From a virus, in IMG/VR virus record IMGVR_UViG_3300003178_000001, positions 1-36,639 of that record: a DNA stretch of 36,639 nt, one strand, 5' to 3'. A program made the position numbers and the translations under genes. Below, piece after piece: positions 1-36,639 of the stretch (position 1 is the first letter of the stretch; each line of letters opens with the position of its first letter). Under the pieces are notes generated by a model. It saw only the letters and a program-made list of their open reading frames with translations, did no database searches and was not told the origin of the DNA.

Positions 1-89
1 GGGTATATCCAGAGTACCGCGAGCAGATTCATTCGCGGGGCAACATCGAGCCCATCAGCCACCTTACCAACCGCAGGCTGTGGCGGGGG
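1..89. repeat. Terminal direct repeat, left copy
   Basis: These 89 bases are identical to 36551-36639. The large terminase reading frame passes through the repeat without a break when the two ends are joined, so the repeat marks closure of a circular assembly of 36,550 bp. It is most likely a contig-end overlap rather than a biological T7-type terminal repeat, because it lies inside a coding sequence and is very short. Confidence 0.95.
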
Positions 90-758
90 TGGGACTTCGG
101 ACTGACCCCGGCCTGTGTGATTGCCCAGGTCAACAGCAAGGGGCAACTCAGGGCGCTTGTGGAGTTTACGACCGACAGGGCAGGCATAGATGCGTTCAGC
201 GACTTGGTGCTCCGCCAGTGCTCGCAGTGGTTCCGTGGCTATATGTGGGACGATGTGGGGGATCCGTCAGGCAAGAGCGCATCCCAGACCAGGGAAGAGA
301 GTTGCTTTGACATCCTGGAGGCGAAAGGGATCAACATCAGGCCAGCCAGCAACAATCTGAACCGCAGAATCGAGTCCGTCCGAAAGGGGCTGACCACCCT
401 CATTGACGGGGAACCCGCCCTGATTGTGAACAAGAAGGGATGCCCGGTGCTCCACGAGGGATTCATGGGCGGGTATTACTACCGTCCCATCCTGGTGCGC
501 GACCAGATGGATGAGCGGTATGCCCAGGAGCCTGAGAAAAACAAGTATTCGCACCCTCACGATGCACTACAATATATCTGTGAAGAGGTGTTCGGGTACA
601 TGCTGGATGGGCTGAACAAGTCGGAAATCGAAAGGCAGCAGCCTATCCAAATCACGAATTCCCCCGTCGTTGCAGCGTTGCGTGATGATGCGTGGGACGA
701 TGAAGATATAGACTGGACCGGGCCGGAAAGAACAGATTCAGATTGGCGTCCGTGGTAG
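1..758 (+). CDS. terL: Terminase large subunit, C-terminal part (continues from 35800)
   Basis: This is the nuclease half of the DNA-packaging motor. The reading frame enters from the window end (codons begin at position 3 here) and closes with TAG at 758. Joined to 35800-36550 the protein is 502 aa, a normal TerL length. The motif WDFGLTPA (about residues 281-288 of the joined protein) is typical of the RNase H-like terminase nuclease, with D282 as a likely metal ligand. HPHDALQY near residue 435 supplies a later conserved aspartate. This domain cuts concatemeric DNA during packaging. A shorter start at 117 is possible only if the junction is ignored. Confidence 0.95.
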   Translation, partial: VYPEYREQIHSRGNIEPISHLTNRRLWRGWDFGLTPACVIAQVNSKGQLRALVEFTTDRAGIDAFSDLVLRQCSQWFRGYMWDDVGDPSGKSASQTREESCFDILEAKGINIRPASNNLNRRIESVRKGLTTLIDGEPALIVNKKGCPVLHEGFMGGYYYRPILVRDQMDERYAQEPEKNKYSHPHDALQYICEEVFGYMLDGLNKSEIERQQPIQITNSPVVAALRDDAWDDEDIDWTGPERTDSDWRPW

Positions 759-768
759 GAGGTGAGTT

Positions 769-1209
769 ATGTCGCAGCATCTCGAAGATGATCAGATCAG
801 AAGATGGAGAAGGGAGTTGGAGAAGGCGAGAGCCGTCTACAACCAGGCGGATAATCTCCCCGGCATGTTCAAGAAGGCTGCCAAAGAGCAGTTCGGGGCC
901 ATGGTCAAGGATCTGGAGCGGAAGATCGAGCAGCGTATGAAGATGCTCCAGATGAAGGAGGACCAGAGGCTCGAACGGATCGGAGCGAGAGAGCGCCTGT
1001 TCAGTGGGAGAAGGGAAACCCTGGCTGCGGTTGCCGGAGATCCGAACCCTGCTCCCGGTCAGTTTCAGTGGGAGCCGCCCATTCTGAGGTCCATGCGCCG
1101 CCTGTACCGTGGCATGAAGATGTCTGAAGGCGGCGGCACCCGCAGGCCGTCCGCATCCGTTCCTGGGCTGCTCAGAAGTTCGCTGCCGACGCTTGGGATA
1201 ATGAAATGA
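769..1209 (+). CDS. Hypothetical coiled-coil protein between terminase and portal
   Basis: A 146-aa protein with a GGAGGTGAG ribosome-binding site just upstream. Residues 1-85 are highly charged and helical (many Lys, Arg and Glu with heptad-like spacing), so a coiled coil is likely. The C-terminal third is Pro/Gly/Arg-rich and probably disordered. Its stop overlaps the portal start in an ATGA junction, implying translational coupling. Position suggests a role in head assembly or packaging. The family is not recognised. Confidence 0.75.
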   Translation: MSQHLEDDQIRRWRRELEKARAVYNQADNLPGMFKKAAKEQFGAMVKDLERKIEQRMKMLQMKEDQRLERIGARERLFSGRRETLAAVAGDPNPAPGQFQWEPPILRSMRRLYRGMKMSEGGGTRRPSASVPGLLRSSLPTLGIMK

Positions 1210-2888
1210 ACGAAATCGAGAAGATCATCGCCATCAACTCTTCTCTTGAGGAAGAGAAGAGAACGATGCTCAACCACTTTCAGGAGATTACGGATCTGAT
1301 CCTGCCCCAGCGATCCGACGTTACGTTCGTCTCCCAGACGCCAGGCCGTCGGCGCGGGGTGTACAGATATGATTCCACGGCCCCGGAAGCATGTGAACTG
1401 CTGGCTGCGTCCATGGCTGGATCCCTCACCAGCCCGGCCTATCAGTGGTTCGAGCTTGAGTTCGAGGACGAATCACTGAACAAGCGGACATCGGTGAAGA
1501 AGTGGCTCGAAACCGCTTCCAGAACGGTGATGACCTGGGTTGCGCGGTCGAATTTCTATACCGAGATCGTCTCGGCGTACCAGGACTTGGCAGGATACGG
1601 TACGACTGCCGTGAAGAGCAGGGAACGAGCGCCAGGAGTGAAAGGCGGGTTCCAGGGCATCGTCTACGAAACCCTGCCGGTGAGGTCATTCAAGTTCAAC
1701 GAAGGAGACAGTGGCAAGGCGGAATCATTCTTTTTCGATGTGGAACTGACGCCCAAGCAGGCCATGGACAGATGGGGCAAGAATCCCTTCTTTAAGGGGT
1801 TCTCCAGAAGGATTGCCGACCTGCTTTCGTCAGGCGATGCAAGGGCAATGACGGAGAAGGTGAAATTCCTGCACGTCATCATGCCCCGGCAAGATCCTGC
1901 GGTCCAGCAGTACCCGGCCCCGGCGGACAAGCAGCCGTTTTCCTCTCTCGTCATCGAGGTGGAAACCCAGCACGTTGTGCTGGAGAGCGGGTTCTATGAA
2001 TCCCCTATCGCTGTCGTGAGATGGTCGAAGAACTCGGATGATGCATCGTGGGGACGCGGCCCAGGAATGAAGAGCCTGCCGCTGGTTAAGAGTCTGAACA
2101 AGGCGGTTGAGTTGTCGTTCCGCGCATGGGCGAGGGACATCGATCCTCCATTGGTGATTCCCAACAAGGCGGTCATCGGCAGCGTCAGAACGTTTGCCGG
2201 AGGCATCACCTACGTGCGACGCGATGCCAAGATCGAACAACTCTATTCCGGTGGCAGATGGGATGTCTCCCAAATGAACATCAACGAGATGAGGGAGCAG
2301 GTCAGGGAGATGTTCTGGTATTCCACCCTCCGGCCAATGAAAGACAGCCCCGCGATGACTGCGACGGAGGCGCAAATCAGGTACGAATTGATGAACCGCC
2401 TGCTCGGGCCGACGTTTGGCCGCCTGACCTACGAGTTATTCGATCCTCTGGTCTACCGGACCTTCAACATCCTGCTGCGTGCCGGAATGATCGAGGATCC
2501 ACCGCAGGAAGTATTTGCGGCCATGTCCGACGAGGAAGGCCCTGAACTCAAGATCCGCTATATGTCCCCCATGGCGAGGGCGCAGCGGTCCCAGGAGTTG
2601 GCGGCCATCGAGAGGGCATACGCGCTGGCCGGGATGGTGGCGCAGACGACAGGCGATCCGACCGTGCTGGACAACTACGATCCGGACGAGACGCTGAGGG
2701 TGGCCCACGAGGTGCTGGGGGCTCCGGCTGTCATGCTGAGGTCCAAGGACGATGTGGCATCCCTGCGTCAAGCCAGGGCCGAGCAACAGCAGCAGCTTGC
2801 GGAGCAGGTAGAGACGGCGCAGGAGGCAAGCGTACTGAACGAGCTTGCGAGCGCGGCAGCCAAGGTACAGCAGGCCAAGAATGGATGA
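1206..2888 (+). CDS. Portal protein (T7-type head-tail connector)
   Basis: A 560-aa protein of the size and pattern of podovirus portals such as T7 gp8. Family-like features are an N-terminal segment with LPQRSDV and YDSTAPEAC, a central WGRGPGMKSLPLVKSLN stretch, and a later PMTATEAQIRYE segment corresponding to the connector core. The last 60 residues are Gln/Ala/Glu-rich and coiled. Twelve copies would form the ring at the capsid vertex through which DNA passes and to which TerL and the tail attach. The start overlaps the upstream stop by four bases. Confidence 0.93.
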   Translation: MNEIEKIIAINSSLEEEKRTMLNHFQEITDLILPQRSDVTFVSQTPGRRRGVYRYDSTAPEACELLAASMAGSLTSPAYQWFELEFEDESLNKRTSVKKWLETASRTVMTWVARSNFYTEIVSAYQDLAGYGTTAVKSRERAPGVKGGFQGIVYETLPVRSFKFNEGDSGKAESFFFDVELTPKQAMDRWGKNPFFKGFSRRIADLLSSGDARAMTEKVKFLHVIMPRQDPAVQQYPAPADKQPFSSLVIEVETQHVVLESGFYESPIAVVRWSKNSDDASWGRGPGMKSLPLVKSLNKAVELSFRAWARDIDPPLVIPNKAVIGSVRTFAGGITYVRRDAKIEQLYSGGRWDVSQMNINEMREQVREMFWYSTLRPMKDSPAMTATEAQIRYELMNRLLGPTFGRLTYELFDPLVYRTFNILLRAGMIEDPPQEVFAAMSDEEGPELKIRYMSPMARAQRSQELAAIERAYALAGMVAQTTGDPTVLDNYDPDETLRVAHEVLGAPAVMLRSKDDVASLRQARAEQQQQLAEQVETAQEASVLNELASAAAKVQQAKNG

Positions 2889-3132
2889 GCAGAACGAGAT
2901 TCTGGTGGACTACGCCGTGACCTTCTCTACCGTATCTGGGAGGAAGGTACTGGAGGATCTTCAGCAGGCGTTCCATGAGCGGGAATCGGAAGAGTTGGAG
3001 GCCGAAGTCTCGGCAATTCCGCATCCCTACCGGGCTTACTACATCGAGGGCCAGAGGTCAGTGATCAAGGCGATCCAGCAGGCCATGGCCCTAGGATTCC
3101 AGATCCAACAACAGCAGGAGGACGCAACATGA
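2881..3132 (+). CDS. Small hypothetical protein between portal and scaffold
   Basis: An 83-aa acidic, largely helical protein. The chosen ATG overlaps the 3' end of the portal gene by 8 bases, and the stop overlaps the scaffold start, so three genes are translationally linked. The segment HPYRAYYIEGQRSVIKAIQQA recalls small helical proteins found after podovirus portals, but no function is known. The C-terminus is Gln-rich. A longer start at 2845 would reach further into the portal gene and is less likely. Confidence 0.75.
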   Translation: MDEQNEILVDYAVTFSTVSGRKVLEDLQQAFHERESEELEAEVSAIPHPYRAYYIEGQRSVIKAIQQAMALGFQIQQQQEDAT

Positions 3133-4034
3133 AACTCAGGTATCGGCTCATGCAGGATCCGGGGACCAGCGGCGGAGAGCCCGGCGGCGGGTCCGGGGAT
3201 GACGGCTCTCCGGGTATTTCCACTGAAAACTGGAGGGAAATTCTGCCGGAGGAATTGCGCTCCCATCCGTCCCTGGAGTCATTCAAGGATCTGCCCAGCC
3301 TGGCGAAGGCGTATGTCGAGACGAAATCCATGGTCGGGCGGTCCCTCAGAATCCCGTCCAAGGAAGCGCCCAAGGAGCAGTGGGACGAGTTTCGCCAGAA
3401 GGTGGCCGAGTATGGGTTCGTGCCAAAGCCGCCGGAGGGGGCCACAGACGAAGAACTGCGGGAGTTCTACCGGGCCCTGGGCGTACCCGAGAGCCCGAAG
3501 GACTACGGAAACCCACTGGAGGGCAAGGAAATCGAGGGTATTACCCCTGACATGATCGAGGAATTGGCCGGGAAGGCCCACAGCCTAGGGCTGAATCCAC
3601 AGCAGTTCAGTGGGATTCTGGACTGGATGGCCGAGAAGCAGCAACTCGCCATGGAGTCCGCCCAGGAAACCACACAGAGCGAGATCAAGGCTCTGAAGGA
3701 CGAATGGGGATCGCAGTATCCGGTCCGCGTCGCTGCGGCGAAGAAGGTGATCAACGCTTTCGCTGATCAGTCCCTCCAGGACGAGATCGACGAGGTGGGG
3801 CTGGAGAACGTTCCGCGACTGCTCAAGATGCTGTCATCCATCGGCCTGAAGTTCATGGAGGACGAGATCATCACCGACAAGAAGGCAGGAGAACCCATCC
3901 CGCCAGATCTCGACGCCGAAATCAACTCGCTGATGAAAACCCAGGCGTACCTGGATCCGAACCATCCGGAGCACGAGAAGATCGTCAAGCGGGTGGCGCA
4001 ACTCTACGAAATCAAGTACGGCGATGCCGCGTGA
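3129..4034 (+). CDS. Capsid scaffolding protein
   Basis: A 301-aa acidic protein directly upstream of the major capsid gene, the usual place for a podovirus scaffold. A Gly/Ser-rich N-terminus (residues 10-30) is followed by WREILPEELRSHPSLESFKD and SLAKAYVETKSMVGRS, a signature seen in many phage scaffolds. The middle and C-terminal regions are charged, helical and likely coiled. It would fill the procapsid, guide coat assembly and leave before DNA entry. No protease motif is seen. Confidence 0.88.
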   Translation: MKLRYRLMQDPGTSGGEPGGGSGDDGSPGISTENWREILPEELRSHPSLESFKDLPSLAKAYVETKSMVGRSLRIPSKEAPKEQWDEFRQKVAEYGFVPKPPEGATDEELREFYRALGVPESPKDYGNPLEGKEIEGITPDMIEELAGKAHSLGLNPQQFSGILDWMAEKQQLAMESAQETTQSEIKALKDEWGSQYPVRVAAAKKVINAFADQSLQDEIDEVGLENVPRLLKMLSSIGLKFMEDEIITDKKAGEPIPPDLDAEINSLMKTQAYLDPNHPEHEKIVKRVAQLYEIKYGDAA

Positions 4035-4052
4035 GGCTGGTCGGGAGGGGGG

Positions 4053-4080
4053 TTGAAACCCTCTCCCGGCGTCCTATAAT
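4053..4080 (+). promoter_or_regulatory. Sigma70-like promoter upstream of the capsid gene
   Basis: TTGAAA (4053-4058) and a consensus TATAAT (4075-4080) are separated by 16 bases, about 130 bases before the capsid start. The -35 box sits in the loop of a GC-rich hairpin (about 4043-4068, one mismatch, no following T run), which in read-through RNA could act as a processing or attenuation signal. It would let host RNA polymerase boost capsid expression independently. The boxes are seen directly; activity is inferred. Confidence 0.7.
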
Positions 4081-4213
4081 TCCAGTAGAACGGCTGGATT
4101 ACCCACCGCCCCGCGTTCACCAGGGGCAAGCGGCCCGGCCCTGAAAGGGCGAGCCTGCACGAGCAGACTACTCCCCTCGCAAGATGAATGTTTAATTCTT
4201 GACGGAGGGAGAC

Positions 4214-5107
4214 ATGAGTTACTCGATTCCCCAGCATCACGTTCAGCAGTACCGTGGCAACATCCGCATCCTGGCGCAGCAGAAGAAGAGTCGCCTCTAT
4301 CGGACGACTCAGCATGACGGGGATGTGGTCGGCAAACGGGTGTACTACGACCGGATCGGGGCGACTTCGGCCCAGCGGATCACCACTCGCCACGGCGATA
4401 CCCCGCTGAACCAGGTGCCGCACTCCAGACGTGCGGCGGACATGCTCGACTACGATACCGCCGACCTGGTGGATAAGGTGGACCGGCTCAAGACGCTGTA
4501 CTCGCCGGACAACTACTACGCCAAGGTCCAGAGTGCGGCCCTGGGTCGGAGCATCGACGATGTGATCATCTCGGCCCTGGGTGGCTCGGCCCTGGAAGGC
4601 GAGGACGGGAGCACGTCCGTGGCCCTGCCGTCCAGCCAGAAGGTCGCCGTCAACGATCACACCTACGACAGCCTGACCGGCAATATCGGCCTCACCACGT
4701 CGAAGCTGTTGGTCGCACGGGACATCATGCTCGGTGCCGAGGTGGACGAGGATGAAAAGTTCTATGTCGTCTGCTCCCAGAAGCAGCTTTCAAACCTGCT
4801 GGCCGACGACAAGGTGCCGAGCAACGACTACAACACGGTCAAGGCCCTGGTCAGGGGCGAGATCAACACCTGGCTTGGGTTCGAGTTCGTGCGCTCCGAG
4901 CGCCTGCCGACCGATTCCAACGGCTACCGCCTGATCTATGCCTACACGGGGTCCGCCGTGGGCTGTGACATGGCTCAGGACATCACCGTGGACATCGGGC
5001 CGAGACGCGACAAGCGCAACGCAACGCAGATCTACTCCTGCATGAGTCTGGGTGCTGTTCGCATCGAGGATTCTCATGTCGTGGAGATTGCGTGTCTCGA
5101 ATCCTGA
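4214..5107 (+). CDS. Major capsid protein
   Basis: A 297-aa protein beginning MSYSIPQHHVQQYRGN. It follows the scaffold and has a strong GGAGGGAG ribosome-binding site five bases from the ATG. The length and pattern match HK97-fold coat proteins of podoviruses: an N-terminal arm, an acidic E-loop-like region near residues 40-75, long central helices (LVDKVDRLKTLYSPDNYYAKV) and a beta-rich C-terminus. It has its own promoter and a long structured leader (4081-4213). Codon use is GC-rich, with many GCC, CTG and CGC codons, as expected for a highly expressed gene. Confidence 0.92.
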   Translation: MSYSIPQHHVQQYRGNIRILAQQKKSRLYRTTQHDGDVVGKRVYYDRIGATSAQRITTRHGDTPLNQVPHSRRAADMLDYDTADLVDKVDRLKTLYSPDNYYAKVQSAALGRSIDDVIISALGGSALEGEDGSTSVALPSSQKVAVNDHTYDSLTGNIGLTTSKLLVARDIMLGAEVDEDEKFYVVCSQKQLSNLLADDKVPSNDYNTVKALVRGEINTWLGFEFVRSERLPTDSNGYRLIYAYTGSAVGCDMAQDITVDIGPRRDKRNATQIYSCMSLGAVRIEDSHVVEIACLES

Positions 5108-5142
5108 TCTCGTCCGAGATCGTGACTCAATGAGGTGAGAAC

Positions 5143-5628
5143 ATGGCGACGAAGAACAGCACTCAGTACCAGGATCCGAACAGCCTGGTGAATCCGAGAT
5201 TCCAGCCGACGCATGAGCTGTATGGCCGGATTCGGTTTGCCCGGTGCAACTACAACCAGGGAGCGAGCGGTGGCGCGGCGGGCGACATCCAGCGCCTCGT
5301 GTTCATCGAATCGGGCCCTGTGCGCCTGATCCTGCCGCTGTGCCGGTTCGCGGTGTCTGCGTTCGGTGGCACGGGCATCACCCTGGATCTGGGCCATGAG
5401 GCGTACAAGAAGAGCGACGGCACCACCGTGGCTCAGAACCTGACGGCCTTCGACAGCGGGTTCGACGCATCGACGGGCGGCACGTGGGTTCCCACCGGCA
5501 CCGTGGGGGGCGATGAGACGTTCCTGATCGATACCCAGGACGGCGTTTCCATCGTGTCCAGCGTGCAGGGCGGGGCCATCCCTGCGAACGCAACCATCGA
5601 CGGCTATCTGGTGTTCGTGGTCGACTAA
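5143..5628 (+). CDS. Probable capsid decoration protein
   Basis: A 161-aa Gly/Thr/Val-rich, beta-predicted protein 35 bases after the major capsid gene and ending just before an intrinsic terminator, so capsid and this gene form one short high-expression unit. It has no catalytic motif, membrane segment or signal peptide. Position and composition fit a head decoration or stabilising protein. That function is inferred from context, since the sequence family is only vaguely familiar as a post-capsid phage protein. Confidence 0.72.
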   Translation: MATKNSTQYQDPNSLVNPRFQPTHELYGRIRFARCNYNQGASGGAAGDIQRLVFIESGPVRLILPLCRFAVSAFGGTGITLDLGHEAYKKSDGTTVAQNLTAFDSGFDASTGGTWVPTGTVGGDETFLIDTQDGVSIVSSVQGGAIPANATIDGYLVFVVD

Positions 5629-5664
5629 CAAGAACGATGTTGTCCTCCCGTTCCAGCAGAGGTT

Positions 5665-5692
5665 AGGGGCCGAGTTCGGCCCCTCTTTTTTT
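5665..5692 (+). terminator. Rho-independent terminator after the capsid unit
   Basis: An 8-bp perfect GC-rich stem (5665-5672 with 5677-5684), an AGTT tetraloop and a run of seven T residues (5686-5692) lie 36 bases after the decoration gene stop. It should end or reduce transcription from the capsid promoter, lowering expression of the tail genes relative to capsid. Confidence 0.92.
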
Positions 5693-5705
5693 CCAGGAGG
5701 CGCAA

Positions 5706-6299
5706 ATGGGGGTTCCGACAGAAACTGATGTAGCCAATGCTGCGCTGTCACTGATCAGTGAGGTGAGCATCAGTACGCTTGACGATGCAACCGCACCGGC
5801 CAGGCTGTGCAAGCTGTTCCTCCCTCTGTGCCGCAAGCGCGTGCTGAGGGAGGGACAGTTCAATTTTGCCGTCACCAGGGAGGATTTGCCGAAAAGCACG
5901 GTCAGTCCGAAACACAAGTGGTCATACGAATTCAAATTGCCAGGGAATTACCTGCGTGCGCTGCTCATCAACGAAGATCCGAAAATAGAATTCGAGGTAT
6001 CCCAGCGTTTCCTAAGAACGGATGAGGAAACGGTAGAGTTGAAATACGTGTATGATGAGCAGGATTATTCAAAGTGGGATGACATCGCAATATCGGCGCT
6101 CTATTACCTGCTGGCATCACGCCTGGCTATCCCGATCACCAGAGACAAGGACGTGGCCACGCTGATGCTAGCGCAGTACAACAACGAGATCGAGGATGCG
6201 ATGGAGATAGACAGCCAGGAGAGCGGGCCAGCCGTGCTCGTGTCGGATGATCTCATTGATCCTCGCGGGGTTGAATCCATCGGCAGATCGAACAGATGA
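5706..6299 (+). CDS. Tail tubular protein A
   Basis: A 197-aa protein matching the length and opening of T7 gp11-type adaptor proteins: TETDVANAALSLISEVSIST followed by ALCRKRVLREGQFNFA-like residues (CRKRVLREGQFNFAVTRED) and a YEFKLPGNYLRAL segment. Twelve copies form the ring joining portal to tail nozzle. AGGAGG sits seven bases before the ATG. Its stop overlaps the next start (ATGA), as expected for the paired tail tube genes. Confidence 0.93.
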   Translation: MGVPTETDVANAALSLISEVSISTLDDATAPARLCKLFLPLCRKRVLREGQFNFAVTREDLPKSTVSPKHKWSYEFKLPGNYLRALLINEDPKIEFEVSQRFLRTDEETVELKYVYDEQDYSKWDDIAISALYYLLASRLAIPITRDKDVATLMLAQYNNEIEDAMEIDSQESGPAVLVSDDLIDPRGVESIGRSNR

Positions 6300-8779
6300 G
6301 GACATTCCGAACCATCACAGATGTCACTAGGGGCGAAGTAAGCCCGCGCCTGTGGGGGAGAACTGACAGCGAAATCTACCGTCGCGCCGCAAAGACGATG
6401 AAAAACATGCTGGCGCGGCCCCAGGGTATGTTTGAGCGTCGCCCTGGATTCAGATTGCACAGGAAGAGCTTGACATCATTCTATTCTGGCAAGCAGGTCA
6501 GGATCAGGACGTTCCAGGCCACGGATACGGACAGCTATGCAATTGAGTTCTCCGGCTCGGAGATCGAAATTCACAAGATTGGAGACAGCACCTACGGGCA
6601 CAAGGTGTTCATCCCTTCACAGAATTTCACCTATGGATATGGGGGGTGGAACGCAACGGCGACAGCCACGGAAGGCGTGCCGAATGTGTTGAACGGTGCC
6701 GTGTACCTTGGCCCGGCAACATCCGGGTACAGGCAAATATCGACCAAGATCAACGTTACTCCAGGAGCGACATACACGTTCAATGTTGGAGGATCTGGCG
6801 GGTCGCTGTTGAACAAATGGGTCGGAACGGTAGAAGCTGGTGCAGATATACATGCATCGACAGGCTTCGGATCGTTTACGTTTACCGTACCATCAAACGT
6901 GTACGAAGCATGGCTCACGTTCAACGTGTCCAACACGTCGACGACCGTTCTTGTGGATTACGTGAGTGATAACACTGCGCAGAAACCCAGGGTGGTGCGA
7001 AAGCTGGTGTGCAATCCTGAGAGCGTCGACGTTGTGCAGTCAGTTGATGTGATGTATGTGGTTTCAAACAAGCTGGGCAGCCTGCCCAGGGGGAATGTCC
7101 CGCAGAAAATAAAGCGCAACACAGATGAAGATTGGAGCACCGAACCATTGGTGCTCAAAAACGGTCCGTTTGGGCCCTACAACATCAATAAGAACAAGAC
7201 TCTCCGCGCAACCAGCTTTCCGTCCTGGTCGTCTGGCGAGGAAGGAGTTCTTGTAATTGGCGGATGGGATGACGATTCGGAACTTCCCTTTGCGCAGACA
7301 GACGTGGACATGCAAGGGGTGTTCTGGCTGGAAGATCCGAACGATCCTGCAAATTATTGCAGGTTGCAGGTCAAGGCCGGGCAAACGCTATCAGGGAATA
7401 CAAGCATTGCAGTGATAGCGCTGGACAATATCCCTGCATCGTTGCAGAACGTGAACACGTGGGTGTGGAGGGCTCCCGCCTTCGGGTCATACAATGGATT
7501 TCCTCGCACCGTGTTTCTGTACCAGGACAGGCTGGTGTTTGGCGGGACGGACAAGCAGCCGGACACGCTGTTTTTTTCTGCCACGTCTGATTACGAGGAT
7601 TTCGACGAGACGAAAACGACGGCAGACGCCGCGTTTCAGGTGACGCTGAACTCAAGGGAGTTCAACGGGATCCAGTGGATAGACGGCGGCGAGGACTTGG
7701 TGGTTGGAACCCAGGGTGAGGAATGGTTCCTGAGAGGATCCAACGGGGTGATCAGCAATGCGACGACGATAGCAAGAACACATTCATCCCGTGGGTCTGA
7801 AAGGATAGCGCCGGTCAAAGTCGGGCAATATCTTCTATTCGTTCAGGCTGGGGGACGAAGGATCAGAGAATTTATCTATGACTACGACACCCAGAGCTAC
7901 AAGACTCCGGATGTGACGATCATAGCGGATCATCTGATGCAGGGTGATCCCGTCGTGGACATAGCATTGCAGCGGGAACCGGATCCTATCATCTGGTGTG
8001 TTACGCAGTCTGGAAAGTTGGTTGGCCTGACTTACGACAGGGACAATGACGTGTTCGCTTGGCATCAACATGACACGCCAAGCGGGAATTTTCTCTCTGT
8101 GACAGTCGTCAGACGGAACAACAGGGATGTGCTTGTTGCATTGGTTGATCGTGGTGTTCTTGAAAATGGAAGGCTTCATATCGAATGGATGGACACTGAG
8201 GACTGGAAGTTTGCCAGCACGAAAGACGCCAGGAAGGCGGTTTATTTCGATATGGCCGTGATGAGTGTAGCGGATGATGAATCGTGTCAATTCAATGGAA
8301 ATACAAGCTGGGGAGGCTCTACGGAATTTAAGGACATTGCAAACCTGACCATCAACGGATTGATTGATGCGACGGAAGAAAAGAATCTCACTGTTGCCAG
8401 TGATGGAACAGTCAACACAAAAACTGCGGGATGCGTGTTCGTTGGTGGGCTGGAATATCAATCAATGTTCGAGGCCCTTCCTGTTGCTCTAGGGCAACCG
8501 GATTTGGTCCAGGGAAGAAAGAAAGGGCTGGGTGAATTGTCGATTCAGTTCATAGATTCTCTGGGGGCCAAGGTAAATGACACCATACTGGAATGGGAAA
8601 AAACCGGAGACAAATGGGGGCTGGAGACGTTTGGAACCGAGATAACCCCTGTGACAGAACGGAAGATAATCCATGTCGTGGGATGGTCGTTCGATGCGCC
8701 AATCAAGATTGAATCCGTGAGCGGATTGCCGCTTGGGGTGGCGCATGTTGCGGCGGTGATGGAGGTTTCATCGATCTAA
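6296..8779 (+). CDS. Tail tubular protein B (tail nozzle)
   Basis: An 827-aa protein of T7 gp12 type. It begins with a family-typical segment ending VTRGEVSPRLWGRTD and then MLARPQGMFERRPGFR. YQDRLVFGGTDKQPDTLFFS and GIQWIDGGEDLVVGTQGEEW form the conserved core of the nozzle beta-propeller. A carbohydrate-binding-like beta insertion at about residues 115-215 (Gly/Thr-rich, FNVGGSGG) is not in T7 gp12 and may add host binding. The stop and next start overlap in TAATG. Confidence 0.93.
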   Translation: MRTFRTITDVTRGEVSPRLWGRTDSEIYRRAAKTMKNMLARPQGMFERRPGFRLHRKSLTSFYSGKQVRIRTFQATDTDSYAIEFSGSEIEIHKIGDSTYGHKVFIPSQNFTYGYGGWNATATATEGVPNVLNGAVYLGPATSGYRQISTKINVTPGATYTFNVGGSGGSLLNKWVGTVEAGADIHASTGFGSFTFTVPSNVYEAWLTFNVSNTSTTVLVDYVSDNTAQKPRVVRKLVCNPESVDVVQSVDVMYVVSNKLGSLPRGNVPQKIKRNTDEDWSTEPLVLKNGPFGPYNINKNKTLRATSFPSWSSGEEGVLVIGGWDDDSELPFAQTDVDMQGVFWLEDPNDPANYCRLQVKAGQTLSGNTSIAVIALDNIPASLQNVNTWVWRAPAFGSYNGFPRTVFLYQDRLVFGGTDKQPDTLFFSATSDYEDFDETKTTADAAFQVTLNSREFNGIQWIDGGEDLVVGTQGEEWFLRGSNGVISNATTIARTHSSRGSERIAPVKVGQYLLFVQAGGRRIREFIYDYDTQSYKTPDVTIIADHLMQGDPVVDIALQREPDPIIWCVTQSGKLVGLTYDRDNDVFAWHQHDTPSGNFLSVTVVRRNNRDVLVALVDRGVLENGRLHIEWMDTEDWKFASTKDARKAVYFDMAVMSVADDESCQFNGNTSWGGSTEFKDIANLTINGLIDATEEKNLTVASDGTVNTKTAGCVFVGGLEYQSMFEALPVALGQPDLVQGRKKGLGELSIQFIDSLGAKVNDTILEWEKTGDKWGLETFGTEITPVTERKIIHVVGWSFDAPIKIESVSGLPLGVAHVAAVMEVSSI

Positions 8780-9210
8780 TGGCTTGGTGGCTAGCAGCGG
8801 CAGGTGTTGGGCTGTCCCTGATTGGTGGCAGCAAGAGGCGCAAGGCCAGGCGTCGAGAGGCCGAGCAAAGGATGCGTTTGGCCCGGATGAAGGCAGATTT
8901 GAGGTGGGAACAATTCCTGGATGATGCAAAGGAATTTGAGCGTCAGCTTCGGCAGTACGTGGGGAAACAGAAGGCAATGGTCGGGGCATCTGGCGTCACC
9001 ATGGCAGGAGGGCCAATGACGATCATCCAGGAGACGCTGAGAATAGGGGAGGAAGATTTGCAGACCATGTACAGAAACGCGGACAGGGAAATCAGATTTA
9101 TCCTGTCCGGCGGAGAAATGCAGTTGAAAGCTGCAAGAGACATGAACAAGGCTGATTTCTATTCTGACATCGGCAATGCAATGCTGAGTTTCGGGTCATT
9201 CATCGAATGA
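8779..9210 (+). CDS. Internal virion protein, T7 gp14-like
   Basis: A 143-aa protein with a hydrophobic N-terminus (WWLAAAGVGLSLIGG), a basic patch (KRRKARRRE) and a helical remainder with GASGVTMAGGPM near the middle. This is a recurrent pattern in small podovirus internal virion proteins, which form the outer-membrane part of the ejection channel. It is coupled to tail tubular protein B by a one-base overlap and to the next gene by ATGA. Family assignment rests on pattern and position. Confidence 0.82.
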   Translation: MAWWLAAAGVGLSLIGGSKRRKARRREAEQRMRLARMKADLRWEQFLDDAKEFERQLRQYVGKQKAMVGASGVTMAGGPMTIIQETLRIGEEDLQTMYRNADREIRFILSGGEMQLKAARDMNKADFYSDIGNAMLSFGSFIE

Positions 9211-10748
9211 AACTGATCATTCCCAACAGACGTGTTCGCCTGACAACCCAAGTCCCAGAAGCGCCTTACGATGCGAGTGGAGAAATCGCGCAAGGAAAGG
9301 TGATTGGGGCACTCGGCAACAAGCTGACCAATCTCTGCATTAGGTTGGAGAAAGCAGCGAGGGAGGCGAGACAGAAGGCAGAGGCGACACAGGCGCTCTC
9401 AGAGGTCGAAGAAGCATATGAAGAATGGTTCTTCGAGAGATCTCAGGATCCGAGTCCTGAGTCATACGAGACGCTGGTAAGTGATGCGAAACAGGTGCAA
9501 AGGAGCTTGCTCCAGCATATCGAGGACAAGATAGAAGATCCGGAGCTACGGGCATCTGCATCCAATTCCGCGATAAAGTATTTCAGAAAAAAGACAGCAG
9601 AGGCACGTGTAAAGGCCCGCGAGCACGCAGTCGGATATACCCGTGCACTGGATGACCTGGTTAGCGCGAAGGCTGCAAAAGTGCTGGCACTTCAAGACTC
9701 TCCTGAACGTGTGCAGGAGGGAAAGCAGCAGTTCGCAGATCACATCCGTAGCCAAATGGAGCTTGGCGTGTACTCTCCGGAGGAAGCGGTCAAGAGAACG
9801 ATGTCGTTCAATTCCTCCGTGGACGAGGCACGCATCATTCGCCGTCTCAGGGAAAATCCGGACATTGTTCTTGCGGAGTTGATGAACAATGAACTCCTGA
9901 ATCAGTCGTATCCGGATTTGGATGCGGAGCGACGGGAAAGACTGATAAACCAGTCGATTAGATACATCGAAGCCAAGGCAAGACAAGAGGATATTGAAAG
10001 GAGACAGCGGGAGCGCGAGGAAGAACGTGCCCTTAAAAGGGCATGGGCGAAGAATGAGGGAGAATTGTGGGCCAGGGTGTTCTCTCCGAACATGGAAGAT
10101 GTTCCGTCGTACCAGGAAATCGCGGATATGGTGGAGAAACAGGAACTCAACCCTGACAAGGCGGACATCTACTACAAGGCATTGCAGGCCAGGGCAAAGG
10201 ATCAGGGAATAGACGATCCGCAGATTGCGGAACGGATTGAAAGACAGGTTCATCTCGGTGAAATCACGGATCCATCTGTCATCATTGGGATGGTTGGAAA
10301 CGGGCTGTCAATGGAAACAGCGAGGCGTCTCATCGGAGACATGAGGAATCCGATTATCCTGTCGAATCCACAGTACAAAGAGGCCGTGATGTGGCTTGAG
10401 GGAGTCATCGGATACAACCCAATTGCCGGAGTTGGAATCAATCCTGCGGTGCAAGCGAAGGCAGCGGAGGCCAGGCGTGAGCTTCGCGTGCTGGTGACTG
10501 AAGGAGAAGATCCATGGGATGCGGCAATCAGGATTGCGCCGAAATACAAGAAAATCACATCCAGCATGATTCCTGATACCACGTACCAGACAGTGGAAGA
10601 GGTCATGCAGGCACTATCCGATGGTGATATTTCAGAACGAGAGGCGGAAATCGAAATCAGCAGAATCAAGATGAAGGAAGCCGCGAAGCGTCGTACAGAA
10701 GAGGCCATGCAAGCACTGGAGGCGAGAAAGAATGAAGCACAGCAGTGA
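9207..10748 (+). CDS. Internal virion protein, helical (gp15-like position)
   Basis: A 513-aa, very highly charged and almost wholly helical protein. Long coiled-coil segments occur at about residues 40-75, 95-160 and 245-290 (ERRQREREEERALKRAW) and in the last 60 residues. No enzyme motif is visible. Its place between a gp14-like protein and a very large virion protein matches T7 gp15, which lines the periplasmic ejection tunnel. It overlaps the next gene by 17 bases. AGA, AGG and CGT codons are common, in keeping with the encoded tRNA-Arg(UCU). Confidence 0.78.
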   Translation: MKLIIPNRRVRLTTQVPEAPYDASGEIAQGKVIGALGNKLTNLCIRLEKAAREARQKAEATQALSEVEEAYEEWFFERSQDPSPESYETLVSDAKQVQRSLLQHIEDKIEDPELRASASNSAIKYFRKKTAEARVKAREHAVGYTRALDDLVSAKAAKVLALQDSPERVQEGKQQFADHIRSQMELGVYSPEEAVKRTMSFNSSVDEARIIRRLRENPDIVLAELMNNELLNQSYPDLDAERRERLINQSIRYIEAKARQEDIERRQREREEERALKRAWAKNEGELWARVFSPNMEDVPSYQEIADMVEKQELNPDKADIYYKALQARAKDQGIDDPQIAERIERQVHLGEITDPSVIIGMVGNGLSMETARRLIGDMRNPIILSNPQYKEAVMWLEGVIGYNPIAGVGINPAVQAKAAEARRELRVLVTEGEDPWDAAIRIAPKYKKITSSMIPDTTYQTVEEVMQALSDGDISEREAEIEISRIKMKEAAKRRTEEAMQALEARKNEAQQ

Positions 10749-13700
10749 AGTTGATATTCCTGTGCTGTCCCCTGTTCCTGATGGGACGGAGGATGAAGTA
10801 AAGGGGCAGTTCTCGCAGAATGTGCAGCTTGAGGCTGAAGCGGTGTCCCTTGCTCGTCAGAAACGCGCAGAGTTGAACAGATCTGTTCAGGAAGCCAGGA
10901 AGCAGGCCGAGCCGGTGCTTGCGAAGGTCAACTTGTTCTCGAACGGGACGGATGAAGAAAAGGCAGATGATGCCGTATCAACCCTGAAGATCGAGGACTA
11001 TGAAGCGCTCGATCTGTACCGCAATATCGCCAGAAAGGAAATGGCGTTGAGCATGGTGGACGACGAAAAGAGCGAATCAGCCAGGCAGGCGGTATCCGCA
11101 TATGAACAGCAGAAAGAGTATATAGAGCAGTTTTCGGACGAAGAAAGAAAGCTGGTTTATCGCCTGTATCTCCAGAAGCTGAAGGCGAGAGAATCCGGGT
11201 TCAGCGTCAATCCTGTTGTGTCGCTGGATGAGCTTAATCGTTTCTTCGGCATCAAGAAAAAGGATGATGGCACCGAAGGTCCAGTGGCAGGATATGTAGC
11301 GCGTGGTATTGTGCAGGCCGCCGCTGGCGTTGCGGATGCGATGATCGAGATTTCCCAGACAGGGGAAATGCTCATGAACGTTGTGACTCCGGATGTCGTT
11401 GCAGAATGGCTTGGTCCTGAAGTGGCGGTGATGAAGGAGTGGAGAGAAAAGGAGTTGCTTGCAGTTGACAAGGAGAGGGCAGAAAAGGAAACGATTGTCG
11501 AGCGCCCAGATACAGCAACTGAGGGAATCATCAGGTCTGCGACACAGTTTTTTGCCCCATTTGCGGCGGCTGCGAAAAGCATGGCAGGTATCAAGTGGGC
11601 ATCAGGATTCCAGAAGATGGCTGCATATGAGGCTGTCGCTGGTCTTGTGGGGTTCGCCGCATTTGATGCAGCCGACGGCAATCTCCATTCCTTCCTGCGC
11701 GAGATTGGTGTGGACAATGCTTACACCAGGGCGTTGTCATCGGATCTGGCGTCGAACCAGATCGAAGGAAAGGCTCTCACCCTGCTGGAAGATACGTTGC
11801 TCGCGGCAGGGATAGGGTTTGTTTTCTCGGGTGGGAAATGGGTGATTGCGAAGGGCGCAAGCGAGGATGGAAGCAGAAGGCTTGCAAGATCCATTCACTA
11901 TGCCGGGGTGATGATGAACAGGGCCAGGGAGTCGGTGGCAAAGGCGTTCAAGCAGAAAGCCGAATCCCTGATGAGGTTCCAGTCCGTTGAAGAGCAGGAT
12001 ATGCTCCAGGCAGCGGAGTTTTCTCGCGAAAAACAGCAGCAGAGTAAGGAGGTGAAAAATGATGAAGAAACACAGAAACAAGAGCCCTCGCAGGAACCGG
12101 AAGCCAAGAAGAAGGTAAGGAAGAAGAAGAGAAGGAAAGAGATCAGCGAGGAAGAAGAACAGGCCCTCTCTGAATACGCGCTCGGGATGATCATTGAGGG
12201 CAAGGACAAGAAGCAGTTTTTCAAGCTGATCGAGCAGAAAACGAATATTGACCGCACTGTGGCTGATCGTGTGTGGTCGTTCGCGCTCGACATGTCGGAA
12301 CGAGGCGGCGCACCGCCGGAGTTCTATTCGTCTCTCGAACGTTCCATCATTGAAAACATGCCGCCTCAGATGCGTGTATCAGACCTTCGGGAGTCTTACA
12401 AGAAATGGGGCGGGATCAAGCAGAACGAGGTCGAGTGGTCGCCGTTCAAAAGGCTGCTTGACCTTCCTGGGGATACTGTGATTCAGAAGGGAGATGTCCT
12501 TAAAACAATCAGGAATGGAAGCGTCAAGGTCATAAAAAGGATCCGTGCGTCGGGGGCGAATGTGTTTCCGGACGATCCTTCTGATATTCCATGGGAGAAC
12601 GACGTTGAAAGATGGTCTGAGGTGGTCAGACTTCGCCTGGAAGATAGTTATGTGTTAGACGAGGCGTTATCCAGGGAGACAGCGGAGATTTTCGACATCG
12701 GGAAAAGCATAGAATCTGAAGTGTTCGATCCGGACGAGGAAGAGCTTCTTGGTCTGTTGGATCGTCTTGAGGAAAATCATGTGGACGCAACTTCCCTGCG
12801 GAAGATGATCAGGGAAACGGATGAAGGTATAGAGGTTGAGGATGCAGACGCCTTCATCAATGAGTTGGATATGTTGATTAATAAAAGGACAGATGAAATC
12901 AGGGACAATCTCATAGAGAGATTTGCTGACAATGTCGAACCATACGACCTTGGGGTTTACTATCCACAGACCGCAAGAGTCAACGGAATTGACATTAAAA
13001 TGGATGAGGATGGTTATTTCCAGGCGGTTCATTCGGCCACTGGCGAGGAAATATCCTATACATCTGATTGGGAAACGCTGAATTCGGATGTGTCTGAATG
13101 GATCAACTCCAGGAGGCCGGATTTGGTGTTTGCCGGTGAGGATCCCGAAGTTCAATACATGGATTTTGTATCTGATGCGCCTGGTGATCTAAAGGAGTAT
13201 GTCGAGCTTACTTTGCAGTGGGATTCCAGGTTGTTTAGATACAATGCGCCTCACTTCCCAAGCAATTCAACAAATCTCATTGCCCATGCCAGGGGATCAG
13301 TCAGGGAGATCAATGGCGAGAACGTCTTTGTGATAGATGAGCTTCAAAGCGATTGGGATGCATCCATACAGTTCCATGGAACTGCGGATGAAATGGACAA
13401 AATACGCGATCAAATTACACGAAAGCTAGACAAGGTTGTAGAGAGAAGAGACAGGATTGCGGAGCAGATCAAAAGGGATGTGTCTGCTATTGTCTCCAGG
13501 TTTAACAACCTGGAGGAATTTCAATCGTTTGTCTCACAAAAGCTGTCCAAGGCGTTCAAGAGGATTGGCCCGGTATCCGATCAGGATTATCTAGTCGGGC
13601 AGGCGCTCACTGCAAAGACGAAAACAGAACGTCTTGCGTCTGCATTTTTTACCGGAGATCCGGAGAGGATAAAGAATGAACTGACCTTCTCGATCAACAG

Positions 13701-14523
13701 GAGAGATGTTGGCCCGGCAATGAAACCATTCATCTCTGAGGTGTTCGGGGATGACCTTGCAAGGAAGCTGTTTGAATATGCAGATACATATGATCGTGCC
13801 AATTCTCTTCATCGTGAAATAGCTATGGTTCCTGTTGGGACAAATCGGATGCCATGGGAAGGCGGCGCGGCGTTGTTCGCGATGAGGGCAATTGTCAGAG
13901 AGGCGGCATCTCGCGGCATGAACAAAATCATGCTCCAGTCTCCGCAAGGACAGATGGACATATCAGGAACAGATGCCCTGGCGATATTCAAGGCGGATGA
14001 GTCAAAGGTTGTCGTCAAGTACGATCCGTACAACGCGGTAGAAGGGTTCGATGATCTGGATGAAATCAGGGAAGAGATGATTAGCAGAATGAGTAATGTC
14101 AACGGGATGATCAACCTTGTCACATCGGATCCGACAAAGAACAGGGAGAGGTTTATCGACGAGGTGTCATCCGCGATAGAGCGCGGGATGCTGGGCAAGA
14201 AACGAGCACGCAGGTATGCAGAAAGACTGGCGGATGCCTACGAGGAAAGATTGGAGACTGCGATTGTTCCGCGTGCTGAAGGGTTCTTTTATCTGTATGG
14301 GAAAAAGTTTCCATCAGAGCTTAAAAAGTTCATGAAATCGTTCGACAAGAGAATAGAGGTCAACGAGATTGAAGTCGCGGGCAGAGACTATATCCAGATC
14401 GTGATCCCGGAGGATGTGAGGAAAAAGGTTGCAGGGCCGACGAGACTATTCAATTTTCTCGGCCCGGCTGCTATGGGGGCTGCGGTAATGCAGGAGCAGA
14501 GCGATGGAGCACGGCAAGAATAA
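10732..14523 (+). CDS. Large ejected virion protein with polyvalent-protein-like C-terminal domains
   Basis: A 1263-aa protein in the T7 gp16 position. Residues 1-180 are helical. Hydrophobic stretches at about 185-206, 272-314 and 356-376 could insert in the host membrane. A very charged Lys/Glu linker spans about 420-480. The C-terminal half resembles large-polyvalent-protein associated domains: a segment with IKQNEVEWSPFKRLLDL (about 560), NVFVIDELQSDW (864-875) followed by a long helical hairpin, MPWEGGAALFAMRAIVREAA (about 1040-1059), and a C-terminal GFFYLYGKKFPSELKKF block. These motifs recur in giant phage and mobile-element proteins delivered with DNA. No lytic transglycosylase motif is seen. 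Catalytic function is unknown. Confidence 0.82.
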   Translation: MKHSSEVDIPVLSPVPDGTEDEVKGQFSQNVQLEAEAVSLARQKRAELNRSVQEARKQAEPVLAKVNLFSNGTDEEKADDAVSTLKIEDYEALDLYRNIARKEMALSMVDDEKSESARQAVSAYEQQKEYIEQFSDEERKLVYRLYLQKLKARESGFSVNPVVSLDELNRFFGIKKKDDGTEGPVAGYVARGIVQAAAGVADAMIEISQTGEMLMNVVTPDVVAEWLGPEVAVMKEWREKELLAVDKERAEKETIVERPDTATEGIIRSATQFFAPFAAAAKSMAGIKWASGFQKMAAYEAVAGLVGFAAFDAADGNLHSFLREIGVDNAYTRALSSDLASNQIEGKALTLLEDTLLAAGIGFVFSGGKWVIAKGASEDGSRRLARSIHYAGVMMNRARESVAKAFKQKAESLMRFQSVEEQDMLQAAEFSREKQQQSKEVKNDEETQKQEPSQEPEAKKKVRKKKRRKEISEEEEQALSEYALGMIIEGKDKKQFFKLIEQKTNIDRTVADRVWSFALDMSERGGAPPEFYSSLERSIIENMPPQMRVSDLRESYKKWGGIKQNEVEWSPFKRLLDLPGDTVIQKGDVLKTIRNGSVKVIKRIRASGANVFPDDPSDIPWENDVERWSEVVRLRLEDSYVLDEALSRETAEIFDIGKSIESEVFDPDEEELLGLLDRLEENHVDATSLRKMIRETDEGIEVEDADAFINELDMLINKRTDEIRDNLIERFADNVEPYDLGVYYPQTARVNGIDIKMDEDGYFQAVHSATGEEISYTSDWETLNSDVSEWINSRRPDLVFAGEDPEVQYMDFVSDAPGDLKEYVELTLQWDSRLFRYNAPHFPSNSTNLIAHARGSVREINGENVFVIDELQSDWDASIQFHGTADEMDKIRDQITRKLDKVVERRDRIAEQIKRDVSAIVSRFNNLEEFQSFVSQKLSKAFKRIGPVSDQDYLVGQALTAKTKTERLASAFFTGDPERIKNELTFSINRRDVGPAMKPFISEVFGDDLARKLFEYADTYDRANSLHREIAMVPVGTNRMPWEGGAALFAMRAIVREAASRGMNKIMLQSPQGQMDISGTDALAIFKADESKVVVKYDPYNAVEGFDDLDEIREEMISRMSNVNGMINLVTSDPTKNRERFIDEVSSAIERGMLGKKRARRYAERLADAYEERLETAIVPRAEGFFYLYGKKFPSELKKFMKSFDKRIEVNEIEVAGRDYIQIVIPEDVRKKVAGPTRLFNFLGPAAMGAAVMQEQSDGARQE

Positions 14524-17329
14524 TCTGGTCGACGAGGCGCGGCTGGACAATCCCCTGTTCGATACGTTTTCGTATTCAGGGGCAGATGCTCCACCCGAAG
14601 AAGAAGATCCCAACATTGTTCCTCTTCCTGATGGGGATCAATTCAATGTGGCGTCTCTCGGGCCGGTCTTTCGTCGAGGGGTCAAGCAGGCAATAGAAAA
14701 GACGAAGAAAAACATCGTCAATGTCGATCCTGATGCTCTTGCAGAAGAGATCCTTGGCGTTGAGGGTGAAATAAAAGCTGTCGAGGCCGGAGAGAAAAAG
14801 GCCGTCAATATCAATTATGAGTACCTGGACTCTCCTGACAAGCTGAATTACGTGATCAAGACAATCGCGGAGGCGATGCCTGAAGAGGTGCAGAGTGCCA
14901 GGCGTGGCACAAGGACGCACGAAATGACTATGCAGGCAGCGAAAGAGCTTGGCGTCGATCACATTCTTGAGCGCGAAAAAGGCCAGGCATGGAACGCTGA
15001 ACAACTGCTTGCCGCGAGAATGGTTCTGGTGGATTTGAGAAACCGAGCCGATGAACTGGCGTCGAAAATAAAATCCGGTGCGGCAACGGATGAGGAAAAA
15101 GTGGCGTTCAGCCAGACGCTATCAACTATGGCAGCGGTTCAGTTGCAGATCCATGGTGCCGCAGCGGAAGCGGGTAGGGCGCTTAACCAGTTCAGAATCA
15201 TTGCAAAATCAGGGGAATTGAGAGCGCAGGAAATCAAGGACATCCTTGCATCCGCAAATGGCAAGGATGCAGACAGAATTGCAGAGATGTATCTGTCGCT
15301 GGATACGCCAGAGAAGAAGAACAAGTTTGCCAAAAAGGTATGGCAGGCAAAGGGAATAGATATGATCCTGGAATACTGGATCAACGCACTGCTCAGTTCT
15401 CCTATGACGCACGCGGTGAATGTAATCTCGAATAGCGTCGTTGCGCTGATGCAGGTTCCGGAGAGAGTCGGTGCTGCGGTCATCTCGAATGTGTTCCAGG
15501 GCGGGCAGGGTGTCAAGTACGGAGAGGCCGGGGCGCAGCTTTGGGGGATGTATCGCGGGGCGGTTGATGGTTTCAGAGTGGCCGGGAAGGTCATGATGGG
15601 AGCCGAGCCTGATACGCTGACCAAGGTAGAAGCCAGAACCCAAGAGGCAATCACCGCCGATAACGTAAAGCAAATCCTCCAGGGAAACATGGAGGTGATA
15701 AACAAAATCGCGGGTCGTCAGGTTGTCGATCCGCAGCGGCTGGAGCTAGCGGCCCCATTGTCGTCAGGGATCGATCTGCTCGGCAAGATTGTGCGTACTC
15801 CGACCAGGGCGCTATCAGCAGAGGATGAGTTTTTCAAATCCGTGGCATACAGGATGGAGTTGAACGCGCTGGCATACCGCCGTGCCATGGAAAAGGGCCT
15901 TAAAGGGGAGGATGCGGCCAGGTTTATCGCGGAGACGCTGGAGAATCCTCCGGATGATCTTCACCTGAAGGCCATGAACCAGGCCAGATACCAGACATTC
16001 ACCGCGCCACTCGGGCCGACGGCCAATCTTCAGAGGCTTGTAGCTTCGTTCCCTCTTGCGAGGTTTGTTCTACCGTTCATTCGTACTCCGGTTAATATTC
16101 TCAAGTATTCATTCGAGAGAACCCCGCTTGCAGTCTTGTCGGGAGAATTTCGAGGCAAGCTGATGAGCGCCGATCCGGCAGAACGCGCTCTTGCATGGTC
16201 CAGGTTGTCCCTGGGGTCAATGGCGGCGATGTCGATGATCGGGCTCGTGGCCGAAAATTACGACTGCTCAGGAAAGAGGCTGTGCATCACAGGTGCTCCG
16301 CCTGCTGACAAGGCCGGTCGCCTTGCGCTGAAAAGGATGGGATGGAAGCCATACTCAATCAAGGTTGGAGACAAGTTTTATCCGTACAACAGATTCGATC
16401 CCATCGGGCAATTGTTGGGAATCATGGCGGATTCTGTCCGAGTGTTTCGAGGGTTGGAATATGACCAAGCGGAGCACTATGCGGCAGGGCTAATCATGGC
16501 GATTTCCAACAACATCATCAACAAGACATATCTCCAGGGACTCGCGGAAGCGATAGAGGTCATCACCAGCTACGACGAGAACCAATGGGCGAGATGGGCG
16601 CAGAGAATGGCCGGGTCGTTCGTGCCTGCCATCGTTCGCAGGGGAGAGGCGGTTGTTGATCCCGACTACCGTGAAACATTCGATCCCGAAGAGGATGCTC
16701 TGACGCAGTGGCAACGTCAATGGTGCGCGAATACGCCAGGGTGTTCAGAGGACATGCCGACACTGAGGAATGTATGGGGTGAACCTGTGCGCCCCGGAAT
16801 ATGGGGCTCTCCCATAGCCGATTTCGTGTTGCCGGGCGCGCCGTCTGAATGGAAACCGACTCCGGCAGATGAGGAAATATGGCGGCTCAAGATGCCGTTC
16901 ACAAAGGCATCGCGAATCCTTGATGGGATGCGGTTGGGGTTGCGGGAGTACGACGATTATATCGTCCTGATTGCGAAAACCCCGGCCCCGCAGTCTCTTG
17001 AAGTCATGGGCGTTGACATTGGAGGATTGCCGCTTAAGGAAGCGATCAACAAGATCGTCAAATCAAAGGGGTATGGGATGCTTTCAGATGGAGTCGATCC
17101 ACCCGGCGGTAAAGTGCTTCTGCTCAGAAAAATATATGAGCTATACAAGCAGCGCGGGCGGATGATGCTCTACGCAAAATATCCGTACCTGATGGAGACA
17201 GCGGCGGCGAGAAAGCGGGCCCAGCTTGTGGCCGCAGGAGTGCCAGAGGATGAGGCGGAAGAAGAGGCCATGCAGTTCTTGATCATGCTGAGAGAACAGG
17301 TGCTCGATTACGCAGGAGAGCAGAGATGA
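14504..17329 (+). CDS. Large internal virion protein with membrane-associated helices
   Basis: A 941-aa protein starting 20 bases inside the previous gene. It has an acidic, probably disordered N-terminus (1-50). Residues 287-315 carry EYWINALLSSPMTHAVNVIS, a motif recurrent in phage polyvalent and ejection proteins. TPTRALSAEDEFFKSVAYR (about 425) and RFVLPFIRTPVNILKYSFER (about 520) are further repeated signatures of this family. Several amphipathic or hydrophobic helices fit insertion into the host envelope during DNA entry. No protease or muramidase residues are recognised. It ends in an ATGA overlap with the tail fibre gene. Confidence 0.82.
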   Translation: MEHGKNNLVDEARLDNPLFDTFSYSGADAPPEEEDPNIVPLPDGDQFNVASLGPVFRRGVKQAIEKTKKNIVNVDPDALAEEILGVEGEIKAVEAGEKKAVNINYEYLDSPDKLNYVIKTIAEAMPEEVQSARRGTRTHEMTMQAAKELGVDHILEREKGQAWNAEQLLAARMVLVDLRNRADELASKIKSGAATDEEKVAFSQTLSTMAAVQLQIHGAAAEAGRALNQFRIIAKSGELRAQEIKDILASANGKDADRIAEMYLSLDTPEKKNKFAKKVWQAKGIDMILEYWINALLSSPMTHAVNVISNSVVALMQVPERVGAAVISNVFQGGQGVKYGEAGAQLWGMYRGAVDGFRVAGKVMMGAEPDTLTKVEARTQEAITADNVKQILQGNMEVINKIAGRQVVDPQRLELAAPLSSGIDLLGKIVRTPTRALSAEDEFFKSVAYRMELNALAYRRAMEKGLKGEDAARFIAETLENPPDDLHLKAMNQARYQTFTAPLGPTANLQRLVASFPLARFVLPFIRTPVNILKYSFERTPLAVLSGEFRGKLMSADPAERALAWSRLSLGSMAAMSMIGLVAENYDCSGKRLCITGAPPADKAGRLALKRMGWKPYSIKVGDKFYPYNRFDPIGQLLGIMADSVRVFRGLEYDQAEHYAAGLIMAISNNIINKTYLQGLAEAIEVITSYDENQWARWAQRMAGSFVPAIVRRGEAVVDPDYRETFDPEEDALTQWQRQWCANTPGCSEDMPTLRNVWGEPVRPGIWGSPIADFVLPGAPSEWKPTPADEEIWRLKMPFTKASRILDGMRLGLREYDDYIVLIAKTPAPQSLEVMGVDIGGLPLKEAINKIVKSKGYGMLSDGVDPPGGKVLLLRKIYELYKQRGRMMLYAKYPYLMETAAARKRAQLVAAGVPEDEAEEEAMQFLIMLREQVLDYAGEQR

Positions 17330-18681
17330 CCGTTTCTACTGACTATGAGCCGGAAATCCTGAAAACCGATGGTGGTGTGACCAGGTTCTATTTTTCCTGG
17401 ACCATCGAGAAAACATCGGATCTGGAAGTGTGGTATCTGGATTCGTCCGGCAATCTCACCAAGCTGGCGGAAACTACGGATTACACCGTTGGATATGTCG
17501 GCTCTCTTCCAACGTCAGGGTACATTGATATTCCTTCGGCAAAGCCGGATGGCGGATATATCGCCATCTACAGAAAGGTTTCCACCGATCAGACGCAGAC
17601 CGTAGATCGAGGAAATACCATCCCTCCGGATGGAATCGAAACTGCCCTCGACCACCTGGCCCGACAGATCCAGGATGTGAGGATGAGGGTAGAGCGGATG
17701 CTGGAGTTTCCGCAGGCGGATCCTCTCACTAATGTGTCCCTGGTACTTCCGTCTCCCAAGGCAAGCAGAGGTATAAAGTGGGATGCGACGGGCCAGAAAC
17801 TCGTCCTCACGGACAAAGATCCGGATGTTGATGCGAATACGACGGCAAAGGAGGGTTACGTTTCTATCACGTCGTCAGACACAACCAACGGCCCGCTCAA
17901 CACAAAGATCGTAGCAACCGGCGGCATTGCCGCGAGGGTGCTTTCTCCTGGGTCAGACGAAAAGCTGGAGCTGTCAATCGCCCCTGGCGTGAAGGCAATC
18001 AACTCGAATTATACGCTTGTTGAGAGCGACCGGAATTCGATCATCCAGGTGAACGGTGGTGCGAACATTGTCACCATCACTCTCCCGTCGTCTCCACAGA
18101 CAGGTGATATTTGGGAAATCTTCAATTCCGGGACACAGCGAGCCGTACTGGTCAGCGCATCGGCATCAATCATTGGCCCCAAATACATCCACGTTCAGAG
18201 CGTTGGAAGGTTCTGGTACGACGGCGCGAACTGGAACAGATTGGACAATCTGGGCGCGTTCATGGAAATGGCATGGCACCAGACTGGCGCGATGTCATCG
18301 GGATCATATCAATCGGGTACGATAGAAGATGCGGCATTAAACCCTCTTGGAATAATTTCAAATGGGCAAAGCGTTGTGCAAATGCCATCTGGTTCTGCTG
18401 CGGAGTTCTTTGCCAGGGGGGAGTTTTCGGATACGACAACCGGAACAAAAAGACGGCTTCGTATAACTACTGGAGGAAAGATATTGAATGATGTCATTCC
18501 TCACGGATACACGTTTGGCGGTGCGATTGCGGAGACAACAGATATAGGGCAGGGTGTTCTTACATGCACTGTCGGGAAAACGTATTTCGCATCTGCAACA
18601 AATATTGCAGGGTATATATGGGCTGATACATCTGGCTCGTTCACTGGTCATGTATGGATGATGGTTAGGGTGTGGTTGTGA
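17326..18681 (+). CDS. Tail fibre (T7 gp17-like N-terminus)
   Basis: A 451-aa protein. Residues 1-150 follow the T7 fibre N-terminal domain pattern: beta-strands with FYFSWTIEKTSDLEVWYLD, TTDYTVGY, GGYIAIYRKV, then NTIPPDGIETALDHLARQIQ and a helix ending in RMLEFPQ. This part attaches to the tail. The rest is Gly/Ser/Thr-rich beta structure, and the last 130 residues look like a trimeric receptor-binding tip. Host range should be set by this tip. No chaperone or autocleavage motif was recognised. Confidence 0.88.
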   Translation: MTVSTDYEPEILKTDGGVTRFYFSWTIEKTSDLEVWYLDSSGNLTKLAETTDYTVGYVGSLPTSGYIDIPSAKPDGGYIAIYRKVSTDQTQTVDRGNTIPPDGIETALDHLARQIQDVRMRVERMLEFPQADPLTNVSLVLPSPKASRGIKWDATGQKLVLTDKDPDVDANTTAKEGYVSITSSDTTNGPLNTKIVATGGIAARVLSPGSDEKLELSIAPGVKAINSNYTLVESDRNSIIQVNGGANIVTITLPSSPQTGDIWEIFNSGTQRAVLVSASASIIGPKYIHVQSVGRFWYDGANWNRLDNLGAFMEMAWHQTGAMSSGSYQSGTIEDAALNPLGIISNGQSVVQMPSGSAAEFFARGEFSDTTTGTKRRLRITTGGKILNDVIPHGYTFGGAIAETTDIGQGVLTCTVGKTYFASATNIAGYIWADTSGSFTGHVWMMVRVWL

Positions 18682-19070
18682 GCGAAAACAAGATAATAGA
18701 CTTTCTTCTGTGGGCGGTTGCCGGGCTGGCAAGCGTTCTGTGGGGCAGGCTTGAATGGAGCCACAGGCAGTTGAAAAAGGATCACGATGTTGTCAAGGGA
18801 AAGATTGCAAAGGAAATCGGTGAACTGAAGCAGGAGAATGTAAGGATGAAAGTGGAATCTGTGAAGCGAGATGACATGATCGCTGATCTGAGGCGTTCGA
18901 TTTCATCCAAGGTGGAGACGGCTCATCTCGACATTCATATGAAAGCCCTGACAAAAGCCATTTCAGAAATGAGGGACGATCTGAAATCCGAGCTTTCAGA
19001 GATGAGAAAGCTATCGAGAGAGGACATCAAGGCACTCCATGAGCGGATAGACAGGATCGCGCAGAAATGA
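18678..19070 (+). CDS. Membrane-anchored coiled-coil protein, lysis region
   Basis: A 130-aa protein begun at GTG 18678, which overlaps the fibre stop as GTGA; GTG 18672 is an alternative. One hydrophobic segment (about residues 8-22, FLLWAVAGLASVLWG) is followed by a long charged helix with heptad spacing. It resembles small single-pass proteins next to holins, perhaps a holin regulator or spanin-like protein. A real spanin pair exists downstream, so the exact job is unclear. It overlaps the next gene in ATGA. Confidence 0.72.
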   Translation: MSENKIIDFLLWAVAGLASVLWGRLEWSHRQLKKDHDVVKGKIAKEIGELKQENVRMKVESVKRDDMIADLRRSISSKVETAHLDIHMKALTKAISEMRDDLKSELSEMRKLSREDIKALHERIDRIAQK

Positions 19071-19306
19071 ATCATCTGGACTACAAGGGCTTCAAGTCAA
19101 CCCGGTTTGTTGGGTGCTGGATGATCCAGGGCCTCATTCTCCTGTTGTTTATCTTCACCGGATTTTCGCCTGAATCCAGGATGATGACCATAGAGCAGCT
19201 TATCAACTGGTCAACGGATGTGTGGGGCTATTGGCTCTTGTCAGAATTTGGTGTCAAGGGAGCGAAGGCTGTGGCTGAGATGAAAGGGGGTAAAACTGAT
19301 GGATAG
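19067..19306 (+). CDS. Putative holin
   Basis: A 79-aa protein with a strong membrane segment at about residues 14-32 (VGCWMIQGLILLLFIFTGF), a second weaker amphipathic segment near 45-62 and a charged C-terminus. Small size, membrane segments and position right before the spanin genes fit a holin that permeabilises the inner membrane at lysis time. It overlaps both neighbours by a few bases. The phrase SEFGVKGAKA resembles endings of some phage holins. Assignment is by topology and context. Confidence 0.68.
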   Translation: MNHLDYKGFKSTRFVGCWMIQGLILLLFIFTGFSPESRMMTIEQLINWSTDVWGYWLLSEFGVKGAKAVAEMKGGKTDG

Positions 19307-20060
19307 TATCATGCTGATTGTCGGCCTCGTCGCCGGGTCGGTGATGTTCGCGTGGCTGCTATGGTCACACTATCTCACCGTCATGTCGCTATATCGCGCC
19401 TACAAGAAATACCGGGCGCAGGGGAAGCATCTCCCGTGGATGTCGAAGCTGTTCGGGGCACCGCATATCCCGCTGTTTCTGATCGAGGATTTCGTGTTCA
19501 ACATCTTCCCTGGGTCGCTGATGTTCCTGGAATTGCCCAGGTACGACAAGCGGGAATGGCTGCTTACTGCCAGGTTGTCGAGATGGAATGACACCAGCGG
19601 ATGGCGCGGCAGGCTGTCGAAGGAGTTGTGCCGCCAGATGCTCGATCCATTCCAGGATGGCGGCCATTGTTGGGCAATTATCCTTGCGGTGGTGTTGGTT
19701 CTGGCCCCGAATCCTGGTCATGCTTCGGGGCCGGAGGCGTCCTTTACTCGGGTATGGTGCGAACAGCATGGCGGGATCTGGTCAGAGCACCGGCTGAATC
19801 AGAGGCTCACGATTCGCCATGCGTGGGATGGCCGGGTCGTCGGGTTTGCGGATTGCTTGGTCAAAGACGGTATTGTTGAGGTGGACCATGGGGATGCGTG
19901 GAAAGAAGGGGTTTCGCAAGCGTTGTGGTACTCCATGCACACGGGGCAGAAGGCGATCTTGGTGCTGATCACCACACAGGATTCAAACCATTACCGTGAT
20001 GCCGTGAGGTTTGTCGAGCATTACAAACTCCCCGTCCGAATCGAGGCGGTGCAGCGATGA
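19299..20060 (+). CDS. Fusion of a phage membrane protein and a nuclease-like domain
   Basis: A 253-aa protein with two recognisable parts. Residues 1-124 match a phage lysis-region membrane protein: TM at 3-25, a second hydrophobic stretch at about 53-76, then RLSRWNDTSGWRGRLS and a terminal DPFQDGGHC. Residues 125-144 (WAIILAVVLVLAPNPGHASG) look like a signal peptide, as if a second gene began here. Residues 148-253 carry CEQHGGI, EVD (E194, D196) and WKEGVSQALWYS, a pattern found in PD-(D/E)XK-like phage proteins. An in-frame ATG at 19638 could allow separate translation of the second half. Function is unknown. Confidence 0.78.
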   Translation: MDSIMLIVGLVAGSVMFAWLLWSHYLTVMSLYRAYKKYRAQGKHLPWMSKLFGAPHIPLFLIEDFVFNIFPGSLMFLELPRYDKREWLLTARLSRWNDTSGWRGRLSKELCRQMLDPFQDGGHCWAIILAVVLVLAPNPGHASGPEASFTRVWCEQHGGIWSEHRLNQRLTIRHAWDGRVVGFADCLVKDGIVEVDHGDAWKEGVSQALWYSMHTGQKAILVLITTQDSNHYRDAVRFVEHYKLPVRIEAVQR

Positions 20061-20410
20061 AGTTCGAGATGCTTGCATGGGCCCTGGTCCTGCTCGTTGT
20101 CTCTACGGTGTCGGCTGTCGGCGGGTATCACTTCCATGCCTATCGCGCTGAGAAGGGAAAAGCGGAGGCTGTGGCGGCCCTGGAGCGCCAAAAGGCAGAG
20201 CTACAATCCAGGGTGGAGGAATTGGCCCAGGATCTCGCGGAGGCTCAGGCCAATGTCCGGGTCGTGTTCAAGGAGATCGAGGTGGAGGCGGAGAGACATG
20301 AAAGGGAAATTGCTGATGGTCAGTGCTTTGGCGCTGATGATGTACGGTTGCTCAACGCAGCCGCTACTGGTGAATCCTGGTCCGAAATTCCCGGATCGCC
20401 TGCTCCGTGA
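20057..20410 (+). CDS. Inner-membrane spanin (Rz-like)
   Basis: A 117-aa protein with an N-terminal membrane anchor (about residues 5-26, LAWALVLLVVSTVSAVGGYHF region), a long periplasmic coiled coil rich in Glu, Ala and Gln (residues 30-85), and a C-terminal CFGADDVRLLNAAATG typical of Rz-type i-spanins. A nested lipoprotein gene in another frame completes the pair. Together they would fuse inner and outer membranes as the last lysis step in a Gram-negative host. Confidence 0.88.
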   Translation: MKFEMLAWALVLLVVSTVSAVGGYHFHAYRAEKGKAEAVAALERQKAELQSRVEELAQDLAEAQANVRVVFKEIEVEAERHEREIADGQCFGADDVRLLNAAATGESWSEIPGSPAP

Positions 20411-20567
20411 GTGCCCGGAGAAATTGCCCGGCCTCAAGGACGGCACCAGAAACAATGTCAGGCGAACCATGATTGCATGGGCCAAGCAATACCATGGCTG
20501 CCGGGCACTCCAGGCGGCAGGCGCAAGGGCCATGAGGCGGGCCAACGAGGCCGTGAAACGTCCGTGA
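20298..20567 (+). CDS. Outer-membrane spanin lipoprotein (Rz1-like)
   Basis: An 89-aa lipoprotein whose start lies inside the i-spanin gene in a different frame, the classic Rz/Rz1 arrangement. The signal peptide MKGKLLMVSALALMMYGC ends in a lipobox-like MYGC with the cysteine at residue 18. The mature part is Pro-containing, then basic. It is longer than lambda Rz1 and extends 157 bases past the i-spanin stop. The ATG at 20298 is the last start before the signal peptide. The 3' end overlaps the GTGAAAC repeats. Confidence 0.87.
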   Translation: MKGKLLMVSALALMMYGCSTQPLLVNPGPKFPDRLLRECPEKLPGLKDGTRNNVRRTMIAWAKQYHGCRALQAAGARAMRRANEAVKRP

Positions 20568-20583
20568 AACGTCCGTGGAACAA
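20551..20583. repeat. Three tandem 11-bp repeats containing parS half-sites
   Basis: CCGTGAAACGT occurs twice in tandem (20551-20561, 20562-20572), followed by CCGTGGAACAA (20573-20583). Each holds GTGAAAC or GTGGAAC, one half of the ParB-binding palindrome, in exact 11-bp phase, about one DNA turn. The repeat overlaps the o-spanin stop and lies four bases before the first full palindrome. Confidence 0.75.
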
Positions 20584-20586
20584 CGA

Positions 20587-20602
20587 TGTTCCACGTGGAA
20601 CA
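20587..20602. promoter_or_regulatory. parS-like site 1
   Basis: TGTTCCACGTGGAACA is a perfect 16-bp palindrome (18 bp with the flanking A and T) and matches the chromosomal ParB-binding site parS known from Pseudomonas and related bacteria. It lies between the o-spanin gene and the next start. No parA or parB gene was recognised in this genome, so binding by host ParB is the simplest idea. ParB binding itself is inferred. Confidence 0.75.
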
Positions 20603-20624
20603 TCCTTGGAAGGAGGTGTGAAAC

Positions 20625-21065
20625 ATGGATAAATTATTGTTTTTCCTGGTAGCCGTGGTCTGCATGTTCCACGTGGAACATTCCAGGGCTGATGAGGTGT
20701 TCGTCGGCGTCACGTGGGATGGGGTTTCTCCAGGGGCGTACATCCAGGCGGTGGACGACGGTGTGGCCGTCTCCATGGAGATCGGCAGTTCTCCGGCGTT
20801 CTCCGTTGGGGCGGCGAAAACGGACTCCAGGGCCGTTCTGATGGCTGGATTCAGGATGTCAGGAGAAGGTATTGGTCCCGTAATTTCGGCCAGGACGGCC
20901 AATGCTGGCGTGGCAGTCTCACGAGATCGAGTGTTTGGATATGTAGGTGGCTTGGTCAGGGAGAAATCGCCTCAGAGGGCTTCTCCGGCGCTCTCGGACG
21001 ACATCAAAAATCCGGAAAATCACCACGACGACGACAGGGAAAAGGAACATGCCTGCCGATTTTGA
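20625..21065 (+). CDS. Secreted hypothetical protein with parS-like site in its signal region
   Basis: A 146-aa protein with a GGAGGTG ribosome-binding site. Residues 1-23 form a probable signal peptide (MDKLLFFLVAVVCMFHVEHS, likely cleavage after SRA), the second half of which is encoded by the second parS-like palindrome. The mature part is Gly/Ala/Val-rich and beta-like (residues 25-105) with a polar His/Asp-rich tail. No family is recognised. It may be a periplasmic or surface protein that changes the infected cell. The signal peptide is atypical because of the inserted site. Confidence 0.65.
   Translation: MDKLLFFLVAVVCMFHVEHSRADEVFVGVTWDGVSPGAYIQAVDDGVAVSMEIGSSPAFSVGAAKTDSRAVLMAGFRMSGEGIGPVISARTANAGVAVSRDRVFGYVGGLVREKSPQRASPALSDDIKNPENHHDDDREKEHACRF
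20665..20680. promoter_or_regulatory. parS-like site 2
   Basis: A second identical TGTTCCACGTGGAACA, again flanked by A and T, lies 78 bases from the first (centre to centre). It falls inside the next gene, where it encodes MFHVEH in the middle of a secretion signal. A further half-site, GTGAAAC, lies between the two at 20618-20624. Exact repetition of an 18-bp palindrome in a coding and a non-coding setting argues for selection on the DNA site. Confidence 0.75.
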
Positions 21066-21204
21066 GAAGTGCGTTCGTGACGGTGGACGGGTGAGGACAA
21101 GGAGACTGCCCAATGGCCGCTATCAGCACCTGTGCATCAAGGATGGGAAGGTGTACGAGGGGGAGGTGAAGGTGAAAAAGAAAGCCCCGCAGAAGCGGGG
21201 CTGA
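21049..21204 (+). CDS. Small conserved-looking basic phage protein
   Basis: A 51-aa protein overlapping the previous stop. It begins MPADFEKCVRDGGRVRTRRL and continues with GRYQHLCIKDGKVYEGEVK, a pattern familiar from tiny phage proteins of unknown role. The basic C-terminus (KKKAPQKRG) is encoded by the stem of the terminator for the opposing operon. The ATG at 21049 has AAGGAA just upstream. An upstream in-frame start at 20947 would add an unlikely Thr/Arg-rich extension. Confidence 0.65.
   Translation: MPADFEKCVRDGGRVRTRRLPNGRYQHLCIKDGKVYEGEVKVKKKAPQKRG
21183..21202 (-). terminator. Intrinsic terminator of the leftward operon
   Basis: A perfect 8-bp stem (21183-21190 with 21195-21202) with a 4-base loop. 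Read leftward it is followed by TTTCTTTTT, giving a good rho-independent terminator for the genes at 21229-24860. Read rightward there is no T tract, so it is chiefly a leftward terminator. The stem lies within the last codons of the converging rightward gene. Confidence 0.85.
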
Positions 21205-21228
21205 ACGGTGCAGTGGGTGTGTTTGGGG

Positions 21229-21444
21229 TTAGGGAGTGGTCAGAATACCCCAGATGATGGCTGCGAGCAAGGAGAAATAGAGCAGCCAGAACCATCCGGC
21301 GGCAGTCAGTCCACCTTGCTCTTTCCATCCCTTGATCCTGCTGGACAGGGTGTTGCGGGCTTCTGGGAAGAAGTACAGGAAGGCCGCCGCCAGGGCGATG
21401 TCCAGCAGCAATGCGATGGTAAACACGATGCAGAATGTCGTCAT
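21229..21444 (-). CDS. Small two-segment membrane protein
   Basis: A 71-aa protein, the last gene of the leftward operon. Two hydrophobic segments (about residues 3-26, ending FLYFF, and 48-68, WFWLLYFSLLAAIIWGIL) flank a short polar loop with KGWKEQGG. The stop precedes the shared terminator by about 25 bases. It overlaps the upstream gene by four bases. It could be a superinfection-exclusion or early membrane protein, but only the topology is supported. Confidence 0.65.
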   Translation of the reverse strand: MTTFCIVFTIALLLDIALAAAFLYFFPEARNTLSSRIKGWKEQGGLTAAGWFWLLYFSLLAAIIWGILTTP

Positions 21445-21665
21445 GATGCGTCCTCCTTCGTCGGGTGATAGATGGCCTGGCCCTCATCGTCCAGGACGTA
21501 GGGAACACTCGCATTTCCCCATAGCCTTCCGGCATGCTCGATGTCGTCGGGCGTGATGCGAATGTTGAAACATCCCCCGGTTCTTGGATCCTGTCCAACG
21601 ATGAAATACTCGCCATCCATGGCAAACCTGTCCATGAGCCGGGCATAGTAAACTTGATTTTTCAT
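21441..21665 (-). CDS. Small hypothetical protein
   Basis: A 74-aa soluble protein with a GGAGG-type ribosome-binding site. It contains several aromatic residues and a GQDPRTGGCFNIRITPDDIE centre but no recognised motif. It sits between the accessory recombination gene and a membrane protein and is coupled to the latter by a four-base overlap. Function unknown. Confidence 0.62.
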   Translation of the reverse strand: MKNQVYYARLMDRFAMDGEYFIVGQDPRTGGCFNIRITPDDIEHAGRLWGNASVPYVLDDEGQAIYHPTKEDAS

Positions 21666-21678
21666 CTCTATCCTCCCT

Positions 21679-22254
21679 TCAGGTCTTGACCGTAAAGGTC
21701 CACGTCCACGGAACCCCGGCTTCCCTCATGTTCGGGGCAGAGAGAGTATCCGGGGCATTGATCAACTTCCGGATCTCCGTCATGTTGGGTTTCAGCACCC
21801 GAGACGGCACCCGGCCCTCTGCCACAGCCTTTGCCAGCGCCAGGATGTCGATCTTGTCCTCCTGGATCTCCTTGGTGCGCTGGAAGGTGGCCTTGGTCCC
21901 GTGAGGGGTGATGACACTGCACTCGCTGACGCGCAGGGATTCCACTTCGTCAGGATACTTGCCATAGTACGATGCCACCTTCTTCCGCAGGTTCTTCAGG
22001 CACCACTCGGCGTTATCGGAAATGATCTTGTACTTCTCATCGATCTTCTTCTTGGTGTCCAGGAGCGGCTTTGTCATCTCCTTTCTCTCCTTTTCGGCCT
22101 TGTCCTTGATGGCCTTCATCGTTGCGATCATCTCCAGCGCATGGCTGAAGGTGTTCGTGTCGGTGATTTCCAGGGCGGAGACGTTCTTGACCATCTCCAG
22201 GAATTTGACCTGGTTGTTCTGGATGTCATTCTCGATTTCTGCGATGTCGTTCAT
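21679..22254 (-). CDS. Coiled-coil accessory protein of the recombination operon
   Basis: A 191-aa protein. Residues 1-125 form long charged helices (KAIKDKAEKERKEMTKPLLD, KYKIISDNAEWCLKNLRKKV). The C-terminal 60 residues are a small mixed domain ending PWTWTFTVKT. This layout is typical of DUF1351-like proteins found beside RecT-type annealases, where an effect on annealing or nuclease action is suspected. Order and direction agree: annealase, exonuclease, then this gene. The motif match is by pattern only. Confidence 0.7.
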   Translation of the reverse strand: MNDIAEIENDIQNNQVKFLEMVKNVSALEITDTNTFSHALEMIATMKAIKDKAEKERKEMTKPLLDTKKKIDEKYKIISDNAEWCLKNLRKKVASYYGKYPDEVESLRVSECSVITPHGTKATFQRTKEIQEDKIDILALAKAVAEGRVPSRVLKPNMTEIRKLINAPDTLSAPNMREAGVPWTWTFTVKT

Positions 22255-22263
22255 GTTGCCCTC

Positions 22264-22878
22264 CTAATCAAACAGTGTGTGCGGGTGGTTAACCATATCC
22301 TGTACTATCAGGACACGGGAGAGATACTGTTCGCGCCAGTCCGCAGGAACATCCACCCATTTCGTCCACAGATGGTTGTCGGCCTCCAGACAGAATGACG
22401 CGAACAGAACACGGTCGGCGTTCATCACCACGCCATGGTGCATGAGTTGGGGGAAGAATTTCCTCCATCCGCCGTTTATGATCTGGTGGTGGCGATCCGG
22501 TGTCATTGGACACTTGATTTCCAGCGGAGCACCATCCACCAGGCCATCGGGAGAATCACCCAGAATGTCGATCTCCTTGACGGAGACGAAACCGGGTGGC
22601 TCCTGGACGTTGAACCCCTCGATAGCAAGAGCCGCCTTTGCCGCTTCCTCACGTTCACGGCCCCATTCCAGGGCAGGGATCCCGTCTGTGGCATGACAGG
22701 CGATCATGGCAATCTCAGGCGAGATTGATTCACGCACCAACTCCACAGCCAGGGCTTTGTGCTTCGATGGATCGAAGGCACGTTGCGCCCGTGTCGATGT
22801 GATTTTACCCAGCCTGGCGCGGAACCATTCATCCGATCTCTGCTCGAAGGTATAGATCAGGGTCGGTGTCAGCTTCAT
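22264..22878 (-). CDS. YqaJ/lambda-exonuclease-type alkaline exonuclease
   Basis: A 204-aa protein begun at MKLTPTLIYTFEQRSDEWF, where ATG overlaps the RecT stop (ATGA on the minus strand). An upstream in-frame start at 22980 would read 34 odd residues and is rejected. Family motifs are RSDEWFRARLGKIT, GIPALEWGREREEAA, GDSPDGLVD and LEIKCP, the last two supplying the D...ExK active site. It would resect double-strand ends to make 3' single strands for RecT, acting on replicating phage DNA. Confidence 0.93.
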   Translation of the reverse strand: MKLTPTLIYTFEQRSDEWFRARLGKITSTRAQRAFDPSKHKALAVELVRESISPEIAMIACHATDGIPALEWGREREEAAKAALAIEGFNVQEPPGFVSVKEIDILGDSPDGLVDGAPLEIKCPMTPDRHHQIINGGWRKFFPQLMHHGVVMNADRVLFASFCLEADNHLWTKWVDVPADWREQYLSRVLIVQDMVNHPHTLFD

Positions 22879-23768
22879 TGCTCGTTCCTCTTGGCAAGAG
22901 CGTCTGCCAGAATGGATCTGGCCTTGTCGAACATATCTGCTGGCATGTCCGCTACCGATTTGAGCCCGAAAATCTGGCACAGGCGCTTCATCCAGCGCTG
23001 GACATCATCATCGTTCATTCCGGCATCGGACAGCATGGCGTGCAATTCCATGCACTGTTCATCCGAAATTACCCGGACGACCTGATCGGATACATCAGAT
23101 GGTTCCAAGCCTTCATATCTGTTCATCACTTCGAGAACTTCCTTGGGGCTGGCCGGAGTGTACTTCAGGAGCCGACGCACAGCGCACTTTCTCGCCATTT
23201 CCTCGAAAAACACTTTCCAGGCCAGGCCGTCCTTGTTTTTCGATCTGTCTCTGATTTTCCTGATCTGGTCGATGGTCAGATATTCAAAATACCTGTCACC
23301 GGACATCGTTTCGGCTAGAGCCCATGCACCGATGATGTTGCCGCGCCCTCCGATAGCGATTTTGTGGGTTACTTCAACGGTTGTGCCCTGATCGACGTGG
23401 AAAACATCGTTCTGGTACACAGCGGCAGCCCGCACGTACTTGAATTGGTTATCCCTCGTAGATGCGTGGATCAGGCCACGATAGGATATGTGTAGGTGCG
23501 CCTCGTGCACCCCTGTCTTTTTGTTGTAATACGGGATGAGATATGCATGGCCCAGATTCGGATCTAGCGTGATTCCAGCCGAAGCCGCACTCAGGAGTGA
23601 GTGCTGAATCGACTCTGGAGTGCATTTCTGAAGTTCTGGCTGTCGGTCGATCCAGGTGGCAAGATGCACTCGTTCCTGCGGCAGAGAGATCGGCCATTCC
23701 TTGTTGCGAGACGCTGAAAAGCTAGAGACGAATTTCTTTTCTTTGGTTACTGTGATGATGTCGTTCAT
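22875..23768 (-). CDS. recT: RecT-family single-strand annealing protein
   Basis: A 297-aa protein, near the usual RecT length. The start was chosen at MNDIITVTKEKK because GGAGGACAAA precedes it on the minus strand. Conserved features include SLLSAASAGITLDPNLGHAY, LIPYYNK, HLHISYRGLIHASTRDNQ, and WALAETMSGDRYFEYLTIDQI with ARKCAVRRLLKYTP. It anneals complementary single strands and partners with the adjacent exonuclease. The pair supports recombination-dependent replication or end repair. Confidence 0.95.
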   Translation of the reverse strand: MNDIITVTKEKKFVSSFSASRNKEWPISLPQERVHLATWIDRQPELQKCTPESIQHSLLSAASAGITLDPNLGHAYLIPYYNKKTGVHEAHLHISYRGLIHASTRDNQFKYVRAAAVYQNDVFHVDQGTTVEVTHKIAIGGRGNIIGAWALAETMSGDRYFEYLTIDQIRKIRDRSKNKDGLAWKVFFEEMARKCAVRRLLKYTPASPKEVLEVMNRYEGLEPSDVSDQVVRVISDEQCMELHAMLSDAGMNDDDVQRWMKRLCQIFGLKSVADMPADMFDKARSILADALAKRNEQ

Positions 23769-23816
23769 TTTGTCCTCCAGGGTTGAGGCGCGTCCCTGCG
23801 CCATCTCGGGCTTTCC

Positions 23817-24860
23817 TTACGCGGCGGATGCGGCAGCGAGCCCACGCATCCTCGACGTGCTGAGGGTCAGGATATTCCCTCCTTCCTGCTCCAAGGCAAG
23901 ACCTTCCTCGCCCTGGAGAAACCCTTGGTTGTGCGACATTTGGGTGATCGCATTGCTCACGTCCCAGCGCGTGATCTTTCGGTCCTTTTTGATCTCCGTC
24001 AGAATGTCGATCACGGCGGCCTTTCGATCCCTCGTGAGGGTAGGGGCGACCGTGCGAGTGAGCATCTTCACGAATTCCCTTACATCGTCTACGTCGATCT
24101 CTTCCATGGCGGATTCCTTGATCGGCTGGATGAACTCCCGGAAATTCGTGACAGCACTCGCCAGCGCCTTCTGAATCACATGCATCTCGAATGGAACCGT
24201 GTTGGGCGGGTCCAAGACCTGGAAGGCATCCGGGACGCGGCGCGAGATATGCTTGCGTGAATACGCATACACGTACTCCCGTCCGAACACACAGCCGTTC
24301 AGGCAGAAGTGCCGGAAGAATCCCACTCGCACACGGATCGGAGCCAGGCCGAACTCAGAATGGATCACTTCCACCATCGGAGAGACGCCATCACCAGGGG
24401 CAATGTCCTCTCGGATGTTGGGCCACAGAAACCGCATGTGATCGATCTTCCCGGCCCAGGCACCGAGAGGAAGCCCATCGTGGTCGATGACCAGATCCAT
24501 CATGGGCTCGAAGATGTCGGCGCTACGCACCCTGAGATAGCGGCGGGAAAGAACAGCCATAGCGCCGTTCGACTTGGTGCGGACCATCACCCGCTTATCG
24601 GGATCATGCATCGTGTTCATCACTTCCGACCACAGGGCGCAATTTTCCTTATATAGCGCCCGACTGAACGAATGGGACATCCCGACATCAGACGAAACCT
24701 GACCGAAAGCCGGATCTCTGATGTCGTAGATATGGCCGTTTTCCAACACGATGCCAGAGGGGGCGAAGCTGATGCGGGTGATGTAATCGATCAACTCCCG
24801 CCTCTTCATGTCGTGGTAGGTTTCGATTGCAACGTCTTTCATTTCCTTCAGATTTGCCAT
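23817..24860 (-). CDS. DUF932-like protein
   Basis: A 347-aa protein, first in the leftward operon. The start at MANLKEMKDV has GGAGG eight bases upstream; a longer start at 24896 lies in the promoter and is rejected. Segments RVMVRTKSNGAMAVLSRRYL, VRVGFFRHFCLNGCVFG and a C-terminal helical region with HNQGFLQGEEG fit the DUF932 pattern of phage and plasmid genomes. Function is unproven but the family often accompanies recombination genes. It is the main product of the leftward promoter. Confidence 0.78.
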   Translation of the reverse strand: MANLKEMKDVAIETYHDMKRRELIDYITRISFAPSGIVLENGHIYDIRDPAFGQVSSDVGMSHSFSRALYKENCALWSEVMNTMHDPDKRVMVRTKSNGAMAVLSRRYLRVRSADIFEPMMDLVIDHDGLPLGAWAGKIDHMRFLWPNIREDIAPGDGVSPMVEVIHSEFGLAPIRVRVGFFRHFCLNGCVFGREYVYAYSRKHISRRVPDAFQVLDPPNTVPFEMHVIQKALASAVTNFREFIQPIKESAMEEIDVDDVREFVKMLTRTVAPTLTRDRKAAVIDILTEIKKDRKITRWDVSNAITQMSHNQGFLQGEEGLALEQEGGNILTLSTSRMRGLAAASAA

Positions 24861-24883
24861 TTCTGTGTCCTCCGTCGGTTGTG

Positions 24884-24936
24884 TTTGTAGCAACAATAGG
24901 ACAAATTATATTTTTTGTCAATACGGTTGCTGCAAA
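24884..24936. promoter_or_regulatory. Paired inverted operators between divergent operons
   Basis: TTTGTAGCAAC (24884-24894) and GTTGCTGCAAA (24926-24936) are inverted copies with one mismatch, placed 42 bases apart, four DNA turns. The first covers the leftward -10; the second sits just upstream of the leftward -35 and inside the rightward promoter. The right copy has an internal palindrome TTGC-T-GCAA. They are candidate binding sites for the adjacent Cro-like protein. Confidence 0.65.
24893..24921 (-). promoter_or_regulatory. Leftward early promoter
   Basis: Reading the minus strand, TTGACA (24921-24916) and TATTGT (24898-24893) are separated by 17 bases, a good sigma70 fit with a perfect -35. 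It lies 33 bases before the DUF932-like start. The -10 overlaps an operator-like element. The -35 overlaps that of the proposed rightward promoter through the shared palindrome TTGTCAA/TTGACAA. Confidence 0.75.
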
Positions 24937-24944
24937 TTTTTGAT
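24915..24944 (+). promoter_or_regulatory. Possible rightward early promoter
   Basis: TTGTCA (24915-24920) and TTTGAT (24939-24944) are 18 bases apart. The -10 is weak. The predicted start point is about a dozen bases from the Cro-like ATG, so the transcript would have almost no leader and no clear ribosome-binding site. An alternative, TTGCTG (24928-24933) with TATTGT (24950-24955), would give a leaderless message. Confidence 0.45.
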
Positions 24945-24962
24945 GCGTGTATTGTAATAGGC

Positions 24963-25289
24963 ATGAACCTGTATTTGTGGATGAAAATGTCGGAAAAACA
25001 AGAAGTTGCGAGAGTGTGCCAGGAGGCAGGAATTGCCTACGAGTATCTAAGGAAAATCTCTCACGGATGGAAAACTCCATCTCCGCGCACGGCGGTGAGG
25101 ATTGAGAGGGCAATTGCACGTGTCACTCCGGACCGCTTGGTGTGGGCCGAAGAAATCATGATGTTGGATCAAATCAGGAAACAGGAGAGGCGACGTGAGC
25201 ATAAAACTCATGGGGTTGGTGTGGGAAATGAAACTGAAGCCAGTAGCAAAGTTGGTTTTGCTAACCCTGGCAGATCACGCAAACGATGA
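24963..25289 (+). CDS. Cro/YdaS-like helix-turn-helix regulator
   Basis: A 108-aa protein begun at MNLYLWMKMSEKQEV, which aligns with the usual MNL start of YdaS/Cro-type regulators. Residues 12-50 form a helix-turn-helix (EVARVCQEAGIAYEYLRKIS), followed by KTPSPRTAVRIERAIARVTP, also typical. It is the first gene of the rightward operon and divergent from the recombination operon, so it likely represses one or both promoters. Its last 95 bases overlap the replication gene, and this tail is unlike other family members and may be under selection only in the other frame. Confidence 0.8.
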   Translation: MNLYLWMKMSEKQEVARVCQEAGIAYEYLRKISHGWKTPSPRTAVRIERAIARVTPDRLVWAEEIMMLDQIRKQERRREHKTHGVGVGNETEASSKVGFANPGRSRKR

Positions 25290-25875
25290 AGGAGAGTGTT
25301 ACCCGAGTCTGTCCACCATCGCACGCAAGACAGGTCTATCCAGATCGACGGTGTGCGAACACCTGAACAGATTCGCCACAGCCGGGATTCTGAGACGGGA
25401 GGCAAAATCATCAAAAAAGGGGACGACGCATTATCAGATCAATGTCTATTACCTGATAAATAGGGTGGAAAATGGAGGACACCCTGGAGCATTGCTTGCA
25501 GGGGGTAGTCCGGGAGCCGGACTAGGGTGGTCCGGGAGCCGGACTACTGGTAGTCCGGGAGCCGGACATGATCCATCAGATCAACCGTCAGATAACCAAG
25601 ATCGTTCACTTCGTGAACGCGCAATCAGCATATTAGAATTTCTTAATGAACAGGCAGGGAGAAGATTCCCACCCACACCTGCGAACCTGCGGTTGATCAT
25701 CGCCAGGATGAAGGAAACAGACGAGCAGACGTGTGCCAGGGTGATCGCCACGAAAGTCAAGCAGTGGCGTGGGACGAAAATGCATCAATACCTTCGCCCC
25801 AAGACTCTCTTCTCCCCGACAAATTTCTCCACCTATGCCGGGGAGATTGTTGACACAAACAACGATATGTCCTAG
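25195..25875 (+). CDS. O-like replication initiator with winged-helix domain
   Basis: A 226-aa protein starting at GTG with GAGAGG upstream. Residues 1-75 are the classic phage replication wing: MSIKLMGLVWEMKLKPVAKL, TLADHANDEGECYPSLSTIA and LSRSTVCEHLNRFATAGIL. Residues about 95-125 are Gly/Ser/Pro-rich because the DNA there carries three iteron-like repeats. The C-terminal domain is small and basic. As in lambda O, the gene seems to contain its own origin. No phage helicase or loader gene was recognised, so host DnaB recruitment is inferred. Confidence 0.88.
   Translation: MSIKLMGLVWEMKLKPVAKLVLLTLADHANDEGECYPSLSTIARKTGLSRSTVCEHLNRFATAGILRREAKSSKKGTTHYQINVYYLINRVENGGHPGALLAGGSPGAGLGWSGSRTTGSPGAGHDPSDQPSDNQDRSLRERAISILEFLNEQAGRRFPPTPANLRLIIARMKETDEQTCARVIATKVKQWRGTKMHQYLRPKTLFSPTNFSTYAGEIVDTNNDMS
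25506..25569. repeat. Three iteron-like palindromes, candidate replication origin
   Basis: TAGTCCGGGAGCCGGACTA (25506-25524), TGGTCCGGGAGCCGGACTA (25528-25546) and TAGTCCGGGAGCCGGACAT (25551-25569) repeat every 22-23 bases. Each is an inverted repeat about a GAG centre. They are read in different frames (SPGAG, SGSRT, SPGAG), so the DNA rather than the peptide is conserved. A 7-bp inverted repeat (25603-25619) and an AT-rich stretch (25626-25649) follow, a typical origin layout. Confidence 0.85.
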
Positions 25876-25906
25876 GATATAACAAACACAAACGGAGGGT
25901 AGTGTC

Positions 25907-26182
25907 ATGGGGTTTCATCGTTGTGAATTTTCATCGTGGGATGATGATGATTACCTGGAGGAAAGGTTCTGGATTGAAAGGTACGAGAGGGAGCACGGAA
26001 TGATTGATGCTCTCAACGACGATCTCGACAAGGAGATGGACGCTCTCGAAGATGAGTACCTGGAGATCCATGACGCAATTGGAGATCGAAAATATGAAGA
26101 AATCACCCAGATCGCCCAAAAGATCGAGAGCACGATCCGAAGAATCCGCAGGCTCGCGGAGCAAGCGGCAGAGCAAGAATAG
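25907..26182 (+). CDS. Acidic coiled-coil protein
   Basis: A 91-aa protein with GGAGGGTAG before the ATG. The N-terminus is rich in acidic and aromatic residues (WDDDDYLEERFWIERYE). The rest is a continuous charged helix (MDALEDEYLEIHDAIGDRKY, then KIESTIRRIRRLAEQAAEQE) likely to dimerise. No family is recognised. It follows the replication gene closely and overlaps the next, so an early regulatory or replication-accessory role is possible. Confidence 0.7.
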   Translation: MGFHRCEFSSWDDDDYLEERFWIERYEREHGMIDALNDDLDKEMDALEDEYLEIHDAIGDRKYEEITQIAQKIESTIRRIRRLAEQAAEQE

Positions 26183-26324
26183 ACGGGAATACTACCGTCT
26201 CTGGAGGACGCAGAGACGACGCCAAGGATGGCGTCATGTGTCCGTCTGGGTCCGGAATGACGAGATAGCAGAGAGAGTACGTGCATACGCATATCGGCTG
26301 AACAAGAAGGAAGAAAAGAAATGA
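26094..26324 (+). CDS. Small basic protein of a common phage type
   Basis: A 76-aa protein in a frame overlapping the previous gene by 89 bases. The well-supported part is REYYRLWRTQRRRQGWRHVS and VWVRNDEIAERVRAYAYRLN, a layout repeated in many phages (a basic helix, then a V-x-VWV strand and a helix), possibly nucleic-acid binding. The N-terminal 25 residues are Lys/Arg/Ser-rich and uncertain; ATG 26094 is the best in-frame start near the core. The stop overlaps the next ATG (ATGA). Confidence 0.65.
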   Translation: MKKSPRSPKRSRARSEESAGSRSKRQSKNRREYYRLWRTQRRRQGWRHVSVWVRNDEIAERVRAYAYRLNKKEEKK

Positions 26325-26821
26325 AACTGTTTCTCAGGAGAACTGCGGTATTCCCAGGCCAGGCGATGTACGGATTCCTGACCGTCCCCGGATTGGACAA
26401 GCCGCTGGCGACGGTCGAGCGACCGTGGGTAAAGAACCCCAAGAGAATAGGCGGGATGTCAAATATCTCATGCGTCCCCAATGGGAAATATTACCTGTCC
26501 ACGTGGGAATCCAAGAAATTCCCGAGAGCCATAGCGCTCGAAAACAAGCGTCTTGGTGTGACCAAGTACGATGACGGTTTTCGTTTCGCCATTCTGATCC
26601 ACCCCGCAAATCTGGCCCGAGAGCTTGCCGGATGCATTGCGGTGGGAACTGCTCACGGAATGGTCCGTGGGGAATTGGGAGTGATCAATTCTCGCCGTGC
26701 GTTTGACATGCTCTGGGAGCGCTGGATAGAGAAGGGGCAGGAGGGCGAGTTGAGCATCATGTGGGCGAAGGGTGTAGCTCAGGAAGATGTCAGTGATCCG
26801 TATCGGTTGCCGCCGAGATGA
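26321..26821 (+). CDS. DUF5675-like protein, candidate cell-wall enzyme
   Basis: A 166-aa protein with AAGGAAG before its ATG. The segments RTAVFPGQAMYGFLTVPG, SCVPNGKYYLSTWESKKFPR and IHPANLARELAGCIAVG follow the DUF5675 pattern, in which an HPxN...GC motif resembles the active site of L,D-transpeptidase-type enzymes (His and Cys about 12 residues apart). No standard endolysin is found elsewhere, so this could be the peptidoglycan-active lysis enzyme, although it sits among early genes and lacks a secretion signal. Confidence 0.72.
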   Translation: MKLFLRRTAVFPGQAMYGFLTVPGLDKPLATVERPWVKNPKRIGGMSNISCVPNGKYYLSTWESKKFPRAIALENKRLGVTKYDDGFRFAILIHPANLARELAGCIAVGTAHGMVRGELGVINSRRAFDMLWERWIEKGQEGELSIMWAKGVAQEDVSDPYRLPPR

Positions 26822-27237
26822 GAAAAGCGAAGTATTGCCCTGGATGCGGCACCATCATTCTCCCTAGCGAGAAGATGTGTGCGCAATGCGCCGAAGCAGA
26901 GACAAAGCAGGGTGAAAAAAAACAAGCCAGACCGGAGGCGTGCCAGTATCCGTCACGCACACCGTGCCCCGCCAGCGGTGCTATTCAGGTGGGCCGAAAG
27001 TGGTATTGCCGATGGCACTGGAGGGCAAAGAACCTGCGCCACGGCGAGGAAATATCTCAGGATCTCAGACAAAACGGAGTCCCTGGAAAGGTGCGCCGGG
27101 AAACGGATCTCCTAATCGCTGAGAGAATTTCTGCTCTCGGATTGAAGAGGAAAGAAGGTGAGGATAGGGATGCCTGGATTGCCAGGATGCGTGCTGCGGT
27201 TCCAGCGATAGGTGCATTGGGTGCCAAAGATGATTGA
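26818..27237 (+). CDS. Zinc-ribbon protein
   Basis: A 139-aa protein with an N-terminal CPGC...CAQC zinc ribbon (residues 8-24), then further Cys and His residues (CQYPSRTPCP, WYCRWHWRAKNLRHGEE) that could form a second site. The C-terminal half is helical with a DRDAWIARMRAA motif. Likely nucleic-acid or protein binding. It overlaps both neighbours (ATGA upstream, 8 bases downstream). The family is not recognised. Confidence 0.72.
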   Translation: MRKAKYCPGCGTIILPSEKMCAQCAEAETKQGEKKQARPEACQYPSRTPCPASGAIQVGRKWYCRWHWRAKNLRHGEEISQDLRQNGVPGKVRRETDLLIAERISALGLKRKEGEDRDAWIARMRAAVPAIGALGAKDD

Positions 27238-27802
27238 CCAGGAAGATGTCCTCAAGTGGCTGTACGAGAGAGCAGCCTATTCAGGAGAAGTGATGCTGCT
27301 TGGTGCGGATTGGAAGCACCAGGTTGGGCACACCGCGAAGTTCCTGCTCGAAGAAGATGATGATTCTCCGAATCCCATGTCGCGATACACGGCGAAGAGG
27401 GGAAAGCAAGCCGGTTCGCGGTTCATGATGGTACTGCTAGAGATCGCGGATGATGAGGAAGTGGTCAACAGGTCCATGGAGGAAAGAGAAGAAGCCAGGC
27501 AAACACCACGTCAAAAGGGCAGGGTTAAAACTGCCGGGATGTGGACCAGGGAGAAGATGGTCGCAGCATATCTCTTGGTGTATGACGAATCGGTGAAAGC
27601 AGGAATGGAGGACTCCTACTACGCTGCGGTTGCAAAGGCATACGTCAAGAAAAAACTGGGGATCAAATCTCTGCGCGATCTAGCCAACAATGATGCTGCG
27701 TGGAGAGAATTTTGCAGCATCATGTATCGGGTGCAAAAGTGGTGGGATGAATTATCTGTCGACCAGAGAGAAGAAATCCTGGAAAGCTGTGGGTTGTCAT
27801 GA
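27230..27802 (+). CDS. Hypothetical protein
   Basis: A 190-aa mostly helical soluble protein. The start MIDQEDVLKWLYERAAYSGE overlaps the zinc-ribbon gene by eight bases; a longer start at 27212 is less likely. An acidic stretch (LLEEDDDSPNPMSR) lies near residue 40. The C-terminal region, AAYLLVYDESVKAGMEDSYY then REFCSIMYRVQKWWDELS, is conserved-looking. No enzyme motif was seen. Its stop overlaps the next start. Confidence 0.65.
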   Translation: MIDQEDVLKWLYERAAYSGEVMLLGADWKHQVGHTAKFLLEEDDDSPNPMSRYTAKRGKQAGSRFMMVLLEIADDEEVVNRSMEEREEARQTPRQKGRVKTAGMWTREKMVAAYLLVYDESVKAGMEDSYYAAVAKAYVKKKLGIKSLRDLANNDAAWREFCSIMYRVQKWWDELSVDQREEILESCGLS

Positions 27803-28224
27803 AACCTGATCACTTCAGAAATACTCAATCGAAAGAATCGAATTGCCTGTACTGCGAGGAATCGGCGTGTGTGGATGATAAGTGCATCACCCTCCGGTGC
27901 AGAAAACATGATTTCAACATCAACGGTAATGCGGAAGATCCGGAAAACTTCGTATGCAATGATTTCGACGATTTGACAAAGAAGCACGTAGGGGAAGGAG
28001 TAAACGATAATATCGTGTACTTCAACCTGATCCCGGTAACACCTGAAGAAATGGTAGAAATGCATCCTGATGAAGATTTAGCAAATCTTCGCAGGCTCGC
28101 AAAAACAACAGGGAAATGCGAGGTCTGCGGGAAAAACGACATATGGAGATATGGAGGGACCGGGATGTGTTTCCCGTGCACGACTGGCGAGACAGACGGG
28201 AGCAACGATTACGAGCTTATCTAG
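27799..28224 (+). CDS. Cysteine-rich hypothetical protein
   Basis: A 141-aa acidic protein with CLYCEESACVDDKC and LRCRKH near the N-terminus and CEVCGKNDIW...CFPCTTGE near the C-terminus, giving two likely zinc-binding clusters. Its TAG stop shares its last base with the first base of the tRNA gene. Function unknown; a nucleic-acid-binding early protein is possible. Confidence 0.68.
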   Translation: MKPDHFRNTQSKESNCLYCEESACVDDKCITLRCRKHDFNINGNAEDPENFVCNDFDDLTKKHVGEGVNDNIVYFNLIPVTPEEMVEMHPDEDLANLRRLAKTTGKCEVCGKNDIWRYGGTGMCFPCTTGETDGSNDYELI

Positions 28225-28300
28225 GGCCGGTAGCTCAACTGGATAGAGCAGTAGGCTTCTAACCTACAGGGTGCAGGTTCGAGTCCTGCCCGGTCTGCCA
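28224..28300 (+). tRNA. tRNA-Arg (anticodon UCU)
   Basis: A full 77-nt cloverleaf: a 7-bp acceptor stem with two G-U pairs, D stem GCTC/GAGC, anticodon stem GTAGG/CCTAC with loop CTTCTAA (anticodon TCT at 28258-28260), variable loop AGGGT, T stem GCAGG/CCTGC with loop TTCGAGT, discriminator G and an encoded CCA. It reads AGA and AGG, which many genes in this phage use heavily. The first base overlaps the preceding stop codon. Confidence 0.97.
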
Positions 28301-28302
28301 TC

Positions 28303-28647
28303 ATGAACGTGGAGGAACAAATGGAGAAGAAAACCATCCCTGTAAAAATCACTCGCGAGATCGAAGCTGAAGCATCCATCGAAGAGATGATCGATTTCGC
28401 ATTGAAAGATCCTGATGCGCTTCGCACGCTGCTCCTGGGTTTGTGGCACCGGATCTGCATAATTCATTCGGCATATTCGGAAGAGTTTAGCGAGATTGCA
28501 GTTGAATCCATGTCCAGTCTTAACTTATCAGAGGCGCATCAGATCGAAGAATTTGGTCGTTTCCTTATACGCCAGGCGATAATCGTTGATGCTATTCATC
28601 GCGGGGAACTCATTCGTTCGACGGATCGCGTGGAGAAAATGAAATGA
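28303..28647 (+). CDS. Hypothetical helical protein
   Basis: A 114-aa protein beginning just after the tRNA CCA. It starts MNVEEQMEKKTIPVKITREI and continues as amphipathic helices with LRTLLLGLWHRICIIHSAYS. No motif recognised. It is coupled to the next gene by ATGA. GGAGG lies after the first ATG, so a start at 28321 (MEKKTIPV) is an equally likely choice. Confidence 0.65.
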   Translation: MNVEEQMEKKTIPVKITREIEAEASIEEMIDFALKDPDALRTLLLGLWHRICIIHSAYSEEFSEIAVESMSSLNLSEAHQIEEFGRFLIRQAIIVDAIHRGELIRSTDRVEKMK

Positions 28648-28826
28648 AATTCGCAACCGCACACAAAGACGTAACTCTGATTGTGGACGGACACAAGAAA
28701 GTGACAGTCCGCTCCCACCGCAACCGGAACAAAGTCTGGACGACAGGCGACAGACAGGTTTCCCACACTTTTTCGACTGTCAGAGAAGCGAAGTCGTGGA
28801 TGAATAATCCAAAGCTGAAGTTTTAG
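28644..28826 (+). CDS. Small basic hypothetical protein
   Basis: A 60-aa basic, beta-rich protein (VTLIVDGHKKVTVRSHRNRN, then a Thr/Ser-rich middle and a KSWMNNPKLKF end). It could bind nucleic acid, but no family is recognised. It overlaps the previous stop and ends just before the structured RNA. Confidence 0.6.
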   Translation: MKFATAHKDVTLIVDGHKKVTVRSHRNRNKVWTTGDRQVSHTFSTVREAKSWMNNPKLKF

Positions 28827-28831
28827 TGTAT

Positions 28832-28936
28832 GGCAACCTCCCGGCTGAGGCGTGGAAAGCAGACACGCAGCAGGAGCGGGAAAGGGCTACGCTTCCTGTG
28901 CCGGTTAGGCCCTTACGGCCATCCGGTGAGGTTGCC
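28832..28936 (+). ncRNA. Candidate structured RNA, closed by a 9-bp stem
   Basis: The only sizeable gap in this tight gene array holds a well-paired element. GGCAACCTC (28832-28840) pairs perfectly with GAGGTTGCC (28928-28936). Inside are hairpins 28850-28854/28864-28868, 28871-28878/28890-28898 (one bulge) and GGCC/GGCC (28908-28911/28917-28920). CCGGC (28841-28845) can pair with GCCGG (28900-28904), or the CCGG elements at 28841, 28901 and 28923 can pair with each other in competing ways, suggesting a switch. It could be a small RNA such as a C4-type antisense RNA, or a leader element for the next gene. Identity is not established. Confidence 0.7.
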
Positions 28937-28956
28937 GCCAGTTACAGAGGTGATAT

Positions 28957-29205
28957 ATGAAGGTGATAATTGACGACAGGCTACAAGATCTTAGCCCAGA
29001 AATCCTCGCTGAAGCGTTCGCAAGTATGGATTCAGCGGAGCAAGCCCGCTTCTTTAACCACATCGCGGAAGTTGCCAGCATATGGAATTGTGGCTGGCCG
29101 TTTCAACTACAAGCAATCACGGACGAGGACGGGCTAACCTTGTCCGGTCGTCGGGTGATGCAGGAGATTGGAGAATATTCGCATTGGGGATTGGTGCCAC
29201 GGTGA
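28957..29205 (+). CDS. Small conserved-looking phage protein
   Basis: An 82-aa protein with an AGAGGTG ribosome-binding site, 20 bases after the structured RNA. It contains WPFQLQAITDEDGLTLSGRR followed by VMQEIGEYS, a recurring pattern in small phage proteins of unknown role. The preceding RNA could control its translation. Confidence 0.7.
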   Translation: MKVIIDDRLQDLSPEILAEAFASMDSAEQARFFNHIAEVASIWNCGWPFQLQAITDEDGLTLSGRRVMQEIGEYSHWGLVPR

Positions 29206-29216
29206 GGGTACTTCCA

Positions 29217-29468
29217 ATGATTGATGAATTGCAAGATTTGTTCTCGCTAGACAAGGTGGTAAAACGAGTAATAGTAGAAGCTAGGCGCGTTGCTGGAAGT
29301 ACATCAAGCACTGAAGAACATCTTGATATAGCGGAAAAGGCACTGGTGTTCGCATATTTATATTGTAGCGATGACATACGTCCAGCGGTTAAAGCAACAC
29401 TGCAAGAGTTTACCGAGCGGAGACTAATGCGCGTCGGTAAGATTGCCGCCAACTTACGGAATGAATAG
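29217..29468 (+). CDS. Hypothetical helical protein
   Basis: An 83-aa protein, MIDELQDLFSLDKVVKRVIV onward, helical throughout with a basic C-terminus. GAGGG precedes ATG 29217 by about nine bases; GTG 29202, overlapping the upstream stop as GTGA, is an alternative. No family recognised. Confidence 0.6.
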   Translation: MIDELQDLFSLDKVVKRVIVEARRVAGSTSSTEEHLDIAEKALVFAYLYCSDDIRPAVKATLQEFTERRLMRVGKIAANLRNE

Positions 29469-29577
29469 ATGGGATGAAAAGGCAGCAAAGGCTTGGAACA
29501 ACCGTGCAGAGCAGAAGGAGAACCAACAGTGGACGATCCAGACATTCAGATTGACGAAAGAGGGTACCTCCACTTAA
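29461..29577 (+). CDS. Tiny ORF resembling the end of a Lar-like protein
   Basis: A 38-aa ORF whose ATG overlaps the preceding stop (ATGAATAG). The segment KAAKAWNNRAEQ resembles the C-terminal EAWNRRA motif of Lar-type restriction-alleviation proteins, but the Cys-rich first half is absent. It may be a remnant or a short leader coupling translation to the next gene. Weak call. Confidence 0.35.
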   Translation: MNRWDEKAAKAWNNRAEQKENQQWTIQTFRLTKEGTST

Positions 29578-29795
29578 AGCGGGGTGATCAACTGAAATTG
29601 CAGTGCTGCCCCATCGCGACCGACGGATCCCGCGAAATACAACCGCCATGCGGCGACTGGTGCCCGCTATTTGGGGAACCGTATGCATGGAACAATCCAT
29701 ATAAACCAGAAAACGTGTACATTTGCATCGACATATGCCACGACACTACGTGTCGATGCCCCAAGGAAAAGTTCCAGGATCTTCGCGTTAACTAA
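29529..29795 (+). CDS. Cysteine-rich small protein
   Basis: An 88-aa protein started at GTG 29529, eight bases after GGAG; a TTG start at 29493 is less convincing. Cysteines occur as CC (CCPIATDG), CGDWC, CIDIC and CRC, which suggests bound zinc or an iron-sulfur cluster. Function unknown. Confidence 0.6.
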   Translation: MDDPDIQIDERGYLHLKRGDQLKLQCCPIATDGSREIQPPCGDWCPLFGEPYAWNNPYKPENVYICIDICHDTTCRCPKEKFQDLRVN

Positions 29796-29879
29796 GGGAA
29801 GCGTCCATTCTTGACGTAACAGATGGCGCAGAGAAAACGTGATGGAATGTCCCAAGATTTGCGCGAGAAGGAGATAGCT

Positions 29880-30116
29880 ATGTGCACGCACAGCATAAAG
29901 ATTACGCTGAATATCCCAATCCCAGATTGGGCGAATTGGCTGGCCCAAGATAGCAATGGCGCGTGGTGGGTATATTCTGATAAGCCAGTCATAAGTGAAT
30001 ATTCCAAGATATGGGCTGCTCCTACAGCAACAGGTTGTAAATTTGAGAAAATAGCAAAAGATGAACCTAACCCTGGATGGGAAAACGCGCTTTATCGTAT
30101 AGAACGAGAGCTATGA
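29880..30116 (+). CDS. Small conserved-looking phage protein (WANWLAQD type)
   Basis: A 78-aa protein started at ATG 29880 with GGAGATAG upstream; an in-frame ATG at 29823 would add 19 residues. PDWANWLAQDSNGAWWVYSD with KPV and a later Trp is a pattern repeated in many small phage proteins of unknown role. The stop overlaps the next ATG (ATGA). Confidence 0.65.
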   Translation: MCTHSIKITLNIPIPDWANWLAQDSNGAWWVYSDKPVISEYSKIWAAPTATGCKFEKIAKDEPNPGWENALYRIEREL

Positions 30117-30490
30117 TCTTGGTGTCTGTCAAAAAACATCTATCAATTGTGAGATCGCTCCCGTGTTGCGTATCTGGACGGAGGGATGGTGTCACAATCC
30201 ATCACTGCCATGGCGGAAGCATGAAACTGCTTGGCAAAATCATAAGAGGGATGGGGCAGAAACCGGACGATTTTTTAACAATTCCTCTGCATGTTGATTA
30301 TCACGTTGGGAGATTCGGAATCGACTATGGCTATGGGGTGCAGTCGTGGGAGAGGGATTTTGGATCACAGCTAGGTCATCTCCTGAAAATATCCAGCCAT
30401 TTTGATTACGACATTTTCGAGGCCGCAGGTTTTCCGCAGGGAACGATAGACGACGTGAAGAAAATCGTGGAGGAAATTGAAGGTGCATGA
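30113..30490 (+). CDS. Ref-like RecA-dependent nuclease (HNH type)
   Basis: A 125-aa protein begun at the ATGA overlap. CCVSG, VTIHHCHGG, GMGQKPDDFLTIPLHVDYHV and the following GYGVQSWERDFG follow the layout of phage Ref-family nucleases, which cut DNA within RecA-bound displacement loops. The paired His residues of IHH and the later H of DYH are the likely metal ligands. It may assist recombination with host RecA or degrade host DNA. The first zinc-binding cysteine pair is reduced to CC-SG. Confidence 0.72.
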   Translation: MILVSVKKHLSIVRSLPCCVSGRRDGVTIHHCHGGSMKLLGKIIRGMGQKPDDFLTIPLHVDYHVGRFGIDYGYGVQSWERDFGSQLGHLLKISSHFDYDIFEAAGFPQGTIDDVKKIVEEIEGA

Positions 30491-30740
30491 GACTGGAAGA
30501 TGTGTGTCAGTGGGGGAGTGGGTCACGCCAGACAAGTACCGTCCGCACGATGGAGAGATTGTGTGGTTTTGCGTTGGCGGCGTCGTGTTACGTGGGGAAT
30601 ATAGGCATCCAGGAGAATTTTTCCTGGGATACCAGGGAATAGAAGGGGCAAAGGTTTTTGGTGCTGATGAAGTGACGTACTGGATGCCGTCGCATCCGTG
30701 TCCAAAACCGCCGAAAGAAGGAGGGCAACATGAACCTTGA
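30483..30740 (+). CDS. DUF551-like small protein
   Basis: An 85-aa protein with GTG start 30483, nine bases after GGAGG; a TTG start at 30477 is too near the ribosome-binding site. YRPHDGEIVWFCVGGVVLRG followed later by ADEVTYWMPSHPCPKPPKEG matches the general DUF551 pattern (a P-x-DG-x-V strand pair and a THWMPLP-like end). The role of the family is unknown. Confidence 0.65.
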   Translation: MHETGRCVSVGEWVTPDKYRPHDGEIVWFCVGGVVLRGEYRHPGEFFLGYQGIEGAKVFGADEVTYWMPSHPCPKPPKEGGQHEP

Positions 30741-31209
30741 GTTGAAAAGCGTTATGACGAAGATCACGGGCATCAATCTCCGAAAGGAAGGAACGGATGA
30801 GGACAGAGTGACCGGAGCGGATATTTCCGTGGAGTTTTCATGCGGACCGGAGATTTTCACGTATATGGCGGTTGACAAGCCGCCAGGCATCAAGTGGGAA
30901 AAGCTGTTCTGGAAGGATGATGGAACTGCAAGGGTGTACCAGTTCAAGCAGATCGAATCCTCTGCGGAATATGTCAGGCACAAAATCCGTCTTGGGAGCG
31001 CGCAATTCGTGTCGGATGTCATCAAAAAAATCAAGATGATCGTCGATGACAACAAGACGGTGAGGGTGAAAATGCAGGTGTCGTTCATCCCCAACGAAAC
31101 CCAAGTGGTACAATTGGCAAACATGATCGGGACGCAGAGGCGGATGACTGTATCGCCAACGCAGTCTGATTTGGCGGCCCCGGAGGAAGAAGAGAAAACG
31201 GAAGAATAG
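30730..31209 (+). CDS. Hypothetical protein with acidic tail, possibly DNA-metabolism related
   Basis: A 159-aa protein with GAAGGAGGG before its ATG. It is beta-rich in the first half (MNLELKSVMTKITGINLRKE) and ends in an acidic tail (AAPEEEEKTEE), as in single-strand-binding proteins. Similar-looking proteins occur beside recombination genes in phages of Pseudomonas and Burkholderia, without a known role. An SSB-like function is only a suggestion. Confidence 0.62.
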   Translation: MNLELKSVMTKITGINLRKEGTDEDRVTGADISVEFSCGPEIFTYMAVDKPPGIKWEKLFWKDDGTARVYQFKQIESSAEYVRHKIRLGSAQFVSDVIKKIKMIVDDNKTVRVKMQVSFIPNETQVVQLANMIGTQRRMTVSPTQSDLAAPEEEEKTEE

Positions 31210-31211
31210 GC

Positions 31212-31547
31212 GTGACGCCGACTGGAAAGACAATTAAATTCTTGCAGAGCATGGGGATCCATGCGGATGTTGTGGAGAGAAGGATCACCAGGACGCTTGT
31301 TAGAGATCTGTTCGGGGTATTCGATGTACTCGGATATTCCAAGAACGGATTCATACTCGTCCAGGTGACTTCTCTCTCCAATTTTTCCAAGCGTGTGAAG
31401 AAGGTAGAGGCGTCTTGTCACGCGATGGAACTGTCAAAAATTGCGGTGGTTGAAGTGCATGGGTGGGGAAAGAAAGATGAGCCAAAAATTGCTAGAATGA
31501 TAGATGGAGAGATGCATGTCGTCAGTATGGGCACGGCGTTTTATTAG
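31212..31547 (+). CDS. Small PD-(D/E)XK-like nuclease candidate
   Basis: A 111-aa protein starting at GTG, two bases after the previous stop. LFGVFDVLGYSKNGFILVQV followed by TS...FSKRVKKV has the D...(Q/E)-x-T arrangement (D38, Q51) of restriction-like folds such as VRR-NUC and Vsr-related phage proteins, followed by a basic helix and EVHGWGK. It may resolve or nick phage DNA near packaging. Q replaces E at the usual second acidic position. Confidence 0.65.
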   Translation: MTPTGKTIKFLQSMGIHADVVERRITRTLVRDLFGVFDVLGYSKNGFILVQVTSLSNFSKRVKKVEASCHAMELSKIAVVEVHGWGKKDEPKIARMIDGEMHVVSMGTAFY

Positions 31548-31635
31548 GGCATCAGAGATTGCCGGGAAAATTGCCGGGGCCGTGTTGACTCACTGGATTT
31601 TCAGTGTGGTGGCGAATCTGGTGGCGTCGATATGA
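31516..31635 (+). CDS. 39-aa coupled ORF before terS
   Basis: A short ORF starting within the previous gene and ending in an ATGA overlap with the small terminase start, with GGAG upstream. The peptide has a basic N-terminus (WARRFIRASEIAGKIAG) and a hydrophobic end (WIFSVVANLVASI). The precise junction suggests translational coupling, and it may be a real small membrane-active peptide or a leader ORF. Confidence 0.5.
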   Translation: MSSVWARRFIRASEIAGKIAGAVLTHWIFSVVANLVASI

Positions 31636-32144
31636 AAACACCAACGCTAGACAAGCTGGACATCAAGGAGCGCAGGTTCGTTATCGAACTTGTGCTATCT
31701 GGTATGGAGCGCAAGGGAGATGCTGCTGCCAGGGCAGGATACAGCGAAAGGTCGGCTAGCAACATCGCATCCAAGCTGCTCGCGAAAGAGAAAATCCAGA
31801 AAGCAATCCGGGAAGTCCAGAAAGCAGTAGGAAGCGACGAGGATTTCATGGGGCCGGAAGAGGTCAAGAGGATCCTCACAGGAATTGGCAGGGCAACAAT
31901 AACGGATTTCGCATCCTGGAACGGGGAAACGATCTCTCTCAAATCATCAGAAGAAATTCCGCAGGACTCCATCCATGCAGTGAAATCAATCCGATCAGAG
32001 CGTGACGGAATCAGACTTGATTTGCACGACAAGCTGAGGGCAATAGAATCTATCGCCAAGATACACGGCATGATGAAAGAGGAAGAGGGGAAGAAGGTTA
32101 CGCTAGTGGTCAAAGGGCTGGATTTGTCAGACCAGGAGGAATGA
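31632..32144 (+). CDS. terS: Terminase small subunit
   Basis: A 170-aa protein of the Terminase_2 pattern. An N-terminal helix-turn-helix (LDKLDIKERRFVIELVLSG, DAAARAGYSERSASNIASKL) binds the packaging site. A middle region with FMGPEEVKRILTGIGRATIT and DFASW is typical of the family. The C-terminal DKLRAIESIAKIHGMMKEEE forms the oligomerisation and TerL-contact helix. It should form a ring that selects phage DNA for TerL. It lies 3.7 kb upstream of terL, an unusually wide gap. Confidence 0.9.
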   Translation: MKTPTLDKLDIKERRFVIELVLSGMERKGDAAARAGYSERSASNIASKLLAKEKIQKAIREVQKAVGSDEDFMGPEEVKRILTGIGRATITDFASWNGETISLKSSEEIPQDSIHAVKSIRSERDGIRLDLHDKLRAIESIAKIHGMMKEEEGKKVTLVVKGLDLSDQEE

Positions 32145-32145
32145 T

Positions 32146-32655
32146 ATGCCTGTAAGAATCCGAACATCTCCGCTAGATTTCGTGGAGGATGGGGCGCGTC
32201 AAATCATCAATCTGATTGCCGCAGCGTGGGGGAGTTGCCGCAGGGTGGTATCTCAGATCGATGCCAATGGCTATGTCGATTGGATCACCGCCTTGACTGC
32301 TCATTCAGAGGTGAGTCGGCATATCAGGATCGCCATGAATATCCGTGCTCATCCGACGTGGCCCCAGATTGCCCAGGAATTGGCCCGCTTGCATGGTGAT
32401 ACCACGATAGACTTCTCGGCGGAGCTTGAGACCGTGGGCGGCCTGATGATTGCTGTGCGGGATTCGGGGTATGCCATGCTGTCATCTGCTCCTGACTTCG
32501 GGGTGGTTTCACTCGGGGATACAGGCCCTGCAATCCAATGGAGGCGGTTTGCGAGCCCAGAGAAGGATTCTTATGAAGCAGCGTGCAGGTCGTATCTGTC
32601 ACAAGTCCCACCACCAGATCAGTCGCAATTTCAGCGTGATGTGGTTGTCCCGTAA
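32146..32655 (+). CDS. Hypothetical protein after terS
   Basis: A 169-aa protein with a perfect AGGAGGA ribosome-binding site, two bases past terS. It is mixed alpha/beta with no signal peptide, and residues 55-90 look helical (RIAMNIRAHPTWPQIAQELA). No family is recognised. It overlaps the next gene by one base (TAATG), linking it to a repeat-containing structural-looking protein, so a virion role is possible. Confidence 0.68.
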   Translation: MPVRIRTSPLDFVEDGARQIINLIAAAWGSCRRVVSQIDANGYVDWITALTAHSEVSRHIRIAMNIRAHPTWPQIAQELARLHGDTTIDFSAELETVGGLMIAVRDSGYAMLSSAPDFGVVSLGDTGPAIQWRRFASPEKDSYEAACRSYLSQVPPPDQSQFQRDVVVP

Positions 32656-33854
32656 TGGCATGGTCGTGGGATAGCGCAGCCAAGGTCGAAGCGACGGCCA
32701 GCGGGTCGTCCAATAACGACGTTCAGGTGGATATGAATGTCGGGACAACAGCCGATAATCGGCTGCTACTGTCGACTGCCGGGAGCGAGGACGACCGTGG
32801 CGGAATGGACATCAGCACCACATGGACCTATAACGGGGTCAACATGACCAAGCCATCCACTTACAGGGTGGAGGCGGCCACTGGTTATGCCAACGTGGCG
32901 ATGATGGCGTACATGAACGATTCCGCGCTGCCGACCGATGGCCTGGCTCATCCCTTGCGGGCGGTGTTCGACAATCCTTCTAATGGCCTTGGGTCGCCAT
33001 ACTTTGAACTCTCTGGACATCTGTACCATGGCGTGAAGCAGGCTGCACCAACCGACGTGCAGACTGTGAGCAATACCAGCGCAACCAGTGTGACCACGCC
33101 GACCATCACGGTAGCCAGCGCCGGGAGCCTGGTTGTAGGTGCGGCGCAATTCTGGGATTACTCGGCCTGGAACGATGTGACGGGACAGAATGAGCGTAGC
33201 GATTTCGGGATCACCACAACACAGCATCTCGTCACGGACAAGAGCGCAGATACAAACACGACGCTGACTGCGGACAACAGCGGAGGATCTGGCCGAATCT
33301 GCCTGATTGCCGCCAGTTGGGAGCAGGCATCAAGTGCTGCGGTTATCGCCCCATCTGGCATTGCCAGTGCCGAAGCCATCGGCTCTCACACCGTCAATCC
33401 CGGCCCCGTCACTGTGTCTCCGACCGGGATAGCGTCTGCGGAGGCCCTGGGATCCCCAACTCTGGCGGCAGTTCTCTACATTCAGCCTGGCGGAATACCA
33501 TCCGGGGAAGCCATAGGAAATGCGTCCCTCTCAGGGATTCTCGTACTCTATCCGGCGGGTATCCAGTCTGCTGAAGCATTTGGCAGTGCTACACTTCAGG
33601 GGGGTACTCTCTACATCGTTCCAGGCGGCATACCCTCTGGCGAGGCGGTCAGCAGTGCTGCCGTGATAGCGGGCCCGGTAACGCTGGTCCCGGCTGGCAT
33701 AGCGTCTGGAGAGAGCGTTGGGTTCCACCAGGTAGGACAGCAGGCCCAGGGGGAAGAGAAGCGCTGGTTCGTCATCCAGCATGGCAAGATCCTGGGAACA
33801 CTCAACATGAAGGCGAAAGTGTTGGCTGGCCGGGGGAAGAAAATACCGTATTAA
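32655..33854 (+). CDS. Virion-like protein with six tandem repeats
   Basis: A 399-aa protein. Residues 1-228 are Thr/Ser/Gly-rich and beta-predicted. Residues 230-359 hold six copies of a 22-24-residue unit with core P-x-GI-x-S-x-E-A-x-G (GIASAEAIGS, GIASAEALGS, GIPSGEAIGN, GIQSAEAFGS, GIPSGEAVSS, GIASGESVGF). The C-terminus is basic. Such repeats occur in phage surface or tail-associated proteins. It ends at a terminator. Function and virion location are inferred. Confidence 0.72.
   Translation: MAWSWDSAAKVEATASGSSNNDVQVDMNVGTTADNRLLLSTAGSEDDRGGMDISTTWTYNGVNMTKPSTYRVEAATGYANVAMMAYMNDSALPTDGLAHPLRAVFDNPSNGLGSPYFELSGHLYHGVKQAAPTDVQTVSNTSATSVTTPTITVASAGSLVVGAAQFWDYSAWNDVTGQNERSDFGITTTQHLVTDKSADTNTTLTADNSGGSGRICLIAASWEQASSAAVIAPSGIASAEAIGSHTVNPGPVTVSPTGIASAEALGSPTLAAVLYIQPGGIPSGEAIGNASLSGILVLYPAGIQSAEAFGSATLQGGTLYIVPGGIPSGEAVSSAAVIAGPVTLVPAGIASGESVGFHQVGQQAQGEEKRWFVIQHGKILGTLNMKAKVLAGRGKKIPY
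33342..33734 (+). repeat. Coding tandem repeats
   Basis: Six degenerate units of about 66-72 bases encode the P-x-GI-x-S-x-E-A-x-G core. The units differ at the DNA level while keeping the peptide pattern, so selection acts on protein structure. Unit number may vary among relatives. Confidence 0.8.
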
Positions 33855-33876
33855 CCACACAACATAGTGTGGTTTT
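33853..33876 (+). terminator. Intrinsic terminator after the repeat protein
   Basis: An 8-bp stem, AACCACAC (33853-33860) with GTGTGGTT (33867-33874), a 6-base loop and a short TTTT run within and after the stem. It starts at the stop codon of the repeat protein. Less T-rich than the capsid terminator, so probably partial. Confidence 0.75.
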
Positions 33877-33903
33877 GTATTTCCACAGTAAAAGGGTAAA
33901 AAT

Positions 33904-34311
33904 ATGGCAAATCAGCTCTATGACTTCGGCAGAGAGAGCTTTTTGCTCGGGAATGTCAACTGGTCAGGCGACACGATCAAGGTCGTGCTGATCGACCACG
34001 GGAACGATACACCGCTACCGGCCAGCGATCAGTATCTCAGCGATTTGGCAGCGGCGGCCAGGGTCGCAACGTCTGCGGCGTTCACGTCCAAGACGACTAC
34101 GGCAGGGGTAGCGGACGCGGCGGATGTCACCATCACATCGGTCAGCGGGAACAGCGTGGAAAGCCTGAATATCTTCCAGGATACGGGAACGGAAACCACA
34201 AGCATCTTGATCGCGTACATCGACACCGCCACTGGCCTGCCCTATACCCCGAACGGTGGCGATGTCACCATCCAGTGGGACAACGGAGCAAACAGGATCT
34301 TCAAGCTATGA
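33904..34311 (+). CDS. Phage structural protein (tail-associated type)
   Basis: A 135-aa protein beginning MANQLYDFGRESFLLGNVNW, an opening shared by a common group of phage structural proteins. It is beta-rich, Thr/Ala-rich and ends with DNGANRIFKL, also characteristic. It lacks membrane or catalytic motifs. Likely a minor virion component. The stop overlaps the next start (ATGA). Confidence 0.75.
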   Translation: MANQLYDFGRESFLLGNVNWSGDTIKVVLIDHGNDTPLPASDQYLSDLAAAARVATSAAFTSKTTTAGVADAADVTITSVSGNSVESLNIFQDTGTETTSILIAYIDTATGLPYTPNGGDVTIQWDNGANRIFKL

Positions 34312-34787
34312 ACATGAGAATCATTGCACAGGGGGAAAAGGTTCTTTTCATCGTCGATGGGAAGATCCTGAATACCATTCACTGGCGGGCAGCGTCCGAG
34401 TCTCTGCGAGAGCTTCGCGCTGTGCTGTTTGGTCATTTCTCATCGCAGGAGAAGATGAAAGACGTGCTGAAGGTGGATATTGATGGAGAAAAGAAAACGG
34501 AGTTCTTCATGACCGGCGAAGCGGCATGGCAGTTTCTCCACCATCTTCACAACGCGGTCAAGCAGTGCGAAGAATTGGATGCCATCAAGAACGGCACTCT
34601 CATCGAAGATTCCGCCATCCTGCTCAGGGCTGGTGCTCCGATAGGGCTCACCGACAATCCGAAGGCCCTCGAAGAGGCGAAGAAGATGGCCGCCTGGGAC
34701 AGTAGGATCAGGCGGTACATGGGGCGAGTCAAGGGGATTGCGTCTGCGGAGCAGGTCGGGAAGCCTGTGATTCGCAGGAAGAACTGA
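34308..34787 (+). CDS. Hypothetical protein
   Basis: A 159-aa protein started at the ATGA overlap; the second Met at 34314 is possible. An N-terminal beta region (IIAQGEKVLFIVDGKILN) is followed by a helical middle with WQFLHHLHNAVKQCEELDAI and a basic C-terminus (KPVIRRKN). No family is recognised; its place among virion-like genes suggests a structural or assembly role. Confidence 0.68.
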   Translation: MNMRIIAQGEKVLFIVDGKILNTIHWRAASESLRELRAVLFGHFSSQEKMKDVLKVDIDGEKKTEFFMTGEAAWQFLHHLHNAVKQCEELDAIKNGTLIEDSAILLRAGAPIGLTDNPKALEEAKKMAAWDSRIRRYMGRVKGIASAEQVGKPVIRRKN

Positions 34788-34811
34788 ACGTCAATAACCG
34801 GGGGATAGAAA

Positions 34812-35018
34812 ATGTTCCAAACAGCCCTGTTCCTGGCACGCCAGGCAAAGATTCGGCGTCTGGAGAAGAAGATGCAGCGCATCACAGCACGACGCCGGAG
34901 GCTATCCGACAAGGCAATGCGCCTTCAGTCAAAGCTGGATCGGGAAGTGGCCCGTGTCGCTGTCATGAGGCGAAACGTGCTGCGGTACGAGCCCGGCAAA
35001 ATCGGCCTGGAGGACTGA
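34812..35018 (+). CDS. Basic coiled-coil small protein
   Basis: A 68-aa protein, nearly all one basic helix (RLEKKMQRITARRRRLSDKA, then LQSKLDREVARVAVMRR), likely a coiled coil that could bind DNA or another virion protein. It has GGGGG upstream. No family recognised. Confidence 0.62.
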   Translation: MFQTALFLARQAKIRRLEKKMQRITARRRRLSDKAMRLQSKLDREVARVAVMRRNVLRYEPGKIGLED

Positions 35019-35021
35019 GGA

Positions 35022-35351
35022 ATGGCGTTGCAGAAGCTAACGCTAACCGAGGCCAGCAATCACGGCATCATTTGGGCTAGGAAGATCGACGGCGGCTATC
35101 GCATTGTGCTGGTGTTCGCCGCCGGTCAGAACAAGGTGGTGAACCTGCCGTCAGGGACAAACATTGTTATGTTCTCCGCTGAGGCGGATTTCTGGGTACG
35201 TGGAGGCGGAGATGCAACCCCGCCGGGTGCGGACCAGACAGACGGCAATGCGCCTGAATTGAACCCCGTGGTCCTGGATGTCTCTGGCCTGTCGTCAATC
35301 AATGTCTACTCGCAGACCGCGCAGCGGTTGGGGATAGTCTGCTATGTCTGA
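35022..35351 (+). CDS. Beta-rich virion-like protein
   Basis: A 109-aa, Gly/Val/Asn-rich protein with alternating strands (VLVFAAGQNKVVNLPSGTNI, VMFSAEADFWVRGGG). It resembles small head-completion or fibre-accessory proteins in overall look, but no motif is firm. GAGG precedes its ATG. It overlaps the next gene by eight bases. Confidence 0.62.
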   Translation: MALQKLTLTEASNHGIIWARKIDGGYRIVLVFAAGQNKVVNLPSGTNIVMFSAEADFWVRGGGDATPPGADQTDGNAPELNPVVLDVSGLSSINVYSQTAQRLGIVCYV

Positions 35352-35571
35352 GCAGCATCACGCAACGACGCTGACGCAGCTTTTCATTGACAATCAAAAT
35401 CTCATATCGCTGCTGGAAGCGTTCGTGGATTCCAGCGGACCGGCGACGTTGAGCAAGGATGGAAGGCGCGTCACGGTAGAGATGGATTTGGACGTGTACA
35501 TGATGATGAACAACGTCGGACTCAAGCGCCGCCTGTGCGGGGATGTCCGGCTGCCGGAGGCATCAGCATGA
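35344..35571 (+). CDS. Small hypothetical protein
   Basis: A 75-aa protein with helical N-terminus (HHATTLTQLFIDNQNLISLL) and an acidic-basic C-terminus. Eight-base overlap upstream and an ATGA overlap downstream show coupling to its neighbours. Function unknown. Confidence 0.58.
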   Translation: MSEQHHATTLTQLFIDNQNLISLLEAFVDSSGPATLSKDGRRVTVEMDLDVYMMMNNVGLKRRLCGDVRLPEASA

Positions 35572-35813
35572 CGGAGAACGAGGCATTTCGCATCCTGGAC
35601 GAGAACGGATGGTGGCTCGATCTCACAAGGCTGCCCAAGGAACGCACCCTGAAGCAGGCGTGGTCTGCCCAGGTGGTCACTGCGCCCAGGGATCAGGACG
35701 CGCTCCAGGTCGTCATGGGGAAAGGGCTCGCTGACAGCAGGAGCGATGCTGTGGTCAAGGCGGTTCAGGATGCGGTGAAGCCCAAGAAGAGGAAGAGCCG
35801 TGGACGAAAATGA
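35568..35813 (+). CDS. Small hypothetical protein before terL
   Basis: An 81-aa protein beginning MTENEAFRILDENGWWLDLT, with a very basic tail (KPKKRKSRGRK). The ATG overlaps the previous stop, and the gene overlaps the terL GTG by 14 bases. A basic tail before the terminase could suit DNA binding, but no family is known. Confidence 0.6.
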   Translation: MTENEAFRILDENGWWLDLTRLPKERTLKQAWSAQVVTAPRDQDALQVVMGKGLADSRSDAVVKAVQDAVKPKKRKSRGRK

Positions 35814-36639
35814 AATCGTGATCCAGTACGATTTCGACGACGCGCCGACCGTCCAGCAGTTCGTCAACTCCAACGCGCCCAGACCGGCCATCATGGGGCC
35901 GTTCGGCTCCGGCAAGAGCACAGGCTGCATCATCAAGCTATTGCGAGAATGTTATTTGCAGTGGCCGGACAAGGATGGCGTGAGGCGCGTCCGATCCTTC
36001 GTGGTGCGGAACACGTACCGCCAGCTTGAAGACACCACCATCCGCACCTTCATGGAGTGGCTGCCCGAAACGCACTTCGGGGAGTACAACAAGAAAAATC
36101 ACAACTACATGATCCTTGGGCTTGAGGGAGTGGAATGGGAAGTGCTGTTTCGAGCCCTGGACCGTCCCGATCATGTGCAGAACCTGCTATCGCTGGAAGT
36201 GACCAATGCCTGGCTCAACGAAGCCAGGGAATTGCCGTGGGCGGTCGTCGAGGCCCTGTGGGGCCGCCTGGGACGGTTCCCGTCGAAGCGCAGCGGGAAA
36301 GGCGCGAGGCGCAAGATGATGATCATGGATACCAACCCGCCTCCCGAAAATTCATGGTTCGCGGATGTCTACATCAAGCGCCCGCGCAAGGGGTTCGTCC
36401 TGTACCGGCAGCCGGGCGGCATGGACAAGAACGCAGAGAACCGCAAGCACCTTCCGGACAGGTACTACGAAGATCTGCTGGAGGTCATGGACGAGGAAAC
36501 GGCAAGAGTCTACGTTCACGGCGAGCTTGGCGTCATCAAGCGCGGGATGAGGGTATATCCAGAGTACCGCGAGCAGATTCATTCGCGGGGCAACATCGAG
36601 CCCATCAGCCACCTTACCAACCGCAGGCTGTGGCGGGGG
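35800..36639 (+). CDS. terL: Terminase large subunit, N-terminal ATPase part (continues at 1)
   Basis: The packaging motor ATPase. GTG at 35800 has GAAGAG upstream and gives MDENEIVIQYDFDDAP. Walker A is GPFGSGKST (residues 33-41, Lys39). A Walker B-like acidic segment lies near LEVTNAWLNEARELPW. The following MIMDTNPPPENSWF-type segment (MDTNPPPENSWF) suits the coupling motif. The frame continues through the junction to 758, giving 502 aa. A GTG start and a 14-base overlap with the prior gene may lower its translation. Confidence 0.95.
   Translation, partial: MDENEIVIQYDFDDAPTVQQFVNSNAPRPAIMGPFGSGKSTGCIIKLLRECYLQWPDKDGVRRVRSFVVRNTYRQLEDTTIRTFMEWLPETHFGEYNKKNHNYMILGLEGVEWEVLFRALDRPDHVQNLLSLEVTNAWLNEARELPWAVVEALWGRLGRFPSKRSGKGARRKMMIMDTNPPPENSWFADVYIKRPRKGFVLYRQPGGMDKNAENRKHLPDRYYEDLLEVMDEETARVYVHGELGVIKRGMRVYPEYREQIHSRGNIEPISHLTNRRLWRG
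36551..36639. repeat. Terminal direct repeat, right copy
   Basis: Identical over 89 bases to the window start. Collapsing the copies leaves terL intact and a 36,550-bp circle. Confidence 0.95.

Follow-up and report, generated by a model that had tools for sequence, protein, structure and literature searches.

A 127-bp cluster in a podophage genome is best explained, from its sequence, as an orphan centromere-like element that consists of two putative chromosomal-type parS sites with flanking half-sites. The two sites probably function in cis to recruit the ParB protein of the host. The wider novelty, suggested by the counts in other viral DNA, is that many phages may carry orphan parS sites. 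ParB closes on DNA as a CTP clamp, spreads over many kilobases, and couples the DNA to ParA and the SMC condensin. A phage with neither an integrase nor partition genes is generally expected to kill its host or to be lost when the host divides. The window, i.e., the whole stretch of DNA analyzed here (36,639 nt), is the sole contig of the virus genome record IMGVR_UViG_3300003178_000001.

Two parS palindromes and a half-site array in the late operon

A preliminary description of this DNA had reported two identical 18-bp palindromes 78 bp apart, and both were found to be exact and at the places given. Copy 1, ATGTTCCACGTGGAACAT, is at positions 20586-20603, between an Rz1-like gene that ends at 20567 and the next ORF, which starts at 20625. 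Its palindrome extends to 20 bp (GATGTTCCACGTGGAACATC, 20585-20604), and it is placed just upstream of the ribosome-binding site of that ORF. Copy 2, again ATGTTCCACGTGGAACAT, is at 20664-20681, in the signal-peptide region of the ORF at 20625-21065, where it encodes MFHVEH. The ORF positions confirmed the earlier statement that one copy is non-coding and the other sits in a signal-peptide coding region, and the accompanying proposal, that selection acts on the DNA itself and not on the peptide, seems to be supported. Each 18-bp palindrome includes the parS core TGTTCCACGTGGAACA, and both match the 16-bp chromosomal-type parS motif TGTTYCACGTGRAACA exactly. No other perfect palindrome of the window is as long; none of the dinucleotide shuffles of the window matched the observed site count, and the number of exact 16-mer copies expected per window from base composition is about 7 × 10^-6.

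The half-sites that had been described at 20553, 20564, 20575 and 20618 were all real. The first three are direct repeats on the plus strand (GTGAAAC, GTGAAAC and GTGGAAC, 20553-20581), the first of them overlapping the end of the Rz1-like gene, and they are not independent of each other, because their 11-bp period stems from a tandem duplication. The fourth, detected by the half-site scan, is an isolated GTGAAAC on the plus strand at 20618-20624 (GTGAAACA when the next base is included). Of the 13 ParB half-sites GTGRAAC that the window contains, 8 lie within the 127 bp from 20553 to 20679. When the palindromes were left out, four of nine half-sites fell in this region (p = 1.8 × 10^-8), a value to be read with the facts that three of them come from one duplication and that the region was picked post hoc. 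The late operon ends with this cluster, and some 500 bp separate it from a GC-rich hairpin (21183-21202, with its T-run scored on the minus strand) that marks the convergent junction of the late (plus strand) and recombination (minus strand) operons. No sigma-70-like promoter was found near the parS sites.

Gene content of the phage

Bases 1-89 of the window are identical to bases 36551-36639, and this exact 89-bp end overlap lies inside the large-terminase gene, whose N-terminal part is at 35800-36639 on the plus strand and which continues, past the repeated bases, to position 758. Since the gene spans the junction, the map closes into a circle of 36,550 bp, and the genome appears complete once closed in this way. 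The gene content, with a portal/head-tail adaptor, a capsid protein, tail tubular proteins and an O-like replication initiator, is that of a podophage with a T7-like tail. The phage also has a leftward recombination operon for DUF932, RecT and a YqaJ-type exonuclease, and a small HTH-like ORF is present at 24915. A lone tRNA-Arg (TCT) gene was observed in the early region, at 28224-28300.

Ahead of the cluster, the plus-strand ORF at 20057-20410 was read as an Rz-like inner-membrane spanin because of its position, signal anchor and coiled coil; the family search gave no significant match for it, and the spanin-like assignment follows from the gene arrangement. Embedded in or overlapping it, the plus-strand ORF at 20298-20567 would encode an Rz1-like lipoprotein, with the lipobox MMYGC read from the sequence. 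These predicted Rz/Rz1-like genes suggest a Gram-negative host. The 146-aa ORF that contains parS copy 2 (20625-21065, plus strand) has a signal peptide and matched no known family in the searches.

With regard to partition and integration, the earlier claim that such genes are missing proved true for the families searched. ParB_N (PF02195) and HTH_ParB (PF17762) gave no match in the closed phage map, and neither the ParA-type family AAA_31 (PF13614) nor the tyrosine integrase family was detected in the phage genome, with working controls in all these searches. No serine integrase was found among the Pfam scans of the phage genes tested.

The palindromes are a known ParB target

The core TGTTCCACGTGGAACA is the sequence of parS2 and parS3 of P. 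aeruginosa, which showed strong in vivo ParB binding by ChIP-seq (PMC5098823), and PMC10547168 used the full 18-mer ATGTTCCACGTGGAACAT as the parS of Bdellovibrio. The sequence is, therefore, a known ParB target, with published data that concern the Pseudomonas and Bdellovibrio ParBs and not that of the host of this phage. The term "Pseudomonas-type" used in the preliminary description is too narrow as a label, since other phyla use the same sequence. At other proposed P. aeruginosa sites, the in vivo binding of ParB was insignificant (PMC5098823), which makes the role of the phage half-sites uncertain and advises against over-reading them.

Occurrence of parS in other viral DNA

A count of the sequence in other phage genomes against chance, which had been put forward earlier as a check, showed that parS is strongly over-represented. 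In the IMG/VR scan, the 16-mer was found in at least 119 stretches, versus 1 for TTGTCCACGTGGACAA, a control palindrome of the same composition. When the 50,697 phage records of INPHARED (GenBank phages) were scanned, the two parS versions were present in 41 (matches of at least 17 bp) and 315 records, which are redundant, so that these counts do not equal independent events; three control palindromes of similar composition gave 0, 0 and 0 records. Carriers were found among phages of Pseudomonas (KPP25 and Lana have natural orphan sites), Listeria, Gordonia, Microbacterium, Arthrobacter, Lactobacillus, Bacillus, Ruegeria and Butyrivibrio. The sites were also present in Microviridae, in Spiroplasma phage 4 and in an inovirus, i.e., tailed, micro- and filamentous phages are all represented. 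Two parS separated by 40-70 bp were seen in 43 viral stretches, arrays contain up to eight sites, and one viral group has both parS versions together, 23-24 bp apart.

ParB_N had no match in any of 94 parS-bearing records, many of which are fragments (the search took in 97 records, and three capsid relatives without parS were left out of this figure), and HTH_ParB gave none above the cut-off in 47 records. Moreover, ORFs of 100 aa or more contain 51% of the parS sites, versus 80% of random positions (p = 3.6 × 10^-13), indicating that the sites favor intergenic DNA. Selection at the peptide level was considered, as 36 of 51 sites in ORFs of at least 150 aa use the VPRGT frame, but half of the sites are outside ORFs, and this explanation was rejected; the preferred frame was taken to be the one that does least harm. 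In Klebsiella RaK2-like phages, the parS sequence is inside a baseplate gene, and enterobacteria are not known to have chromosomal parABS, indicating that some of the phage copies are coincidental.

Several carriers with particular arrangements were also observed. The circular 6.2-kb inovirus PQ006097.1 (L347, Bajarodino virus 3) has six exact TGTTTCACGTGAAACA sites across its genome, at 704, 740, 3041, 3583, 4380 and 5921, and none of its annotated genes is for ParB. Eight parS, several of them at 38-bp steps, are at 6137-6460 of a 7.9-kb viral contig that lacks ParB_N (L167), and a 28.9-kb viral contig, also without ParB_N (L105), has five exact parS over 6 kb (4324-10457). The idea that multi-site contigs are mostly filamentous phages was discarded after a Zot search, in which just 3 of 48 were above the cut-off. 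In Microbacterium phages (H159, H161-H165), parS is within an annotated helix-turn-helix/DNA-binding protein gene in many relatives.

Conservation in relatives

Searches for close relatives with the MCP, portal, RecT and DUF932 gave distant kin or none. The capsid kin are Pelagibacter HTVC010P-type and Vibrio podophages, with at most 46% identity. RecT was found in 0 of 43 capsid relatives, and its best matches, from a search aimed at the host, have 39-40% identity and belong to mixed phyla, a spread that is uninformative as to the host. The genome is a mosaic, with an HTVC010P-type capsid module (4199-5107) joined to a RecT/YqaJ/DUF932 early module (22264-24896). Conservation of the palindromes in related phages, the other check suggested in the preliminary description, was followed in distant relatives, as closer kin were not found: exact parS was present in 0 of 42 whole records of the distant capsid family, none of which is a close relative covering the region.

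In family A2, collected by the capsid protein alone, 2 of 80 members have an exact parS after the capsid gene, and about nine further members have a decayed site at the same place, with one to three changes, mostly in the central CG. This result weakens a claim of strict conservation and, along with the count from the distant capsid family, suggests that the site is readily gained and lost, as expected for 16 bp. The conservation seen in an alignment of parS-selected loci was discounted, because those loci had been chosen for parS. Near-parS palindromes with the center CATGTG or CACATG were observed 3' of the capsid gene in L188-L190, L200, L206, L208, L209, L211 and L227; such palindromes, where relatives have the exact parS, may represent decay or altered specificity.

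Candidate ligand and alternative explanations

The published ParB binding, a phage without par genes, and the enrichment in unrelated, ParB-less viruses together point to the host ParB as the most economical ligand of the sites. The recruitment of host ParB fits this cross-virus enrichment better than titration, an operator or an RNA hairpin does. The sites could be the operator of a phage-encoded DNA-binding protein that regulates the late or lysis genes, with a coincidental likeness to parS, and the half-sites arrayed in 11-bp steps, the small HTH-like ORF at 24915 and the location of parS inside an HTH gene in Microbacterium phages would all agree with it. We regard such an operator as unlikely, given that the sites are within the late operon with no recognized promoter, sigma-70-like sequences included, that they are the exact published ParB target, and that what unrelated viruses of many hosts share is these two parS versions and not just any palindrome. 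Viral DNA contains hardly any copies of control palindromes with equal or similar composition, indicating that the sequence and not the hairpin shape is selected. This, along with the placement of copy 2 within a coding region, makes it very unlikely that the palindromes form RNA hairpins that tune the translation or stability of ORF 20625, even when palindrome 1 is a few bases 5' of the ribosome-binding site and the 20-mer stem folds at -10.3 kcal/mol.

The same sequence facts would fit a decoy, with the sites titrating host ParB or condensin and disrupting host segregation during infection; replication of the phage genome would multiply the sites, and arrays of up to eight are present in other viruses. 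Spreading of the chromosomal ParB of P. aeruginosa extends beyond 20 kb (PMC5098823), and two sites per genome would thus be a weak sink early in infection. Inoviridae also carry sites, yet their chronic infection keeps the host alive, and we consider a decoy distinctly unlikely. Chance, or captured host chromosome DNA with no present function, would agree with the absence of the sites from distant relatives, and a lineage with RecT and a YqaJ-type exonuclease could have gained them recently by recombination. This origin is, however, highly improbable when two exact copies, each with its own flanks, and the additional half-sites are set against the 7 × 10^-6 expected for one copy, and the neighboring genes are phage-like.

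Possible role of host-ParB recruitment and comparison with known systems

Loading of host ParB by the phage, as the preliminary description had proposed, is the best-supported reading, with the sequence and the enrichment in its favor; plasmid-like maintenance and sequestration of ParB or condensin, which had been proposed as well, are possible consequences that we infer from it. Upon entry or replication of the phage, host ParB would load at the two parS, spread over the phage DNA, and link the genome to the host ParA gradient and to SMC loading. The phage copies could then be positioned and passed to daughter cells via the host ParA and SMC in slow, starved or carrier-state infections. The specific benefit would be partition, positioning, condensin loading or titration, and we offer only as a tentative suggestion, with more doubt than confidence, that partition or carriage is overall the selected one.

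It is a serious possibility, although one we hold at slightly less than even confidence, that orphan parS borrowing host ParB is a general strategy that evolved many times in phages without partition genes. It would span tailed, microvirus and filamentous phages and both Gram-positive and Gram-negative hosts, and would tie phage genomes that stay unintegrated to the segregation system or condensin of the host; the phage under study, with its two perfect sites and half-site array, would be a clean example. If true, a borrowed centromere of about 16 bp would let such phages persist, position or condense their DNA, and the phi29 spore trick would be one case of a broad phenomenon. It would also allow carrier-state phages to be predicted, and provide a ready sequence marker testable in many laboratory phages, filamentous ones included. 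In the open-access literature, the scope of our search (subscription papers and preprints were outside it), we found no paper that describes orphan parS as a general phenomenon in phages.

Among plasmid-prophages with ParABS, P1, N15 and the RedRock-type mycobacteriophages are alike in having centromere-like sites, and the genome of our phage could similarly stay unintegrated. They differ in having their own ParA and ParB and a private centromere; neither parB nor parA is on this phage. The chromosomal parS of P. aeruginosa and Bdellovibrio (PMC5098823, PMC10547168) has the identical 16-18 bp palindrome and demonstrated ParB binding, whereas the putative sites described here are on a phage replicon without parAB. 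The sites for LexA, CtrA and Spo0A that phages borrow (PMC9437464) are comparable in that phage DNA bears sites for a conserved host protein, but the presumed ligand here acts in segregation, not as a transcription factor.

The closest likeness proposed here is to phi29, a virulent phage without partition genes of its own whose genome is handled by host ParB: according to Meijer et al. 2005, as cited in PMC9437464, host Spo0J (ParB) assists in trapping the genome in the spore. The preliminary description mentioned neither this precedent nor the wide occurrence of parS in viruses. In agreement, parS is present in our phage, and parAB and the tyrosine integrase are absent. phi29 differs in that it enters the spore under Spo0A control, whereas the present phage has spanin-like genes, which point to a Gram-negative host that does not sporulate, and in that two sites plus half-sites are clustered here after the lysis genes. 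By analogy with phi29, the benefit in a non-sporulating host would be that unintegrated genomes are retained and positioned in starved or dividing cells. The phi29 relative B103 has an exact parS in gene 15.
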